A stretch of DNA of 64,000 bases, taken from the NCBI GenBank assembly GCA_031280685.1, contig JAITGM010000010.1, forward strand, positions 124,001-188,000. Direction: 5' to 3'. Source of the DNA: Christensenellaceae bacterium. GTDB lineage: Bacteria > Bacillota > Clostridia > Christensenellales > UBA1750. The notes beneath the pieces are model-generated. The model saw only the letters and a program-made list of their open reading frames with translations. It had not been told where the DNA came from and did not search any database. Positions 1-64,000 of this stretch are shown piece by piece. Both the position numbers and the translations under genes were made by a program. Numbering within the stretch: the stretch's first letter is position 1; each line of letters starts with the position of its first letter.

Positions 1-1102
1 GGAGCTCGGGGTAGTGCTCCCAGCCATAGATGGTTTCTTCGAGGATTTTTTGCGCCTTGGGGTCGATGGTCGAATAGATCGAATAACCGCCGGTCTGGAT
101 CTCCGCACGCATATTGCGGCGGTTGGTCGAGTTCTTTTCGAGGCCGCGGCTTACTAAGAGCGCGTCGATCGCGTCGTCCAGCACCGTTTCCACGGCGGTC
201 GGCATGGCATAAAGGGTGTTGACGCCGCTCTTTTCCACCACCTGGAGAGGTTCCCTGAGCGCAGCCTGGTATTCCTCCGCGGTGATGGCCCCGCTTTCGA
301 CCATACAGCGCAGAACATAGTCGGTTCTGTCGTCGCTGAGCTTCGGGCTGCCCGCGCCGTGGTAGTTGCGGCGCGGATTGTAGCGGCTCGGGTTGCGGGT
401 GATGCCGGCGAGTGTCGCGCACTCGCGCAGGCTAAGCTCAGAAAGCTCCTTGCCGAAGTAATCCATCGCTGCGGCTTTCACGCCGTAGTTCGATTCGCCC
501 AACGGAATGGTGTTGAGGTACCATTCCAGAATCTGCTCCTTGCTGTATTGCTTTTCGAGCTCCACGGCCATGTAGGCCTCCTGCAGCTTGCGCTTATAGG
601 TCTGCTCCAGGCTCAAAAGCCGCGTCTTGATGAGCTGCTGGGTGATCGTGGAGCCGCCCTGCACGGACTCGTTGCGCAGGTTGGAAACGAAGGCGCCCGC
701 GATGCGCTTGATGTCGATGCCGTTGTGGGTAAAAAAGCGGGTATCCTCCACGGAAACATAGGCCATGTAGAGATTTTGGGGGATCTCCTCAAAAACGACC
801 CAAATACGGTTTTCGCTGCCCTTATAATCGGTGATCAGTTCGCCATTCATATCGTAAATGAAGGAGGTAAGACTCTGCCGCTCGATCTGGTCGATGTCGA
901 GATTGGGCGTGGTATCGTAATAGGCCTTGGCCACGCCGAGCACAGCGCCAAAGCCCGCCGTGGCGCAGACCAAAACAAAAACGAGCAAAATCGCCACGGT
1001 TTGCACCGCGACCGTCAGCGCGAAGTTGCGCCTCCCGCTCCTGCTTAAAAAGAGATGAAAAACCTTGCTTTTGGGCTGTGCTTCGCCCTTTTTTTCGGCC
1101 AC
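1..1102 (-). CDS. Class A penicillin-binding protein, transglycosylase part (3' end outside window)
   Basis: The visible part is the N-terminal portion of a bifunctional peptidoglycan synthase, which polymerises lipid II on the outer face of the membrane. Reading the minus strand gives a basic cytoplasmic stretch, one membrane anchor (about residues 30-55, rich in V/L/A), then the GT51 transglycosylase signatures VSVEDTRFFTHNGID, QGGSTITQQLIK, LEKQYSKEQILEWYLN and the SNYGVKAAAMDYFGK region. The transpeptidase domain would lie beyond position 1. I prefer the GTG at 1102 as start because an AAGGGGGG ribosome site sits 6 bases upstream; an in-frame ATG at 1123 has no good site. Divergent from yunB. 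The family is certain; which class A PBP it is cannot be told from half a protein. Confidence 0.9.
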   Translation of the reverse strand, partial: MAEKKGEAQPKSKVFHLFLSRSGRRNFALTVAVQTVAILLVFVLVCATAGFGAVLGVAKAYYDTTPNLDIDQIERQSLTSFIYDMNGELITDYKGSENRIWVVFEEIPQNLYMAYVSVEDTRFFTHNGIDIKRIAGAFVSNLRNESVQGGSTITQQLIKTRLLSLEQTYKRKLQEAYMAVELEKQYSKEQILEWYLNTIPLGESNYGVKAAAMDYFGKELSELSLRECATLAGITRNPSRYNPRRNYHGAGSPKLSDDRTDYVLRCMVESGAITAEEYQAALREPLQVVEKSGVNTLYAMPTAVETVLDDAIDALLVSRGLEKNSTNRRNMRAEIQTGGYSIYSTIDPKAQKILEETIYGWEHYPEL

Positions 1103-1192
1103 TAAGAGCCCCCCTTGTTGCATGATGAAGCTGAAAATCGGCCCAAAGGCCAACCGCTAAAACCTAGGCAGTATTTCGACAGGGAAGCGCAT

Positions 1193-1232
1193 CTTCCCTT
1201 CCCGCAGGGCATAAGGATTTGGGAAGGGGAAG
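1193..1232 (+). promoter_or_regulatory. Inverted repeat able to cover the yunB ribosome binding site
   Basis: CTTCCCTTCCC at 1193-1203 is complementary, apart from one bulged G, to GGGAAGGGGAAG at 1221-1232. The right arm runs directly into the AAGGAGG site of yunB, so the folded leader would hide the ribosome site. The pairing is seen; a regulatory role is inference. Confidence 0.3.
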
Positions 1233-1241
1233 GAGGCGAAA

Positions 1242-1886
1242 GTGCGCGTGAGAAAGAAGCTGATTGCGGGCATTTTAGGCCTTATCGCCCTAGTCTGGCT
1301 CATCATCGCCTTTACGGAGCTCAATATTCGCCCCATCATCCTGACGATGGCGGAAGCGCGGGTACGCGCCATCGCCCTGGACGCGGTGAACATGGCCATC
1401 GCCTCGACGATGCAAAGCGTGCGCTATGAAGAGCTCGTAACCCTGAGCGTAGACGCGCACGGCAGGGTGACCGCGCTCTCGGCCAACACCATGGCCATGA
1501 ACGGCCTGGCAACGAAAACCGCCCTTGCGGCGCAGCAATACATCGAAGACATCGAAATGCAGCCCATCCGCGTTTCCTTAGGTTCCGCCACCGGCTTCCC
1601 CCTCTTCACCGGGCGCGGGCCGAGCGTTTTGGTGCGCGTGGAGCCCGCGGGCTCGGTCTCCTCCGAGTTTTTAACCGAGTTCATGTCGGCCGGCATCAAC
1701 CAGACCCGCCACCGCATCTACATGCGGCTGAGCACCAAGGTGCGCATCGTCATCCCCACGGGCGCCAAGCTCGTCGAGGTGGTCACGATGGTCCCGGTGG
1801 CAGAAACGCTGATCGTGGGCGAGGTGCCCACCACCTACGTCGAGGTTCCCCGCATGGACGACGCGCTGAACCTGCTGCCCGACTGA
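1242..1886 (+). CDS. yunB: Sporulation protein YunB
   Basis: A 214-residue membrane-anchored protein of the YunB family, which in Bacillus subtilis is made in the mother cell under sigma-E and is needed for normal sporulation; its biochemical role is unknown. It has one N-terminal membrane segment (about residues 8-25, LIAGILGLIALVWLIIAF), then the family-typical soluble part with EARVRAIALDAVNMAI, the PLFTGRGPSV motif and the C-terminal TKVRIVIPTGAKLVEV and VPVAETLIVGEVPTTYV blocks. Translation starts at GTG, with AAGGAGG 6 bases upstream. Its presence, together with lonB further on, marks the organism as a spore former or descendant of one. Single gene, divergent from the PBP; no clear terminator. 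Confidence 0.92.
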   Translation: MRVRKKLIAGILGLIALVWLIIAFTELNIRPIILTMAEARVRAIALDAVNMAIASTMQSVRYEELVTLSVDAHGRVTALSANTMAMNGLATKTALAAQQYIEDIEMQPIRVSLGSATGFPLFTGRGPSVLVRVEPAGSVSSEFLTEFMSAGINQTRHRIYMRLSTKVRIVIPTGAKLVEVVTMVPVAETLIVGEVPTTYVEVPRMDDALNLLPD

Positions 1887-2238
1887 TCTTAAAACGAGAA
1901 CCGGAAGGTCAGCGTTGCGAAGCGAAACGCCGACCGGATAGAAACGGCGCATCAAGGCCTTTTCCCCGCCCATTGCGAGGGAACCAAGGGCCATCTGGGG
2001 CCCTACCACCATGGCGGTGCGCGCCGCTTCGCTCCTCGCAAGCGGCCAACGGCGAGCGTTAGCGAGCAAAGCGGCAAGCCCCTTTTGAGACGAAGGCGAA
2101 AACGGGCGAGGCGCTTCACGCCTGCGCAGCAGGCGCGTTGGCCGCCCCCGCGCGGCGAAACCGCGCAACTGCGTGCGTGGGAAGCTCCCATTTAAGCCTG
2201 GGATCCGCACTTGCCCCCAGAAGGCCCGGGCACGCCGT
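1887..2238. other. Intergenic region with hairpins and a repeat-like palindrome
   Basis: No credible gene. A stem with one mismatch (1907-1916 with 1926-1935) follows yunB but lacks a T run. Between about 1973 and 2040 an inverted pair TTGCGAGG / CCTCGCAA encloses further complementary GGGCC / GGCCC blocks. This resembles the short dispersed palindromes seen at 41129-41160 in this window. Reading frames here are arginine/alanine-rich shadows of GC-rich sequence. Confidence 0.4.
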
Positions 2239-2267
2239 TTGACGCAGCCTGCGGCTTAAGATAGAAT
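2239..2267 (+). promoter_or_regulatory. Sigma-A type promoter for pth-mfd
   Basis: TTGACG at 2239-2244 and TAGAAT at 2262-2267 are separated by 17 bases, a near-consensus vegetative promoter. It lies about 110 bases before pth and is the only good match in this gap. Confidence 0.75.
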
Positions 2268-2376
2268 AAGGGGGTATTCCAACGCGGGCGGAGGGGCGCG
2301 GGCAGCGCCTTCCCCCGCTTTTGCCGCGCTCGCGGGCCCTTTATGGCCGCCGCGGGAAATGAGGGAGGGGCGGAGC

Positions 2377-2946
2377 TTGCACTTGATCGTTGGCCTGGGC
2401 AATCCGGGCGCAAAATACGCGCGCACGCGCCACAACGCGGGCTCTGACGCGCTGGAGCTCTTGGCCGAGAAGCTGGGCGCGCGCATCGCCAAGCTGCGGG
2501 GCAAAGCGCTGACCGGCGAGGCCTTTTATGGCAGCGAAAAGCTGATTTTGGCCCTGCCGCAGACCTTCATGAACCTCTCGGGCGAGAGCGTGCGCGAACT
2601 CATGCGCTTTTATGATTTGGGAGCCGAAAAGCTCATCGTCCTCTACGACGATATAGACCTGGCGGCGGGCCGGCTGCGCGTGCGCCCCAAGGGCTCGGCG
2701 GGGAGCCACAACGGCATGAAGTCCATCCTCTATTCCATCGGCAGCGAGGAGTTCCCGCGCGTGCGCATCGGCATCGGCCACAAGCCCGACGAGCGCATGG
2801 ATTTGAAGGACTATGTTCTGGGCCACTACGGCAAAGATGAGCAAGAGGCCATGTTTCAGGCCTTTTTAAGGGCCGGCGAAGCGGCGCTGACCATCGTTTC
2901 GGCCGGCGTTGAAGAAGCGATGGCCAAGTTCAATGGCAAGGGCTGA
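2377..2946 (+). CDS. pth: Peptidyl-tRNA hydrolase
   Basis: Cleaves peptidyl-tRNA released from stalled ribosomes, recycling tRNA in the cytoplasm. The protein opens with the family hallmark LIVGLGNPGAKYARTRHNAG (substrate Asn and catalytic His), followed by LPQTFMNLSGESV, the LYDDIDLAAGRLRVRPKGSAGSHNG block and RVRIGIGHK. The most likely start is TTG at 2377, giving M-H-L-I-V-G as in other Pth proteins (189 residues). The GGGAGGGG ribosome site is 6-7 bases upstream, and an upstream in-frame ATG (2359) lies before that site. It runs into mfd, a common Firmicute pairing, and shares the promoter at 2239. Confidence 0.95.
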   Translation: MHLIVGLGNPGAKYARTRHNAGSDALELLAEKLGARIAKLRGKALTGEAFYGSEKLILALPQTFMNLSGESVRELMRFYDLGAEKLIVLYDDIDLAAGRLRVRPKGSAGSHNGMKSILYSIGSEEFPRVRIGIGHKPDERMDLKDYVLGHYGKDEQEAMFQAFLRAGEAALTIVSAGVEEAMAKFNGKG

Positions 2947-2959
2947 GCAGGAGGGGCGC

Positions 2960-5900
2960 ATGGCGGTTTTAGAGGGAATTGAGGCCGGTTTTTTACGGAG
3001 CGCAGGCTATAAGGGTCTGCTTGCCGCCCTGCGGAAGGGCAAGCTGCCCGTGGCCGCCTTTGAACTTTGCGAAGGCGCGCGCGCGATGCTCTGCGCGGTG
3101 CTGGCCGGCGGGAAGCGCGCGCTTCTCATTTGCCCGAGCGATCTGCGCGCGCTTTCGCTGGCGCAGGATCTGCGCGCGCTGGGGCTTCGGGCGCGGCATT
3201 TGCCCGCGCGCGAGCAAAGCTTTCATCATGCTTCGGCCGAGAGCCGCGATCTGGCGCAGGCACGCATCGCGGTTTTGGGCGATGCGCTGACCGAAGAAGG
3301 CCCCGCCATCGTTTGCGCGCCCATTGAAGCGCTTTTGCAGCCGCTGGGCGCGCCCGAGCGCTTTAAGGAGGCGATCTTGGAGCTAAGGCCGGGCGTAGAT
3401 CTGCCGATTGAAACGCTGAGCCTGCGCCTTGTGGAAGCCGGCTACCGCCGCGAAGAGGCGGTCGAGGGCAAGGGGCAGTTCGCGGTGCGCGGCGGCATCG
3501 TGGATCTCTTCCCCGTGCAGGCCGAGAGCGCTTGCCGCATCGAGTTTTGGGGCAACGAAATCGACACGATGCGCGAGATGGACGCGATGACCCAGCGCTC
3601 GACCGGGCAACTCAAGGAATTAAAGGTCTACCCCTCTTCGGAGGCTGTTTTGAGTCCCGAGGAAGCCAGGGCAGCGCTCGAAAGACTGAGCGCGATGCTA
3701 AAAAAGCAGAAGGAGGCGCAAAAAGGCCCCTCGATGCCCTGGCTGGAACCCGGCGAGGACGAGGAGGACGAGCCTTTGGGCGAAGCCGCCCAAAAGCGCC
3801 CCCTCGGCACGCCTGAGGAACTTGAGGGCTTTTTGCCCTTGCTTGGCGAAACGAAGAGCGCGCTGGACTACCTTTTGCCCGAGCTGATCCTCCTCGAGGA
3901 ACCAGGCAGGGTGCGCCAAAGCGCCGCCGACGCGGCAGAGAGCTTCGTGCGCGAGCTGCAATACGCCATCGAGCGGGGCGAAGGCATTCAAGAGCAGCGC
4001 CAAAACCTGATGGACTATGGGCTGTTCATGGCGCAAGCGCTAAAATTCCCCCTCGTCGCGCTGGGGAACCTGCGCGTGGCCGTGCCGGATCTGCGCTTCA
4101 AGGCGCTTTGCTCCATCCCCGCGAGGGAAACGCCGGATTTCATGGGCCAGCAGCAGCTCCTGCAAGAAAAGCTTGAGGAGCTCAGGCGCGAGGGCTATGA
4201 GGCCGCGCTCTTTGCCGGGGGGCGGTCGCGGGCGGAGCGGCTCAGCCAATCGCTGCTAAGCAACGGGTTTGAGAGTGCCCCCTTCCGCGTGCTGCCCGAG
4301 GCCTTTTCGCGCGGGTTTGAACTGCCGGAAGCCAAACTGGCCGTGCTGGGCGACAGCGACCTCTTCGGCAGCGCGCGGCAGCGCGGCGCCTCGAAGCGGC
4401 GGCGCAGCGGCCGGAAGATCGCGGCCTTCACCGACCTGAAGCCCGGCGACTATGTGGTGCACGAAAACCACGGCGTGGGGCTGTATCTGGGCACCGAGCG
4501 CCTGAGCGTGCAGGGCGCGAGCCGGGACTATTTGAACATTCAATATGGCGGGAAAGATAAGCTCTACGTGCCCACCGACCAATTAGACAGGGTGCAAAAA
4601 TACATCGGCGCGGCCGACGCGCCCCCAAGGCTCAACCGACTGGGCGGCGGGGACTGGGAACGGGCCAAGCAGCGCGTAAAAACCTCGTTGCTGGACATGG
4701 CCAAGGAACTGGCAGAGCTCTATGCCAAGCGCCAAGCCATCCAAGGCCACGCCTTCGCCAAAGACAGCCCCTGGCAGCGCGAATTCGAGGACGCCTTCCC
4801 CTATGAGGAAACCCCGGACCAGCTGCAGTCAGCCATCGACATCAAGGCAGACATGGAAAGGCGGATCGTGATGGATCGCCTCCTCTGCGGGGACGTGGGC
4901 TATGGCAAGACCGAGGTGGCCATGCGCGCCGCCTTCAAAGCGGTGATTGAGAGCAAGCAGGTGGCCGTGCTGGTGCCCACGACCATCCTGGCGCAGCAGC
5001 ACTTCGAGAACTTTAAAAAGCGCTTTGCGAACTTCCCCGTGCGCATCGAGATGCTCTCGCGCTTCCGCTCGGCGGCGGAGCAAAGGCAGATCGCCCAGAA
5101 GGCCCAGAGGGGGGAGATCGACATCCTCATCGGCACGCACAGGCTGCTGGGCAGGGATTTGCGCTTTAAGGATCTGGGCCTGCTCATCGTAGATGAGGAG
5201 CAGCGCTTCGGCGTCAAGCACAAAGAGAGTTTAAAGCAGATGAAGGCCAGCGTGGATGTGCTGACCCTCTCGGCCACGCCGATCCCCAGAACCCTGCACA
5301 TGTCGATGGCAGGCATCCGCGATATGTCCCTGATCGAAACCCCGCCCGAGGAACGCTACCCGGTGCAGACCTACGTGCTGGAATACTCGGACGCGCTGCT
5401 GCGCGACGCGGTGCGCCGCGAGCTTGCGCGCGGCGGGCAGGTCTACATCCTCTACAACCGCGTGCGCTCCATCGAGCGCTTCCACAGCCACGTTTCTTCC
5501 CTGGTGCCCGAGGCGAGGATCGCCATCGGCCACGGCCAGATGCCCGAAAACGAGCTTGAAAACGCCATGCTGGACTTTTATGAGGGCAGCAGCGACGTGC
5601 TGATCTGCTCAACCATCATCGAGTCCGGGCTGGACGTGCAAAACGCCAACACGCTCATCGTCATGGACGCGGATCGCTTCGGCCTCTCACAGCTTTACCA
5701 GCTCAGGGGGCGGGTGGGGCGCTCAAACCGCCTGGCCTATTGCTATATGACGCTCCGGCCCGATAAGGTCATCACCGAGCAGGCCGAAAAACGGCTTTCG
5801 GCCATCCGCGAATTCACCGAGTTCGGCGCCGGCTTTAAAATCGCCATGCGCGACCTTGAGATCCGCGGGGCAGGCAACTTATTGGGCGCGCAGCAGCACG

Positions 5901-6442
5901 GCCACATGAGCGAGATCGGCTATGACCTTTACGTGCGCATGATGGAGGAAACCGTGCGCGAGATCAAGGGCGAACCCATAGAAAACCGAAGCGTGGAGGC
6001 GCGGGTGGAACTGAGGCTGGACGCCTTCCTGCCCCTAGACTTCGTGCGGGGCGACGCCCTGCGCATGGATGTGTATAAGCGCATCGCCACGGTGCGAACC
6101 CGCGAGGATTTTTCGGAGGTGCTCGACGAGTTGATCGACCGCTTCGGCGAACTGCCGCCCGAAGCCGAAAGGCTGCTCTGGATCGCCCTATTTAAGAGCC
6201 GCCTCGAGGCGCTGGGGCTGGATTTGGCCGTAATGCGCGGCAATCAGCTCGTCATGCGCTTTTCGGCGCTGGCCGCCCTGGACTTTTCCCTGCTCGTTGG
6301 CGGCCTTTTGAAGGCCCCGGCGCTCAGCTTGCAAAACACGAACCCGCCCTGCCTGCTGCTCAGGGCCAAGGGCGAGCCCGAAAGGCTGATGCAGGCCGCG
6401 ATCCTGGCGCTGGAAGGGCTTGAGGAAGGCATGAAGGGCTAA
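2960..6442 (+). CDS. mfd: Transcription-repair coupling factor Mfd
   Basis: An ATP-driven DNA translocase that pushes RNA polymerase off lesions and recruits UvrA to the damaged strand. At 1160 residues it has full family length. In order: the UvrB-like N-terminal module, the Tudor-like RNA polymerase interaction domain around residues 495-560 (DLKPGDYVVHENHGVG), RecG-like helicase motifs with Walker A GDVGYGKTE (about 644-652) and DEEQRFGVKHKE (about 745), motif III TLSATPIPRT, motif VI QLYQLRGRVGRS, and the C-terminal D7 domain. ATG at 2960 is preferred: GGAGGGG precedes it and upstream in-frame starts lie inside pth. Cotranscribed with pth. Confidence 0.97.
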   Translation: MAVLEGIEAGFLRSAGYKGLLAALRKGKLPVAAFELCEGARAMLCAVLAGGKRALLICPSDLRALSLAQDLRALGLRARHLPAREQSFHHASAESRDLAQARIAVLGDALTEEGPAIVCAPIEALLQPLGAPERFKEAILELRPGVDLPIETLSLRLVEAGYRREEAVEGKGQFAVRGGIVDLFPVQAESACRIEFWGNEIDTMREMDAMTQRSTGQLKELKVYPSSEAVLSPEEARAALERLSAMLKKQKEAQKGPSMPWLEPGEDEEDEPLGEAAQKRPLGTPEELEGFLPLLGETKSALDYLLPELILLEEPGRVRQSAADAAESFVRELQYAIERGEGIQEQRQNLMDYGLFMAQALKFPLVALGNLRVAVPDLRFKALCSIPARETPDFMGQQQLLQEKLEELRREGYEAALFAGGRSRAERLSQSLLSNGFESAPFRVLPEAFSRGFELPEAKLAVLGDSDLFGSARQRGASKRRRSGRKIAAFTDLKPGDYVVHENHGVGLYLGTERLSVQGASRDYLNIQYGGKDKLYVPTDQLDRVQKYIGAADAPPRLNRLGGGDWERAKQRVKTSLLDMAKELAELYAKRQAIQGHAFAKDSPWQREFEDAFPYEETPDQLQSAIDIKADMERRIVMDRLLCGDVGYGKTEVAMRAAFKAVIESKQVAVLVPTTILAQQHFENFKKRFANFPVRIEMLSRFRSAAEQRQIAQKAQRGEIDILIGTHRLLGRDLRFKDLGLLIVDEEQRFGVKHKESLKQMKASVDVLTLSATPIPRTLHMSMAGIRDMSLIETPPEERYPVQTYVLEYSDALLRDAVRRELARGGQVYILYNRVRSIERFHSHVSSLVPEARIAIGHGQMPENELENAMLDFYEGSSDVLICSTIIESGLDVQNANTLIVMDADRFGLSQLYQLRGRVGRSNRLAYCYMTLRPDKVITEQAEKRLSAIREFTEFGAGFKIAMRDLEIRGAGNLLGAQQHGHMSEIGYDLYVRMMEETVREIKGEPIENRSVEARVELRLDAFLPLDFVRGDALRMDVYKRIATVRTREDFSEVLDELIDRFGELPPEAERLLWIALFKSRLEALGLDLAVMRGNQLVMRFSALAALDFSLLVGGLLKAPALSLQNTNPPCLLLRAKGEPERLMQAAILALEGLEEGMKG

Positions 6443-6500
6443 CCGCGGCGAGCAAAGGGGCTTTGTGAAGCAAATTCACAGTTTTGAAACCATCTATTCA

Positions 6501-6529
6501 TTGCTTCATCGCGCTTTTTGCGCTATACT
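6501..6529 (+). promoter_or_regulatory. Sigma-A type promoter for the prsA-like gene
   Basis: TTGCTT (6501-6506), a 17-base spacer, and TATACT (6524-6529), about 45 bases before the start codon of the foldase gene. Confidence 0.75.
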
Positions 6530-6572
6530 GCACGAATGGAAGAAGCGAAACTCGAAAGGATGAAGGATTCCG

Positions 6573-7760
6573 ATGAAAACCCTATGCAAAGCCCTGTCAC
6601 TGCTGCTCTGCCTGACGCTTTTGGCGGGCTGCGGCGTCATAGAAGTAGACGATAGCAAGATCATCGTCGCCAAGGTGGGCAGCGAAAACATCACCAAGGC
6701 GGAATTCACCCAGGCGCTGACGAGCTGGCTCGGCGGATATGGCTACGCGCCGGACTCTGAGGCCCTCAAGGATCAAATCGCGGAGCTCAAGACCCAGCTT
6801 TTAGACAGCATGATCCAGGAGCTCGTCGCCAAGCAGAAGGCAAAGGCGATGGGCTATGACCAGCTTGGCGACGAGGATCGCGCCGCCGCCCAAAAGGAAG
6901 TGGACGACTGGTATGCGACCCAGCTCGCAGCCGCCACCGAGCAAGCCAAGGCCAACGGAAACACGGACCCGGAGGCCGCCGCGAAGGATCAAATCCAGCA
7001 ATACATCGAAAGCCTTGGCATGAAGGGGCTTGACGATTTGGTCGCCGATGTGCTCAGCTCCAGGCCGGTCGAAAAGCTCCGGGAGGAGTCGGTCAAGGAC
7101 GTGGCCGTAACCGAGGAGGACATCAAGGCCAATTTCGACAATTACGTGGCCGAGGACACGGCCGAGTTTTCGGCAGATCCGGTCGCGTTCCTGAACGCCG
7201 CGCGCCAAGGCACGACCTATTACACCCCCGAGGGGATCTACTACGTCAAGCATATCCTGCTGGGCTTCACCGAAGAGGAGCAGAGCGCCGTTGCGGCAGC
7301 GCGCAAGGCGGACAACGACGAAGCCAACACGCTGCGCGACGAAGCCGCCCTTAAAATCAAGGCAAAGGCCGACGAAGTGCTGGCCAAGGTCAATGCCGGG
7401 GAGGATTTTGAGGCCCTGATTGAGACCTACGGCGAAGATCCCGGCCTGCAGGGCGGCAACAACCCAAGCGGCTACATGACCACCATCGGCGATAACGACA
7501 GCTACGTGGCGGAGTTTGCCGAGGCCGCGCAAAAGCTCGGCCAGGTCGGCATGGTTTCCGATCTGGTGCTGACCGATTTTGGCTACCACATCCTCAAGCG
7601 CACGAGCGACCTGCCCGCGGGCCCTGCGGAATACAGCGAGGATTTAAAGACCTATTTGAGCGGTTCCCTGCTCCAGTCCAAGCAGGAGGATCAATACAAT
7701 GCCCTGCTGATCCGCTGGGAAGAAGAAATCGGCGTGACACGCTATGAGGACAGGCTGTAA
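6573..7760 (+). CDS. Extracytoplasmic foldase lipoprotein, PrsA/SurA-like peptidyl-prolyl isomerase
   Basis: A membrane-anchored peptidyl-prolyl cis-trans isomerase and chaperone helping secreted proteins fold outside the membrane. The N-terminus is a lipoprotein signal (SLLLCLTLLAGC, lipidated Cys near residue 20). A SurA-N-like helical chaperone domain follows (VGSENITKAEFTQAL onward), with an Ala/Lys/Glu-rich helical insertion. A parvulin (PPIC) domain covers about residues 224-342: YYVKHILLGF, AGEDFEALIETYGEDPG, VLTDFGYHILKRT. The 395-residue length fits the family. ATG with a GAAGGAT ribosome site. Own promoter; the next lipoprotein follows closely and may be cotranscribed. Strictly, it could be any of several parvulin lipoproteins, hence no symbol. 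Confidence 0.9.
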   Translation: MKTLCKALSLLLCLTLLAGCGVIEVDDSKIIVAKVGSENITKAEFTQALTSWLGGYGYAPDSEALKDQIAELKTQLLDSMIQELVAKQKAKAMGYDQLGDEDRAAAQKEVDDWYATQLAAATEQAKANGNTDPEAAAKDQIQQYIESLGMKGLDDLVADVLSSRPVEKLREESVKDVAVTEEDIKANFDNYVAEDTAEFSADPVAFLNAARQGTTYYTPEGIYYVKHILLGFTEEEQSAVAAARKADNDEANTLRDEAALKIKAKADEVLAKVNAGEDFEALIETYGEDPGLQGGNNPSGYMTTIGDNDSYVAEFAEAAQKLGQVGMVSDLVLTDFGYHILKRTSDLPAGPAEYSEDLKTYLSGSLLQSKQEDQYNALLIRWEEEIGVTRYEDRL

Positions 7761-7794
7761 GCGCCTTAAAGCTTGAACGAAAGGGATGAGGGTG

Positions 7795-9033
7795 ATGAAG
7801 CGAGCTGCTTCCCTCCTGGCACTGGGGATTTTGAGCCTCGCGCTGCTGATGGGCTGCGCCGCGCCATACACGGAGCTGCCCTTGCAGACCCCGATGCCCA
7901 TGGTCACGCCGGAGCCGACGCCGGAACCGGTTCTGCCGAGCGATTCCTCCGTGGAAATCGCCGCGTATGACCGCGGCGCGCTGCCGCTGAGCCTCAAAAC
8001 CGAAAGCTTCCCCGGGGAGCTTTACGAAAAGATGCTCGCTGCGGCTTCGGCGGGCGAAGAAGAACTTGACCTATCCGCCGAAAACGCCGACGAAGCCGCC
8101 GTCAAGGCGGCGAGGGACTATCTCCTGGGCCGCGGGCTCGTGGTTTCGCTGAGCGACATCCTCTACGAAAAGGGGATCCTCAGCTTCAGTTACGATTCTG
8201 CCGATGCCGCGGCCCTGCAGGCGGGCAACGCAGCCTTTGACGAGGAGGCGGCGCGCATCCTCTCATTCTCGGTCAGGGCGGGGATGTCTAAGCTCGAATG
8301 CGCCCTCTCGCTTTACCAAAGCCTTTCGCAACTCATTGAGCTGCAGCCCCCGGCAGAGAGCAGCAACACCCCCCTATATGCCGCAATCGTTGAAAAAAAA
8401 GCCGATTTTTCCGGGCTTGCGAAGGCCTATGGCTTCCTGCTCGACCAGTTTGGCATCGAAAACCTGCTGGTTCAGGCCGATGATGGCAGCTATGTTTGGA
8501 ACATCATCACCATCGACCAAATCAGCTACCACGTGGATTTGAGCTTTGCCGCAAGCCTTGAAAAGGGCCAAACCCTGCGCTATTTTGGCATGAGCGACGA
8601 GCAGGCAAGGGCGATCCTGGGCTATGGCGAGTGGAGCGGTAGCGACGGCCTGAGCGACATCAAGCCCCCGATCTGCGACAGCGCGCGCTTTGAGGCGCTG
8701 GCCAAATCGACGAAGGGCGATGCCGATTTTGCGGCCCATGCGCTGTATTTTCTTGGCTATGAAGGGCTTGAAGACGTACCCGTGCGCCTGAGCCTGGCCG
8801 ATGGCGAGATCGCTTCGCCCGAGATGGGCAAGACGGCGCAATTCGCCTGCCTGGACGGCAGGCTCTACTTCATTGCCAAGGAGGACGGGCTCCTCCACGT
8901 TTATGATCCTGAGGAGGAATGGAGCGGCCCCTTGGAAGGGGAGCTTTCGGCCACGGTTTTGCTGCGCAGGGGCGACGAACTCCTTTATGCGCAGGAGGAG
9001 GGCGGCGAGCTGCAAAAGTTGCTTATTCCCTAG
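7795..9033 (+). CDS. Lipoprotein with a degenerate transglutaminase-like domain
   Basis: Exported lipoprotein (LSLALLMGC lipobox, Cys near residue 21) followed by a Pro/Thr-rich tether. The centre (about residues 160-265) matches the transglutaminase-like fold in layout: LYAAIVEKKAD, GLAKAYGFLLDQFGIEN, YVWNIITIDQISYHVDLSF, FGMSDEQAR. The catalytic triad is mostly gone: Phe205 stands where the Cys is expected, Tyr233 replaces the His of the usual HAWN motif, and only Asp248 remains. It is therefore probably a non-catalytic binding module. The C-terminal 100 residues look beta-rich (YFIAKEDGLLHVYDPEEEW). I chose the second ATG (7795), better spaced from AAAGGG than the one at 7786. Follows the foldase by 34 bases, so possibly the same operon. 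Confidence 0.7.
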   Translation: MKRAASLLALGILSLALLMGCAAPYTELPLQTPMPMVTPEPTPEPVLPSDSSVEIAAYDRGALPLSLKTESFPGELYEKMLAAASAGEEELDLSAENADEAAVKAARDYLLGRGLVVSLSDILYEKGILSFSYDSADAAALQAGNAAFDEEAARILSFSVRAGMSKLECALSLYQSLSQLIELQPPAESSNTPLYAAIVEKKADFSGLAKAYGFLLDQFGIENLLVQADDGSYVWNIITIDQISYHVDLSFAASLEKGQTLRYFGMSDEQARAILGYGEWSGSDGLSDIKPPICDSARFEALAKSTKGDADFAAHALYFLGYEGLEDVPVRLSLADGEIASPEMGKTAQFACLDGRLYFIAKEDGLLHVYDPEEEWSGPLEGELSATVLLRRGDELLYAQEEGGELQKLLIP

Positions 9034-9063
9034 TCTCTCAGGCCCAATCACAGCCACGGCGAG

Positions 9064-9093
9064 CCGGTACACGAAGGTGTGCCGGTTTTTTTT
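9064..9093 (+). terminator. Rho-independent terminator after the pseudo-transglutaminase lipoprotein
   Basis: Nine-pair stem CCGGTACAC / GTGTGCCGG (one G-T pair, small loop) directly followed by eight T residues (9086-9093). Confidence 0.85.
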
Positions 9094-9177
9094 GGGCTGC
9101 GGTGCCATTTCAACGAGAAAAATGCGCTGGGGCCGCCGCGCCGCGCCTTAGGGCCAACCCATAGGCAAGGACTATGG

Positions 9178-9232
9178 GCTTGCGGCAGGCGAAAAAAGCG
9201 GCAAAAGTCCGTTTTTTTCGCTTGCCGCAAGC
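9178..9232. repeat. 20-bp near-perfect inverted repeat
   Basis: GCTTGCGGCAGGCGAAAAAA (9178-9197) pairs with 9213-9232 over all 20 positions with a single G-T wobble; loop 15 bases. The arm ends are A6/T6, so on either strand it could act as a terminator. Part of the hairpin cluster upstream of the phage genes. Confidence 0.7.
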
Positions 9233-9294
9233 GCGAGCGCAGCGAGCGTTGGCCCGAAGCCGTACCCATTTCGCCTTGCTCAAGGCCACCCAAG

Positions 9295-9325
9295 GAACAA
9301 GGCCGCGCGAAGCGCGGCCTTGTTC
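9295..9325. repeat. 14-bp perfect inverted repeat with GAA loop
   Basis: GAACAAGGCCGCGC (9295-9308) and its exact complement (9312-9325) with a GAA loop. Its right arm shares four bases with the left arm of the next, longer hairpin, so only one of the two can fully form at a time. Confidence 0.75.
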
Positions 9326-9378
9326 TGCCTCAGCCCCCGGCAAGGGCCTTTAGCCCTTGCCGGGGGCTGAGGCAGAAC
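9322..9378. repeat. 26-bp perfect inverted repeat with 5-base loop
   Basis: The 26-base arms 9322-9347 and 9353-9378 are exact reverse complements (GTTCTGCCTCAGCCCCCGGC and so on) around the loop CTTTA. No T run follows. This is the strongest palindrome in the window. Confidence 0.85.
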
Positions 9379-9648
9379 GCTATCGGGCCAATCACGGCGC
9401 AAACGAAGCTCAAGGGTGGCTGGAGCGGCCGGTCGCGCGAGGTAAAAAGCAAACGCCGATCTTGCCCTTTCTAAGAAAAGGGCAAGAAGAAAGAGAGCGG
9501 GCATCGGCAAAAAAGCTGGCAACCGCCGAAAAGAGCCCTTCTGATCAGGATTTGGGCGGGTGGGGCACGTAAGCGCCTTTCTAAGAAAACGCGCCAGGGC
9601 TGCCGTGCTAGCCTAGGCCCAAGAAACAAGGGAAGGAGGACAAGACTG
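9379..9648. other. Leader region before the phage gene cassette
   Basis: No gene is supported in 9094-9648; the frames are shadows across the palindromes. Besides the hairpins listed, 9460-9471 and 9478-9489 form a perfect 12-bp stem (TTCTTGCCCTTT, loop CTAAGA), and the core CCTTTCTAAGAAAA occurs again near 9577-9590. No convincing sigma-A promoter is visible before the portal gene. No att-like direct repeat shared with the 16.3-16.5 kb side was found by eye. Confidence 0.5.
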
Positions 9649-11175
9649 ATGCAAAAAACAGAACTGCCATGCGAGCCCGAGGCGCTGGTGCAGAAGCTAA
9701 TGGGCCTGTACCGCGGCTTCCGCGAAGGTTCGAGGATGATCGAAGAAAAGTATGCGCGCAACCACAGGCTGTATCTGGAGCAGACGCTGGGGAGGGAAAG
9801 CGGCGAAGCCCCGCGCACGGGCACGCCGGTGCTCTACGCGACCTACCGGCAGGAGCTGAGCGACGCCATGGAATTGATCCCTGAAGCGATCTTCCTGGCG
9901 CGAAAGGCGGGCGACGAGCAAAGGGCGGCGAAATTTACGGCCCTGAGCCGCGCCAGCCTGGAGAGAATGGGCTTTGCCGAGGAGTATTTGCGGGTTTGCG
10001 AATACCGCGCGCGTTATGGAACCGGCTACACCGAATGCTCGATGGATGGTGGCGAGCCACTGATCCGGGCCTTTGACCCGAGGGCGATCTTCCCCGACCC
10101 GCTCTGCGAAGACATACAGGAGGGACGGGCGCTGATCAAGCTGAGCCTGCACCCAAAGGAGCACTATGAGCGCAACTACCCCGAAGCCTTTGAAAGGATG
10201 CGGCCCGGCGACGAACCGAGCGGCATGCCCCTTGCGGATGGGGAACTGATCCCCCTGCTGAGCTTTTACCTAAAGGAACGGCAGGGTGGCAAGGCGGCCC
10301 TGCACCTGATCAAGATCGCTGGGGGAGAGCTTCTCTATGATTCAAGGGCGGAGCACCCAAACGGGCTTTATGCCCACGGCGAATACCCCTTCGTGGCCTG
10401 GCATTACGACAGGCTGCCGGGCACGCCCTGGGGATTTGGGAGCTTCGACTACCTGGCCCCAGTGCAGGGCTACATCGACAAGTTGGACTCCCTGGTGATG
10501 CGGAACCTCGCCCGTGCGGCCAAACCAAGGCTCATCGTAAGCAGATCATCAGGGATTGACCCGGAGCAGCTTCGCGATGAGAACGAGGAGATCATCGAGG
10601 CCGACCGCCTCGACGAGAGTGCCCTGCGCTGGCAGCCGAGCGCGCAGATGCCGGGCTACGCCATCGAAATGCTAAACCTCAAGGCGGAGATGCTCAAGCG
10701 CGAAAGCGGCGAAAACGGAGTGTCGCGCGGGGAAAGCGGCGCTGTCAAGGGGCTTTCGGGCGCTGCGATCTCGATGCTGCAAGCTGCCGGCAGCAAGCGC
10801 GCGAATCTTTCGCAATTCGCCATCAACAACGCCTTCATGCGCATGGTGCGCCAGCTCACGAGCAACCTCATTGAGCATGGGGACGCGGAGCTAAGCTACC
10901 GCGACGGGGAAAGCTACCTGAGCCTGGGCCCCGAGTACGCGGGCGCCGGCTGGGAGTTCGACCTGGAAGTGCGGCTGCAGCGAATGCCGCAATACCAGAG
11001 CGTCTATCAAAATCAGCTGCTCATGCAGCTGGTGCAGATGCAGGTGCTGCCGGCGCGCGCCGCGCTGGAGCTTATGGACATCGAGGATAAGGCCTCGATT
11101 CTCTCCCTGGCGGACAGGGAGGCGCAGGAAAAAGAAAGAAGGAGTGAAAACCATGCTGAAACCGAAGCTGTTTAA
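9649..11175 (+). CDS. Phage portal protein, podovirus type
   Basis: The dodecameric ring at one capsid vertex through which DNA enters and leaves. The 508-residue protein has the usual portal composition: an N-terminal helical part (VQKLMGLYRGFREGSRMIEEKY), a central wing/stem with RAFDPRAIFPDPLCEDIQEG and ALIKLSLHPKEHY, the domain YPFVAWHYDRLPGTPWGFGS, and a C-terminal helical crown region GLSGAAISMLQAAGSKRANL. DPRAIFPDP and the DxLVMRNLARAAKPR block are typical of portals from short-tailed phages. Strong GGAAGGAGG site before ATG. It is first in a co-oriented set of virion genes with no terminase upstream, which is abnormal. Reading frame is intact. Base composition matches the host. Confidence 0.85.
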   Translation: MQKTELPCEPEALVQKLMGLYRGFREGSRMIEEKYARNHRLYLEQTLGRESGEAPRTGTPVLYATYRQELSDAMELIPEAIFLARKAGDEQRAAKFTALSRASLERMGFAEEYLRVCEYRARYGTGYTECSMDGGEPLIRAFDPRAIFPDPLCEDIQEGRALIKLSLHPKEHYERNYPEAFERMRPGDEPSGMPLADGELIPLLSFYLKERQGGKAALHLIKIAGGELLYDSRAEHPNGLYAHGEYPFVAWHYDRLPGTPWGFGSFDYLAPVQGYIDKLDSLVMRNLARAAKPRLIVSRSSGIDPEQLRDENEEIIEADRLDESALRWQPSAQMPGYAIEMLNLKAEMLKRESGENGVSRGESGAVKGLSGAAISMLQAAGSKRANLSQFAINNAFMRMVRQLTSNLIEHGDAELSYRDGESYLSLGPEYAGAGWEFDLEVRLQRMPQYQSVYQNQLLMQLVQMQVLPARAALELMDIEDKASILSLADREAQEKERRSENHAETEAV

Positions 11176-11587
11176 GGAGCGGGCCGCGGAGGCACAGCCC
11201 TCGGAGGGGCTGGAAGGCTTGCAGGCGACGCTCGAGGAGCTGGGCATCGAGCCTGGCGACGCCGAAGGCATCCTCCGCCAGGTAGTGGAGCGCTCGCGCG
11301 GGCAGAGGGAGCTCGCCGCGCGGGTTTTGGACGCGATTGAAGCGATCGGCGACGAGAACTTCACCCTGGAAGCCCTGCGCGCCAACGAAAAGGCGATGCG
11401 CGAGCTTGAACGCGGCGCGCCCACGGGTGAAATCTACCGCAAATACTTCATGAAGGCCAAGCTGCCCCGCAGCGAAAGGGACGCGAACCTGGGCGCGGGC
11501 GCCGCGCGGGGCATGGAACTGAGCCGGGAGGACATTGAGAGGATCTCTGAGTATGTGGACAGGACGGGCAAGGTCTTTCAGCTTTAA
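11153..11587 (+). CDS. Probable capsid scaffold or head-assembly protein
   Basis: A 144-residue, charged, mostly helical protein (Glu/Arg-rich; ERSRGQRELAARVLDAIEAIG; C-terminal LSREDIERISEYVDRTGKVF). It overlaps the end of the portal gene and lies just before the capsid gene, the position at which phages carry scaffold proteins; the function is inferred from position and composition. The ATG at 11153 has AGGAG 8 bases upstream; a GTG at 11144 is the alternative. No protease domain is visible. Confidence 0.5.
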   Translation: MLKPKLFKERAAEAQPSEGLEGLQATLEELGIEPGDAEGILRQVVERSRGQRELAARVLDAIEAIGDENFTLEALRANEKAMRELERGAPTGEIYRKYFMKAKLPRSERDANLGAGAARGMELSREDIERISEYVDRTGKVFQL

Positions 11588-11662
11588 CCCGCCTAAATCA
11601 CCCTAAAACGCCGCTTTAAGTGTTGCGACAAGAAGCGAAAACGACGAAGGAGGAACCAAAAC

Positions 11663-12613
11663 ATGCCCGTGAACAACAGCCAGACCCTGGGCCTGCATTC
11701 GACGCTGCAGAACTACTACGACGGCAAGCTGCTTTTGGAGATGGAGAAGAGGCTGGTCTATTACCAAAACGGCCAGAGGAAGGCGCTGCCCGAGCACAAT
11801 GGGCGCACGGTCGAATTCTGGCGCTACGCGCCCTTTGCGCCCATCACCACGGCCCTGAGCGAGGGCGTGGTGCCCGATGGGCAGACTTTGGCGATGGAGA
11901 AGGTCATCGCGAGCGTGGAAACCTACGGCGGCTACGTTTCCACCACCGACGTGCTCACGCTCAGCGGCGTGAACACCGAAACGAACTACCTGGTTGACCT
12001 GATGGCCAAGCAGGGCGCCCTGACCCTGGATCACCTCGTCCGCGACGTGATTTCGGGCGGCAGCGCGGCCATTTACGCGGGTGGTAAGGCCGGAAGGGCC
12101 GAAGTCGGCCAGAGCGCCGTCCTGACCATTCAGGACATCCGCAAGGCGGTGCGCAGGCTCGAAAAGCTGGGGGCGCCGAAGTTCAACCGGGGCGGGATGG
12201 GCTATTACAAGGCCATCATCGGGCCGGACGCGAAGTACTCGCTGCAATCCGACCCCCTTTGGGAGGACAAGGCAAGCTACCAGCAGGCCGAGCAGATCGA
12301 AAACGGCGAGCTGGGCAAGCTCTTTGGGGTAATCTTCATCGAATCGACCGAAGCCAAGGTGTTTTCAGGCGTGGGCAATGCCGGCGCCGACCTTGGCGCC
12401 ACGGTGGTCTTTGGCGAGGATGCCTACGGAGTGGTTGACCTTGGCACCGTGGGGGACACTCCGGTGCGTACCATCATCAAGCCCCTGGGTTCCGCGGGCT
12501 CGAGCGACCCGCTCGACCAGATCGCCACGGTTGGCTGGAAGGTGAACGGCTTCACCTCGGTCATCCTCAACGAGAACTGGCTGGTTCGCATCGAGCACGG
12601 CATCGAAGCCTAG
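11663..12613 (+). CDS. Major capsid protein, N4-gp56 family
   Basis: Shell subunit of an icosahedral head. The 316-residue sequence matches the N4-gp56-type capsid family in order: an N-terminal LxxYYDGKLLLEMEKRLVYYQ arm, the GRTVEFWRYAPFAPITTALSEG segment, GGYVSTTDVL, then LEKLGAPKFNRGGMGYYKAIIGPDAKYSL, GKLFGVIFIES and a C-terminal ATVGWKVNGFTSVILNENWLVRIE. All key blocks are present and the frame is intact. AAGGAGGA ribosome site. A strong terminator directly follows, as often seen after phage capsid genes. Confidence 0.92.
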   Translation: MPVNNSQTLGLHSTLQNYYDGKLLLEMEKRLVYYQNGQRKALPEHNGRTVEFWRYAPFAPITTALSEGVVPDGQTLAMEKVIASVETYGGYVSTTDVLTLSGVNTETNYLVDLMAKQGALTLDHLVRDVISGGSAAIYAGGKAGRAEVGQSAVLTIQDIRKAVRRLEKLGAPKFNRGGMGYYKAIIGPDAKYSLQSDPLWEDKASYQQAEQIENGELGKLFGVIFIESTEAKVFSGVGNAGADLGATVVFGEDAYGVVDLGTVGDTPVRTIIKPLGSAGSSDPLDQIATVGWKVNGFTSVILNENWLVRIEHGIEA

Positions 12614-12621
12614 GGAAATGC

Positions 12622-12661
12622 GGGGCGCCGGGTTTTGCTTGAGCCCGGCGCCCCTTTTTTT
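12622..12661 (+). terminator. Terminator after the major capsid gene
   Basis: Perfect 11-bp stem GGGGCGCCGGG / CCCGGCGCCCC (12622-12632, 12644-12654), then seven T residues. It lies inside the cassette, nine bases after the capsid stop codon, and would reduce transcription of the downstream connector and tail genes relative to capsid. Confidence 0.9.
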
Positions 12662-12689
12662 GGGAAGGGACCTTGGAAGGAGGAAGACC

Positions 12690-13259
12690 ATGAAGGTATC
12701 CACGCTCATGAGCCTGTTCTTAAAGAAGCTCGGGCACGGCGGAACCGACCTTGAATACCCAGACACCGCACTTGACTACGCGCCCGAGGCGCTGAGCTAC
12801 CTAAACGAGGGCTATTTTAAGGCTCTGGCCAAGCTTAGGCCCGTAAGGGAGGAAGAAATCAGCCTGGACGCGCTCGGCTGCTTCGACCCAGGGGCGTTTT
12901 CATTGCCCGCGGTTTCGATCCGCTACCTCATTCGCGGGGGAAGGCGGCGGCGCTGCTACCTGCCCGTGAAGCGAGGCATGAAGCCCTGCTTTTTGCCCGG
13001 CGGCAAGGCGGGCGAAACGCTCTGCGTGGGGTACGAATTCGACCCGCCGCAGCTAAGCTCGGACGAAGACGAGCCGCTGCTTGAGCCCGAGTTCATCCAC
13101 AGCGTGCTAGCCGATTATGCGGCGGCGCGGGTGCTGGAAGCAAGGGGCGAAACCGCGCAGGCAGGCGCGCTGTATGGCGCGTTCGAAAGGGCGCTTTTGC
13201 TGCTCAGGCCCCCGCGCGGGCCGTTCGAAAATAAGTACAAGGCCTGGGAAGGGCTTTAG
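12690..13259 (+). CDS. Phage head-tail adaptor (connector) protein
   Basis: A 189-residue protein placed after the capsid gene, where podoviruses carry the adaptor that docks beneath the portal. Its C-terminal half has the pattern of such proteins: an acidic LLEPEFIHSVLADYAAARVLE helix followed by ETAQAGALYGAFERAL, as in gp4/tail-tubular-A-like adaptors. The middle is beta-rich (SIRYLIRGGRRRRCYLPV). ATG at 12690 has AAGGAGG 6-7 bases upstream; earlier in-frame codons lie in the terminator. Assignment rests on pattern and position. Confidence 0.6.
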   Translation: MKVSTLMSLFLKKLGHGGTDLEYPDTALDYAPEALSYLNEGYFKALAKLRPVREEEISLDALGCFDPGAFSLPAVSIRYLIRGGRRRRCYLPVKRGMKPCFLPGGKAGETLCVGYEFDPPQLSSDEDEPLLEPEFIHSVLADYAAARVLEARGETAQAGALYGAFERALLLLRPPRGPFENKYKAWEGL

Positions 13260-13271
13260 AAAGGGGCGCTT

Positions 13272-14708
13272 ATGCGGCAGACCATCGCGTACTTCACGGG
13301 GCTGGACGAAAGGCTGGGCCCCCTCGCGGGCGACGCCTCGGCGGCACGCAGCGCGCTGAACCTCAGCACGGATTACGGCCGTTTGGCCAGCGCGCCGGGC
13401 GCCGTGCCGGAGATCGACGAGCCGGTGCCCTGCCTCCACCCCACGCGCCTGACCGTGTTTTCGGACCGAATCGAGGGCCAGACCTTCCACTATGTGGTCG
13501 TTGGTGGGAAGGAAGGCGTTTACGCCCACAAAAACGGAGCCTGGCAGGCCATTTTTGAAGGGGAATCGAATGGGGATTGGGGCTTTTTGACCTACCAGAA
13601 GGGGGAGAATACCCTGCTGCTCTTCGGCGACGGGCTTTCGCCGGTGCAGGTCTGGGACGGCGAAACGGCGCAGGCCTCCCCTCTCCCCGGTGCGCCCGGC
13701 AAGGGGCGCTTCTTCGCCCTGAACTATGAACGGGTCTGGATGGGCGGGGACATTGAGCACCCAGATAGGCTGTATTATTCCCGCGCCATGGACGTCGAAA
13801 ACTGGACGCCCTCGGTCGAGATCCCCGACCAGGGCGGCGGCTTCGTGGAGCTGCCGACCTTCGACGGGGGCGAAACGACCGGGATCTACAAGGTGGGCGG
13901 CGATCTATGCATCTTAAAGTCCACCACGGCACTGCTGCTCTATGGCTCCTCGCCAGCCAGCTACCAAGTGATGGAAATGACAGGGAATCTGGGTACCATC
14001 GCGGGGCGCAGCGCCGCCGTGCTGGGACAGAGCGGCTTTTTCCTCACGAGCCACGGCATCGGGGTGCAATCGGGCACCGCGCTCTCGCTGCTGGACGACC
14101 GCAAGCTGCCCTGGCTCTTCGATCCTGGTTACGGCGGCGAAAACGACGGGATTTTGCGACCCCTTGGGGCAGCCTTCGGGCGCTGCGCGGCGGGCATCGC
14201 CCACAACGAGAGGCTCTATTTCACCCTTCCCTTGGGCGAGGACGAGCAAAACTCCCTCCTGCTTGAGTATGACGCGGGCAGGCAGCACTACATGCTGCAC
14301 AGCGGCGCGCCGATCCTCTCGCTTTGCAAGGCCGGGGCGATGCGCGAAAGGCTGCTCGCCCTAACCGCGGACGGAAGGGTGCTTGCCTGGGGCACGGCGC
14401 CGCACAGCCCCTACGCGCCGGCCCTTTGGCAGACGCCTTGGCTGGACTTTGGCACGAACCGGCTCAAGACGCTTTGCGGGGCCTCGCTGTTTGGCAAGGT
14501 CTTTTCGGGCGGGCGCCACGCCGCGGTGAAACTCGTCATCGAAAGCGAGAAGGGCCGTAAAAGTCGCATTCTATCGCCCAGGCGCGGCGGGGACGAGCTT
14601 TATCGCTTCGTGTTCCGCCTGCCGGGGCGGCGCTTCCGGCTAAAAATCGAATCCGTGGGCGATACCGGCTTTTGCTTCACCGGCGGGCTGGAAATGGAGG
14701 TGAACTAA
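13272..14708 (+). CDS. Phage stopper/tail hub protein, P22 gp10-like
   Basis: A 478-residue beta-rich protein likely forming the plug or nozzle below the adaptor. Repeated short strands suggest a propeller. The block NYERVWMGGDIEHPDRLYYS followed by MDVENWTP is characteristic of packaged-DNA stabilising and tail-hub proteins of short-tailed phages. GTIAGRSAAVLGQSGFFLTSHGI fits the same family. AAAGGGG ribosome site five bases before ATG; 12 bases after the adaptor gene. Frame intact. Confidence 0.65.
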   Translation: MRQTIAYFTGLDERLGPLAGDASAARSALNLSTDYGRLASAPGAVPEIDEPVPCLHPTRLTVFSDRIEGQTFHYVVVGGKEGVYAHKNGAWQAIFEGESNGDWGFLTYQKGENTLLLFGDGLSPVQVWDGETAQASPLPGAPGKGRFFALNYERVWMGGDIEHPDRLYYSRAMDVENWTPSVEIPDQGGGFVELPTFDGGETTGIYKVGGDLCILKSTTALLLYGSSPASYQVMEMTGNLGTIAGRSAAVLGQSGFFLTSHGIGVQSGTALSLLDDRKLPWLFDPGYGGENDGILRPLGAAFGRCAAGIAHNERLYFTLPLGEDEQNSLLLEYDAGRQHYMLHSGAPILSLCKAGAMRERLLALTADGRVLAWGTAPHSPYAPALWQTPWLDFGTNRLKTLCGASLFGKVFSGGRHAAVKLVIESEKGRKSRILSPRRGGDELYRFVFRLPGRRFRLKIESVGDTGFCFTGGLEMEVN

Positions 14709-14711
14709 GGA

Positions 14712-15326
14712 ATGGCGGACTCCTTCCGCGTGGAAACGGTGCCGACGCCGCGGCTGGATCTATATGGCGCCTTTGCGCGCGACCTCGCCTACTTCATGGC
14801 GCATGAGCAGAGCCCGCCGCCGCAGGCGCGCTCTGCGCTGGCGGCAGAGCAAGAGAAGATCAACAAGTTTTTGCTCTACGTCAACGAATCCTTCATCATC
14901 AAGGGCTTTTCCAAATACAACCCGAGCGCGGCAGAGCCTGCCGATTCCGACATGCTGGCGAGCTTCAACAGCCTGAGCCTGAACATCGGCGCTTCGCCCA
15001 CGATCTTTGCGCAGTTCAGCCTGAGCGCCGCAGCGCCAGCGCATCTCTTCCTGCTCTTTAGCCTGCAGGGCGTCTGGACGCCGCCTGCGGATGGCAGCGG
15101 CGTGCTGACGATCGGCCTCAAGCTGGGGAACGAGCAGGCGGCGAGCTGGAAGCACAGCCTGCAAGGCAGCTTTGACGGCGCGCAAAACAGCATCGTTTTG
15201 CCAAACCGCGCCGCGGGGCAGCATTCCATCGCCCTGACGGCGGCCTTAAGCGCCGGGCAGCTAAGCGTGCCAATCGACGGGGCCTACGCGGGCGGGTACC
15301 TGAAGCTCAAGGCCGCGCAGGATTAA
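14712..15326 (+). CDS. Unknown virion-cassette protein
   Basis: I do not recognise this 204-residue protein. The first 85 residues are helical (LDLYGAFARDLAYFMAHEQ, LAAEQEKINKFLLYVNESF). The rest looks like a beta sandwich rich in Ser/Ala/Leu (TIFAQFSLSAAAPAHLFLLFSLQG; AGQHSIALTAALSAGQLSVPIDG). It starts three bases after the hub gene, so it belongs to the same transcript. Position suggests a minor tail or capsid decoration protein, but nothing in the sequence proves that. Confidence 0.55.
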   Translation: MADSFRVETVPTPRLDLYGAFARDLAYFMAHEQSPPPQARSALAAEQEKINKFLLYVNESFIIKGFSKYNPSAAEPADSDMLASFNSLSLNIGASPTIFAQFSLSAAAPAHLFLLFSLQGVWTPPADGSGVLTIGLKLGNEQAASWKHSLQGSFDGAQNSIVLPNRAAGQHSIALTAALSAGQLSVPIDGAYAGGYLKLKAAQD

Positions 15327-15363
15327 GAACAGGGCCAAAGCAAGGCCAAGAAGGAGGAAAACC

Positions 15364-16242
15364 ATGGCAAGTTACGACAAAAGCAAGGATACGAACTATA
15401 CTCTCCTCGTGCAGCAGGCGCTTTCCGCGATGGGCGCCAACCTCGGCCCAGCGGGAATCGACGGCAAGTGGGGCGCCTACACAGACAGCGCGTACAAGGC
15501 CAACCAAAGCGTCGTAGATGCGATGCTCTATGGCGGGAGCTCATCCTCGGCCTACGGGTATGCCCCGCAGGCGCCGCAGATGCCTGAACTGAGCCTGCAA
15601 GGCGTTTCCGTGCCCGCCTCGCACGACTACTCGTACTATTACTCGATCGGCGACGCGCTCGAGGCCGAAAATTATGAGCGCCAAAAACAGCAGGCAGAAA
15701 GCCGGCTGCAAGGCGCGCAAGCCCAGCTTGAAACCGACCTTGACCAGACCAAGGCGGGCATCGCCGCCAACAGCACGGCGCGGGGCTTCGGGCGCTCGAC
15801 CTACGTGACCGATTCGCTGCTCTATGCAGATAATGCGGCCGCAGGCCAGCGCCAGAGCCTGCTCAGCGACTTTTCGCAGACCCTGCTCTATCTGGATGCG
15901 GCCCGTCATTCAGGCGCGGCGCGTTACGCTTCCGGCGCCTACGAAAACCAGCAGAGCCGCATCGCGGCGGCCGAGATGGCCAACGCCCAGATCGCCAACC
16001 AACAGGCCCTGGCGGTGTGGAATGCCCAAATGGATGCCTACAACCGCGCGCTGAGCGGCTACGAGCAGGCCAGTTCCAGCCTTGGCAGCTACTCGGCCGC
16101 TCTTTCGAGCGGCTCCTCGCGAAGCGCGGGCAGTTCCAGGGCCTCATCGGCCGCCAAAAGCGCGGCGGCGGCCAGCCCCGCGAAGCAGAGCCTGGCCAGC
16201 CAGGCGGCCAGCGTGCTCAAGCAAACCATCAGAGTGCGCTGA
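15364..16242 (+). CDS. Internal virion/ejection-like protein with N-terminal peptidoglycan-binding-like motif
   Basis: A 292-residue protein. Residues 14-45 resemble a peptidoglycan-binding-1 repeat (VQQALSAMGANLG, IDGKWGAYTDSAYKANQ). Then comes a Ser/Tyr-rich linker, a long helical or coiled-coil stretch from about 100 to 235 rich in Gln/Ala (ERQKQQAESRLQGAQAQLE; AEMANAQIANQQALAVWNAQ), and a low-complexity Ser/Ala tail. GFGRSTYVTDSL is typical of internal head proteins of podoviruses that are ejected into the cell wall. AAGGAGGA site before ATG. Last gene of the cassette; followed by a terminator. Confidence 0.5.
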   Translation: MASYDKSKDTNYTLLVQQALSAMGANLGPAGIDGKWGAYTDSAYKANQSVVDAMLYGGSSSSAYGYAPQAPQMPELSLQGVSVPASHDYSYYYSIGDALEAENYERQKQQAESRLQGAQAQLETDLDQTKAGIAANSTARGFGRSTYVTDSLLYADNAAAGQRQSLLSDFSQTLLYLDAARHSGAARYASGAYENQQSRIAAAEMANAQIANQQALAVWNAQMDAYNRALSGYEQASSSLGSYSAALSSGSSRSAGSSRASSAAKSAAAASPAKQSLASQAASVLKQTIRVR

Positions 16243-16261
16243 CCTTCGCCCCGGTCGCGCA

Positions 16262-16293
16262 AGGCGCCCAAACAAATTTGGGCGCCTTTTTTT
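16262..16293 (+). terminator. Terminator at the end of the phage cassette
   Basis: Perfect 11-bp stem AGGCGCCCAAA / TTTGGGCGCCT with a CAAA loop, continuing into seven T residues (16287-16293). Confidence 0.9.
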
Positions 16294-16400
16294 CGTTATT
16301 TAACTCCTCGCAATGGTGATAGGGAACCGCAACGCGCAGGATCGGCTTGCTTTCTTTTTTTTGGCGCGGGGAGGGGAGCGTGAAGCTGCGTGGGCCAGCC

Positions 16401-16494
16401 GGCAGCGAAGCTGCCACTGCCGCGCAGCGGCAGTTGAATCAACGCATAAGGCTAGGCCTGCACCTCCGGGAGGGGGCAATCTCAATTCCCCCTC
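16401..16494. repeat. Cluster of three hairpins on the right side of the phage cassette
   Basis: GGCAGC-GAA-GCTGCC (16401-16415) is followed one base later by CTGCCGC-GCA-GCGGCAG (16417-16433). A third pair, GAGGGGG / CCCCCTC (16470-16476, 16488-16494), follows. No gene lies between the terminator and 16541. Together with the palindromes at 9178-9489 they bracket the phage genes. Confidence 0.6.
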
Positions 16495-16541
16495 GAGGGC
16501 CCGAAGGGTCGCCCCTGGGCAAGATCGAAAAAGCGAGCTTT

Positions 16542-17588
16542 TTAGGCCTTATTACCGCATTCGGGGCAGAACTTGGCCCCGGCCGGCATCTTCACGCCGC
16601 AGTTGGTGCAGAATTTTTCGGCCGTCAGCTCATTTTTGGCGCCGCACTCGGGGCAGAATTTTGCCACCGGGCTGATGAGCGCCCCGCAGGCGGCGCAGGG
16701 GATGGTTGCGCCGCCTTGCGTGAGGGCTGGCGGGGCAGCCGCAGGCTGCCCCGCGCCGCCGAAGCCCCCTGCCATCTGCAGGCCCGCGGCGAGCCCCATG
16801 GCGGACTGCATAGCAGCAGCAGCCGGGCTGTTTCCGCCCTCCGCCATCGAGTCCGCGAGCGCCGCACGGGTATACTGATCCATATTGCCGATCATTCCGG
16901 CGCCTGCCGCGCTGTTGATGCGGGCCTGCACATCGTCGGGGTAATTAAAACTGCTCACGTTAAAGCCGGTGATGGCCAGGCCGATCTTATTGAGTTCCGC
17001 GTCGAGATCTTGCTGCAGACCGGCGCCGATCTCAAAGGAATTGGCCTGCAGGTTGAACATATCCTTGCCTTCCCTCGAAATCCACTTCATCAGGTACTGG
17101 TTCAGGGCCGCCAGAACGCGCTCTTTCACATCCTCGACGGCGAAACTTTCGCGGGCGCCCGCGATCTTTTCGATCAGCGTTAAATAATCGGCGGTCTTAA
17201 AGTTAAAGGTGCCGAAGGCGCGCACCGGCAGCCCGCCTGGAAAGGCTTGCGAAGGCAGCAAGATGGGCTTGGCCGTGCCCCAGTTCTCGGTGAATTCCTT
17301 GGTGTTGACGAAGAGCACCTCGGCGCGCAGGCCGGAGTTAAAGCCGAACATGAAGCCTTTGAGCGTGCTCAAAAAGGGGATAATTTCGGTCTCCAAGTCG
17401 TAACTGCCCTCTTTTTCGAACACGCCCTCGATGGCGCCGTTGTGGAGGAAGATCGCATCCTGCCCCGGGCGAATGATGAGCCGCGAGCCCTTCTTGATCT
17501 CGCGATTTGCCCACTTCCAGAAGAGGAGATCCGGCCTGGCCTCCTCCCATTCGATGACGTTGCGTAGCTGACCTTGCAGAATCGGCAT
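16542..17588 (-). CDS. SPFH-domain protein with C-terminal zinc ribbons, YdjI-like
   Basis: Membrane-associated scaffold of the stomatin/prohibitin superfamily, like B. subtilis YdjI. The SPFH core occupies about residues 20-230 (QLRNVIEWEEARPDLLFWKW at the start, FGTFNFKTADYLTLIEKI, LQQDLDAELNKIGLAITGFNVSSF). An Ala/Gly/Met-rich linker follows. Two zinc-ribbon motifs end the protein (CAACGAL..FCPECGA and FCTNCGV..FCPECGN). ATG at 17588 has AGGAG 8 bases upstream, so the protein is 348 residues; an upstream in-frame ATG (17642) lacks support. The partner zinc-ribbon gene lies 29 bases upstream. In B. subtilis the ydjG-ydjH-ydjI genes sit with a PspA gene in membrane-stress response; no pspA is visible here. 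The common name 'virion core protein' is unrelated to phage function. Confidence 0.85.
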   Translation of the reverse strand: MPILQGQLRNVIEWEEARPDLLFWKWANREIKKGSRLIIRPGQDAIFLHNGAIEGVFEKEGSYDLETEIIPFLSTLKGFMFGFNSGLRAEVLFVNTKEFTENWGTAKPILLPSQAFPGGLPVRAFGTFNFKTADYLTLIEKIAGARESFAVEDVKERVLAALNQYLMKWISREGKDMFNLQANSFEIGAGLQQDLDAELNKIGLAITGFNVSSFNYPDDVQARINSAAGAGMIGNMDQYTRAALADSMAEGGNSPAAAAMQSAMGLAAGLQMAGGFGGAGQPAAAPPALTQGGATIPCAACGALISPVAKFCPECGAKNELTAEKFCTNCGVKMPAGAKFCPECGNKA

Positions 17589-17617
17589 GAACACCACTCC
17601 TTTTTGCTTTTTTAAAA

Positions 17618-18694
17618 CTAGCTGTTTGTGTAAAAAATCCAAACGATGGCGGCGAGCAGCAGCAGGCCGGCCGCGACCACGGCGGCAATCTTGGCCGCGC
17701 TCTTTGGGTAGGCGCCCGCGATCTTGCCCGTCACGCCGTTGATGACGACGCAGAAGGCCTTACCCCCATAGCTGAAGCCCGAAAACCAAAGCGGCAGCAG
17801 CACATGCTTGCACATCACGTTGAGGAAGCTCGCGCTGAGCCTGGTGCCGCGCTCTGAATCGTAGCTGCGGCGGATCTCGGCGCGCGCCATGCCCTCGAGC
17901 TCGGCCGTCATCGTCTTTTTGGCGTCTTCGAAGGCCGCCTCGGGGGAAAGCCTATAGGTTTCTGCCTGGAAGCCGCTCAAATACGCGCCGTCGAAGGGGA
18001 TCAGCCCATGCGCCGTATCAAAGTCCTTCAAGCGCGCAAGGAGCTTGCCCTGGCTGCCCCCGGCATAGATGAGAATATCATCGAAAAACCTTGAAACGTG
18101 GCCGCGCACCGTCGTCCACACGATATAGCGTTCGGTTTCCCGCTTGCCGTTGCGCGTGACGATTCTGGTATGCGTCGTACCGCCCTCGCCCGCGTAGTCG
18201 CCCTCGGCCTGGGCGTCAAAGGTCCAAAACGGGCTGTAGACGGAGCTGAGCGCATCCGCCTGGGCAAGGGTCTTCATGGCGGACGGCGCGAAGAAACGGG
18301 TCTTCAGCCACTTGGAAAAAGCGATGCCGGCCTCCTGCCGGCCGAGCTTAAAGAGCATTAGCCCCTCCGGCGCAATGCCCGCGGAGTGGCCGCTTGGCAC
18401 CAGCTTGGGCGCGCCGCAAAAGCTGCAGCGCAGGCTGGTGAGCTCGGCGGCCACGGTAATCTCGGCGCCGCAGACCTCACAAGCCAGCACCCGGGTGGCG
18501 CCGTCCCAGTTGGATTGGGCCGCACTCGCCTTGATCTCGCCAAAGGCGTGCTCCCGCGGCTCATGCGCGGGAGCTTCAAGCGCAAGCTCCGTATTGCAGT
18601 TCTTGCATGTGATCTTCTGCTTGGCGATGTTGAACTCCATTATGCCGCCACAGTTCGGGCACTGCCTGCCCGCGCCGCTGGATGCGCTTTGCAT
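17618..18694 (-). CDS. Zinc-ribbon membrane protein, YdjG-like
   Basis: A 358-residue protein with two N-terminal zinc ribbons (CPNCGGIMEFN..ITCKNCNTEL and ACEVCGAEI..RCSFCGAP), a central soluble domain (PFWTFDAQAEGDYAGEGG; IPFDGAYLSGFQAETYRLSPE) and a C-terminal membrane segment (AAVVAAGLLLLAAIVWIFY) near the end. The layout matches YdjG-type proteins that partner with SPFH proteins like the downstream gene; they probably work together at the membrane. ATG at 18694 has GAGGGAGGG about 7 bases upstream. The upstream extension of the frame is not supported. Confidence 0.75.
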   Translation of the reverse strand: MQSASSGAGRQCPNCGGIMEFNIAKQKITCKNCNTELALEAPAHEPREHAFGEIKASAAQSNWDGATRVLACEVCGAEITVAAELTSLRCSFCGAPKLVPSGHSAGIAPEGLMLFKLGRQEAGIAFSKWLKTRFFAPSAMKTLAQADALSSVYSPFWTFDAQAEGDYAGEGGTTHTRIVTRNGKRETERYIVWTTVRGHVSRFFDDILIYAGGSQGKLLARLKDFDTAHGLIPFDGAYLSGFQAETYRLSPEAAFEDAKKTMTAELEGMARAEIRRSYDSERGTRLSASFLNVMCKHVLLPLWFSGFSYGGKAFCVVINGVTGKIAGAYPKSAAKIAAVVAAGLLLLAAIVWIFYTNS

Positions 18695-18768
18695 ACCGCT
18701 TCCCTCCCTCTTCTTTCTCGCTTCAGGGCCGCCGGGCGAGCGCCGTTGGGCCCCTTGCCTTCTTCGCC

Positions 18769-18831
18769 ATTCTAGCGCACTTTTAGGCTGAAGAAAAGGC
18801 GCGAACGCCTCGGTTCGCAATCTTTTCAGCC
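18769..18831 (-). promoter_or_regulatory. Possible promoter with nested palindrome before the ydjG-like gene
   Basis: On the minus strand TAGAAT (18769-18774) could be a -10 element, but the -35 is poor. The upstream stretch 18786-18831 forms a nested hairpin: GGCTGA..AAAAG against CTTTTC..AGCC outside (small bulge), and GCGAAC / GTTCGC inside. It could be an operator or an RNA structure. The rest of 18695-18992 shows nothing else. Confidence 0.3.
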
Positions 18832-18992
18832 AGGAGGTGGCCCGCCCCCGCCCAATGGAACCAAAAGGCCGGGATTTCGCCAGGCATCGTCGGGGATGGG
18901 CCCAATTCGCAGCAGGGAAGGCGTGCTATTTTCGGTTCCGCGCGCATATCCTCTACCCGTAGGCGGCTTTGCCTGCAAGAGGGGGATGGCTT

Positions 18993-19397
18993 ATGAAACA
19001 GGGCAAGTCGCGGGTGCGGACGCTGCATGGGAACGCCCACTATTTTGGGCTTGGCCTGGGGCTCGCGGTGGCTTCGAGCCTCGGCTTGATCGTGCTTTTC
19101 GCACTTGCCATTCAGTTCTTTTCGCTGGATGCTGGCGTGATCACCCCGGTGAACCAGTTCATCAAGATTCTGTCGATTCTTTTAGGCGTTGTAGCCCTGC
19201 GCAAGGCCGCCATTTCGCTAACCAAGCTCGGCGCGCAGATCGGCTTTGCCTACATGGCGCTGGGCATCTTGGCCTACTGCGCGGCGAGCCTGCGCTTGCT
19301 GCCCGCCCTGGCGATTTTGGGCGATCTGGCGCTGGGCCTTGGCGCGGGCACGCTCAGCGGGCTGTTGGTGAGCAGCTTCAAAAAGGCCGAAACTTAG
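18993..19397 (+). CDS. TIGR04086-type small integral membrane protein
   Basis: A 134-residue protein of four membrane segments: YFGLGLGLAVASSLGLIVLF, a second helix after VITPVNQFIKILSILLGVVAL, then IGFAYMALGILAYCA and ALAILGDLALGLGAGTLSG. This is the pattern of the TIGR04086/YrzE-like family of spore-forming Firmicutes, whose function is unknown. The start ATG at 18993 follows AAGAGGGGG; a TTG eight codons upstream is less likely. Monocistronic, ending 13 bases from the convergent kinase gene. Confidence 0.75.
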   Translation: MKQGKSRVRTLHGNAHYFGLGLGLAVASSLGLIVLFALAIQFFSLDAGVITPVNQFIKILSILLGVVALRKAAISLTKLGAQIGFAYMALGILAYCAASLRLLPALAILGDLALGLGAGTLSGLLVSSFKKAET

Positions 19398-19410
19398 GCT
19401 TTTTAGGCGT

Positions 19411-21084
19411 TTAATCCTCCCGGCCCCTTTGCGCGGCCCGCAGTTTCTTCAGGCGCTTCATCACGTCGTTCCCGCCGCGGCCAAAGAAGTCATGCAGGGC
19501 TGAATACTCGGCATAGAGGGCATCATAGACGGGCTTATGCTCCCCGATGGGCAGGAAGCTCTCTTCGCGCACGCCGCCCATTTCCTTGGCCGCCTCAAAG
19601 ATGGAATCGTAGCCGCCGCGCGCCCGCCCGGCGGCTACCGCGCCGAACATCGCGCTCCCCAGCGCCGGGGACTGCGACGAGCGCGCGATCTTAATCTCGC
19701 GGCCAGTCACATCGGCATAAAGCTGCATGGCGAAGGCGTTCTTTTCGGCGATGCCGCCGCAGGCGTAAAGGCCAGTCACCGGCAGACCGCTTTGCTCGAA
19801 GGTTTCGATGATCTTGCGGGTGCCGTAGGCCGTGGCCTCGATGAGGGCGCGGTAGATCTCCTCCGGCCGGGTCAGCAGGCTCAGGCCAAAGAGCGCGCCG
19901 GTCAGGTCAACATCCACCAGGACGGAGCGGTTGCCGTTCCACCAATCCAAGGCGAGCAGGCCGCTTTCGCCGGGTTTTTGCCCCCGCGCCTTCTCGGTGA
20001 GCAGGGCGTGCAGGTCGATGCCGCGCGCCTGCGCCTCAGTCTTGTATTCGGCGGGGGCCAAATTCTCGACAAACCAGTTAAAATGATCGCCTACGCAGCT
20101 CTGCCCCGCCTCGTAGCCCATCATACCGGGCAAAACGCCGTCTTCCACGACGCCGCACATGCCGGGCACCAGCTTTTCCTCGTTCGCGATCATGATATGG
20201 CAGGTTGATGTGCCCATGATCATGAGCAGGCTGCCCGGCTCTTGGATGCCGAGGGCCGGCACGGAAACGTGGGCGTCCACATTGGCCACCGCGATGGCGA
20301 TTCCGGCGGGCAGGCCGCATTTTTGCGCCATTTCGGCGCTCAAATCCCCCGCTTTTTGCCCGATCGCAAGGATTTCCCCGCCGAGCTTTTCCTCCACGAG
20401 GTTCTCAAGCCGCGCATCGAGCGACTTGAAGAAGGCCTTGGAGGGATAGCCCTTTTTTTTGTGCCAAATCGCCTTGTATCCAGCCGTGCAGGCATTGCGC
20501 CGCTCGCTGCCGCAGAGCTGCCAGATCACCCAGTCGGCAGCCTCGATGAAGCGCTCCGCCCTGGCATAGATCGCAGGCTGTTCCTCAAGAATCTGCCAAA
20601 TCTTTGGCACCATCCACTCAGACGAAATCTTCCCGCCGTAGCGCGCGAGAAACTCCTCCCCCCGCTCGGCTGCCTTTTCATTCAGGCGGTTGGCCTGATC
20701 TTGCGCCGCGTGGTGCTTCCAAAGCTTCACGTAGGCGTGTGGTTCATCCCCATACTCAGGCAGAAGGCAGAGCGGCGTGCCATCCCCAAGGGTGGGCAGC
20801 ATTGTGCAGGCGGTGAAGTCTATGCCCAGCCCCACCACATCTTCCCCTCGCGCGCCCGCTGCCTTGAGCGCCCTTGGCACCGCATCGCAGAGCGCGTCTA
20901 AATAGTCCTGCGGATGCTGCAGGGCAAAATCCTGCGGCAGCGCCCTGCCCGATGGCAGGAACTGATCCATCACGCCATGGCGGTATTCGCTCACGGCACT
21001 GCCGAGCTCTCGCCCCGTGCCCAGCTCCACGAGCAGAGCCCTGGCCGAGAGCGTTCCAAAGTCGATGCCCAACGCGACCTTCAT
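19411..21084 (-). CDS. araB: Ribulokinase
   Basis: FGGY-family sugar kinase that phosphorylates L-ribulose with ATP. The 557 residues contain the N-terminal phosphate motif [19 protein letters not shown], substrate-binding [37 protein letters not shown], the second ATPase motif [10 protein letters not shown] and the C-terminal FGGY signature region ([39 protein letters not shown]). All agree with AraB rather than xylulokinase. GGAGGGGAAAGG ribosome site. No araA or araD is nearby, so the sugar pathway is split or the kinase is used for another keto-pentose. Downstream of the aldo/keto reductase but separated by a terminator. Confidence 0.9.
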
Positions 21085-21098
21085 TGCCTTTCCCCTCC

Positions 21099-21133
21099 AA
21101 AAAAGCGGGCAGCTCCCCTTGCGGGGAACTGCC
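21099..21133 (-). terminator. Terminator between the aldo/keto reductase and araB
   Basis: On the minus strand GGCAG.TTCCCC and GGGGA.CTGCC pair around a GCAA loop, followed by six T residues. It lies immediately before the araB ribosome site, so araB needs read-through or its own promoter. Confidence 0.75.
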
Positions 21134-21152
21134 AGCCGAATCCCAAAGAAAC

Positions 21153-21983
21153 TTACTTCGTGCCGAAGCGCTCAGGATCCCAATAGCTGCGCTGGTTCGT
21201 GTCCATCGCGGCGATCTTGGCCAGATCTGAAGCGTCGAGCTTGAAATCAAAGACCTGTGCGTTCTCGGCGATGCGCGCCTGCTTGACCGACTTGGGGATG
21301 ACCACATTGCCTAAGTCGATATGCCAGCGGATGATGACCTGCGCGGCCGTTTTGCCGTGCTTCTTGGCGATTTCGAGCAAAACCGGCTCGTTGAGCAAGA
21401 GATGATCCTGCCCGCCGAGCGGGCTCCAGGCTTCAACCGCGATGCCCTTTTCTTCGCAATAGGGTTTTACATCCTTTTGCTGGAAGGAGGGGTGCAGCTC
21501 GATCTGGTTGGCGGCCGGCGTGAGCAGGCCGAGGGATTCGAGGGTCTGCAGGTGATGAATCTGGAAGTTCGAAACGCCGATGGCGCGGATGCGCTTTTGC
21601 TCGTAGAGGCCGATGAGCTTTTCCCAGGCTTCAACGTAGTTGGGCACCGGCCAGTGCAAAAGGTAGAGATCGACATAGTCGGTCTTGAGCTTTTTCAGCG
21701 AGGTTTCGAAGCCCTCGGCGGTGTTTTTCGCCTCGATATCCTTGGTTGAGAGCTTGGTGGTGATGAAGATCTCCTCGCGCTTGACGCCGGAGCGCTCGAT
21801 GCCGGCGGCCACGTCCTCCTCGTTGCGGTAGGCAGCCGCGGTGTCGATATGGCGGTAGCCAGCTTCAAGAGCCCATGCCACGGCATCCGCGGTGGACTGG
21901 CCAGGCTCTGAGCGGAACACGCCCAGGCCAAAAACGGGGATCTTTACGCCATTGTTCAGGGTAATGCTCGGTTCGTTCAGCAT
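21153..21983 (-). CDS. Aldo/keto reductase
   Basis: NADPH-dependent reductase of aldehydes or ketones with a TIM-barrel fold. The catalytic tetrad is complete: Asp47 and Tyr52 ([15 protein letters not shown]), Lys77 (FITTKLS), His110 (YLLHWPVP). The cofactor end is seen in [21 protein letters not shown]. The sequence is closest to the 2,5-diketogluconate reductase-like AKR5 group ([14 protein letters not shown]). ATG at 21983 has GAGGAGG 8 bases upstream, giving 276 residues. Its own promoter is at 22016-22044. Substrate cannot be told; the neighbouring sugar kinase hints at carbohydrate metabolism. Confidence 0.92.
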
Positions 21984-22015
21984 GTGCACGGCCTCCTCAT
22001 TTGTGTTTACCATAA

Positions 22016-22044
22016 AGTGTAGCAGAAAGCGCCCCGCTTTTCAA
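22016..22044 (-). promoter_or_regulatory. Sigma-A type promoter for the aldo/keto reductase
   Basis: On the minus strand TTGAAA, a 17-base spacer and TACACT, ending 32 bases before the start codon. Confidence 0.7.
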
Positions 22045-22047
22045 GGC

Positions 22048-22092
22048 AAAAAAGGGGGCGGCCCGGCTTTCGCTGACGGGCCGCCCCCTTTT
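22048..22092 (-). terminator. Terminator of the trpB gene
   Basis: Perfect 12-bp stem (GGGGGCGGCCCG with its complement, 22054-22065 and 22077-22088); on the minus strand it is followed by six T residues. It sits between trpB and the reductase promoter. Confidence 0.9.
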
Positions 22093-22119
22093 AGGGCAAT
22101 GGGCCGCGCGGGCCCGGTT

Positions 22120-23508
22120 TCAGCGCAGCGCTTCGGGGATCTGCGGCAGGGCGCTCAGCCCCGCCGCGAGTTCCTCGTCGCTTGGGATCTGGTCGCTCAT
22201 GGAGCCGTCGTTATAGCTCATATACGCGCGCATGTCGAAGTACCCAGTGCCCGTGAGGCCGAACAGGATGGTTTTGCTCTCGCCCGATTCCCTGCACTTT
22301 AGCGCTTCGTCGATGGCCACACAGATCGCGTGGGCGGACTCGGGCGCGGGCAGCGTGCCCTCGGTTCTGCAAAAGAGCGTGGCCGCGTCAAAAACCGCCT
22401 TTTGGGGCACGGCCCGCGCCTCATCCAGGTAGCCATCGTGGTAGAGCTGCGAGAGAATTGGGCTCATGCCGTGGTAGCGCAGCCCGCCCGCGTGGTTTGC
22501 GGAGGGAATGAATGTCGCGCCGAGGGTGTACATCTTGGCGAGCGGCGTAATCCTCCCGGTGTCGCAAAAGTCGTAAGCGAAGACCCCCCGCGTGAGCGAT
22601 GGGCAGGACGCGGGCTCGACGGCAATGAAGTAGGGTGCGCGCTTACCCGCGAGCCTGTCCCCCATGAAGGGGGCCATCAGTCCGCCGAGATTCGAGCCCC
22701 CGCCAGCACAGCCGATGACGATATCTGGGTACTCATCGTATTTGGCGAGCGCGGCAGCAGCCTCAAGCCCGATGACCGACTGATGGATCAGCACCTGGTT
22801 TAAGACGCTGCCCAGCACGTAGCGATAGCCCTCCGTCGTCACCGCGGCTTCCACCGCCTCTGAAATCGCGCAGCCAAGGCTCCCCGTCGTATCCGGGGTT
22901 TCCTGAAGAATTTTCTTCCCGATCCGCGTAGTGGAAGACGGCGAGGGGGTCACTGCGGCGCCGAAGGTTTCCATCACTGCCTTGCGGTACGGCTTTTGCT
23001 CCGCCGAAACCTTCACCATGAAGACCCTGCAGTCCAGCCCAAAATACGAGCAGGCCATCGCGAGCGCCGTGCCCCACTGGCCCGCGCCGGTTTCCGTCGT
23101 CACGCCCTTTAAGCCCTGCTTTTTGGCGTAGTAGGCCTGCGCCACTGCGGAATTGAGCTTGTGGCTGCCCGAGGTGTTCCCACCCTCGTACTTATAGTAG
23201 ATCTTCGCGGGGGTATTCAGCTCTTTCTCTAGGCGGTAGGCGCGCATGAGCGGCGAGGGGCGGAACATCTTGTAAATTTCGCGCACCGACCCTGGGATCT
23301 CGATGAAGCGATCCCTGTCGTTAAGCTCCTGGGCGACGAGCTCATCGCAAAAGACCGGGGAAAGGTCGGCGGCACTCACCGGCTGCATCGTCGCCGGGTT
23401 CAGGATCGGCCTATGGTCGGTTTTCATGTCGGCGCGCACATTGTAGTAGGCGCTGGGGATCTCGCTCTCGTCGAGAATCAGCTTGTAGGGGATTTTTCCG
23501 CTTGCCAC
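22120..23508 (-). CDS. Tryptophan synthase beta chain-like protein (TrpB2 type)
   Basis: PLP enzyme joining indole and serine to form tryptophan. The 462 residues show the TrpB2 features: an N-terminal IPYKLILDESEIPSAYYNV extension, the PLP lysine (Lys117) in EGGNTSGSHKLNSA, the TTETGAGQWG motif, the phosphate-binding GCAGGGSNLGG, and C-terminal LFGLTGTGYFDM. The GTG at 23508 fits the family N-terminus, with GAGG about 9 bases upstream; the longer upstream frame is part of the T-box terminator. No trpA or other trp gene is near, so it probably salvages indole. A Trp-type T-box riboswitch upstream makes it responsive to uncharged tRNA-Trp. Confidence 0.93.
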   Translation of the reverse strand: MASGKIPYKLILDESEIPSAYYNVRADMKTDHRPILNPATMQPVSAADLSPVFCDELVAQELNDRDRFIEIPGSVREIYKMFRPSPLMRAYRLEKELNTPAKIYYKYEGGNTSGSHKLNSAVAQAYYAKKQGLKGVTTETGAGQWGTALAMACSYFGLDCRVFMVKVSAEQKPYRKAVMETFGAAVTPSPSSTTRIGKKILQETPDTTGSLGCAISEAVEAAVTTEGYRYVLGSVLNQVLIHQSVIGLEAAAALAKYDEYPDIVIGCAGGGSNLGGLMAPFMGDRLAGKRAPYFIAVEPASCPSLTRGVFAYDFCDTGRITPLAKMYTLGATFIPSANHAGGLRYHGMSPILSQLYHDGYLDEARAVPQKAVFDAATLFCRTEGTLPAPESAHAICVAIDEALKCRESGESKTILFGLTGTGYFDMRAYMSYNDGSMSDQIPSDEELAAGLSALPQIPEALR

Positions 23509-23540
23509 GGGGAAACGCCTCACTTTCTTGAGGCAGGGTG

Positions 23541-23842
23541 CAAAAAATGCCCTTGCCTCTGCTTTTTCGCAGGGACAAGAGCGTGAAAGCTCCTGCGGTA
23601 CCACCCAGCTTGGCGCAAAAAGCGCCCACTCAACGCATACTATCGGGCGCCGAAGCGCGCACAACCCATATGCTGGCGTTTTATTACGGAGCGCTACCTC
23701 CGGCTTGGTTACTTACGCGGGGATTTTCGCGCCTTCCCGCCTTTCGCCTCGCCCTCCCGGGTCCATTCACGTTGGCCGCCATACCGCGTTCCACCAACCC
23801 GCGGCTCTCTGCGCTGACCATGCCAACCTTACTCACACCCGC
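23541..23842 (-). promoter_or_regulatory. T-box riboswitch, tryptophan type
   Basis: The minus-strand leader has the T-box signature GGGTGGTACCGC (23595-23606), an antiterminator partner ending in GTCCCTGC, and a competing terminator (stem 23552-23562 with 23569-23579, then six T residues at 23542-23547). Upstream are the Stem I signs AGAGAG, GGTTGGTGGAA and GTGAATGGACC. The UGG at 23763-23765 after GAA occupies the expected specifier position and reads tryptophan, matching the downstream trpB. The element type is certain; the specifier is inferred from position. Confidence 0.93.
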
Positions 23843-23858
23843 TCAACGGTTAAAAATT

Positions 23859-23886
23859 ATTATATCAGGCGGATTCCTATTGTCAA
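23859..23886 (-). promoter_or_regulatory. Consensus sigma-A promoter for the T-box/trpB transcript
   Basis: On the minus strand an exact TTGACA (23881-23886) and an exact TATAAT (23859-23864) with a 16-base spacer, just upstream of the T-box Stem I. Confidence 0.9.
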
Positions 23887-23908
23887 GGTCTTTTTTATGC
23901 CTTTTCAC

Positions 23909-23945
23909 AAAAAAGGGCCGGCCCGGCGAAATCACCGGGCCAGCC
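23909..23945 (-). terminator. Terminator of the ribosomal protein operon after rplQ
   Basis: On the minus strand an 11-bp stem GGCTGGCCCGG / CCGGGCCGGCC (one U-G pair) followed by six T residues. It lies just upstream of the trpB promoter. Confidence 0.88.
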
Positions 23946-23960
23946 TTCTTTTGATGGGGT

Positions 23961-24476
23961 TTAATCCACGAACTCGAGCACGACCATCTCGGCGCCGTCG
24001 CCCCTGCGGGGGCCGAGCTTCAAAATGCGGGTGTAGCCGCCGCCCTGGCCCTTTTCTTCCGCGCGTGCCTTGTATTTGGGGCCGTACTCGCGGAAGAGTT
24101 TCTCGATGATGGGGTGCTTATTGTCTTTCGTGCGGGCCTTGAAGTCGGACTTGCTCTCGTCCGCCTTCTTGACCTCGGGAATGTCGTAAATGTAGGCCAT
24201 CATGCGGCGGCGGGCCGCGAGCTTGGAGGGCAGGTCGTTCACGAAGGTTTCGGTCACGGTTTGCCCCTTATCGTTGTTGAAGGTCTTTTCGACCTCGATG
24301 GTGTGGTCGTATTCGCGGATGGCGAGAGTCACGAACTTTTCTGCGATGGAGCGCAGTTCCTTGGCCCTGGCCAAGGTGGTCGTGATCCTGCCGTTCCAGA
24401 TGAGCTGGCTTACCTGGCCGCGAAGCAGTGCCTTACGCTGGTCGGCCGGGCGGCCGAGCTTGCGCTGTTGGGCCAT
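23961..24476 (-). CDS. rplQ: Ribosomal protein L17 (bL17), with insertions
   Basis: Large-subunit protein near the peptide exit tunnel. The ends are canonical (MAQQRKLGRPADQRKALLRG; GGYTRILKLGPRRGDGAEM). At 171 residues it is about 45 longer than usual. Extra sequence lies around residues 62-88 (EKTFNNDKGQTVTETFVNDL) and 106-126 (ADESKSDFKARTKDNKHP). Last gene of the long ribosomal cluster, followed by a terminator; 21 bases after rpoA. Confidence 0.97.
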   Translation of the reverse strand: MAQQRKLGRPADQRKALLRGQVSQLIWNGRITTTLARAKELRSIAEKFVTLAIREYDHTIEVEKTFNNDKGQTVTETFVNDLPSKLAARRRMMAYIYDIPEVKKADESKSDFKARTKDNKHPIIEKLFREYGPKYKARAEEKGQGGGYTRILKLGPRRGDGAEMVVLEFVD

Positions 24477-24497
24477 CTTGATTCCCTCCGTTTAAGC

Positions 24498-25442
24498 TTA
24501 TTCCTCGTTGCGCCTAAGGCCAAGGCCCAGCGCCGCGAGCTTCTGCTCGACTTCTTCGAGCGACTTTTTGCCCAGGTTGCGCACCTTCATCATGTCTTCC
24601 TCATCACGCTGGATAAGCTCGGCCACGGTGTTGATGTTGGCGCGCTTCAGGCAGTTGTAGGCGCGGACGGAGAGATCGAGCTCCTCGATGGTCATCTCCT
24701 GCACCTTTTCCATCTTGTTGTCTTCCGGCTCGTTGAAATCGACCGGAACGACGTTTTCGGTTAGGTTGATGAAGAGCATTAAATGCTCGGATAGAATCTT
24801 CGCGGCCTGGGAGGTCGCCTCGTCAGGCTTGATGGAACCGTCGGTCCACACTTCGAGCGTAAGGCGGTCATAGTCGGTAATCTGACCCACGCGGGTGTTT
24901 TCGATGGCGTAGTTGACCTTGCGGATCGGCGTGAAGATGGAATCGACCGGCAGAACGCCGATGGGCATATGGGGCGACTTGTTTTTTTCCGCGGAAACAT
25001 AGCCGCGGCCCTTTTCAAGGGTCAATTCCATTCTAAGCTCGGCGCCCTCCCCCAGGGTGGCGATGCAAAGATCGGGGTTTACGATCTCGACCTCGTCATC
25101 GCACACGATGTCTCCCCCCGTAACGAGGGCCGGGCCTGTCGCAGAAAGCGTCAGGGTCTTTTTTCCGTCGGCGAAGAGCTTAGCGTTTAAGCTCTTGAGG
25201 TTGAGGATGATCTCAGTCACATCCTCCTTCACGCCTGGGATGGTTGAAAACTCATGCAGAACGCCGTCGATTCGGATGGAGGAAACGGCCACGCCGGGCA
25301 GGGATGAAAGCAGGATGCGGCGCAAAGAGTTGCCCAGGGTAACGCCAAAACCGCGCTCCAAGGGTTCGACCACAAACTTGCCATAATTGGCGCCTTCATC
25401 GTGCTCCACGCACTCGATCTTCGGCTTTTCGATTTCGATCAT
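24498..25442 (-). CDS. rpoA: RNA polymerase alpha subunit
   Basis: The alpha dimer nucleates polymerase assembly, and its C-terminal domain touches UP elements and activators. The 314 residues have an N-terminal domain ([40 protein letters not shown]) and a C-terminal domain of helix-hairpin-helix type from about 245 ([36 protein letters not shown]). Normal family length. It sits between rpsD and rplQ as in other Firmicutes. Confidence 0.98.
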
Positions 25443-25503
25443 TGACGCATTCCCTCCTCAAGCGCTGCATTCCTTGAAAACTTCAGGTGCAAGAAGGGCC
25501 TCC

Positions 25504-26130
25504 TTACTTGGAGTAGTACTCCACGACCAGGTGCTCTGCAAAGCTAGCCTCGGCATCTTCGCGCTGGGGCAGGGCCAAGACGCTGCCGGTGAGATTCTCG
25601 GCGTCGAAACTGAGCCACTTGGGAAGAACCTGCGTGATGCCTTCGCGAACGATCTTGAAGCGCTCGACATCGCGGCTCTTTTCCCTCACGGCGATCACCT
25701 CGCCAACCGTGACGAGATATGAAGGAATGTTGACCTTCTTGCCGTCCACGGTGACGTGGCCGTGGCGCACGAACTGCCTGGCCTGAGGCCTTGAAGAGGC
25801 CAAGCCGAGACGATAAACCACATTATCGAGCCTGCGCTCGAGCAAAGAGAGCATGTTTTCGCCGGTGACGCCCTTTAAACGGCTCGCCTTATCGAAATTG
25901 CGGCGGAACTGGGTTTCAAGGACGCCGTAGCTCCTGCGGATCTTTTGCTTTTCACGCAGCTGCAGGCCGTATTCGCTCATCTTGCGCTGCCTGGCCTGGC
26001 CGTGCTGACCAGGCGGGGTGGGGCGCTTATTGACCGCGCACTTGGCTGAGTAGCAACGCTCGCCCTTTAAAAACAGTTTGCAGCCTTCGCGCCTGCAGAG
26101 ACGGCAAACAGAACCGGTATATCTTGCCAT
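25504..26130 (-). CDS. rpsD: Ribosomal protein S4 (uS4)
   Basis: Primary 16S rRNA binder that starts small-subunit assembly. The 208 residues carry an N-terminal zinc motif of four cysteines ([19 protein letters not shown]), [23 protein letters not shown], and the S4 domain [20 protein letters not shown]. In many bacteria S4 also represses translation of its operon. Located between rpsK and rpoA. Confidence 0.98.
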
Positions 26131-26142
26131 GTCGCTGTCCTC

Positions 26143-26547
26143 CTATACCCTTCTGCGCTTGGGGGGCCGGCAGCCGTTGTGGGGGATTGGGGTTACGTCC
26201 TTAATTAAGGAAACCTCAAGCCCTGCCGCCTGTAGGGAACGGATCGCGGCCTCGCGCCCCGAACCCGGGCCCTTCACATAGACCTCAACGCTCTTGAGGC
26301 CATGCTCCATCGCCGCCTTGGCGGCGGTTTCGGCGGCGGTTTGCGCCGCGAAGGGGGTGGACTTCTTCGAGCCGCGGAAGCCAAGCCCGCCGGCCGATGC
26401 CCAGGAAATGGCGTTGCCCGCCGTATCGGTGATGGTCACGATCGTATTGTTGAACGAAGAGGCGATGTGCGCGGCGCCGCGCTCTATATTCTTGCGCTCC
26501 CTGCGCTTGCGCGTGGTTGCCCTCTTCGCCCGTTGGGTTCTTGCCAT
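26143..26547 (-). CDS. rpsK: Ribosomal protein S11 (uS11)
   Basis: Small-subunit platform protein next to the E-site codon. The 134 residues include [40 protein letters not shown] and the end [18 protein letters not shown], all typical. Thirteen bases after rpsM, in the alpha operon segment. Confidence 0.98.
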
Positions 26548-26560
26548 GGTTTAAACCTCC

Positions 26561-26938
26561 TTAGCGCGTCGCTTTCTTCTTGCCGGCCACCTGGCGCTTC
26601 GGGCCCTTGCGGGTGCGCGCATTTTGTTTGGTGGACTGGCCGCGAACCGGCAGGCCGCGGCGGTGCCGCACGCCCCTGTAGCAGCCGATTTCAACAAGGC
26701 GCTTGATGTTGAGCGAAACCTCGCGGCGAAGATCGCCTTCAACCTGCAGGTTATGCTCGATATAGTCGCGCAACTGCGCGGTTTCAGCTTCCGTAAGATC
26801 TTTCACGCGGGTATCCGGATTCAGGCCGGTTTCGCGCAGGATCTTGTTCGCCGTGGTGCGGCCGATGCCGAAGATGTAGGTCAGGCCGATTTCCACGCGT
26901 TTTTCCCTGGGCAAGTCAACGCCCGCTATACGTGCCAT
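26561..26938 (-). CDS. rpsM: Ribosomal protein S13 (uS13)
   Basis: Small-subunit head protein touching the P-site tRNA and the B1 bridge. The 125 residues begin [20 protein letters not shown] and contain [18 protein letters not shown] and the basic tail [30 protein letters not shown] ribosome site. An unusually long gap (26939-27161) separates it from rpmJ. Confidence 0.98.
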
Positions 26939-27161
26939 AGTGCAAAAAACACCTCCGTAGGATGCATTGTGTGGTTAGGGCTGAGGCTAGGTCTGGGCCT
27001 TTCACCGCTTTTCGCGCGCCTGGCGCCCTTAAAAGAGATCACGACGAGGTATTCAAATCCCCTCACCGTGCAGCCGCCTCTTTTCAAGGCGCGCGCCGCG
27101 CTCCGCAGGCAAAAACCCGGGCCGCCACCCTTTGAATATAGGCAAAGCGGCGCAAGGGAGC
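26939..27161 (-). other. Long non-coding gap between rpmJ and rpsM
   Basis: Other spaces in this cluster are mostly under 70 bases; this one is about 220. No coding frame or clean promoter is visible. The minus strand contains GC-rich self-complementary blocks (for example GGGCGCC with GGCGCGC near 27025 and GCGCGCGCC near 27093). It could hold a leader for autoregulation by S4 or an RNA processing site; that is inference from position. Confidence 0.3.
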
Positions 27162-27275
27162 TTAGCCCTGGCGCTGCTTATGCTTCGGGTTCTCGCAAAT
27201 GATCATTACGCGGCCTTTGCGCCTAATGATCTTGCACTTTTCGCAAATGGCCTTCACGGAAGGTCTCACCTTCAT
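27162..27275 (-). CDS. rpmJ: Ribosomal protein L36 (bL36)
   Basis: A 37-residue zinc protein of the large subunit. [20 protein letters not shown] is followed by [17 protein letters not shown]. The zinc ligands Cys11, Cys14, Cys27 and His32 are all present, so this is the zinc-containing form. Its place between infA and rpsM is the standard Firmicute one. Confidence 0.96.
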
Positions 27276-27385
27276 TTTCGCCGCCTCCATCCTTGAACTG
27301 CCGCGCCCACCTTTCTGCGTGAGCACAAACAAAGTTATTATAACACCATAACCCGTCTAAAGAAAGCCCCTTTTCAGGTTAAATT

Positions 27386-27607
27386 CTAGGCCTTGCCGCG
27401 CCAGGTTATGCGCCCGCGCGTCAGATCATAGGGCGAAAGCTCCAGCGTCACCCTGTCGCCCGGCAGGATGCGGATGAAGTTCGTCCGCAATCTGCCCGAG
27501 ATATGGGCCAGAACCTTGTGGCCGTTTGCCAGTTCCACCTGGAACACCGCATTTGGGTAGGCTTCAACGACCTTACCCTCCACCTCGATCACATCATCCT
27601 TGGCCAT
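27386..27607 (-). CDS. infA: Translation initiation factor IF-1
   Basis: Binds the ribosomal A site during initiation. The 73-residue OB-fold protein [40 protein letters not shown] matches the family from end to end. Between the KOW protein and rpmJ. Confidence 0.98.
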
Positions 27608-27610
27608 AGG

Positions 27611-27922
27611 CTATCCCTCCTCCTTCGGGGCGAAACCGCTCTCAGCCGCCAACTCGGCCAGGCTTTTGCGCAGCTCCGCGTCCAGAACGCGAGCGCCCTC
27701 CTTTAGCCTTTCCCCAATGTTGGTAAATGATACCTTGGTTGGCTGCAGGTGCTTCGCTTTTTTTCGCTTTGGCTTCTCCATCCTTCTGCCGCGGCCATCG
27801 GCGAGCAGAGCATAGCCCGTTTCAGCCTCAAAGCCCACCACGATGAAGAGCTTCCCTTTATCTCGCCCCGCCCTCGCGCAAACAACGCGGCCCGGGGCCA
27901 AGGGAATTTCAGATTCGCTCAT
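27611..27922 (-). CDS. KOW-domain RNA-binding protein (L14e/L6e/L27e-like)
   Basis: A 103-residue protein with an N-terminal KOW motif (LAPGRVVCARAGRDKGKLFI, then VVGFEAETGYALLADGRGRR) and a charged helical tail. Such proteins occupy this place, between map and infA, in many Clostridia and are thought to bind ribosomal RNA; no precise role is established. Three bases separate it from infA, so coupled translation is likely. Confidence 0.85.
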   Translation of the reverse strand: MSESEIPLAPGRVVCARAGRDKGKLFIVVGFEAETGYALLADGRGRRMEKPKRKKAKHLQPTKVSFTNIGERLKEGARVLDAELRKSLAELAAESGFAPKEEG

Positions 27923-27956
27923 TTTTCCTCCAAAAAGTTCCTTTAAAAAGGGGACG

Positions 27957-28727
27957 CTAGAGATCGTCTTCGCCGGGGGGAATCGTCAGGATCAACGACG
28001 GGCCTTCCTCGCGCACACAAATCGTGTTTTCGTAATGCGCGGCCAGGCTATGATCCTTGGTGTGGTAGGCCCAGCCATCCTGCGCGCGGTAGACCGCATA
28101 GCCGCCGGCCGCAATCATCGGCTCAATGGCCAGCGTCAGCCCCGCGCTGAGCTTCATGCCCTTCCCCGCCCGGCCGAAATTCGGCACCTCGGGATCCTCG
28201 TGCATTTCCTGCCCGATGCCGTGGCCGCAGAGCACGCGCACCACGCCATAGCCAAAGCCCTCGCAATAGCCTTGGATCGCAGCCGAAATGTCGCCGATGC
28301 GAAAACCGCTTCTGGCGAAGCGAAGCCCTTCATAAAAGGAGTTCCTCGTGCGCTCGATGAGCAAGGCCGCTTCCTTGGAAATCTCGCCCACCGGGTAGGT
28401 GCGGGCAGCGTCACCGTGGTAGCCCTCCCAGATCGCGCCGCAGTCCACCGAGAGGATGTCTCCCTCCTTCAAGATCGCGCTTCGTGCCGGGATGCCGTGC
28501 ACCACCACATCATTCAGCGATGCGCAGATGGTGCTGGGGAAGCCATTATAGCCCTTGAAATTCGGCTTTGCTCCAGCGCTTCGAATGACTTCTTCGGCGA
28601 TCGCGTCCAGTTCCAGCGTGGAAACGCCGGGCCTGGTCGCGGCCTTCACCGCCCTGAGCGCCGCGAAGGTGATTGCCCCCGCCCTTTGCATCTTGGCGAT
28701 TTCCTGCCCGCTCTTATAGCTGATCAT
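27957..28727 (-). CDS. map: Methionine aminopeptidase, type I
   Basis: Removes the initiator methionine from new proteins. The 256 residues hold the five metal ligands of the family in SVDCGAIWEGYHGDAART (two Asp), CGHGIGQEMHEDPEVPNFG (His), LAIEPM (Glu) and the final WAYHTKDHSLAAHYENT region (Glu). ATG overlaps the adk stop by four bases, so the two are translationally coupled. Confidence 0.97.
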   Translation of the reverse strand: MISYKSGQEIAKMQRAGAITFAALRAVKAATRPGVSTLELDAIAEEVIRSAGAKPNFKGYNGFPSTICASLNDVVVHGIPARSAILKEGDILSVDCGAIWEGYHGDAARTYPVGEISKEAALLIERTRNSFYEGLRFARSGFRIGDISAAIQGYCEGFGYGVVRVLCGHGIGQEMHEDPEVPNFGRAGKGMKLSAGLTLAIEPMIAAGGYAVYRAQDGWAYHTKDHSLAAHYENTICVREEGPSLILTIPPGEDDL

Positions 28728-29353
28728 TCCGCCGCCCTGCGAAGGGCGCTGAAGATCGTGGCGGTCACTTCGTCAATCGGCAGCCCGCCGTCCACCGTGA
28801 GCAGCCTGCCCTTGCCTTCATAAAAGCCGATCAGCGGCTTGGTCTGCGCGTCATAGACCCGCAGCCGGTTTTCAACCGCCTCCGCGGCGTCATCGGCCCG
28901 CTGCACGAGCCTTTTGCCGCAAATGGGGCAAATTCCATCCGGCGCAAGGCCGATGTGGGTGCTATGGCCGCAGCCTTCGCAGCTTCTGCGCCCCGAAAGG
29001 CGCTCGACGATCACCTCGTGCCCGACCGATAGGTTGAGCACCCAGTCGATCCTCGCAATCCCCTCCAAGGCCTCGGCCTGCGGCAGGGTGCGCGGAAACC
29101 CGTCGAGCAGGTAGCCGCTTTCGCAGTCAGGCTGCCGCAATCTCTCGCGGACGATCTCTAAAATGACGCCGTCCGGCACCAACTCTCCCTTTTCGATAAA
29201 GGTCTTGGCCTCAAGCCCGGTCTTCGTGCCCTCTCTCATCGCTTGGCGCAAAATCTCGCCCGTGGAAATCTGCGGGATGGCAAACTCCTTCGCCACACGC
29301 TCGGCCTGGGTACCCTTGCCCGCGCCCGGCGGGCCCAAAAAGATGAGCTTCAT
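28724..29353 (-). CDS. adk: Adenylate kinase
   Basis: Interconverts AMP, ADP and ATP. The 209-residue protein has the P-loop FLGPPGAGKGTQAERV, AMP-binding STGEILRQAMREGTKTG, LLDGFPRTLPQAEAL, and a zinc-type LID with CEGCGHSTHIGLAPDGICPICG. The four-cysteine LID is usual in Gram-positive bacteria. Between secY and map as in the Firmicute spc operon. Confidence 0.97.
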   Translation of the reverse strand: MKLIFLGPPGAGKGTQAERVAKEFAIPQISTGEILRQAMREGTKTGLEAKTFIEKGELVPDGVILEIVRERLRQPDCESGYLLDGFPRTLPQAEALEGIARIDWVLNLSVGHEVIVERLSGRRSCEGCGHSTHIGLAPDGICPICGKRLVQRADDAAEAVENRLRVYDAQTKPLIGFYEGKGRLLTVDGGLPIDEVTATIFSALRRAAE

Positions 29354-29378
29354 TTCGTGCCCTCCACTTTTTGCGCGC

Positions 29379-30647
29379 CTATTGCTTCATAAAGCCCTTG
29401 TAGTGGCGCATCATCATCTGCGCTTCGAGCTGCTTTGTCGTTTCCAGCGCCACCGAAATGACGATCAGGATGCCAGTCGCGGTGAAGGGGCTGCTCGAGC
29501 CCGTCAGCACCAGGATGATCGACGGCACCGTGGCCACAACGGCCAGGAAGATCGCGCCGAAGAAGGTGATGCGGTTCGAGATCTTCTGCAGATACTCGCC
29601 GGTCGGCCTGCCCGGGCGAATCCCCGGCACAAAGCCGCCGTTTTGCTGCAGGTTCTTCGAGATCTCGGGCGCGTTGAAGGTAAAGGTTGCATAGAAGTAG
29701 GTAAAGAAGACTATCATCAGCGCGAAGAGGAGTATATAGAGCCAGCTACCAGAGCTCATCCAGCGGCCATACCATGCCGCAAACGCGCTCTGCGGCATGA
29801 AGGAGGCCACGATCGCCGGGGTCTGGATGATCGAAATTGCAAAAATCAGTGGCATGACACCGGCCGAGTTGACCTTAATGGGGATATGGGTGGCCTGGCC
29901 GCCATACATCCTGCGGCCCACCATGCGCTTTGCATACTGCACCGGAATGCGGCGCTGGGCTTCATCCACAAAGACGATGCCGACTACCAGCAGCACGATG
30001 CCCACGATTGCAACTGGCGCAAACCAGGCGCTGGAGGGATTGAGCTGAATGGCCTGGATGGCGTTGCCGATCTGCCCCGGGAACGAAGCGATGATGCCCA
30101 CGAAGATCAGCAGGGAAATGCCGTTGCCAATCCCGTTTTCGGTGATGCGCTCGCCAATCCACATGGTAAACGAGGTGCCTGCCGCCAGGGTGATGAACAC
30201 CACCGCGTACTCAAGCGCGCCGGGCGCCTTGCTCACGAAGGCCGAGGGGCCAAAGCTCAAGATGATGCCTACGGCCATCAGCGCGCCCAGGGCCACGGTC
30301 ACATAGCGGGTGATCTGGGCGATGCGCTTCCTGCCCTCCTCCCCCTCCTTCTGCCAACGCTCCAGCACCGGGATGGCGACCGTTAAAAGCTGCATCACGA
30401 TGGAGGAGGTGATGTAGGGCTGCACGCCCATGGCGAAGATAGTAAAGTTCGAGAAGTTTTGGCCGTTGATGAAGTTAATCATGTTCAGAACCGACATGTT
30501 CTCAACCGCGGCCTTGATCACGTTGGTGTCTACAAAGGGAGTGGGGATGATTCCGCCCAGGCGGTAGATGAGAAGCATCATTAACGTGTATAGGATTTTC
30601 TTTCGAAGCTCCTCCACCCTCCACGCATTGCGGAAAGTTTCTACCAC
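29379..30647 (-). CDS. secY: Protein translocase channel SecY
   Basis: Ten-helix membrane channel for secreted and membrane proteins. The 422 residues include the start VETFRNAWRVEELRKKILYT, the plug/helix-2 region GVQPYITSSIVMQLL, QKEGEEGRKRIAQITRY, and the loop GFVPGIRPGRPTGEYLQKI needed for SecA and ribosome contact. Start is GTG at 30647 with GAGGTGAT upstream, one base after the rplO stop codon. Confidence 0.97.
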   Translation of the reverse strand: MVETFRNAWRVEELRKKILYTLMMLLIYRLGGIIPTPFVDTNVIKAAVENMSVLNMINFINGQNFSNFTIFAMGVQPYITSSIVMQLLTVAIPVLERWQKEGEEGRKRIAQITRYVTVALGALMAVGIILSFGPSAFVSKAPGALEYAVVFITLAAGTSFTMWIGERITENGIGNGISLLIFVGIIASFPGQIGNAIQAIQLNPSSAWFAPVAIVGIVLLVVGIVFVDEAQRRIPVQYAKRMVGRRMYGGQATHIPIKVNSAGVMPLIFAISIIQTPAIVASFMPQSAFAAWYGRWMSSGSWLYILLFALMIVFFTYFYATFTFNAPEISKNLQQNGGFVPGIRPGRPTGEYLQKISNRITFFGAIFLAVVATVPSIILVLTGSSSPFTATGILIVISVALETTKQLEAQMMMRHYKGFMKQ

Positions 30648-30648
30648 G

Positions 30649-31089
30649 TTAGATCACCTCTGCTTTCCCACCACTTTTTTCGATTTTTTCGATCGCACCC
30701 TTTGAGAATTTGGCGGCCTGCACCGTAAGAGCCTTCGTCAGCTCCCCTTCGCCAAGGATTTTCACGCCGTCAAGCTCCTTTTTGAGCAGCCCCGCCCTTT
30801 TGAGCGCCGCGAAATCGACCACTGCGCCGCTTTCGAAGGCTTCCAGGGCTGAAACGTTCACGGTGGCGTATTCCTTCGCGAAGATGTTTGTAAAACCGCG
30901 CTTGGGCAGGCGCCTGGCAAGCGGCATCTGGCCGCCCTCAAAGCCTGCCTGCTTCCCGCCGCCGGACCTTGCCTTTTGGCCCTTGTGGCCCTTGCCGGAA
31001 GTCTTGCCTAGCCCGGAGCCGATGCCGCGCCCAAGTCGTTTTTGCTTGGTCGAAGCGCCGAGAGCGGGCGTAATCTCATGGAGTTTCAT
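30649..31089 (-). CDS. rplO: Ribosomal protein L15 (uL15)
   Basis: Large-subunit assembly protein. [20 protein letters not shown] followed by [20 protein letters not shown] and [20 protein letters not shown] is diagnostic. The ATG at 31089 (146 residues) sits correctly after GAGGTACC; an upstream ATG in frame adds five unlikely residues. Confidence 0.97.
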
Positions 31090-31118
31090 GGGGTACCTCC
31101 TCAAAGTTCAAACTTGCC

Positions 31119-31301
31119 TTACTCGGCGATCTCTTCAACGGCAACCATGTGCTTGACCGCGAAGATCATGCCGCGGATCGTAGGGGTATCTTCCTTGACC
31201 ACGCTCTGGCCGATCTTGCGCAGGCCCAGGGCCGCGACGGTATCCTTCTGCGCTTGCAGCCTTGCGATGGTGCTCTTTTTGAGCGTTACCTTCAACTTCA
31301 T
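31119..31301 (-). CDS. rpmD: Ribosomal protein L30 (uL30)
   Basis: A 60-residue large-subunit protein: [54 protein letters not shown]. This is the short bacterial form. Between rpsE and rplO. Confidence 0.96.
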
Positions 31302-31313
31302 CTTGCTACCCCC

Positions 31314-31814
31314 TCAGCCCAGCAGTTCTTCGACGGTCTTGCCGCGAAGCCTTGCCACATCTTCGATGGTCTTGAGCTGGCGCAGGCCTTCGATGGTGGC
31401 CTTGACCACATTGGTGGGGTTGTTGGTGCCGTAGGACTTGGTGACGATGTCCTTAATCCCACAGCTTTCGATGACGGCGCGCACCGGGCCGCCCGCGATA
31501 ACGCCGGAACCCACGGGGGCCGGCATCAGAACGACCTTGCCCGTGCCAAACCTGCCGGTTGACTCGTGCGGGATCGTAGTGCCGACGATGGGCACATGGA
31601 TGAGGTGCTTTTTAGCGTCTTCGACGCCCTTGCGCACGGCTTCCGGAATCTCGGCCGCCTTGCCCATGCCAACGCCCACGCGGCCCTTTTCATCGCCGAT
31701 GACGATCAGGGCTGAAAACCGAAAGTTTCGGCCGCCCTTTACGACCTTGGTGACGCGGTTAACGGCAACCAGCTTTTCTTTAAATTCGCTTTCTACGCGA
31801 TCATTGCGCTGCAT
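31314..31814 (-). CDS. rpsE: Ribosomal protein S5 (uS5)
   Basis: Small-subunit protein important for decoding accuracy and mRNA unwinding. The 166 residues contain [40 protein letters not shown] and [18 protein letters not shown], all canonical. Confidence 0.98.
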
Positions 31815-31856
31815 TCCAAAAAATCCTCCGTTCGTTCATCTTAGAAGCCAGGCCGG

Positions 31857-32225
31857 TTAAAAGTCAAGCCCGGCTTCCCTGGCGGCCTGGGCGAGGGCCG
31901 CCACGCGGCCCGTGTAAACATAGCCGCCGCGGTCGAACACCACTTGCTTGATGCCCTTTTCGAGGGCCCGCTCGGCAGCGAGCTTGCCCACGAGCTTGGC
32001 CGCGCCCTTTTTATCGACGGCTTCAAGCTGCGGCTTGATGGCCGCGTCGAGCGTGGAGGCCTGCGTCAGGGTGACGCCGCTCGCATCGTCGATTACTTGG
32101 ACGTAGATGTTGGAAAGGCTGCGGTAAACGCAGAAGCGCGGACGGCTCCCCGTGCCGGAAATCTTCTTGCGGACGCGCTCGTGGCGAATCCTTCTGATCT
32201 GGTTCTTGTCTTTCTTTTGGATCAT
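31857..32225 (-). CDS. rplR: Ribosomal protein L18 (uL18)
   Basis: Binds 5S rRNA and helps join it to the large subunit. The 122 residues read [60 protein letters not shown]; complete. Confidence 0.98.
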
Positions 32226-32242
32226 TTACGCTCACCCCTTCC

Positions 32243-32782
32243 TTATTTACCGGTCTTGCCTTCTTTGCGGCGGATGACCTCATCATCGTACTTAATGCCC
32301 TTGCCAAGGTAGGGTTCGGGCTTACGCACCGAGCGGACGTTAGCCGCCACGGCGCCGACGAGCTGCTTGTCGATCCCCTTGACCACGATGCGGGTGGGGC
32401 TGGGGCACTCAAAGCTGATTCCATCCGCGGGAGGCATTTCGACGGGGTGGGAATAGCCGATGTTGATGAGCAAGTTCTTGCCCTGTACCTGCGCCCTGTA
32501 ACCAACGCCCACGATGTCGAGCGTGCGGGTAAAGCCGCTGGTCACGCCCACGACCATGTTGTTGATGAGCGTGCGGGAGAGACCGTGCAGGGATTTGTGG
32601 TTTTTTTGCTCGCTGGGGCGGGAAACCGTTAAAACGTTGCCCTCGAGCTGAATAATCATATCCGGATGGATCTGCTGGCTGAGCTGCCCCATGGGGCCCT
32701 TGACGGAAACGAGGTTGTTCTCGCTCACGTTCACCGTAACGCCCGCCGGAATCGCAACCGGTAGTCTGCCTATGCGCGACAT
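32243..32782 (-). CDS. rplF: Ribosomal protein L6 (uL6)
   Basis: Large-subunit protein near the sarcin-ricin loop. The 179 residues start [20 protein letters not shown] and end with the duplicated domain [20 protein letters not shown]. Full length. Confidence 0.98.
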
Positions 32783-32801
32783 TGCTGTTTTCCTCCTTAC
32801 T

Positions 32802-33200
32802 TTACCAAACGTAGCAGAGGACTTCGCCGCCTACCGCGTTTTTGCGGGCCGTCCGGTCGGTCATCACGCCCTTGGATGTGGAAACGATGGCGATGCCCAG
32901 GCCGCCGAGCACCTTGGGGATCTCTTCAGACCTTGCATAGACGCGAAGGCCGGGCTTGGAAATGCGCTTGAGGCCGGAAATGACGCCCTTTTGGTTGCCA
33001 TCGTACTTAAGTGCGAGCTTGATGGAACCCTGAACGCCGTCCGCGATCTGCTCCACACCCTTGATATAGCCTTCGTCCAGCAGGATCTGGGCGATTGCCT
33101 TCTTCATGTTGGACGCGGGCAGCGTAACGGATTCGTGCTTGGCGACCAGAGCGTTGCGGATCCGGGTCAGCATATCCGCGATTGGGTCATTGATTAGCAT
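32802..33200 (-). CDS. rpsH: Ribosomal protein S8 (uS8)
   Basis: Central-domain 16S rRNA binder; in E. coli it represses the spc operon. The 132 residues show [40 protein letters not shown] and the end [20 protein letters not shown]. Confidence 0.98.
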
Positions 33201-33227
33201 GTGACTTCCTCCTGTAAAGACTCTACT

Positions 33228-33413
33228 CTACCAGCTTGCCTTGCGCACGCCGGGAATCTGCCCTTTATAGGCCAGCTCGCGGAAGCAGATGCGGCAAATG
33301 CCGTACTTGCGCAGAACCGAATGGGGCCTGCCGCAGATGCGGCAGCGCGTATAGGCTCTGGTGGAGAACTTCGCGGGCTTTTGCTGACGGTTAACGATAC
33401 TCTTCTTGGCCAT
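33228..33413 (-). CDS. rpsZ: Ribosomal protein S14, zinc type (uS14Z)
   Basis: A 61-residue zinc-binding S14: [40 protein letters not shown] (both CxxC pairs present), [18 protein letters not shown]. The short zinc form is usual in Firmicutes as the housekeeping copy. Confidence 0.97.
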
Positions 33414-33429
33414 GTTCTCTCTCCTTTCC

Positions 33430-33975
33430 CTAAGCCTCTTGCGCGAAGGGCATGCCCAGGAGCTTTAGAAGCTCCTTCGCCTCTTCGTCGCTGCCTGCGG
33501 TGGTGACGAAGATCATCTCCATCCCGCGGATCTTGTCGATCTTGTCGTACTCGATCTCGGGGAAGATCAGTTGCTCGCGGACGCCTAAGGCGTAGTTGCC
33601 GCGCCCGTCGAAGGCCTTGCCCGAAACGCCGCGGAAGTCGCGGACGCGGGGAAGGGCGATATTCATGAGCTTATCGGCGAATTCGTACATCCTGTCGCCC
33701 CGAAGGGTGACCTTGGCGCCGATCTTCATCCCGGCGCGGATCTTGAAGTTCGCGACGGACTTTTTCGCGAGCGTCACCAGGGGCTTTTGGCCGGCGATGA
33801 GGCTCAGATCGGCCACGGCGGCATCCAGCGCCTTGGAATTGTCCTTCGCTTCGCCAAGGCCCATATTGATCACGATCTTCTCGAGCCTGGGCACCTGGTT
33901 TACGTTCTTGTAGCCGAAGGCCTGCGTAAGCTGCGGAATGGCCTCCTGCTGGTATCTATCCTTTAACCTGGGCAT
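33430..33975 (-). CDS. rplE: Ribosomal protein L5 (uL5)
   Basis: 5S rRNA-binding protein of the central protuberance. The 181 residues include [40 protein letters not shown] and [20 protein letters not shown]. Confidence 0.98.
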
Positions 33976-34003
33976 CAGTGTTTTTCCTCCGTTTCAGCAA
34001 AAA

Positions 34004-34348
34004 TCAGGAGTCGAGGCTTGAGCCGCACTTCTTGCAGACGCGCACCTTGCTGCCATCCGCCTCGAATCTGTGCGCCAGGCGGGTGCCTTCACCGCACTGG
34101 GGGCAGACGAGCATGACCTTGGAGGCGAAGATCGCGGCTTCCTGCTTGATGATGCCGCCAGCCTGGCCAAGCCCGCGTGGCTTTTGGTGCTTCGTGGCGA
34201 TTGCCACGCCCTCGACGATGATCTTGCCGGTTTTGGGGAAGGCCATCAGAACCTTGCCCTTCTTGCCCTTATCCTTGCCGGATCTGACGAGAACGAGATC
34301 GTCTTTTTTGACGTGAATCTTTGAAAATACCCTTTTAACGGCCGCCAA
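34004..34348 (-). CDS. rplX: Ribosomal protein L24 (uL24)
   Basis: Assembly initiator of the large subunit with a KOW motif (SKIHVKKDDLVLVRSGKDKG) and a C-terminal zinc ribbon (CPQCGEG..RVCKKCGSS). The 114-residue length is normal for the zinc-ribbon form. Confidence 0.97.
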   Translation of the reverse strand: MAAVKRVFSKIHVKKDDLVLVRSGKDKGKKGKVLMAFPKTGKIIVEGVAIATKHQKPRGLGQAGGIIKQEAAIFASKVMLVCPQCGEGTRLAHRFEADGSKVRVCKKCGSSLDS

Positions 34349-34367
34349 GAATGTTCACCTCCCTGTT

Positions 34368-34736
34368 TTATAGGACCTCCGGGGCCAGGGAAACGATGCG
34401 CATATAGTCGCGCTCGCGCAATTCCCTCGCCACCGGGCCAAAGATTCGGGTGCCGCGCGGCTGCTTCTGGTCGTTGATGATGACCGCCGCGTTATCGTCA
34501 AAGCGGATATAGGAGCCATCCTTGCGGCGGCGCGATTTGACCGTGCGCACGATAACCGCCTTGACGACATCGCCCTTTTTCACAACACCGCCGGGTGTTG
34601 CGCTCTTGACGGAAGCCACGATCACATCGCCGATGGAACCGTAAGAGCGAAAGGAACCGCCGAGCACGCGAATGCACATAATTTCCTTGGCGCCGGTGTT
34701 ATCGGCCACCTTTAACCTGGTTTGGGGCTGTACCAT
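34368..34736 (-). CDS. rplN: Ribosomal protein L14 (uL14)
   Basis: Large-subunit protein at the B8 bridge. The 122 residues begin [20 protein letters not shown] and contain [20 protein letters not shown] and [20 protein letters not shown]. Confidence 0.98.
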
Positions 34737-34764
34737 ACTGTTTCCCTCCTAAAATGCCCGGGGC

Positions 34765-35025
34765 CTACTTGGCCTTTTCAAGAACCTCGACCAGGCGCCA
34801 GCGCTTTTCCTTGCTTAAGGGGCGGGTTTCCATCACGCGCACGATATCGCCGATGGCGCACTCGTTGTTTTCGTCATGCGCCTTGAGCTTGGTGGTGCGA
34901 TTGAGGATCTTCCCATACGTGCCGTGCGGCACGCGGGTGCGGATGGCCACGACGATGGTCTTATCCATTTTGTCACTCACAACGGTCCCCACGCGGGTCT
35001 TGCGGTTATTGCGTACTTCACTCAT
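34765..35025 (-). CDS. rpsQ: Ribosomal protein S17 (uS17)
   Basis: 16S rRNA 5'-domain binder of 86 residues: [60 protein letters not shown]. Confidence 0.97.
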
Positions 35026-35052
35026 CGTTTAAAGCTTCTCCTTTCCCTTCCG

Positions 35053-35253
35053 TTAGGCCTGCGCCTTGAGCTGGCGCTGGCGCAGAAGGGTCATGACCCT
35101 TGCGATGTTGCGCCTGGTTTCACGGATGCTGATGGGGTTTTGCAGCGCGCCGGTGGCCATCTGGAAGCGAAGGTTGAACAGCTCTGTTTTCAGTTCCTTC
35201 AGCTGGGTGTTGAGTTCATCGTTCGTCATCTCGAAGTACTTGCTCGCCTTCAC
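35053..35253 (-). CDS. rpmC: Ribosomal protein L29 (uL29)
   Basis: A 66-residue helical-hairpin protein at the tunnel exit: [57 protein letters not shown]. Its ATG abuts the rplP stop codon. Confidence 0.97.
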
Positions 35254-35679
35254 TTAAATCTCACCATCCTTGGTCTCTTTCGCGAGGATCTTGGTCTTGA
35301 TGGGCAGTTTGTGCGAGGCGAGGCGCAACGCCTCCTTCGCAACATCTTCGGGCACGCCCGCGATCTCAAACAGGACGCGTCCGGGCTTGACGACCGCCAC
35401 CCAGTATTCGGGCGAGCCCTTGCCCGAACCCATTCTGGTTTCTGCCGGCTTTTCGGTTACCGGCTTATCGGGGAAGATCTTGATCCAGACCTGGCCGCCG
35501 CGGCGGATGAAGCGCGTCATGGCGATACGAGCTGCTTCGATCTGGTTTGAGGTGATCCAGGCCGGCTGGGTGGCCACAAGGCCGAAATCGCCGTAGGCCA
35601 CGAAGTTGCCGCGGCTCGCCTTGCCCTTCATGCGCCCGCGGAAGACGCGGCGGCGCTTGACCCTTTTAGGCATTAACAT
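35254..35679 (-). CDS. rplP: Ribosomal protein L16 (uL16)
   Basis: Near the peptidyl transferase and 5S regions. Starting from the ATG at 35679 ([20 protein letters not shown]) the protein has 141 residues, and a GAGGAGGAGA ribosome site lies 6 bases upstream. The start lies inside the end of rpsC (14-base overlap), so the two are coupled. Confidence 0.97.
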
Positions 35680-36394
35680 GGCTATCTCTCCTCCTCGGGC
35701 GCTCGCTGCGCTCCCCACGCTCGCCGCGCTCTGAGGCGGGCACCGCGTTCGAGGGCGCCTTGCTGCCTGGCAGCACTTGCCCCTTGTAAATCCACACTTT
35801 AACGCCGATGCGCCCATAGGTGGTGGCCGCTTCGGCAAAGCCGTATTCGATATTGGCGCGCAAGGTCTGCAGAGGGATGGAACCCTCGTGGTAACCCTCG
35901 CTGCGGGCGATTTCGGCGCCGCCCAAGCGGCCGGAGACCTGCATTTTCACGCCCTTGGCGCCCGCGCGCATGGCCCTGCCCATGGCCTGCTTCATGGCAC
36001 GGCGGAAGGAAACCCTCTTTTCGAGGGAGGCGGCCACGTTTTCGGCCACCAGTTGGGCATCCGCCTCGGTGCCGCGGATCTCCAAGATGTTGAGCGATAC
36101 GGTCTTACCGGTGATCCCCTCGATCTCTTTACGCAAAAGCTCTGCGCCCTGGCCCCCGCGGCCGATCACGATACCCGGCTTTGCGGTCATGATGTTGACG
36201 GTGATCTTACCGCCCGCGCGTTCGATGTCGATGCGCGAAATGCCCGCCTGGAAGAGCTTGGTCTTCAAATGCTTGCGCAGGTTATAATCCTCAACCAAGA
36301 AGTTGGAAAAATCCTTCTTCCCGGCATACCAGCGGGTAGACCAATCCTTGATGACGCCGACTCTGGCGCCGTGGGGGTTTACCTTTTGACCCAT
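35666..36394 (-). CDS. rpsC: Ribosomal protein S3 (uS3)
   Basis: Forms part of the mRNA entry channel. The 242 residues begin [20 protein letters not shown] and contain the KH domain ([20 protein letters not shown]) and the mRNA-entry helix [20 protein letters not shown]. The C-terminal 20 residues are a low-complexity Glu/Arg/Gly run ([19 protein letters not shown]), longer than usual. Confidence 0.98.
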
Positions 36395-36413
36395 CTTTGA
36401 TTTTCCCTCCTTC

Positions 36414-36800
36414 TTACTTGGCTTGATCCAGGATCACGGTGATGTGGCTCGAGCGCTTCTTGATCGAGAAGGCTTGGCCGCGCGAGCGCGGATGAAATCG
36501 CTTCAGCGTGGGGCCCTGGTTGGCAAAGCACTCGGCGACGATCAGGGTTTCGCGGCTCAGATCCAGGTTGTTTTCGGCGTTGGCGATGGCCGAGAGCAGC
36601 ACCTTCTGCACGATTGGGGATGCGGCCTTGGGCGTGTTCATCAAAATCGCCAAGGCCTGCCCCGCGCTCTTGCCCCGAATCAAATCGAGCACGATGTGCA
36701 CCTTGCGGGATGGAATGCGAATGTATTTGGCGATCGCGCGGGGGCGCTTATCGGCATTCGCCTTGCGCGCCGCGCTCTTTTCACGGCTTCTAGTGGCCAT
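36414..36800 (-). CDS. rplV: Ribosomal protein L22 (uL22)
   Basis: Its hairpin lines the exit tunnel. The 128 residues include [40 protein letters not shown] and [20 protein letters not shown]. Confidence 0.98.
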
Positions 36801-36820
36801 TTCTGCTTCCTCCTTCTGCC

Positions 36821-37099
36821 TTAGCGGCCGCCTGAGGACTTTTCACCGGCATGGCCGCGGAAGGTCCTGGTGGGGGCGAACTCGCCAAGCTTATGGCCGA
36901 CCATATCCTCGGTCACGTAGACCGGCACGTGCTTGCGCCCGTCGTGCACGGCGATGGTGTGGCCCACAAAGTCCGGAAAGATGGTCGAGGCGCGCGACCA
37001 GGTCTTGAGCACGCGCTTTTCGCCCTTTTCGTTCATGGTTTCAACCCTCTTGAGCAGCTCAGGCGCTACAAAGGGGCCCTTTTTGATGGATCTCGACAT
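36821..37099 (-). CDS. rpsS: Ribosomal protein S19 (uS19)
   Basis: Small-subunit head protein of 92 residues: [60 protein letters not shown]. Confidence 0.98.
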
Positions 37100-37120
37100 G
37101 TTTAAGCCTCCCTTATGGCC

Positions 37121-37954
37121 TTACTTGCCGCTCCTGCGGCGAACGATGAATTTATCGGTCGGGTTGCGGTGCTTGCGGGTCTTGCGCCCCTGCGTGGGCT
37201 TGCCCCAAGGCGTCACCGGGCCCGGCATGCCAACTGGCGACTTACCCTCGCCGCCGCCGTGCGGGTGGTCATTGGGGTTCATGACGACGCCGCGATTGTG
37301 GGGGCGCCAGCCCATGTGGCGAACGCGGCCAGCCTTGCCCAGGTTGATGTTTTCATGGTCGATATTGCCAACCTGGCCGATGGTCGCCTTGGCGCCGATG
37401 GGGATGAGGCGAACCTCGCCCGAGGGCAGACGCACCTGGGCATGCTTGCCTTCCTTGGCCATGAGCTGGGCGCTGTTGCCGGCCGATCTGACGATCTGGC
37501 CGCCCTTGCCAGGCAGAAGCTCGATGTTGTGGATCAAGGTGCCGACGGGGATCGCGGAGATCGGCAGCGCGTTGCCGGGCTTGATATCGGCCTTTTCGCC
37601 GCTGAGGATCTCATCGCCAACCTTAAGGCCGTAAGGAGCCAGGATGTAGCGCTTTTCGCCATCCAAATAGTGGAGCAAAGCGATGTTGGCGCTGCGGTTG
37701 GGGTCGTACTCGATGGTTGCGACCTTTGCGGGCACACCGTCCTTATTGCGCTTAAAGTCGATGATGCGGTACTTCTTCCTGGCCGCGCCGCCGCGGAAAC
37801 GCACGGTAATCCGGCCATTGACGTTGCGGCCAGCCTTGCCGCGCTTATCGGTCAGCAGCGACTTTTCGGGCGTCTTCGTCGTGATTTCCTCAAAGGTGGA
37901 AACCGACATGAAGCGGCGGCCCGGCGAAGTCGGCTTATAGAACTTGATGGGCAT
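37121..37954 (-). CDS. rplB: Ribosomal protein L2 (uL2)
   Basis: Needed for subunit joining and peptidyl transfer. The 277 residues include [40 protein letters not shown] and the C-terminal [20 protein letters not shown] with the conserved His. Confidence 0.98.
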
Positions 37955-37988
37955 TGTCTTATCCTCCTTGAACTGATGGCTGCGGCTC

Positions 37989-38282
37989 CTACGCCATGCC
38001 CTCGAAGAACTCGATGGGCTTTGAGTCCGCGCTGAGCTTGACGAAGGCCTTTTTCACTTCGGCTCTTCTGCCCTGATGCAGGCCCATGCGCTTGACCTTG
38101 CCGATCTGGCGCAGGGTATTGACGCGCTCGACCTCTACGCCGAAAATCGACTCCACCGCAAGTTTGATCTCGGTCTTGTTGGCCTTGATGGCGACCTCGA
38201 AGGTATAGTCCTTGTTGGGGATGGAATCATAGCTCTTCTCGGTCAGCACCGGGCGAAGAATGATGTCGTGCGGATCCTTCAT
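37989..38282 (-). CDS. rplW: Ribosomal protein L23 (uL23)
   Basis: Docking site for trigger factor and SRP at the tunnel exit. The 97 residues read [60 protein letters not shown]. Start is adjacent to the rplD stop. Confidence 0.97.
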
Positions 38283-38906
38283 TTATGCATACACCTCCTC
38301 GATCTGCGGCACAGCGCCCGAAACGAGCACGAGCTTATCGTACTTTAAAACATCGTAGGTGTTCAGGGTGTTGACGTAGGCGAGCTTCAAGCCCTGGATG
38401 TTGCCGCTGGCGCGGGAAACCGATTCGTCCTTGCCGGGCAGCACCACGAGGGATTTCTTTTCGCAGCCCAGCAGCTTGAGCAACGCCGCCATCTCGCGGG
38501 TTTTGGCGCTTTCAAGCGTCAAATTCTCGAGCACGAGCAGTTCGCCCGCGTCAACCTTTGACGAAAGGGCGCAGCGCAGCGCGGCCCTGCGCATCTTGCG
38601 CGGCACCGCCTTTGAATAGTCGCGCGGCTTGGGGGCGAACACCACGCCGCCGTGCGTCCACTGGGGCGACCTGGTCGAGCCTTGCCTGGCCCTGCCGGTG
38701 CCCTTTTGGCGCCAGGGCTTGCGGCCGCCGCCGCGAACCTCCGCGCGGGTCAAGGCGCTCTGCGTGCCCTGGCGCTTGTTGGCCAGCTGCGCCACGATGA
38801 CCTGGTGCACCAGGGGCTCGTTCATCGGCACGGCGAAGATCGCGTCAGAAAGCTCCTGCTGGCCTACGACCTCGCCCTGCATGTTGTACTTATCAACCTT
38901 AGGCAT
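38283..38906 (-). CDS. rplD: Ribosomal protein L4 (uL4)
   Basis: Assembly protein with a loop in the exit tunnel; in E. coli it also represses the S10 operon. The 207 residues contain LANKRQGTQSALTRAEVRGG, GGGRKPWRQKGTGRARQGST and FAPKPRDYSKAVPRKMRRAA. Confidence 0.98.
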   Translation of the reverse strand: MPKVDKYNMQGEVVGQQELSDAIFAVPMNEPLVHQVIVAQLANKRQGTQSALTRAEVRGGGRKPWRQKGTGRARQGSTRSPQWTHGGVVFAPKPRDYSKAVPRKMRRAALRCALSSKVDAGELLVLENLTLESAKTREMAALLKLLGCEKKSLVVLPGKDESVSRASGNIQGLKLAYVNTLNTYDVLKYDKLVLVSGAVPQIEEVYA

Positions 38907-38939
38907 TCTTTGTTCCTCCTCAAATGAAAGGCGCGGGCC

Positions 38940-39581
38940 TTAAGCCTTCACCGTGTTGCGCACGGTGAGCAAGCTGCCGTTCGGGCCCGGAACCGCGCCC
39001 TTGATGAAGAGCAGGTTCCGCTCCGCGTCCACGCGGACGACCTTCAGGTTCTGCACCGTCACGCGCTCATGCCCCCACTGGCCTGGCATCTTCTTGTTCT
39101 TAAACACGCGCGAAGGGGTGGAGTTCGCGCCCATGGAGCCGACGCCGCGATGGTACTTCGAGCCGTGCGCCATAGGGCCTGTGTGCTGGTTCCAGCGCAG
39201 AATCACGCCGGTATAGCCCTTGCCCTTGCTAAGGCCCGTCACATCCACGCGCTCGTCGGCGCTGAAGATCTCGGCCCTGATTTCCTGGCCCACTTCGAAG
39301 GTTTCACTCTCATCGAGCCGAAGCTCGCGAAGGTACCTGGTGGGGGCGACCCCAGCCTTTTTGAAGTGGCCTTGCTCGGGCTTGTTCTTTAGCTTCAGCG
39401 CGCGCCTTTCGGGGAGCTGCTTGAAGCCAACCTGGACGGCCTTGTAGCCATCCCTCTCCACGGACTTGACCTGCACCACGGTGCAGGGGCCCGCTTCGAC
39501 GACGGTCACGGGAACGACGGAGCCATCCTGCTGGAAGAGCTGCGTCATTCCGACCTTCGTGCCGAGAATTGCCTTTTTCAT
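38940..39581 (-). CDS. rplC: Ribosomal protein L3 (uL3)
   Basis: Early-assembly protein with a loop near the catalytic centre. From ATG 39581 it has 213 residues: [61 protein letters not shown] longer in-frame start (39608) is not supported. Confidence 0.98.
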
Positions 39582-39619
39582 TCCTGCTAACCTCTCTTTA
39601 TATATCATCTAAGCCGCGT

Positions 39620-39928
39620 TTACAGCTTGATTTCGATATCTACGCCGGCGGGCAGATCAAGGCGCATCAACGCGTCCACCGTGCGGGGCGTGGGCTCGAG
39701 AATGTCGATCAGGCGCTTGTGGGTGCGCATCTCGAACTGCTCTCGGGAGTCCTTGTACTTGTGGGGGGAGCGCAAAATCGTCACGATTTCCTTTTCTGTG
39801 GGCAGAGGAATCGGGCCGGAAACCTGGGCGCCGGTGCGCTTTGCGGTTTCGACGATGCGCTGGGCCGATTGGTCGATCAGGGAGTGTTCGTACGCCTTGA
39901 GCTTGATGCGGATTTTTTCACTGGCCAT
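39620..39928 (-). CDS. rpsJ: Ribosomal protein S10 (uS10)
   Basis: First gene of the operon; in other bacteria it also acts with NusB in antitermination. The 102 residues from ATG 39928 are canonical: [69 protein letters not shown] ribosome site. The upstream in-frame extension is part of the leader RNA. Confidence 0.98.
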
Positions 39929-40121
39929 TGGGGGAATCCCTCCTTTATTTTCGCTGCCCGGGGCCGCTGACCTTGCACACGATGCCGTGTGTGCCGCTCT
40001 TTCAAGACCATTCACGGCTCGCCCCGAGGAGTTCGCCCGCTTTTGCGGGCCGGTCTGCGGAAACTATCCGGCTTGGCCTGCCGGTAACCTCCCGCTTCAT
40101 CCCGATTGCGGCAACTTCAAG
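39929..40121 (-). promoter_or_regulatory. Structured leader of the ribosomal operon
   Basis: About 190 bases between the promoter and rpsJ carry hairpins on the minus strand, for example GCCCGC-AAAA-GCGGGC (40037-40052) and CACACG-GCAT-CGTGTG (39975-39990). Leaders here bind L4 or other r-proteins in several bacteria; I do not recognise a known family. Confidence 0.4.
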
Positions 40122-40150
40122 AGTATAAACGAAGGCTCGGCCTCTTGCAA
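40122..40150 (-). promoter_or_regulatory. Sigma-A promoter of the S10-spc-alpha cluster
   Basis: On the minus strand TTGCAA, a 17-base spacer and TATACT (40122-40127). It lies about 195 bases upstream of rpsJ. Confidence 0.8.
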
Positions 40151-40209
40151 GCGGCACGCAACTTTTAACGCAGTTTTAACGGCAAGGCGAATCCTCTCCG
40201 CCTAAAATG

Positions 40210-40902
40210 CTACTCAATGTTGCGAATTGCGGCCTCCACCACGGAATCTACCATCGCAACCGTCGCTCCTCCGCCTTTCGCGCGGTTTTCAAGTTCTTCC
40301 TTCATGCGCCCATAGTCCGTTGCAAAGAGCAGATCCAGTTCCAGTGCCTTCACGCTCGCCTGCCCGTCGCGCAGGCCCAGTTCCATCTCAAAGGCCACAT
40401 TCACGCCGTTGACCCCCGACTTCGCGGCGTCCTCACGCGTAAATCGGATCTCCGCCGTACCGCGCCAAAGGCCGTCCTCACCCTTTTGGGCCGAAACCTC
40501 AACCGCGTCCAGCGAAACAAGTCGGTTTCCGGGGTGCTTTTCGATGTAGGCCAAGAAATATTCGGGCCACTTCATGCTCAGCCGCGTCTTTGCGTTATCC
40601 TCCACAAAATCGGGCCTTTCGAAGGGTTTTAAGTCGATATAAGGCTCCCACATCGCACGGAATAGCTCTTCGGCCAGCGCTTTGACCTGCTCCGAGCTAT
40701 CCCCCTGCGCGGGCGGCGTTTCCTCCGCGGCCATGGCGGATGAAGCGGTATCTTCGGGCACGGCCGTCGCCTGCGCGGCTCGCGTTGGCGCAGGGTCCGC
40801 GCTCTCGGGCGCGGGCTGGCTCGCATCCGGCGCGGGGGCCGTGCATGCACAGAGCACCAGCGTGCCCAAAATCACAATAAACCACAAAATTGATTTTCTC
40901 AT
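40210..40902 (-). CDS. Lipoprotein of unknown function
   Basis: A 230-residue exported protein with a lipoprotein signal (WFIVILGTLVLCAC, Cys near residue 20) and an Ala/Pro/Glu linker to about residue 70. I do not recognise the C-terminal domain. It has the alternating pattern of a small alpha+beta fold (FRAMWEPYIDLKPFERPDF; VSAQKGEDGLWRGTAEIRFT). AAAGGA ribosome site. Ends 60 bases before the rpsJ promoter. Confidence 0.7.
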   Translation of the reverse strand: MRKSILWFIVILGTLVLCACTAPAPDASQPAPESADPAPTRAAQATAVPEDTASSAMAAEETPPAQGDSSEQVKALAEELFRAMWEPYIDLKPFERPDFVEDNAKTRLSMKWPEYFLAYIEKHPGNRLVSLDAVEVSAQKGEDGLWRGTAEIRFTREDAAKSGVNGVNVAFEMELGLRDGQASVKALELDLLFATDYGRMKEELENRAKGGGATVAMVDSVVEAAIRNIE

Positions 40903-41252
40903 CGCTCATAATTCCTTTCTGAACCCCATCATTTTGCGTAAACCGTGCGGCCTTGGCGCCCTCTCTAATTCCACCGCACCCTTTTTGTCACTTCGCTGGC
41001 TCCATTACGCCATGTTCCGTCATGCGGCAGAAAGCGGTCGTTTTTTTCCTTTTCCAGCAGCTTGCGGGCGGTGCTGAGGGCTATCGGGCGCTTGGCGGGC
41101 GCGGCGCCCCCGCTTATTCAACCCCCTAGATTGCCGCGTCGCTCCGCTCCTTGCAATGACACGAAGGCAACCGCCAGCGCGCAAGGCCCGGCCCACATCA
41201 AGGGGGGCACGCGGGGGCATACCGCAGCCCGAAGGGCGCCCCGCGCCTTTCC
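40903..41252. other. Intergenic region with one repeat
   Basis: No gene seen in 350 bases apart from the repeat at 41129-41160. No clear promoter for the downstream lipoprotein was found. Confidence 0.5.
41129..41160. repeat. Short dispersed palindromic repeat (REP-like)
   Basis: The unit from GATTGCCGCGTCGC to TTGCAATGAC has ATTGC / GCAAT ends and a CGCTCC core. Translated shadows read VIARSGATRQSRG, a peptide often seen as a spurious product of this widespread bacterial repeat. Related fragments with TTGCGAGG occur near 1973-2040 and 16305-16315. Confidence 0.5.
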
Positions 41253-42275
41253 CTAACGCACAGGCACATAGCCCATCCCCTCGATGATCTTCTTCCCCGT
41301 TTCGCCCGTGATCGCCTCAAAAAGCGGCGCCGCGGGCCCGTTTGTGCTGTCTTCCCCGCGAATGGCCACATAAAACTCGTTCAGGAAGGGGTAGCTCGCA
41401 TCCGCAATGCTCTGGGCGCTCGGCGCCGCACCGTTTACGGCGATGAGCCTGACGCCCTCCTGGGCATACATCTTCGACGCGTAGTAATACACCGAGTAGC
41501 CGATGGCGCTGCCCTCGTTTTCAAACGCGGCCACAGCGCGAATCAGCTCGCCCATTTCGGACTGCCTCAGCTCGGCCGGGGCTTCCGCCATCTTCTTGCC
41601 TTTCATCACGAGCTTTTCCATCAGGGTTTGGCTGCCGCTGTTTTCGGGGCGCTGGAAGGCCACAATGGGCAGATCTTCGCCGCCGACCTCCTTCCAGTTC
41701 TTGATCTTGCCGCTGTAAATGCCCTGCAGCTGCTCCAGGCTCAGGGACTTTACCGGGTTTTTCTCGTTCACCAAAAAGACCAGCGCGTCGCGCCCGATGG
41801 GCGTCATCAGAATTTCCTCGCCGCTGCGCTCGATGATGCCCCTCGTTTCAGGCGAGGGCTCGTAGGCCAGCAGCAAATCCACCTTCTTTTCGAGCAGATT
41901 GCGGTAGCTTTCGTCGGTCGTGCTGTGGTCGGCCAAGAAGTCCAGCTCGAGCATATCGGTGATGCCGGTGAAGTAATAGGCCAGCGCTTGCGAAAGCGGC
42001 CGCGTGGCCGTCGAGCCGTCCACGACGGGGTAGTCCTCCGCGCTCATCCCGCCAAGCGGGGCGGGCAGCGCCGCAAAAGGCAGCGGCTCTATGCCCGAAT
42101 CGTCGCTGGCGGCTAGTCTTTCCGTCCTTTCTGGCTCCAAGCTGGGCGCGGGGCTAGCCGCCGCCGGCGCCGGGCTTTGCGACGCGGGCGCTTGGCCTTG
42201 CGGGGCGCAGCTCGCCAGCAGCGCCAGGCAAAGCGCAACGGCGCAAAACAGCGCCTTTTTCATCGTCTTTTTCAT
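41253..42275 (-). CDS. PstS-like substrate-binding lipoprotein
   Basis: A 340-residue periplasmic-binding-type lipoprotein (signal ALCLALLASC, Cys near residue 23, then a Pro/Ala/Ser tether). The binding fold shows PstS-like motifs: VVDGSTATRPLSQALA (ligand loop), LVNEKNPVKSLSLEQLQGIYSGKIKNW and RPENSGSQTLMEKLVM. Ends EAITGETGKKIIEGMGYVPV. Phosphate or a similar oxyanion is the probable ligand. No pstC, pstA or pstB is adjacent, so it may be a sensor or orphan receptor. Eighteen bases after the WG-repeat gene, probably the same operon. Confidence 0.8.
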   Translation of the reverse strand: MKKTMKKALFCAVALCLALLASCAPQGQAPASQSPAPAAASPAPSLEPERTERLAASDDSGIEPLPFAALPAPLGGMSAEDYPVVDGSTATRPLSQALAYYFTGITDMLELDFLADHSTTDESYRNLLEKKVDLLLAYEPSPETRGIIERSGEEILMTPIGRDALVFLVNEKNPVKSLSLEQLQGIYSGKIKNWKEVGGEDLPIVAFQRPENSGSQTLMEKLVMKGKKMAEAPAELRQSEMGELIRAVAAFENEGSAIGYSVYYYASKMYAQEGVRLIAVNGAAPSAQSIADASYPFLNEFYVAIRGEDSTNGPAAPLFEAITGETGKKIIEGMGYVPVR

Positions 42276-42293
42276 CGTTTTCCCCTCCTTGCC

Positions 42294-43919
42294 TTAGTCC
42301 TGCAGGCGGCTAAGCACCGTCCTGCGAACGACCCAATCGCCCTTTTCGTCGATCAGCCCGTAATACCCGCCATAGCGCACCGAGTACAGCGCCCCTTCGC
42401 TGCGCAGCAGCTTATAGCGCGGGGGCAGAACGGTCTTGCCCTCTTCGTCGATCAGTCCCTGCAGCGTCTGCCCGCCGCGCCGCCGCGAAACGAGGCAGAG
42501 CTTCGTCGCGCCGGAAAAGGCCGTATTGTACGTGAAGGCGTATTGGTACACATCCTCGGTCAAAAAAGCGCTTCCGTCGGGTTTCATGAGCAGGGCAGCG
42601 CTCTCCAAATATTCGCCCGCCGCGCCGCGAAAGTCCATCTGCAGCGCCCAGCCGCCCACCCAGCCAGAAAGGTAGGCGCTCGCGAGCGCCGCGCCTGCGG
42701 GCGCGCCGCGCAGGGGCAGGCTTTGCCTGCCGCCGCCCGGCTGATAAACATCGAAACGGCCGCTTTCGGGCACGAAAACCGTTCCATAGCCCGTTAAGAC
42801 CTTCCCGCCGCTCGGCGCCGGGCCCATGGGCCGCAGAACCTCGCCGCTCCGCGAATAGACGGCGCAGACCCACTCGCCGGGCGCCGGCCCGTAGCCCTGC
42901 ACCAAAATGGGCGAGCTGTCGTCATAGCTGGCGCTGTATTCCCCGGCGGCCTTCACAACCACTTCGCCGCCCTCGGTCAGAACCTCCCAGCCTTCCGCGG
43001 CGCGCCTCGTCTTCAGGCCGCCCAGGGGCTTGCTTTCTTGCCCCACGGCCAGCTCCTGCCACTCGATTTCGCCGCTTTGCCGGTTCACGAGGCCCATGCC
43101 CTGCGCTTGCGAGTTCACCATGAGCCGATCCTCCCCGCCCTCGCCGGATGCGAAGAAGGCCCAGATTTCATCCGCGTTTTCGGACTTCCAGAGGGTGTTC
43201 CGCCCCAAATCCTCGACCAGCATGGCGTGGCTGCCGTCCTTCGCCTTTTCGGTGGTATAGAGCAGCACGCGCTCGCCCTCCCAATAGCCGATCTCGGCCC
43301 AACCGCAGGCTTGCTGGGCCTGGAGCTCAAAATCCTGCCCAAAAAAGCAGAGCCAGCTCCCGCCCGCATTGCCCGAGGCGTCAATTTCATGAAACGCGGC
43401 GATCCAACCGCCCTCGCCGCCCTGGAGCCAGTTCAGCGCCCTGCCCGGCATGCGCTCGTTCAGGTCGATCTGCTCCCCGCTGCTCAAATCGACCAGCCAA
43501 CCCCGTGGCCAGCCCCTTTCCCCATCCTTAAAGCGCAAGATAAAGCCATCCGCCGGGCTGTCGTACCACACGCCCTGCTCAAAGTCAAAAAGGAGGCGGC
43601 CGTCCGGCATCATGAAGGCGCTCTCGGCCTCTTCCGGGGCCTTTTCGCCCGGCAGAACGGTCTTTGGCCTGGCCGTGAGCACAAAGCCCAGATCCCTGGT
43701 CGCGGCGCCCGCCAACCCGCGCGGCGCGATCCGCACCGCGCTTTGCAAAGCCCTCGTCAGCGCCGGAGGCGGGTGGCCGTCCCGGTCAACGATCTCCACG
43801 CTATCCTCATCCGGGTGCAGAACATAATACGGCCCCCCGCTCCCCGCCGCCGCGCCCGCCCGCGGCGGCAGCGCGCAGAGCGCCAGCGCGCAAAGCAGCA
43901 GCGCGCAGGCCCTCTTCAT
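42294..43919 (-). CDS. Exported WG-repeat protein
   Basis: About 541 residues with a signal peptide (ALLLCALALCALPPRAGA) and repeats ending in WG-type units: QGLIDEEGKTVLPPRYKLLR and YYGLIDEKGDWVVR at the C-terminus. YYVLHPDEDSVEIVDRDGH opens the mature protein and is shared with the next gene, so the two are paralogues. The middle is a beta-rich repeat region. WG repeats are thought to bind at the cell surface; the function here is unknown. The second ATG (43919) has GGAGAGGG at good distance; 43940 is the alternative. Confidence 0.75.
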   Translation of the reverse strand: MKRACALLLCALALCALPPRAGAAAGSGGPYYVLHPDEDSVEIVDRDGHPPPALTRALQSAVRIAPRGLAGAATRDLGFVLTARPKTVLPGEKAPEEAESAFMMPDGRLLFDFEQGVWYDSPADGFILRFKDGERGWPRGWLVDLSSGEQIDLNERMPGRALNWLQGGEGGWIAAFHEIDASGNAGGSWLCFFGQDFELQAQQACGWAEIGYWEGERVLLYTTEKAKDGSHAMLVEDLGRNTLWKSENADEIWAFFASGEGGEDRLMVNSQAQGMGLVNRQSGEIEWQELAVGQESKPLGGLKTRRAAEGWEVLTEGGEVVVKAAGEYSASYDDSSPILVQGYGPAPGEWVCAVYSRSGEVLRPMGPAPSGGKVLTGYGTVFVPESGRFDVYQPGGGRQSLPLRGAPAGAALASAYLSGWVGGWALQMDFRGAAGEYLESAALLMKPDGSAFLTEDVYQYAFTYNTAFSGATKLCLVSRRRGGQTLQGLIDEEGKTVLPPRYKLLRSEGALYSVRYGGYYGLIDEKGDWVVRRTVLSRLQD

Positions 43920-43976
43920 TCCCTGTTGCCCTCTCCTCATTGCCCTTCTTCCTCCCGCTTCGTTGATTTTCAGCCC

Positions 43977-45227
43977 TTAGGGCCTCGGCTCGCACAGGAT
44001 CCAGTTGCCGCTTTCGTCCATCAGCCCGTATTCCCTCCGCGTTCTCACCGAAAGAAGCCCCCTCTCGCGGGCGATCATCTCATAGATCGGCGGCAAAATC
44101 TCGCCGCCCTTTTCATCGACCAGCCCCTGCAAAAGCTGTTCCCATTTGCCGCCTGTGCTGCTTCGGAAAACCCCGCGGTCCCGCTCCGTTTCGCTCAGGC
44201 GCTGCGCGCCTTCAAAGGGAACGAGGGCTGCATTCGGGCCAGGGCTTGGATTAAAGCGCCCCGCCGCCTCTTCCGCGCTCAATTCCCCGCTTTCGGGGTT
44301 CACGAAGCCCAGCAGTTCCTCGTTCTGGCCAAACAGCGCAAGCTCCCTGCGCCCATCGGGCAGGTCTCGGTAACCAAAGTGAAGCCCCGCCTTGCCAGTA
44401 AAGCTCCAAATAACCCCGCCATCCAGCCCCGCGATCACGGCGCGCTGTTCCCCGGGCCTTTCGCCGGGCGCCAAATACACCAGCGTGCGCACCGCCCTTC
44501 CCTCCACCAAAAGGGCGCCGGCGTTCGGATTCCGGCAGGGCCGTCTTTCTAAAACGCGGAGTTCCTCATTCAAAAAAACCAGCTCGCCCTCGCCGATATA
44601 CAGCTCGCCCAAGAGGGCCACCCAGCCGCCCGGCGCCTTCTCGATCCGAAAGTCGCCGTCGCCCAAAATGCCGCCCAGCTCGCATTTCCGGCCGTTTTCA
44701 AGGTCGATCAGCGTGCGGTCATCCCTTTGGCCTTCCTCGCCCCGCTCTTCGCGCAGCAAAAAGCCCGGCGCCGGCAAAGAGTAGCTCGCCCCCCACTCGT
44801 AATCGAATAAAAGCTCGCCGTCCAGCGTCAAAAAGGCCGTTTTCGGCTCCTTTTGCTCCCGATTCCTTTCGTTGGCCTCCAGACTTGACGTGCCGCACCA
44901 GGCCACCGCGTCCATGCTCGGGTCGATCCCAAAGGCCATGGTTTCAGACCAAGTGGTAAGCTCATAGCCCGCCACGCCGCCGCTGCCATCGCCCACGCGG
45001 CGAACGGCGCTCAGCTCCCGTGCCGCGCCGGGCACTCTCTCGCCCTTTTCGTCGATCAGCTCCGCGCGATTCCATTCCGGGTGGAGGATGTAGTACGAAT
45101 CCGCAGTCTGCGGCCTCGGCCCGCCGGGCAGGGGCTGCCAGGCTTCGCCCTGCGCTTCCGGGGCGGCGCAGCCCGCCAGAAGGGCCGCCAAAAGCAAAAA
45201 ACCAACCATTCTTTTCGCGCTTTTCAT
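43977..45227 (-). CDS. WG-repeat lipoprotein, paralogue of the neighbouring gene
   Basis: 416 residues with lipobox FLLLAALLAGC, an opening SYYILHPEWNRAELIDEKGE and C-terminal WG units (QGLVDEKGGEILPPIYEMIA; REYGLMDESGNWIL). Same layout as the downstream gene, but lipid-anchored rather than secreted. ATG at 45227 has AGGAGGG 6 bases upstream. Ends 57 bases before the paralogue. Function unknown; probably a surface or envelope component. Confidence 0.8.
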   Translation of the reverse strand: MKSAKRMVGFLLLAALLAGCAAPEAQGEAWQPLPGGPRPQTADSYYILHPEWNRAELIDEKGERVPGAARELSAVRRVGDGSGGVAGYELTTWSETMAFGIDPSMDAVAWCGTSSLEANERNREQKEPKTAFLTLDGELLFDYEWGASYSLPAPGFLLREERGEEGQRDDRTLIDLENGRKCELGGILGDGDFRIEKAPGGWVALLGELYIGEGELVFLNEELRVLERRPCRNPNAGALLVEGRAVRTLVYLAPGERPGEQRAVIAGLDGGVIWSFTGKAGLHFGYRDLPDGRRELALFGQNEELLGFVNPESGELSAEEAAGRFNPSPGPNAALVPFEGAQRLSETERDRGVFRSSTGGKWEQLLQGLVDEKGGEILPPIYEMIARERGLLSVRTRREYGLMDESGNWILCEPRP

Positions 45228-45343
45228 TCCCCACCCTCCTCTGGCGGCGTATCGCCCCCTTCGCGCGGGCCGCGCTTCGCCCAAAAATGCCGCGCGGCTC
45301 TGGTCGCCACGGAAACAATTGCATAAACCGCCGTGTAGTTCAA
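45224..45343 (-). CDS. Possible 39-codon small protein overlapping the WG lipoprotein start
   Basis: A TTG-initiated frame reads NYTAVYAIVSVATRAARHFW, then a charged Pro/Glu/Gly tail. It ends with TGA overlapping the ATG of the next gene (AATGA), the arrangement of coupled genes. The N-terminal half is amphipathic or membrane-like. No ribosome site is seen before the TTG, so it may be accidental. Confidence 0.25.
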   Translation of the reverse strand: MNYTAVYAIVSVATRAARHFWAKRGPREGGDTPPEEGGE

Positions 45344-45369
45344 AAAAACATCGCGCGAGGCTCGCGCCG

Positions 45370-45588
45370 TTATGGAAGGATTCCGTTCATCGCCTTCAGC
45401 TTAAAATCCGCTTTCCACGATGCCCAAAACGCCATCACCCCGATCAGCGATACAAAACCCCGAAGCAGAATATGAAAATTCGAGTCGCTTTCGATTCCGT
45501 TCGCTAGCTGAATCCCGCTGCTGATGAGCGTAGCGGCGCCAAAAATCGCGCAAAACAGGATTGCCCCCGTCAAGACGGTCTTTTTCAT
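45370..45588 (-). CDS. Small two-helix membrane protein
   Basis: 72 residues with two hydrophobic segments (VLTGAILFCAIFGAATLISSG; FHILLRGFVSLIGVMAFWAS) and a basic end. GGAGGAG ribosome site 7 bases before ATG, 35 bases after the PBP2 gene. Family unknown. A hairpin with TTTTTTT (45343-45368, minus strand) follows and may terminate the mre transcript. Confidence 0.65.
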   Translation of the reverse strand: MKKTVLTGAILFCAIFGAATLISSGIQLANGIESDSNFHILLRGFVSLIGVMAFWASWKADFKLKAMNGILP

Positions 45589-45623
45589 CGTAACTCCTCC
45601 TCACAGCCCTTCGCCCTAAGCGT

Positions 45624-48143
45624 CTAGGGCAGCAGTTCCCCTTCGCGCATCACGGCCTCCGCGCCCCGATCCTGGTACTGCTCTAAAAAGGTGCGGAAGA
45701 CGTTCTGGCAGGTCAGCGAGGCGGAAGCGCCCTTGTAGCCGTTCTCGACGAAGACTGCGATGGCGATCTCAGGCTCATCAAAGGGGGTAAAGCCCACAAA
45801 CCAGGCATTGTTTTCAAGGTCGATCTGGTTTTTCTGGGCCGTGCCCGTCTTTGCGCCGATCATTTGCTTGTATTGGCTTGGGTAGTCGTCCCAGTAGTGC
45901 GCCGCGGTGCCGCCGTCTTCGGCGCTGATCACGCCGTGCATGCCGTCGCGGATGACCTTGAGGTAGTCCTCGGCGCCCAAAATCTCCTCCACAACCACCG
46001 GCGTCTTTTCCAGAACGACCTTGCCGTCGCGCGCGAGGATGGAGTCCACGATCTGGGCCTGCAGCACCGTGCCGCCATTGGCGATTGCGGAAACGTAGCG
46101 CGCCACGCCGATCGGCGTCAGCTCCGTGATCGACTGGCCGATGCCCGTGAGCACGGTTTCGTTCCGGTTCCACTTGATTTCGCGCAAGTAATTGGTGATG
46201 GTGTTGATCATGCCGTGGCTGTGGATTTCGTAGGTGCTCAGGCCAAGCTCGCTTCGCAGCACGCTTTCCATCGCGCTTTGCTGGTTCACGATGCCTATGT
46301 CGTCCCCATCGGCCAGCACGAGGTCCATCAGCCTTTTCACGGTGCGTTCCATGCCCTCTTCGTTGGTCAAAGTGCGGCCCAGGCTCTCGCTCACCGCATT
46401 GAGGTGCTGCAGCAGCCCGTGGGCTACCAGAACCGTCTTGCCGACCCGCTGACCGGTGATGGGTAGGCTCGAATCATAGAGCAGATTCTGGTTGCCCACG
46501 CTGCCGGTCACTTCGCCGGGCAGTTCCACGCCGGTGGGCGAGGTCAGCCCCAGGCGCGAAGCCCAGCCGACCAATTTATCGATCCCAAGGCGGTTGGTGA
46601 CATTATAAAAGTAGTAGTTGCACGAGTCGATGATGGCCTGTTGCGCGTTCATGTGCTGGTGGGCGTTCTCGTGGTGGGACTTCCAGCACTTGGGCGAATA
46701 GGCGTCGTCCGCCGCGAGGATGAAGTGCCCCTTTTGGGCGCTGAGCGCGCTTTCATCCATGGAATTGATCTGTTCGCCCACCGTCACCACGCCTTCCATC
46801 AGGCCGGCAAGCCCCGTGGCCATCTTAAAGACCGAGCCTGGCGCCGCCTTGGCCGAAATGGCGCGGTTGAGGAGCGGCGAGGTCGGGATGTTGTATTTCA
46901 GGGCGTATTCCTCGGTCGTCATGCCGCGAATAAAGTCGTTGGGGTCGTAATCGGGGAAGGAGCACATCGCCAAAATCTCGCCGGTTTTCACGTTCATGAC
47001 CACCGCCGCGCCGGACTGGGCCAGCTTGATGGGCCGGCTGCCGTCCCCGGTTTCGCTAAAGTAGTTCAGCAGCGCCTTGCTATCGCTGTTGTTTTCGATT
47101 TGATCCACGGCGATATCCCTCGCCTGCTGGATATTCGTGGCCAGCGATTCTTCAAGGATGCGCTGCAGGTTGATATCTATGGTGGTAACGACGTTATTGC
47201 CATCCATCGGAGCGATATACGAAAGCTCCCTCGTCACCGCGCCGTTGGCGTCCACCTCCACCTGCTTTTTGCCCTGCCTGTAGGAAACACTGCCCGTGAG
47301 CTGATCCTCCATCGTGCTCTCGATCCCGGCCACGCCCACGCGGTCGTCGGCTGAGTAGCCCTTTGAAAGGTAGTCCTGCATCTTCTCATCGCTGATGGAG
47401 CCCGTATAGCCAAGGATGTGCGAGGCGGTCGTGCCCCGGGGGTAGACGCGGTAGCTGCTCTCTGCGATCGAAACGCCGGTGAGCTCCACCGCCGCGGCCG
47501 AAATCTCGGCCACGGTGTTAAAGTCCACGTTGATGGCGATCTTCACCGGTTTGGCCAGGAAGGCGTTCATCTGGATTTGCTGCCAGAGCGAGAGGATTTT
47601 CATCTGCGTGTCGTACTCCTCGCCCTCGATGCCGTAGCGCGCGGTCAGCGTGGCGAAAAGATCCTCGGTCTTCACGCTGCTCACATAGAAATTCCCGCGC
47701 CAGAGCTTCTCTCTGGCGACGAAGGTGTCGGCGTTCGAGGTCAAAAAGTCAAAATAGCTCTCGCCCTCCTCGTTCTTCTTGAGCGAAAAGCCAGAAACCG
47801 TATGCCCGCCATGGCTTTCGACGATGTCTATGATGCGCTGAAGGCTCCGCGTATACTCGAGCAGGTCCTCCGCCTTGCGGCGCGAGGGGTCGCGATAGAA
47901 CTCCACGTCGTAGCTATCCTTATCGTAGGCCAGAACCACGCCGTTTCGGTCGAGGATCATCCCGCGGTGGCCCTTGAGCGTATAGGTCTTGTTCTTCTTG
48001 CTCTCCGCAATGGCGTAGTATTCGGAGCCGTCGCGCATCTGCAAGAGCGCGAGCTGCCCCACGATCATGGCAAAAAACAGGGCCACCAGCACCGCGACCG
48101 ACACGTAGCGCCGCCTGCGCACCCTTTCCATTCTCGCTTCCAT
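45624..48143 (-). CDS. mrdA: Penicillin-binding protein 2 (class B transpeptidase of the elongasome)
   Basis: Cross-links peptidoglycan during side-wall growth with MreBCD. The 839 residues have one membrane anchor (about 13-33, VAVLVALFFAMIVGQLALLQ), a dimerisation domain (LKGHRGMILDRNGVVLAYDK), and transpeptidase motifs SVFK (Ser near 438), SCN (near 505) and KTG (near 765, GAKTGTAQ). It is longer than enteric PBP2, mainly in the region between the dimerisation and catalytic domains. Downstream of mreD, 15 bases apart. It could be called PBP2/SpoVD family; the mre context favours the elongation enzyme. Confidence 0.93.
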   Translation of the reverse strand: MEARMERVRRRRYVSVAVLVALFFAMIVGQLALLQMRDGSEYYAIAESKKNKTYTLKGHRGMILDRNGVVLAYDKDSYDVEFYRDPSRRKAEDLLEYTRSLQRIIDIVESHGGHTVSGFSLKKNEEGESYFDFLTSNADTFVAREKLWRGNFYVSSVKTEDLFATLTARYGIEGEEYDTQMKILSLWQQIQMNAFLAKPVKIAINVDFNTVAEISAAAVELTGVSIAESSYRVYPRGTTASHILGYTGSISDEKMQDYLSKGYSADDRVGVAGIESTMEDQLTGSVSYRQGKKQVEVDANGAVTRELSYIAPMDGNNVVTTIDINLQRILEESLATNIQQARDIAVDQIENNSDSKALLNYFSETGDGSRPIKLAQSGAAVVMNVKTGEILAMCSFPDYDPNDFIRGMTTEEYALKYNIPTSPLLNRAISAKAAPGSVFKMATGLAGLMEGVVTVGEQINSMDESALSAQKGHFILAADDAYSPKCWKSHHENAHQHMNAQQAIIDSCNYYFYNVTNRLGIDKLVGWASRLGLTSPTGVELPGEVTGSVGNQNLLYDSSLPITGQRVGKTVLVAHGLLQHLNAVSESLGRTLTNEEGMERTVKRLMDLVLADGDDIGIVNQQSAMESVLRSELGLSTYEIHSHGMINTITNYLREIKWNRNETVLTGIGQSITELTPIGVARYVSAIANGGTVLQAQIVDSILARDGKVVLEKTPVVVEEILGAEDYLKVIRDGMHGVISAEDGGTAAHYWDDYPSQYKQMIGAKTGTAQKNQIDLENNAWFVGFTPFDEPEIAIAVFVENGYKGASASLTCQNVFRTFLEQYQDRGAEAVMREGELLP

Positions 48144-48158
48144 TCGAAACCCCCCGTT

Positions 48159-48662
48159 CTAGAGCCGCCCTCTTCTTTGACGCGAGAAAAGATCTCCGCC
48201 GTAAAGCTTCGAGAGCAGGAAATACAGGCCCAAAAAGGCGCCGGCGCTGATCAGGCAATGGAGCAGGGCCTTCAAGAGCGCGGCGCCCCAGGCGATTTGC
48301 ACATCCATGAAGAAAAGATAGGCGAGGGCGTAGCCTTCTTTTAGGAGCGCGGCCAGCAAAAAGCAAAGTCCGGGCAAAAGCCATTGGTCAAAGCGCATGA
48401 CGACTGCGAAATAGCCGCAAAGGAAGGCGGAAAAGAAGTAGGCGGCGGAATAAAAGCCCATGTGGCCAAACAGCGCGTCCAGCCCGATGCCCGCGGCCAG
48501 GCCAAAGAGTGCCCCGCGCCACGCCCCCTGCAGGATGGCCAGCGCGCAGACGACGGCCAGCAACAAATCGGGCTCCAGCCCGCGAAGGTTCAGCAGGCCG
48601 GCCACCGCTGCCTCAAAAAAGAAGGCAAGCGCCACAAGCAGGATGCTGGCTGGCAATCTCAC
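48159..48662 (-). CDS. mreD: Rod-shape determining protein MreD
   Basis: A 167-residue membrane protein of about five helices: ASILLVALAFFFEAAVAGLL, DLLLAVVCALAILQGAWRGA, LFGLAAGIGLDALFGHMGFY, LPGLCFLLAALLKEGYALAY. It overlaps mreC by four bases. Part of the elongasome. Confidence 0.92.
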   Translation of the reverse strand: MRLPASILLVALAFFFEAAVAGLLNLRGLEPDLLLAVVCALAILQGAWRGALFGLAAGIGLDALFGHMGFYSAAYFFSAFLCGYFAVVMRFDQWLLPGLCFLLAALLKEGYALAYLFFMDVQIAWGAALLKALLHCLISAGAFLGLYFLLSKLYGGDLFSRQRRGRL

Positions 48663-49516
48663 GGCGCGGCACCCCCCGGGCTTAGGCGCATGACCAGCAC
48701 CTCTTCCAGGTGGCTAAAATCGGCGGCTGGGTCGAGCACTACATAGCGCTCGTTGCCCACCTGGTCGCGGCTGATGGAGCGCACCGTGCCGATGAACAGC
48801 CCCTTGGGGTATATCCCGTCCAGCCCCGAGCTAATCACCCTGTCGCCAGGCTGCAGCTCCGCGCCTGCCGGGAGGAAGTGCATCTGCAAAAGCTCGTCGC
48901 GGTCGGTCAAATACAGGCCGCCCTGGGCCACGCCATTGTCTCTCGTGCGCTCGACCAGGGCGGCCGCCGCGCTCCTTGAGTCGATCAACGCCATAACCAC
49001 CGCGCTCGAATCGTAGACCTGCAAAACCCGCCCCACCAGCCCTGCGGCGCTAAGCACCACGTCATCCTTGGAAACGCCCTGCAGCAGCCCCTTATCTATG
49101 GTGAAGCTCTCAAACCAGCCCCCCGGCTCCTTGCCGCTCACCCGCGCCGCGATCAGGTCATATTCCGGCAGCTGCCCGGCGGCGTTTAGCAGCGCGCGCA
49201 GGCGCTCGTTCTCGCTTTCGAGTTCGTGCATCCGCAAAAGATCCTGCTCGATGAGCTTTTTCTCTTCGCCCAGCTCGTCGAGCTGCTGGGTAAGCTCCAT
49301 CTGCGTGCGCCTTTGCTGCGCCGCCGAAAAGCCCGCGTTCACCAGCCCGCTTACGGCGCGCTGCGCGGGCAGAATCACCCTTGCGACGAGGGAATTGACG
49401 AAGGGGATCTCGACCAGGCCCGTCGTGCTCACCCCAAAGAGGGCGATCAGCAAACAGGCCGCGGCGGCGGCCCCGATCAGAAAAATTTTACGGCTTCCGC
49501 CGCCAAATCCGTTCAT
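48659..49516 (-). CDS. mreC: Rod-shape determining protein MreC
   Basis: Links MreB filaments to cell-wall enzymes. The 285 residues show an N-terminal membrane anchor (IFLIGAAAAACLLIALFGVS), a coiled coil (ELTQQLDELGEEKKLIEQDL), and the beta-barrel domain with SAAGLVGRVLQVYDSSAVVM and LDGIYPKGLFIGTVRSI. Six bases after mreB. Confidence 0.95.
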   Translation of the reverse strand: MNGFGGGSRKIFLIGAAAAACLLIALFGVSTTGLVEIPFVNSLVARVILPAQRAVSGLVNAGFSAAQQRRTQMELTQQLDELGEEKKLIEQDLLRMHELESENERLRALLNAAGQLPEYDLIAARVSGKEPGGWFESFTIDKGLLQGVSKDDVVLSAAGLVGRVLQVYDSSAVVMALIDSRSAAAALVERTRDNGVAQGGLYLTDRDELLQMHFLPAGAELQPGDRVISSGLDGIYPKGLFIGTVRSISRDQVGNERYVVLDPAADFSHLEEVLVMRLSPGGAAP

Positions 49517-49522
49517 TTTTTG

Positions 49523-50563
49523 TTATTTCCAATCCTCAGCCTGGCTCGTGATGACCTTGAGGCGCGGCACATCGGCAGCCAGGATGCCCGCGCCGAGCGC
49601 CACGCAGTCCAGCGGCTGCTCAGAGAGCACCACCGGCATGCCCGTGGCGTTCGCGACCAAAATATCCATGCCCGAAAGCAGGGCCCCGCCGCCGGTTAGG
49701 TAGATGCCGGACTCCATGATGTCAGCCGCAATCTCGGGCGGGGTGTTTTCAAGGCAATTCCTCAGCGCGTTGACGATCACGGAAAGCGGTTCGTGCAGGG
49801 CCTCGGTGATCTGCTCGTTGGTGATGGCCACCGTGTGCGGCAGGCCCGTGATCAGATCCCGCCCGTGCACCTGCGCGCTTTCGCGCCTGCGGGTCGAGAT
49901 CGCCGAGCCGATGCCGATCTTGACCTCTTCGGCCGTTCTTTCGCCGACGAGCAGATTGTATTCGTTGCGCAGGTAGTTGATGATGGCTTCGTCCATCTTC
50001 TGGCCGCCGCAGCGCACGGAGCCGGCCGTGACGATGCCGTTCATCGAGATCACTGCGATCTCGCTCGTGCCGCCGCCAATATCCACCACCATGCAGCCCT
50101 TGGCATCGCCCACCGGCAGGCCGGCGCCGATCGCGGCGGCCATAGGCTCGACCACGATGTGCACGCTGCGCGCGCCCGCGTTGCGCACGGCCTCCAAAAC
50201 GGCCCTTCGCTCCACCGGGGTGATGCTGTAGGGCACGCAGACCACCACGCGGGGCTTGAAGATCGGCACCGAAAAATCGTTCGCCTTTTGGAGCAAATAC
50301 TTAATCATGAGCTGCGCCGCGTCAAAGTCCGCGATCACACCCTCGTTCATGGGCCGAACCGCGCGGATGGCCTCCGGCGTCCTGCCCAGCATGGTCTTGG
50401 CATCCTCGCCCACAGCCACGACCTCGCGCCGGGGTTCCACCTTCACGGCCACCATCGCGGGCTCGCGCAGGGCAACGCCCTGGCCCGCGATGCTGATCGC
50501 GACGTTCGCCGTGCCAAGATCCAGCCCAATATTCTTGCTCATGAATCTAACGCCAAAGGCCAT
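49523..50563 (-). CDS. mreB: Rod-shape determining protein MreB
   Basis: Actin-like filament that guides side-wall synthesis. The 346 residues have phosphate-1 (NIGLDLGTANVAISIAG), phosphate-2 (GCMVVDIGGGTSEIAVISMN), IVVEPMAAAIGAGLPV and the adenosine motif GIYLTGGGALLSGMDILVAN. ATG at 50563 has GGGAGGG about 10 bases upstream; the internal ATG seven codons on lacks a ribosome site. Confidence 0.96.
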   Translation of the reverse strand: MAFGVRFMSKNIGLDLGTANVAISIAGQGVALREPAMVAVKVEPRREVVAVGEDAKTMLGRTPEAIRAVRPMNEGVIADFDAAQLMIKYLLQKANDFSVPIFKPRVVVCVPYSITPVERRAVLEAVRNAGARSVHIVVEPMAAAIGAGLPVGDAKGCMVVDIGGGTSEIAVISMNGIVTAGSVRCGGQKMDEAIINYLRNEYNLLVGERTAEEVKIGIGSAISTRRRESAQVHGRDLITGLPHTVAITNEQITEALHEPLSVIVNALRNCLENTPPEIAADIMESGIYLTGGGALLSGMDILVANATGMPVVLSEQPLDCVALGAGILAADVPRLKVITSQAEDWK

Positions 50564-50633
50564 TGCTTTGTTTCCCTCCGCCCGCTCTTTAAAATCGCCG
50601 TTTTTAGCTAAAAAGTCCGGAATTTTCTTAATT

Positions 50634-51209
50634 TCAGGGCCTCCAGAGGCCAAATTCCATTTCCCCGAGCATCGCCCTGAGCGCAAAGAGCGAAAGGCCC
50701 ATCACCGCGAAGTAATCGCCCTCAATCCCTTCCACCAGGCTGCCGCCAAGGCCCTGAATGGCGTAGGCGCCGGCCTTATCCATCGGCTCGCCGCTCCTTA
50801 CATAGGCACAAATCTCGCCTTCGCTCAAGTTCCCCATGCGCACCTTCGCCGTAACCGTCTTTTGGAGGCTTTTGCCCGTTCCTGCATCGAACAGGCACAT
50901 GCCCGTGTGCACCAGATGCCATCTGCCCGCAAGGCGGGCCAGCATTCGGGCTGCCTCTTCTTCATCCTTGGGCTTGCCCAGCGCCTGCCCGTCCACATCC
51001 ACCAAGGTGTCAGCCCCGAGGATCAACCCCTCGCGGCGCCCCTTCGCGGCTGCCGCCGCCTTGCGCCCGGCCAGCAGGGCAACCCGCTCCGCGGGCGGGC
51101 CTTCCGCGCTTTCGTCCACATCGGCGGGGCTAAGCTCATATTCAAGGCCCAGCATCTCTAAAAGCTGCCTTCTGCGGGGCGAAGCCGAGGCTAAAATCAG
51201 CCGCCGCAA
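50634..51209 (-). CDS. maf: Maf-like nucleotide pyrophosphatase
   Basis: Hydrolyses non-canonical or excess nucleoside triphosphates (dTTP/UTP type). The 191 residues begin RRLILASASPRRRQLLEMLG, then GLILGADTLVDVDGQALGKP and YAIQGLGGSLVEGIEGDYFA. Often beside mreB in Firmicutes, as here. Confidence 0.94.
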   Translation of the reverse strand: MRRLILASASPRRRQLLEMLGLEYELSPADVDESAEGPPAERVALLAGRKAAAAAKGRREGLILGADTLVDVDGQALGKPKDEEEAARMLARLAGRWHLVHTGMCLFDAGTGKSLQKTVTAKVRMGNLSEGEICAYVRSGEPMDKAGAYAIQGLGGSLVEGIEGDYFAVMGLSLFALRAMLGEMEFGLWRP

Positions 51210-51488
51210 TTACTTTCTACCCCGGAAGCGCCAATAGCATAAAATCGCCAGCACAACGCCGATCATCGAGCCTAAATTCATGCGCAAGGCGAGGCCGAAG
51301 GTCAGCGTCAGCACGCTCATGTCCAGCACCCAGGGCGCCGCGGTCGTGCCAATTTCCAGGCTAAAACCCAGCGCCTCAGGCATGTGGGGCGCGAGCAGCA
51401 GCCACAGGATCGAGCCCAGAATCGCCCCCATGAACACGAACAGCAAAAAGATGCCCACCGAGATCTTTCGCAAGCGACGCGCCTCCAT
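51210..51488 (-). CDS. DUF4321 family membrane protein
   Basis: 92 residues with two or three membrane segments (ISVGIFLLFVFMGAILGSIL; LTFGLALRMNLGSMIGVVLA) and the terminal YWRFRGRK characteristic of DUF4321. Function unknown. It abuts maf and is first in the maf-mre transcript. Confidence 0.8.
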   Translation of the reverse strand: MEARRLRKISVGIFLLFVFMGAILGSILWLLLAPHMPEALGFSLEIGTTAAPWVLDMSVLTLTFGLALRMNLGSMIGVVLAILCYWRFRGRK

Positions 51489-51515
51489 TCAGCAAATCTT
51501 GCGGTCTTTGCCGTA

Positions 51516-51524
51516 AGTATAGCA
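51516..51524 (-). promoter_or_regulatory. Extended -10 promoter for the DUF4321-maf-mre transcript
   Basis: On the minus strand TGCTATACT forms an extended -10; the -35 region is poor. About 28 bases before the start codon. Confidence 0.55.
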
Positions 51525-51571
51525 TAAGCGCCCCGAAAACGCACGCGCGGCGCCCGCACAAGTTGCGCTTT

Positions 51572-51600
51572 TTGACCTCGCGCCCAAAATGGGGTATAGT
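51572..51600 (+). promoter_or_regulatory. Sigma-A promoter for the nitroreductase-comF genes
   Basis: TTGACC, a 17-base spacer and TATAGT, 43 bases before the ATG. It lies back to back with the divergent mre promoter. Confidence 0.75.
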
Positions 51601-51643
51601 GTGAGGATGAATTCGCGCGCCGCCTCAAGGAGGGAATGCCGCC

Positions 51644-52498
51644 ATGATTACCCCGGAAGACCGGGCCTTTTGGGAGGCCGCCGTCAACGAACGCCATTCC
51701 TGCAGGAGTTATAAACCGACTTCGGTCGAAAGTGGGGCCATGCAAAGGCTGAAGGCCTTCGCCGCGGGCCTTGCGCTGCCGTTTGACTGGCGGGGCGAGT
51801 TTCGCTTCTTTCAAACCGCCGGGCGCCCCATTGCAAACAACCTAAAGGTTCCTCCCCCTGACGCGGTGGCCTTCCTTTCCGAAACCGATCCCTTAAGCGT
51901 CGCCAAAACCGGCTTCGCCGGCGAGCTCTTGCTGCTCTACGCCACGGGGCTTCAAATCAATAGCTGCTGGTTCGGGCATTATCTTCTTGTTGAGCTTGAG
52001 CGCTGCATGCCGCACCTGGGCGAGCACGCGGCAGGGCCCCTGCCGGCCTTTGGCTACGGGCGGGGCGAAGTGCCGGGCAGGCGCGCCCTCTGCCTTTCGC
52101 CCCTGGGCTATTGGGAAGAAAAGGGCCTGCGCCTGGTCGATCGCCTTTCCTCCGGCCTCATGAGCTTCAAGCGCAAGCCGCTGGGCGCGCTCATGACCGG
52201 CCCGCTCGGCCCGGAGGCCCTTTCGCCCGAACTTCGCCACGCGCTGGAGCTTGCCGTCAAGGCCCCCTCGGCCGCCAACACCCAGCATTGGCGCTTCAAC
52301 GTTTCGGCGGATCAAAAAACCGTGACCGTCGCCTGCCTGCCGGGCTTCCGGCACTTCCGCTGGGAGCATTTCGACATGGACATCGGCATTTGCGCCTCGC
52401 ACCTATGGCTGGGGCTGCGGACGCAAGGCATAAATTGCACGGCCGAGCCGCTTCCGGGGGCTGAGGAAGGGCATATCGCATGGAAATTCTCGCTCTGA
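51644..52498 (+). CDS. Nitroreductase family protein (TM nitroreductase type)
   Basis: An FMN-dependent oxidoreductase of about 284 residues made of two nitroreductase-like halves. Seen: FWEAAVNERHSCRSYKPTSV at the N-terminus, the LLYATGLQINSCWFGHYLLV helix, and ALELAVKAPSAANTQHWRFN in the second half with GICASHLWLGLRTQGI. This follows the putative TM nitroreductase family of Clostridia. Substrate unknown. The stop overlaps comF by 19 bases. Confidence 0.8.
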   Translation: MITPEDRAFWEAAVNERHSCRSYKPTSVESGAMQRLKAFAAGLALPFDWRGEFRFFQTAGRPIANNLKVPPPDAVAFLSETDPLSVAKTGFAGELLLLYATGLQINSCWFGHYLLVELERCMPHLGEHAAGPLPAFGYGRGEVPGRRALCLSPLGYWEEKGLRLVDRLSSGLMSFKRKPLGALMTGPLGPEALSPELRHALELAVKAPSAANTQHWRFNVSADQKTVTVACLPGFRHFRWEHFDMDIGICASHLWLGLRTQGINCTAEPLPGAEEGHIAWKFSL

Positions 52499-53247
52499 CC
52501 AGAGCATGCTGGCGCTGGCTGCTCGATGCGCTCGCCCCAAGGCTTGGCTGCCTTTGCTGCGGCAAGCCTTCCCCCAAAAGCGGCCTTTGCGCGGCCTGCT
52601 TGGCCGAGCTTTCGGCCTTTTTGCCCGAGGATACGCTCTGCCCCGTCTGCGGTGAACCGGGCGACGGAGCGCCTTGCCCGCATTGCGCGGCCCGCCGCCC
52701 GGCCTTCACGGCGGCGCGGGGGCTCTTCGCTTATGAGGGCGCGGCGCGCAGGCTCATCCTGGCCATGAAGTACGAAGGCGAGTACGATATTCCGGCCGAA
52801 TTCTTCGCGTGGCGCTTCAAAAGCTTCCTCGCCCAGGCGAACTGGGAAGTCGATGCCGTCGTGCCGGTGCCCTCCCGCCTTGCGCATCTGCTAAAAACCG
52901 GCTATAATCAAGCCGCAATCCCGGCAAAACGCCTTGCGTCGGCGCTTTCGCTGCCGTTTTGGCCGCACGCGCTTCGGCGGCCCGGCCTTGGAAAAAGCCA
53001 GGTTCCTCTCACGCGCGCACAGCGGCTCGAAAACGCGCGCGGCGCCTTTTTGCCTGGCACGCAGGCCAAAAAGCTAAAGGGCAGGCGCGTTTTGCTCATC
53101 GATGATGTGCTCACCACCGGCGCCACGGCCAATGCCTGCGCCGAGGTTCTGCTCGCGCTCGGCGCGAGTTCCGTCCATGTGCTCTGCGCCGCCCGGAGCC
53201 TTCTTCAGGGCGACAGACCCAGCGATCATGAACAAACTTTGGTCTGA
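52480..53247 (+). CDS. comF: ComF family phosphoribosyltransferase-like protein
   Basis: Helps pull transforming DNA in competent bacteria. The 255 residues have an N-terminal zinc region with four CxxC pairs (CLCCGKP..LCAACL; CPVCGEP..CPHCAA) and the phosphoribosyltransferase core VVPVPSRLAHLLKTGYNQA, with the PRPP loop RVLLIDDVLTTGATANACAE. comEC is also in this window, so parts of the DNA-uptake machinery are present. Confidence 0.88.
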   Translation: MEILALTRACWRWLLDALAPRLGCLCCGKPSPKSGLCAACLAELSAFLPEDTLCPVCGEPGDGAPCPHCAARRPAFTAARGLFAYEGAARRLILAMKYEGEYDIPAEFFAWRFKSFLAQANWEVDAVVPVPSRLAHLLKTGYNQAAIPAKRLASALSLPFWPHALRRPGLGKSQVPLTRAQRLENARGAFLPGTQAKKLKGRRVLLIDDVLTTGATANACAEVLLALGASSVHVLCAARSLLQGDRPSDHEQTLV

Positions 53248-53273
53248 TTTATTTGAAAGGAGCTGATCTTCCT

Positions 53274-53303
53274 ATGCGCAAAACCATCCTCTTGCCCGCA
53301 TAA
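53274..53303 (+). CDS. Nine-codon leader peptide upstream of the ABC-F gene
   Basis: ATG CGC AAA ACC ATC CTC TTG reads MRKTILLPA with CCC GCA TAA at the end. AAAGGAG precedes it by 10 bases. It is in the same frame as the ABC-F gene, which begins 30 bases after its stop. Short leader peptides of this sort precede many ribosome-protection genes and act by antibiotic-induced stalling. Confidence 0.45.
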   Translation: MRKTILLPA

Positions 53304-53306
53304 CCG

Positions 53307-53332
53307 CGTTCCGCCACGGGACGCAAAAGGAG
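53307..53332 (+). promoter_or_regulatory. Attenuator-like hairpin next to the ABC-F ribosome site
   Basis: GCGTTCC (53307-53313) pairs with GGGACGC (53319-53325) around GCCAC, with AAAAGGAG directly following. It stands between the leader peptide and the ABC-F start, where a stalled ribosome on the leader could change access. Confidence 0.4.
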
Positions 53333-53333
53333 T

Positions 53334-54917
53334 GTGTTCCCAATCGCCATCATCCATTTTCGAAGCCTCTCTTTTCAATATGAAGGCAGTACCCAACCCC
53401 TTTTCTCTAACCTGAACCTAGAGCTCGACAGCGCCTGGCGCCTCGGGTTCATCGCACGCAACGGCCGCGGCAAAACCACGCTTTTACGCCTGCTTTCGGG
53501 CGCTCTCCCTTACCAGGGCAAGATCGTTTCGCCCCTTGGCTTCGCCTACTTCCCCTATGCGGTGAAAGACGAAACCCTGCCCGCGCTCGAAGTCGCCCGC
53601 GAGGCCATCGCCCCTTTTCGCGCGCTCGAAGCCACCATGGCTTCGGCCCAGAACGACCCCGCGCGCCTGAATGAATACGCCGAAGCGCTCGAGAGCTATA
53701 CCCGCGCCGATGGTTTCGCTATCGATGCCATGATCAAGGCGGAAGCCGGCAAGCTCGACCTGGCGCAGCAGATTTTGGAGCGCCCTTTTTCGAGCCTTTC
53801 GCATGGCGAGCGCACAAAGCTCCTGCTCGCCGCCCTGTTCTTGCGGCACGACAGTCTTCTGCTCATCGACGAACCCACCAACCACCTCGATTTGGAAGGG
53901 CGGGCCGCGCTCGCGCGCTACCTGCGCGGCAAGAACGGCTTCATTCTCGTTTCGCACGACAGATCCCTGCTCGATTCGACCATCGACCACGTTTTGAGCA
54001 TCAACCGCGATGGCAGCTTTTCTATCGAGCAGGGCAACTACTCTTCCTGGCAGCGCAATAAGGATCTGCAGGACGCCTTCGAGCTTGCCCAAAACGAAGG
54101 CCTGAAAAAGCAGATCAGCGCCCTGAACGAAAGCGCGCGCGAAAAGGCCGGCTGGTCCGAAAAGATCGAGCGGGGCAAGATCGGCTCGCACACAGCCGAC
54201 CGCGGCTACGTCGGCCACAAGGCGGCCAAGATGATGAAGCGCTCAAAGGCCATCGAGCGGCGCATCGAGCGCGCGGCGGATGAAAAGTCCAGGCTCCTGC
54301 AGCGCGTGGAAGAAGGCGGGGATTTAAAGCTTTCGCCGCTTGCCCACCCGGCCAGGCGGCTGATTCTGGCGCAGGATCTGAGCATCGACTATGGCTCCGG
54401 GCCGCTCTTCGCGCCGCTCTCGTTCGAACTGATGCAGGGTGAAAGCCTTTGCCTGAAGGGGCGCAACGGCAGCGGCAAGTCGAGCCTGGTCAAGCTCATC
54501 CTGGGCGAGAAGATCCCCCACGCGGGCACGCTGACGCTGGCTTCTGGCCTTGCCCTCTCTATCGCCCAGCAGGATGCTTCCGGCCTGAGTGGCCCACTCC
54601 CGCGCTTCGTTCAGGAGCAAGGAATAGACCAAAGTCTGTTTTTCACCATCCTGCGGAAGCTGGGGTTTGAACGGGCGCAGTTCGAAACCTCGCTTTCGGG
54701 CTTTTCGCAAGGGCAAAAAAAGAAGTGCCTGCTGGCTGCCTCGCTCTGCAAGCCGGCGCATCTCTACATCTGGGATGAGCCGCTGAACTACGTCGATTTG
54801 CCCTCGCGCCTGCAAATCGAGAGGCTCTTGCTCGATTTTCGGCCCACTCTGCTCTTCATCGAGCACGACGCGGTCTTCGCCGGGCAAATCGCGACCAAAA
54901 CGATTCTTTTGGGCTGA
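53334..54917 (+). CDS. ABC-F ATPase, ribosomal-protection type (Lsa/CplR-like)
   Basis: A soluble twin-ATPase that ejects antibiotics from the ribosome or rescues stalled complexes. The 527 residues hold two ABC domains: Walker A ARNGRGKTT (about 41) and GRNGSGKSS (about 377), signatures LSHGERTK (about 158) and FSQGQKKK (about 457), Walker B LLIDEPTNHLD and IWDEPLNYVD. The interdomain linker has the KMMKRSKAIERRIE motif typical of the Lsa/Vga/CplR group. The start is unclear: GTG 53334 lies only one base after AAGGAG; an ATC at 53343 would be better spaced but is a rare initiator. Monocistronic after comF. Resistance function is inference. Confidence 0.85.
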   Translation: MFPIAIIHFRSLSFQYEGSTQPLFSNLNLELDSAWRLGFIARNGRGKTTLLRLLSGALPYQGKIVSPLGFAYFPYAVKDETLPALEVAREAIAPFRALEATMASAQNDPARLNEYAEALESYTRADGFAIDAMIKAEAGKLDLAQQILERPFSSLSHGERTKLLLAALFLRHDSLLLIDEPTNHLDLEGRAALARYLRGKNGFILVSHDRSLLDSTIDHVLSINRDGSFSIEQGNYSSWQRNKDLQDAFELAQNEGLKKQISALNESAREKAGWSEKIERGKIGSHTADRGYVGHKAAKMMKRSKAIERRIERAADEKSRLLQRVEEGGDLKLSPLAHPARRLILAQDLSIDYGSGPLFAPLSFELMQGESLCLKGRNGSGKSSLVKLILGEKIPHAGTLTLASGLALSIAQQDASGLSGPLPRFVQEQGIDQSLFFTILRKLGFERAQFETSLSGFSQGQKKKCLLAASLCKPAHLYIWDEPLNYVDLPSRLQIERLLLDFRPTLLFIEHDAVFAGQIATKTILLG

Positions 54918-54968
54918 TCCGGGCATGCTATTCCCGATGTTTTTAAAGTGAAGGCGGAGGGAAAAGCC

Positions 54969-56651
54969 ATGCTCTACGCGATCATTCTCGTCGTTCAGCT
55001 CCTCGTCACCGTGGTGATGGGGCTGTATTTCTGGCGGGCGCTGCGCCGTTCGAAAACCGCGGAATCGCCGCCCGCCCGCTGGGATTCCAGGGCCGAGATG
55101 GACAGGATTCGCCAGATGCGCGCCGTGCGCCTGAACCTGCCCCTCAACGAGCAGGTGCGCCCGAGGGACTTTTCGGCCATCATCGGCCAGGAAGCCGGAA
55201 TCGAGGCGCTGAAGGCCATCCTCTGCGGGCCGAATCCCCAGCACGTCATCCTGTACGGCCCGCCTGGCGTGGGCAAGACCTGCGCCGCCCGCCTGGTGCT
55301 GGAGGAAGCCAAAAAGCGCGGCGACAGCCCCTTTTTGACGGACGCCCCCTTCGTCGAAATGGACGCGACCTGCGCCCGCTTTGATGAGCGCGCCATCGCG
55401 GACCCCCTCATTGGCTCGGTGCATGATCCCATCTATCAGGGCGCCGGGCCGTTGGGCATGGCCGGCGTGCCGCAGCCTAAGCCCGGCGCCGTGACCAAGG
55501 CCCACGGCGGCGTGCTTTTCCTCGATGAAATCGGCGAGCTGCACCCCATGCAGATGAATAAGCTGCTCAAGGTGCTCGAGGATCGCAAGGTCATGCTGGA
55601 ATCGGCCTACTATTCCCCTGGCGACCGCAACGTGCCGGGCCATATTCACGATATCTTCAAAAACGGCCTGCCCGCGGATTTTCGCCTGATCGGCGCGACG
55701 ACGCGCAGCCCGGAAGAGATCTCGCCCGCGCTGCGCTCGCGCTGCATGGAGGTGTTCTTTCGCCCCTTAACGGCAGCCGAAACCGCGCGGATCGCCCAAA
55801 ACGCGGCAAAGGCCGCGGGCTGCGCGCTCGAAAGCGGCTGCGCTGGCTTCATCGGGGCCTATTCGCCCGGCGGGCGCGATGCAGCGAACCTCACCCAGGT
55901 CGCGGCGGGCATCGCGCTTGCAAAGGGGCGGCATGAGATCCGCCAGGGCGACGTCGAATCCGTTCTGCGCGCCGGCGCCTACACAAAGCGCCCCGATAAG
56001 CGGCTCGCGGGCGGCATGAAGGCAGGCAGCGTGCATGGTCTGGCCGTGCTCGGGGCAAATCTTGGGCAGGTGCTGCCCATTGAGGCCGTCGCCTTTGAGC
56101 GGCGTGGCGAAAGCGGCGGCCCGGAGTGGAAGGCGACTGGCATCGTCGATACCGAGCGGCTCAACGCGGGCGCGCGCACGATGATTCGCCGCTCGACCGC
56201 GGCCGGCGCCCTCGAAAATGTGCGCTCGGTGCTGCGGCAGTCCGGCCTGCCGGTCGATCGTTTCGATCTGCACATCGACTTCCCCGGCGGCCTGCCCGTG
56301 GACGGCCCATCGGCAGGCGTGGCCATGGCCATCGCCGCCTATTCGGCGCTGACGAAGCAGCCTGTGAGCGGCTCCGTGGCCGTGACCGGCGAGCTCGGCC
56401 TGGGCGGCGAGGTGCTGCCCGTGGGCGGCGTGCCCGCAAAGGTGGCCGCTGCGCTGGAAGGCGGCGCCAGGCTCGTGCTGATCCCGCGCGAAAACTACGA
56501 GGAAAGCTTCGCCTGTGAGCCGAAAATCAGGCCAATTTCCCGCTTTGACGAGGCCCTGCGGCTCTTTTTGGAAGAGGGCGCGGAGGAGGGCAGCCCGGCC
56601 CTGCTGGGCTTTGTGCCCGAAGCCCCCTTCCTCGCCGCGGAACCGAGCTAA
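54969..56651 (+). CDS. lonB: LonB ATP-dependent protease (sporulation Lon paralogue)
   Basis: A membrane-linked AAA+ protease made in the forespore of spore formers. The 560 residues contain an N-terminal membrane segment (AIILVVQLLVTVVMGLYFW), Walker A (GPPGVGKTC, about 97-105), Walker B (GGVLFLDEIGEL), arginine finger region SPALRSRCMEV, and a Lon peptidase with Ser448 (DGPSAGVAMA) and Lys491 (GGVPAKVAAA). It lacks the large N-terminal domain of LonA. ATG at 54969 has GGAGGG 7 bases upstream. Confidence 0.95.
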   Translation: MLYAIILVVQLLVTVVMGLYFWRALRRSKTAESPPARWDSRAEMDRIRQMRAVRLNLPLNEQVRPRDFSAIIGQEAGIEALKAILCGPNPQHVILYGPPGVGKTCAARLVLEEAKKRGDSPFLTDAPFVEMDATCARFDERAIADPLIGSVHDPIYQGAGPLGMAGVPQPKPGAVTKAHGGVLFLDEIGELHPMQMNKLLKVLEDRKVMLESAYYSPGDRNVPGHIHDIFKNGLPADFRLIGATTRSPEEISPALRSRCMEVFFRPLTAAETARIAQNAAKAAGCALESGCAGFIGAYSPGGRDAANLTQVAAGIALAKGRHEIRQGDVESVLRAGAYTKRPDKRLAGGMKAGSVHGLAVLGANLGQVLPIEAVAFERRGESGGPEWKATGIVDTERLNAGARTMIRRSTAAGALENVRSVLRQSGLPVDRFDLHIDFPGGLPVDGPSAGVAMAIAAYSALTKQPVSGSVAVTGELGLGGEVLPVGGVPAKVAAALEGGARLVLIPRENYEESFACEPKIRPISRFDEALRLFLEEGAEEGSPALLGFVPEAPFLAAEPS

Positions 56652-56997
56652 GTCTTTTTTATGCCGCCTGGTTGCGGCGCCCGCGCCATCGCGAACGAGA
56701 GCCGGAGCAAGAAGCTCCGGCCCTCGTTCACAGCGCATTGCTGTTCCCGCTCCAATATCCGCTCAAGGCTCCGTTCATGCCTTGGCAGATCGAAGTTCCC
56801 CATCGCCCGCTTCTCTTCAACGGTCAATCCCTCGTCATCCGCCAGGGCTTTTAGCAAAAAGGTGGAGTATACGCCGCCCTGGGCGTTTTCGGCCTTCAAA
56901 AGTCCTTCACTCTCTGGCGCAGCGTTAATGGGGGGGGCGGCGTAAGCGTCCAGATCAGCAGGGTCGCCGAAACAGTTGCGAAAGTTTTCTGCATCAT
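56648..56997 (-). pseudogene. Small secreted-protein gene interrupted at an eight-base C tract
   Basis: The minus strand has ATG 56997 (MMQKTFATVSATLLIWTLTP), a plausible signal peptide. After a run of eight C bases (G at 56930-56937 on the plus strand) this frame soon stops. A second open frame takes over: INAAPESEGLLKAENAQGG, STFLLKALADDEGLTVEEKR, RSLERILEREQQ, ending 56648. One more C would fuse them into about 117 residues. It may be phase-variable, broken, or a read error. Family not recognised. Overlaps the lonB end by four bases. The rest of 56998-57129 holds no gene. Confidence 0.4.
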
Positions 56998-57129
56998 TTT
57001 TCTATTTTTCAAGCTTTTGGGGCTTTACTCCTCGCATAAAGCCTGCCAAAACCACGTTAATCCATTAGCAATATCCGTGGTAGCTTCGCTTAAATCCCTT
57101 TAAGATCCTTATCCAAGCGCTTAACATGC

Positions 57130-57157
57130 AAAAAAGAACCCGGTGCCCTTGCCGGAT
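57130..57157 (-). terminator. Terminator after phoR
   Basis: On the minus strand ATCCGG / CCGGGT (one T-G pair) around an eight-base loop, then TCTTTTTT. Confidence 0.65.
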
Positions 57158-57216
57158 CCTTTTCGCCTTTTTATTCTTTACGGATATTTTGGGGCATTTT
57201 TAGGCCAACTTTCCGC

Positions 57217-58947
57217 CTATTCTCCCTCTTCCTTGTCGCGCGGGAGACGCACGATGAACTCAGAGCCCTGCCCGGGCTCGGACTGAACCTCGATGGTTCC
57301 GTTCAACTCGATCGTTAAATGCTTAACAATCGCCAGCCCCAGGCCCGTCCCGCCCATCGAGCGCGAGCGGCCCTTATCCACCCTGTAAAAGCGCTCAAAA
57401 AGCCTCGGGATATGTTCCTTTTCGATGCCTATGCCGCTATCTTTCACACTGAGCACCACCAAATCGCCCTCGCGCCGCACTCTCACTTCCACCTTGCCGC
57501 CATTGAGCGTGTACTTGATCGCGTTCTCGACGAGGTTGATTAAAATCTGCTTTAAGTGGTCCTCGTTGGCCTGAATAAAGCCCTCGTCCTCCTCGCTGAT
57601 GATCAGGCTGATTTCCTTGCGCCGCGCCGCGCCGCGCAGGAAGTCGCAGGCCTCTACCGCATATTGCCCCAGCGAAAGGCGCTTCATCGGCACGCGCACG
57701 CGGCCCGATTCCATCGATGAAAGCGATAGAATATCATTGATCAGGCGCGAGAGCCTGTCGCTCTCGTCCGCGATGATCTTTAAAAAGTACTGCGCCGCGT
57801 CCGGGTCGTTCACGGCGCCCGCCTGCAGGGTTTCGACAAAGCCCTGAATCGAGGTCAGGGGGGTCTTTAGCTCGTGGGTCACGTTCGCGGCAAAGTCGGT
57901 CCTCATCTGCTCGAGGTTTCTCAGCTGGGTAATATCCTCCAAAAGGGCCACGGCGCCGACCTTCTGGCTGCCGTGCCGCAGCGCCGAAGAATAGATGCGC
58001 AGCAGCCGATGGCCGGGGTTGGCGCGCACCGGCAGTTCGGCGGGTTCTTCCGCCGTTTCGCCCCCGCGTTGCATTTCCTTCAATAAAACAGACTCCAGTC
58101 TGGCATTGCCGCTGGCTTCGAGCAGGCTCTTGCCCAGCGCCAGCCCGCTGATGCCCAGCATCTGCCTGGCCCTGCGGTTGATGCGCACGATGCGCAGATC
58201 TTCATCCACCGCCACGAGGCCGCTCTGCATGGAGTCGAAAATCTCTTCCATTTCGGCGTTCTGCCTTTCGAGGGTTTCGATGGCCTTGCCCAACGCCCCC
58301 CGCATCCCTTCAACCGTGTTCACCAGGCTTTGAATCTCGGCCGGGGCGCGCAAAAACAGCCTCCCCGCCCCAGCGTCGCCCGCGGAGGCGTGCAGGGCAT
58401 AGAGCTCCAGTGCGAGAACCGGCCTTAAAATGGCCCGGTTCAGCAACCAGATGAAGGCGCAGCCAAGCAGGGCGCACAGAGCGGCAAACAGCAGCACGAA
58501 GGGGAAAACGCGCGGGGTGTAGGCTTCGGCGTGGCCCATCACCCAGAGCAGCCTGCCATCGGGCAGCGAAAGGCCCTTGCCGCGCCAAATGCCACCGGTC
58601 ATGGGGCTGGCGACCCACAACTCCTCGCCGCCAAGCGCGGGCGGGCGCACGGGGCTGGGCAGCCCCAGGCCCAAAATCCCGGCAAAGGCACCGCTGCTGT
58701 CGAAAAGCGGGCTGCCATCCCTGGCATAGATCAAAAGCCGCAGATCCGTCGCTTTCGCGGCAAAGAGCAGCTCGCTCTCTCCCGGTTCCACGGCGCGAAG
58801 CTGCTCCGCGCAGGCCTCAATCCTGCGAAGGAGCGCCTCATCCTCGTTGAGCAAGGCGCCGCGTAGCCAAAAGAAGGCGGCAAGCAAAGCAAGCAGCGCG
58901 GCAAAGGCCGCGCTGCTTGCAATCAGGCGCTTTTTTAACGAGATCAT
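57217..58947 (-). CDS. Sensor histidine kinase, PhoR-like
   Basis: Membrane sensor that phosphorylates the adjacent regulator. The 576 residues show two membrane segments (about 9-28 and 150-170), an extracellular domain between, then a HAMP-like segment, a PAS domain (IFDSMQSGLVAVDEDLRIVR), HisKA with His358 in NVTHELKTPLTS, and the ATPase domain with NLVENAIKYTLNGGKV, DSGIGIEKEHIPRLFERFYR and GGTGLGLAIVKHL. Family and order match PhoR/WalK-like kinases; a phosphate link is likely but not proven. Seven bases after phoB. Confidence 0.85.
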   Translation of the reverse strand: MISLKKRLIASSAAFAALLALLAAFFWLRGALLNEDEALLRRIEACAEQLRAVEPGESELLFAAKATDLRLLIYARDGSPLFDSSGAFAGILGLGLPSPVRPPALGGEELWVASPMTGGIWRGKGLSLPDGRLLWVMGHAEAYTPRVFPFVLLFAALCALLGCAFIWLLNRAILRPVLALELYALHASAGDAGAGRLFLRAPAEIQSLVNTVEGMRGALGKAIETLERQNAEMEEIFDSMQSGLVAVDEDLRIVRINRRARQMLGISGLALGKSLLEASGNARLESVLLKEMQRGGETAEEPAELPVRANPGHRLLRIYSSALRHGSQKVGAVALLEDITQLRNLEQMRTDFAANVTHELKTPLTSIQGFVETLQAGAVNDPDAAQYFLKIIADESDRLSRLINDILSLSSMESGRVRVPMKRLSLGQYAVEACDFLRGAARRKEISLIISEEDEGFIQANEDHLKQILINLVENAIKYTLNGGKVEVRVRREGDLVVLSVKDSGIGIEKEHIPRLFERFYRVDKGRSRSMGGTGLGLAIVKHLTIELNGTIEVQSEPGQGSEFIVRLPRDKEEGE

Positions 58948-58954
58948 GGGGCTT

Positions 58955-59653
58955 TTACGAGTCCTGATCCTTGTCTACGAAGCGGTAGCCCACGCCGCGC
59001 ACCGTTTCGATATAGGGTTCCTCGCCGAGCTTCTGGCGCAAATGGCGGATGTGGACATCCACGGTGCGGGTTTCGCCGTAATATTCATAGCCCCAAATCC
59101 GATCGAGCAGGAAATCCCGGGTCAACACCTTCCCGCGGGAAAGGACGAGCACCTTCAGCAGTTCGAATTCCTTGAGCGTCAAGCTCAGCTTTTCGCCGCC
59201 CTTAAAGGCCTCGTAGTTCGTGATGTCGATCATGATATCGCCGCAGCGCAGGGTCTGCGGCTCGCTCTCTTGCTGGGGGGCGACGCGCCGCAGCAGGGAC
59301 TTGACCCTCGCGGCCAATTCGCGCACCGAGAAGGGCTTGGTGATGTAATCATCGGCTCCAAGCTCCAGCCCCAGGATCTTATCGACCTCATCGCCCCGGG
59401 CGGTGAGCATGATGATGGGGATGTTGCTGGTGCTGCGGTCGCCCTTGAGCCTTCTGCAGACCTCAAGCCCGTCTATGCCGGGGAGCATGATATCAAGCAG
59501 CACGAGGGAGGGCTTCTCGACCTCGCAGCGCTTGAGCGCTTCCTCGCCTGTCAGCGCGGTGACCACGTTATAGCCGGCGCTCTTGAGGTTGTAGGAAATA
59601 AGCTCCAGGATGTGCACCTCGTCATCGACGGCCAGGATCATATCGTTGGGCAT
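58955..59653 (-). CDS. Response regulator, PhoB/OmpR family
   Basis: DNA-binding partner of the kinase. The 232 residues have a receiver domain with Asp10, Asp11, phospho-acceptor Asp54 (LVLLDIMLPG) and Lys106 (YITKPFS). The winged-helix domain follows (LTLKEFELLKVLVLSRGKVL; GETRTVDVHIRHLRQKLGEE). ATG at 59653 has AAGGAGGA about 7 bases upstream; the longer frame into nrdR is not used. 46 bases after nrdR. Confidence 0.9.
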   Translation of the reverse strand: MPNDMILAVDDEVHILELISYNLKSAGYNVVTALTGEEALKRCEVEKPSLVLLDIMLPGIDGLEVCRRLKGDRSTSNIPIIMLTARGDEVDKILGLELGADDYITKPFSVRELAARVKSLLRRVAPQQESEPQTLRCGDIMIDITNYEAFKGGEKLSLTLKEFELLKVLVLSRGKVLTRDFLLDRIWGYEYYGETRTVDVHIRHLRQKLGEEPYIETVRGVGYRFVDKDQDS

Positions 59654-59699
59654 GGTTTCTTCCTCCTTCTTAAGCGGTTTTAAGTCAAGGCCTAGGCCT

Positions 59700-60167
59700 T
59701 TAGGTCGCTTCCCTCTGCGCGCCGCGCAGGCGCTCAAGCTCCTCTAAAAAGGTGTCAATATCGCAAAAAGAGCGGTAAACCGCAGCAAAGCGCACATAGG
59801 CGACCTCGTCCAGCTTCCGCAGACGCTCCATGACCATATCGCCGATCTTTGAGGTCGGGATCTCGGTGACCAGGGAGTTATAGACCTGGGTTTCGATCTC
59901 GCGGACGAGCTTGTCCATCTCCAGGGCCGCGATGGGCCTCTTTTCACAAGCCTTCACCAGGCCGGAACGAATCTTGTCTGGATTGAAGCTTTCGCGCCTG
60001 CCATCCTTTTTGATGACCATAATCGGCGTCTGCTCGATGGTTTCAAAGGTGGTAAAGCGCCTACCGCAGGCCGTGCACTCGCGCCGCCTGCGGATTACGG
60101 AGCCTTCGTCCGCCTGGCGGGTATCCAAAACGCGGCTTTCGGTCGAGTTGCAATAGAGGCATTTCAT
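59700..60167 (-). CDS. nrdR: Ribonucleotide reductase repressor NrdR
   Basis: Zinc- and nucleotide-binding repressor of nrd genes. The 155 residues have the zinc ribbon Cys3, Cys6, Cys31, Cys34 (MKCLYCNSTESRVLDTRQAD; RRRECTACGRRF) and an ATP-cone (VIKKDGRRESFNPDKIRSGL; VAYVRFAAVYRSF). First gene of nrdR-phoB-phoR with a promoter at 60272-60300. Confidence 0.96.
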   Translation of the reverse strand: MKCLYCNSTESRVLDTRQADEGSVIRRRRECTACGRRFTTFETIEQTPIMVIKKDGRRESFNPDKIRSGLVKACEKRPIAALEMDKLVREIETQVYNSLVTEIPTSKIGDMVMERLRKLDEVAYVRFAAVYRSFCDIDTFLEELERLRGAQREAT

Positions 60168-60271
60168 GGTTTTAGCTCCTCGTCAGAATCCTTTCGCGCC
60201 TTGAGTGTCGGCTTCCGGCCGGCCCGCATCCTTGCCGAGCCCACCGTAAAGCAAAGATTTTCCCACGAACT

Positions 60272-60300
60272 AGTATAACCGCTTTTTCATCTATCGTAAA
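60272..60300 (-). promoter_or_regulatory. Sigma-A promoter for nrdR-phoB-phoR
   Basis: On the minus strand TTTACG, a 17-base spacer and TATACT (60272-60277), about 105 bases before the nrdR start. Confidence 0.65.
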
Positions 60301-60342
60301 GTCTTTTTTGCTCGAAAAAAATTAACATTCGCGTAAGGCCGC

Positions 60343-60370
60343 AAAAGAGCGCCCGCTTTCAGGCTCTTTT
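60343..60370 (-). terminator. Terminator-like hairpin after holA
   Basis: AAAAGAGC (60343-60350) and GCTCTTTT (60363-60370) form an 8-bp stem with A/T ends, so it could work on either strand. Confidence 0.5.
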
Positions 60371-60377
60371 CTGCCTT

Positions 60378-61385
60378 TTATGCGAGAAAGGCGAGCAGCA
60401 GCGCCTCGATGGCGCCTTCCTCGCGCAGACGGCCGGATTTGAGGGCATATTCGGTTTCGATGCAGCGGGCCAGCATCACCTTGAGCTGCCCGGGCGCGTA
60501 GCCCCTGGCGCTCTCGGCCACCTTGCCGGCCACATAAGGGCTGAGCGACAGGCTCTGCGCGGCCTCGCCCCTGGCCAGGCCCGCGCCCATGAGCAGCGAA
60601 AGGTGCAGCATGCGGCGGAGCTGCCCTGTAAGCAGCGCCAAGATCCCAAAGCCGCTCTCGCCCCGGGCGCGCAGCTCTTCCAGCATCGAAAGCGCGGGCT
60701 TCGCCCGCCTTTGCAGCAGGGCGTCAAGCATCTGGAAGGCAGTGCTCTCGGCCGAACGGGCGACGATAGTCTCCACATCCTCGAGCGCGGCCTCCTGCCT
60801 TTCGCCCAAATAGTGCGCCAGCTTTGCGCTCTCGCCCTCGAGCCTTTCCAGCGGCGGGCCAGCGCGCAGGAGCAATTCCTCCATCGCCTCCGCGGCGATG
60901 CGCTTGCCGAAGGCGCCCATCTGCCTTTGCACGAACATGGCCTGCTCGCGCGGCGCGAGGAATGAAAAGCGGACGTCGCCCTTTTGGGCGGCGATCTTCT
61001 TCGGCAGCTTCTTGCGCATGTCGGCACCGCCCTTCACCACGAAGATCAGCAGCGTCGTTTCGGGCAGGGAATCCAAATAGGCGCAAAGGCGGTCTGCGTC
61101 CTCCTCGCCGCCGCGCCCGGAGCTTTGGCAAAGCGGGCTTTCCTTCACGAGCACGAGGCGCTTCTCGCTCAAAAAGGGCAGGGTTTCGCAAGCCTCTGAA
61201 ATCTGCGCGAAACCCGCCCTTTCGGGCAGGACGCTCTCGTCCAGAACCTCCGCGCCCGGCGCCAAAAAGGCCTGGCGCAGCTGGGCCAGGGCGCTCAGCT
61301 TCACATACTCTTCCTCGCCGTCGAGCAGCAGGCAGGCGGGCAGGCTCCTTTCCTTCAGGGCCAAAAAAAAGCGTTTATAGTCCAT
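60378..61385 (-). CDS. holA: DNA polymerase III delta subunit
   Basis: Opens the beta clamp during clamp loading. The 335 residues follow the HolA pattern: FFLALKERSLPACLLLDGEE, LPFLSEKRLVLVKESPLC, TTLLIFVVKGGADMRKKLPK, FQMLDALLQRRAKPALSMLE and GILALLTGQLRRMLHLSLLM. Two bases separate it from the comEC stop, an arrangement common in Firmicutes. Confidence 0.92.
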   Translation of the reverse strand: MDYKRFFLALKERSLPACLLLDGEEEYVKLSALAQLRQAFLAPGAEVLDESVLPERAGFAQISEACETLPFLSEKRLVLVKESPLCQSSGRGGEEDADRLCAYLDSLPETTLLIFVVKGGADMRKKLPKKIAAQKGDVRFSFLAPREQAMFVQRQMGAFGKRIAAEAMEELLLRAGPPLERLEGESAKLAHYLGERQEAALEDVETIVARSAESTAFQMLDALLQRRAKPALSMLEELRARGESGFGILALLTGQLRRMLHLSLLMGAGLARGEAAQSLSLSPYVAGKVAESARGYAPGQLKVMLARCIETEYALKSGRLREEGAIEALLLAFLA

Positions 61386-61387
61386 CT

Positions 61388-63514
61388 CTAAGGCGCAAAA
61401 AAGCGCGTTTTCAGCTCCCCTTCGCTCAAAATCACCTGCACGGCGCCCTTTTCATCCGTGCGGTAGACCGGGATGCCCCCGCTCTCCAGCGCGCGGAGCG
61501 TCTTTAGGCTCGGCAGCCCATAAGGATTCGGCCCAACGCTGACGATAGCGATTTGGGGCGAAACCGCCCGCAAATTAGCCTGGGTTAACCCGTCCGCGCT
61601 GCCGTGGTGCGGGACTTTGAGCACATCGCTCGCGGGCAGCAGCAGGCCTTTTTGGCTAAAGGCATTAATGTCCGCGGTCAGCAGGGCGCTCTTGCCGCCG
61701 CTCGTCAGCCGCAAGACCAAACTAAAGTCGTTTTGCTTGGCGGTTTCCATCCGCTCGGGCCAAAGCACCTCGAATTCCATTCCATCATAGCACAGCCTAT
61801 CCCCTGCGGCAACGGGGCGCGCCGCCGCGCCCAAGGCCTGCGCGCGGCGCAGCTCCGCGAAGAATTCGCGGTCCGCCTCCAGCCCTTTTGGGTAGAGGAT
61901 CTCGCGCACGCGCAGGTTTTGGCAAAGGTTTAAAAGCCCGCCCGCATGGTCCGCGTCCGCGTGGGTGATGATGAGGGCCTCCAAATAGGGGTCGGCCGCC
62001 TGCAGGGCGTGCAGCGCGGCTTCGCCGTCGCGCCCCGTGTCAATCAGCACGCTCACGCGGCCCTTTCGGGCCAAAATGCTGTCGGCCGAACCGACAGAGA
62101 GGAAGCTCAGCTCCGTTTCCCGCGGGAAGAGCGGCGGCGCGAAGGCCAGCGCAATCGCGATGAGCGCCGCCGGGCAAAAGCCGACTAAGGCGAATTTTGA
62201 CCGGCGGCTCAAGGCGCCAAATTCGCCTGAGCAAAGGTAAAGAATGAAGGGCCAAAGCGCGCTGAGCGCTTCCGGCGTCTTGGGCAGATAGAGCAGGGCG
62301 TAGGGCAGCGCCGCTATGCCCTCGCTCAGGGCGTTCATCCAAGCGGCGCAAAGCGAAACGAGGGTGGCGGGCAGCGAAACGGGCAGGGCAAAGCTTAAAA
62401 GCAGGGTCACGACCCCCAAGCAGACCAGCGCGCCCGAAAGCGGCACCAGCAATAGATTCGAAAGCAGCGACAGGAGCGGCAGACTGCCATAGCACTGCAG
62501 CAGGCCGGGCAGGCAGCCGAGCTGCGCCGCCAGCGAGACCGAGAGCGCGCTCCGCACAAAGCGCGGCAAAAAGCGCAGCCTGCCCAGCCAGCCTTCAAAG
62601 CGTGGATTGAGCAGCAAGATGCCCAGCACCGCACCGAACGAGAGCTGAAACGAAACCGAAAGCAACTGCCTGGGTGCGAGGAAGAGCATCAGCCCGGCCG
62701 TCAGGCTCAAGGTCGAAAGGCTGTCCGGCCGCCTGCCTAGGCCCTGCAGCGCAAGCGCCGCCCCAGCCATGACGCAGGCACGCAGCACCGAGGGCCGCGC
62801 GCCCGTGAGCAGGGCATAGAGCAGCAAAAACCCCAGGGCGCACAGCAGCCTGGGCTTTGAATTTTTGGGCAAAAAGAACAAGAGCAGGCCGATCAGCAAC
62901 GCGATGAAGCCCACATGCAGGCCGGAAACCGCGAGCACATGCGCGGCGCCGCTGCGCTGGTAGGCCCTGCGCAGTTCATCGTCCATTTCGCCGCCCTCGC
63001 CAAGGAGCAAGGCCTTGAGCAGGCCCTCGTGCTCGGGCCAGAGCAGGGCGATCCGCGTTTCGAGCGCGTTTTTCAGCTTCTCAAGGGCCGAAGGCGCCCT
63101 TCCCTGCCCAGAAACGCTTAAAATCTCGCCCTTCGCGCTATAGCTTAGCCCCAGGCCGTAGGCATAGCGCCTAAAATCGAAGGCGCCGGGGTTCGTGTCG
63201 TTCCGCAGGGGCGATAAGAGCCCTTGCATTTCAACCCTTTGCCCGGGACGCAAAAACGCGCCGCCCGGGGCATATAAGACGACCTTGCCAGCCGCCCTGC
63301 CCTCGAACAGCGCCTCGTCTATGATCACGCCTTTCTCACCCAAAAATCCCGAAACTTCGCCAGAAAGCAGCCCTTCGGCAGGCTGCAGGTTCGCAGCCGG
63401 GAGCAGCGCCAGCCCGCGCGCGCAAAAGAGCGCGGCATATAAAAACGCGGCCAGGGCAAAGAACAGCATCGGCCTGCGCACGCCGCTTTTGGCTCCTACC
63501 CCGCCGCCGCGCAC
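61388..63514 (-). CDS. comEC: ComEC/Rec2 DNA uptake channel
   Basis: Polytopic membrane protein for passage of single-stranded DNA in transformation. The 708 residues contain an N-terminal membrane/OB region (EGLLSGEVSGFLGEKGVIID), the competence domain with AHVLAVSGLHVGFIALLIGL and LSVSFQLSFGAVLGILLLN, and a C-terminal metallo-beta-lactamase-like domain (ALIITHADADHAGGLLNLCQ; VLKVPHHGSADGLTQ). All domains are present. The start at GTG 63514 is provisional: several GTG codons lie in this GC-rich N-terminus. Confidence 0.93.
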   Translation of the reverse strand: MRGGGVGAKSGVRRPMLFFALAAFLYAALFCARGLALLPAANLQPAEGLLSGEVSGFLGEKGVIIDEALFEGRAAGKVVLYAPGGAFLRPGQRVEMQGLLSPLRNDTNPGAFDFRRYAYGLGLSYSAKGEILSVSGQGRAPSALEKLKNALETRIALLWPEHEGLLKALLLGEGGEMDDELRRAYQRSGAAHVLAVSGLHVGFIALLIGLLLFFLPKNSKPRLLCALGFLLLYALLTGARPSVLRACVMAGAALALQGLGRRPDSLSTLSLTAGLMLFLAPRQLLSVSFQLSFGAVLGILLLNPRFEGWLGRLRFLPRFVRSALSVSLAAQLGCLPGLLQCYGSLPLLSLLSNLLLVPLSGALVCLGVVTLLLSFALPVSLPATLVSLCAAWMNALSEGIAALPYALLYLPKTPEALSALWPFILYLCSGEFGALSRRSKFALVGFCPAALIAIALAFAPPLFPRETELSFLSVGSADSILARKGRVSVLIDTGRDGEAALHALQAADPYLEALIITHADADHAGGLLNLCQNLRVREILYPKGLEADREFFAELRRAQALGAAARPVAAGDRLCYDGMEFEVLWPERMETAKQNDFSLVLRLTSGGKSALLTADINAFSQKGLLLPASDVLKVPHHGSADGLTQANLRAVSPQIAIVSVGPNPYGLPSLKTLRALESGGIPVYRTDEKGAVQVILSEGELKTRFFAP

Positions 63515-63526
63515 CCCGCACCGCCC

Positions 63527-64000
63527 TTATTGGCCGGAGTGGAAGCCGCGCCTCGGCCTTGGCGCATAGCCGCGCTCGCTGCGCGTCAGCGGCTCGCGCT
63601 CAAGGGGTCGAAGCTGCAGCGGCGCAGGCCGGGCGACGGCCCGCCCTTCGCCATAATCGCGCGCCACCCGCGCGGTTTCTTCGCCGGGAAGGTGCCTTGT
63701 GCCCGCCCGCTGCACGGGAGCGCGGAGCGTCACGCCCATGGATTCGTCGGCCCTCTGCCTGCGCGCCAGGTACTTGCGCAGGGACTCCGCGTCCTTTTGC
63801 TTGCGGCGCTCGGCACGCTTCTTTTTAGAGTTTTTGCGGATCTCGACCATGAGCCAGCCGAGCAAGAAGAGGAAGAGCAGGCCGGGGATCACCACGGCGA
63901 CCACCAGCATCAGCGGGAAACCCGCATTGCTGCCCGAAACCACCTGCCCGGAGATCGCGGGGGCGACAAAATTCGGCGAAAGAAGGCCTCCGCCATCCTG
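63527..64000 (-). CDS. C-terminal part of a membrane-anchored protein (5' end outside window)
   Basis: The minus frame is open from the window edge: a short Gly/Pro-containing outer segment (SPNFVAPAISGQVVSGSNA), one membrane helix (LMLVVAVVIPGLLFLFLLGW), then a strongly basic cytoplasmic tail (RKNSKKKRAERRKQKDAESL) and an Arg/Pro-rich end. A start at an internal GTG (63943) is possible, but the frame continues upstream, so I treat it as partial. I do not recognise the family; a C-terminal anchor of an exported enzyme would fit. Twelve bases before comEC. Confidence 0.6.
   Translation of the reverse strand, partial: QDGGGLLSPNFVAPAISGQVVSGSNAGFPLMLVVAVVIPGLLFLFLLGWLMVEIRKNSKKKRAERRKQKDAESLRKYLARRQRADESMGVTLRAPVQRAGTRHLPGEETARVARDYGEGRAVARPAPLQLRPLEREPLTRSERGYAPRPRRGFHSGQ

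Follow-up and report, generated by a model that had tools for sequence, protein, structure and literature searches.

The seven genes at positions 9649-16242 of the window, a 64,000-nucleotide stretch of a Christensenellaceae genome, encode a podovirus-type particle that has long been inherited by a family of uncultured gut Clostridia. A terminase gene (TerL) is present elsewhere in the same genome, and the cassette therefore most likely makes up one half of a gene transfer agent (GTA), a phage-like particle loaded with DNA of its own bacterium. We consider it probable that the seven genes form an operon for the head, neck and short tail of a podovirus-type GTA that is passed on vertically and has its TerS and TerL encoded at a second locus. 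The cassette has the gene content of a virion, is intact and conserved among relatives, and is co-inherited with the separate, intact TerL.

Genome G000, which contains the window, comprises 2.24 Mb and is 97% complete. As the initial annotation had described, the seven ORFs are all open at the coordinates stated, share one orientation and are uninterrupted, and cellular genes flank them on both sides: pth, mfd, PPIase and transglutaminase-like lipoprotein genes upstream, and a Band-7/zinc-ribbon (YdjI-like) gene downstream. The base composition is also host-like, as claimed, with a GC content of 63.1% in the cassette and 61.8 +/- 2.7% in the other genes of the window. In agreement with the same annotation, no integrase, holin or endolysin gene was found beside the cassette in the flanks examined, nor was a terminase gene, and these flanks do not hold the integrase, repressor, replication and lysis genes that adjoin the head genes of an active prophage. 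A hairpin scan returned 11 terminator-like sites against a chance expectation of 10.2; because this total is close to expectation, we placed weight on three long stems and on the post-capsid hairpins of relatives. Two of the stems, each of 12 pairs with a T run on the forward strand, end the upstream lipoprotein operon (9061-9088) and the cassette (16261-16288). The third, of 14 pairs followed by T7 (12622-12654, forward strand), lies directly after the capsid gene, where an internal hairpin had been predicted, and the other examined genomes of the window's family (f1) have a hairpin of differing sequence at this position, which is a probable attenuator keeping the capsid in excess. Contigs G007:C73 and G008:C70 stop right after the capsid gene, perhaps owing to the strength of this hairpin.

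All seven genes lie on the forward strand. The portal (9649-11175, 508 aa) matched the SU10_portal/P22_portal families (Pfam SU10_portal, 4e-13; phrog_156, 2.5e-25) and shares 55-64% identity with its counterparts in seven relatives, and the major capsid protein (11663-12613, 316 aa; phrog_1357, 1.9e-59) is the most conserved protein of the cassette, with 68-75% identity in relatives; both assignments of the initial annotation were thus upheld. Between them, the 147-aa protein in the scaffold position (11144-11587) keeps its place and order in the seven relatives. The adaptor and the stopper/hub had also been named correctly, as far as weak matches indicate, although the adaptor had been started too early, at 12618. 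The head-tail adaptor (189 aa) scored 5e-5 against SU10_adaptor, under the curated cut-off, and most likely extends from 12690 to 13259, since the relatives begin there and 12618 precedes the hairpin. The adaptor of the g4 genomes has 125 aa compared with 189 aa in genera g1 and g2, with about 64 residues lost internally. The tail hub/stabilization-type protein (13272-14708, 478 aa) matched phrog_3287/511 weakly and, by tblastn, a 'phage stabilization protein' (5e-6), and is conserved in relatives.

The scaffold-position gene and the last two genes had no significant family match in Pfam or phrog, and PDB sequence searches with the capsid, portal, hub and gene 7 proteins returned no significant match. 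The AlphaFold model of gene 6 (14712-15326, 204 aa; pLDDT 79) combines helices with a beta-sandwich forming a C1q/TNF-like knob, and its Foldseek matches in the PDB were to many C1q/TNF-like folds, including the tail-needle knobs of Sf6 and HS1. Because this fold is common, we infer from fold and position together that gene 6 encodes a tail needle- or spike-like protein. In the model of gene 7 (15364-16242, 292 aa), long helices follow a small N-terminal domain and the tail is poorly modelled; the C-terminus of the protein differs among relatives. The alignment and the model, together with a PG_binding_1 domain in the f2 homologue, suggest that its N-terminus is peptidoglycan-binding-like and that the protein is ejection-protein-like. 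A needle-like knob and a peptidoglycan-binding helical protein would suggest a particle that delivers DNA rather than an empty compartment. The gene set as a whole, which covers head, portal, neck, needle and motor, is consistent with a role in packaging and delivering DNA.

The initial annotation had reported no terminase, which is true of the cassette locus but not of the genome. The search for a terminase elsewhere that it had proposed was run with a TerL profile, built from the TerLs of cassettes in other families, against the 11 f1 genomes; TerL was present in 10, including a dedicated copy at a second locus of G000. A high-scoring lone TerL at a separate locus was found in seven of the eight cassette-bearing genomes and in G001, which has an assembly gap at the cassette position. 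In G008, an 87% complete MAG, the cassette is present and TerL was not found; the cassette-less genomes G004 and G010 have only lower-scoring TerLs. A third, lower-scoring G000 TerL (G000:C40:26661-27962) probably belongs to another prophage. The second-locus TerL lies among host genes (flanks read in five of the eight genomes), and its Walker A and other motifs are kept in the alignment columns listed. In-frame stops had been flagged in TerL; that of G000 proved by its coordinates to be the terminal stop of the gene, and the eight translated TerL reading frames contain no internal stops. An ORF of 64-99 aa overlaps or abuts the start of TerL; in G000 it had no Pfam match, whereas the full-length TerS of families f2 and f16 belongs to Pfam Terminase_2. 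From its position and size, we regard this short ORF as a putative TerS, which appears to be without the N-terminal part of the full-length protein. By contig coordinates, at least 135,847 bp separate the cassette of G000 from its TerL, a distance far beyond any podovirus head, which makes it implausible that the two loci are packaged together in one particle.

Among the 11 f1 genomes, the portal was found in eight and the capsid in those same eight, and all seven genes occur in identical order across three genera, where contigs permit; the set is absent from genera g3 and g5. The search of related genomes proposed in the initial annotation found the cassette at the same site in one other genus, and in G002 and G003 it adjoins the same PPIase and lipoprotein genes as in the window, whereas the g4 genomes carry it at other sites with different neighbours. 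In three g4 genomes (L030:11223-11858, L017:7276-7917 and L020:2624-3340), the cassette is preceded by a CI/LexA-like regulator with HTH and Peptidase_S24 domains, which is absent at the window locus and hints at SOS-type control. The relatives carry the same bare cassette and not a full prophage, the latter being a finding that would have counted against the interpretation of the initial annotation. Nor was an empty site seen among the f1 relatives; the sole candidate, G001, was rejected, as its contigs break off to either side of where the cassette would lie.

The cassette frames in f1 are all open, with no stop codons or frameshifts. In the pairs tested by the Nei-Gojobori method, dN/dS was below 1 in every case, ranging from 0.15 to 0.69 for the cassette genes, with the highest value in the scaffold-position gene, and from 0.09 to 0.26 for TerL. 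These ratios indicate that the cassette is under purifying selection and support the earlier view that it is domesticated and maintained rather than decaying. The distances among f1 portals and among f1 TerLs follow those of host Mfd almost 1:1. Portal and Mfd were placed in quick trees, the hub in a careful tree and TerL in both kinds; in every tree, the f1 genomes carrying the set form one group, with g1 and g2 together and apart from g4. The TerLs of f1 make up a single clade (100/100), from which the prophage TerLs found in these genomes are separate. The agreement of the TerL, portal and hub trees with host mfd within f1 indicates that the set descends with the host. Patristic distances correlated with a Mantel r of 0.74-0.76, a value partly driven by between-family structure. 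The deep trees agree partially, because the f18 hubs split and the f11 TerL joins prophage TerLs, so that more than one domestication, or exchange, may have occurred in the deeper history.

In f2 and f16, which are other families of the order, TerS and TerL lie directly upstream of the cassette genes in an operon-like run of about 11 kb without integrase or lysis genes (ten ORFs in f2), in the order TerS, TerL, portal, scaffold, capsid, small gene, adaptor, hub, large gene and peptidoglycan-binding gene. Of 103 f11 genomes, 92 carry a related capsid gene, spread over 23 of the 26 genera. A single match was obtained in 88 of them and two or three matches in the other four, several of which are pieces of one gene; in some f11 genomes the cassette itself is in pieces. 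Across the class, 54 of 391 sampled genomes had a match, in some cases as compact clusters beside housekeeping genes. The matches outside f1 were inspected in part, and some are prophage-like (L074, L032). In another order, scaffold-capsid-adaptor-hub-type clusters adjoin housekeeping genes at L132, L133 and L134 (G541, G444 and G641), without a portal or TerL being detected close by, and may represent a similarly split system. IMG/VR contains one 6.2 kb contig with a capsid at 70% identity (L116; IMGVR_UViG_3300018878_004056), probably a locus of the host misclassified as viral; the remaining IMG/VR matches are at about 30%. On balance, we lean towards an ancient podovirus-type GTA that has been inherited across a large part of this clostridial order, is related to the capsid clusters of other families in the class, and has in places broken up into scattered operons with the terminase apart, all pieces being under selection.

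The same gene content would be expected of a PBSX-like particle that packages host DNA and kills related cells with no gene delivery, and the authors describing the FpGTA of Faecalibacterium left such a role open for it (PMC12946183). Relatives differ in the C-terminus of the last gene, which speaks for this reading, but they retain the hub, the needle-like and the ejection-like protein, which suits DNA delivery, and no immunity or toxin gene was seen within the cassette; we regard a killing particle as unlikely. The initial annotation had listed a domesticated particle among its possible explanations, and it is the gene-transfer form of that proposal that the data favour. A terminase-less protein compartment, using its capsid in the manner of an encapsulin, would account for the lack of terminase at the cassette locus and for the capsid being the most conserved protein; with the portal, adaptor, hub and needle-like protein also conserved and a matching TerL kept elsewhere, we consider it very improbable.

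The other two proposals of that annotation, a recently trimmed prophage and a satellite using the terminase of a helper, draw some support from G000 itself, where an apparently complete prophage (G000:C16:10163-51250; L024, L022, L025) lies some 80 kb upstream of the window. Its portal and capsid are related to those of the cassette (about 30-39%), in a similar head-gene order. However, it has an integrase, regulators, a Prp protease, a holin and an endolysin, which the cassette is without; the two portals are only about 30% identical; and its own TerL belongs to a different clade from the second-locus TerL of f1. The cassette is moreover intact and vertical across genera, with congruent host and cassette trees and a shared site in G002 and G003. 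The presence at a second locus of a matching TerL that is inherited together with the cassette speaks against the satellite, the trimmed prophage and the compartment alike, and we consider the former two very improbable.

The closest known system in design is FpGTA, a podovirus-like GTA-type set without replication genes (PMC12946183, 2026), and it was the only Gram-positive podovirus-type GTA in the literature searched. FpGTA I is a ten-ORF, 10.5 kb operon of TerS, TerL, portal, scaffold, capsid and other genes (PMC12946183), which by described gene content corresponds to the f2 run of ten ORFs and about 11 kb. Compared by design, FpGTA and the present system both use more than one locus and a TerS without a recognisable DNA-binding domain, none being obvious in that of FpGTA (PMC12946183). 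They differ in that FpGTA has its terminase inside the head operon, as do f2 and f16, whereas the terminase stands apart in the window's family, and in that its host belongs to a different order of Clostridia. The second FpGTA locus, FpGTA II, encodes a fibre, a receptor-binding protein, a holin and an endolysin (PMC12946183), for which a non-systematic search found no counterpart here. The GTAs of Rhodobacter and other Alphaproteobacteria share with the cassette fully endogenised phage-derived genes, dispersed loci and vertical co-diversification (PMC9662315), but the matches to podovirus portal, adaptor and capsid families imply a separate phage ancestor, independent of theirs. Bacillus phages Pascal, Pony and Page and their relatives have a homologous capsid (about 33% identity) in phage records of about 40 kb, whereas the cassette has virion genes only.

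Three of the six features that define GTAs (PMC9662315) were found from genes alone: particle proteins derived from caudoviricetes, as seen in the phage-family matches of the portal, capsid, adaptor, hub and TerL; full endogenisation, often at several loci, here two loci among host genes with no integrase; and mostly vertical inheritance with the host, seen within f1 and partially between families. The definition also includes the packaging of mostly random host DNA, delivery to other cells, and genes of its own that cannot all fit one particle (PMC9662315). In the proposed working of such a GTA, a host signal would lead some cells to express the cassette and the TerS-TerL locus, and the capsid and scaffold would assemble on the portal into a small head. 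Host DNA would be loaded into this head, without sequence preference, by TerL together with a TerS that lacks a recognisable DNA-binding domain, and the adaptor, hub and needle would then seal the head. Particles would be released by lysis, via genes not found here, and the peptidoglycan-binding helical protein may aid DNA entry into another cell.

GTAs with known genes are few. A split GTA would explain a terminase-less cassette that at first sight resembles a defective prophage. GTA-like packaging has been reported for Christensenellaceae with its genes unnamed (PMC12946183), and the present analysis provides a candidate gene set and two candidate loci; if this reading is true, such particles can persist over family-level time.
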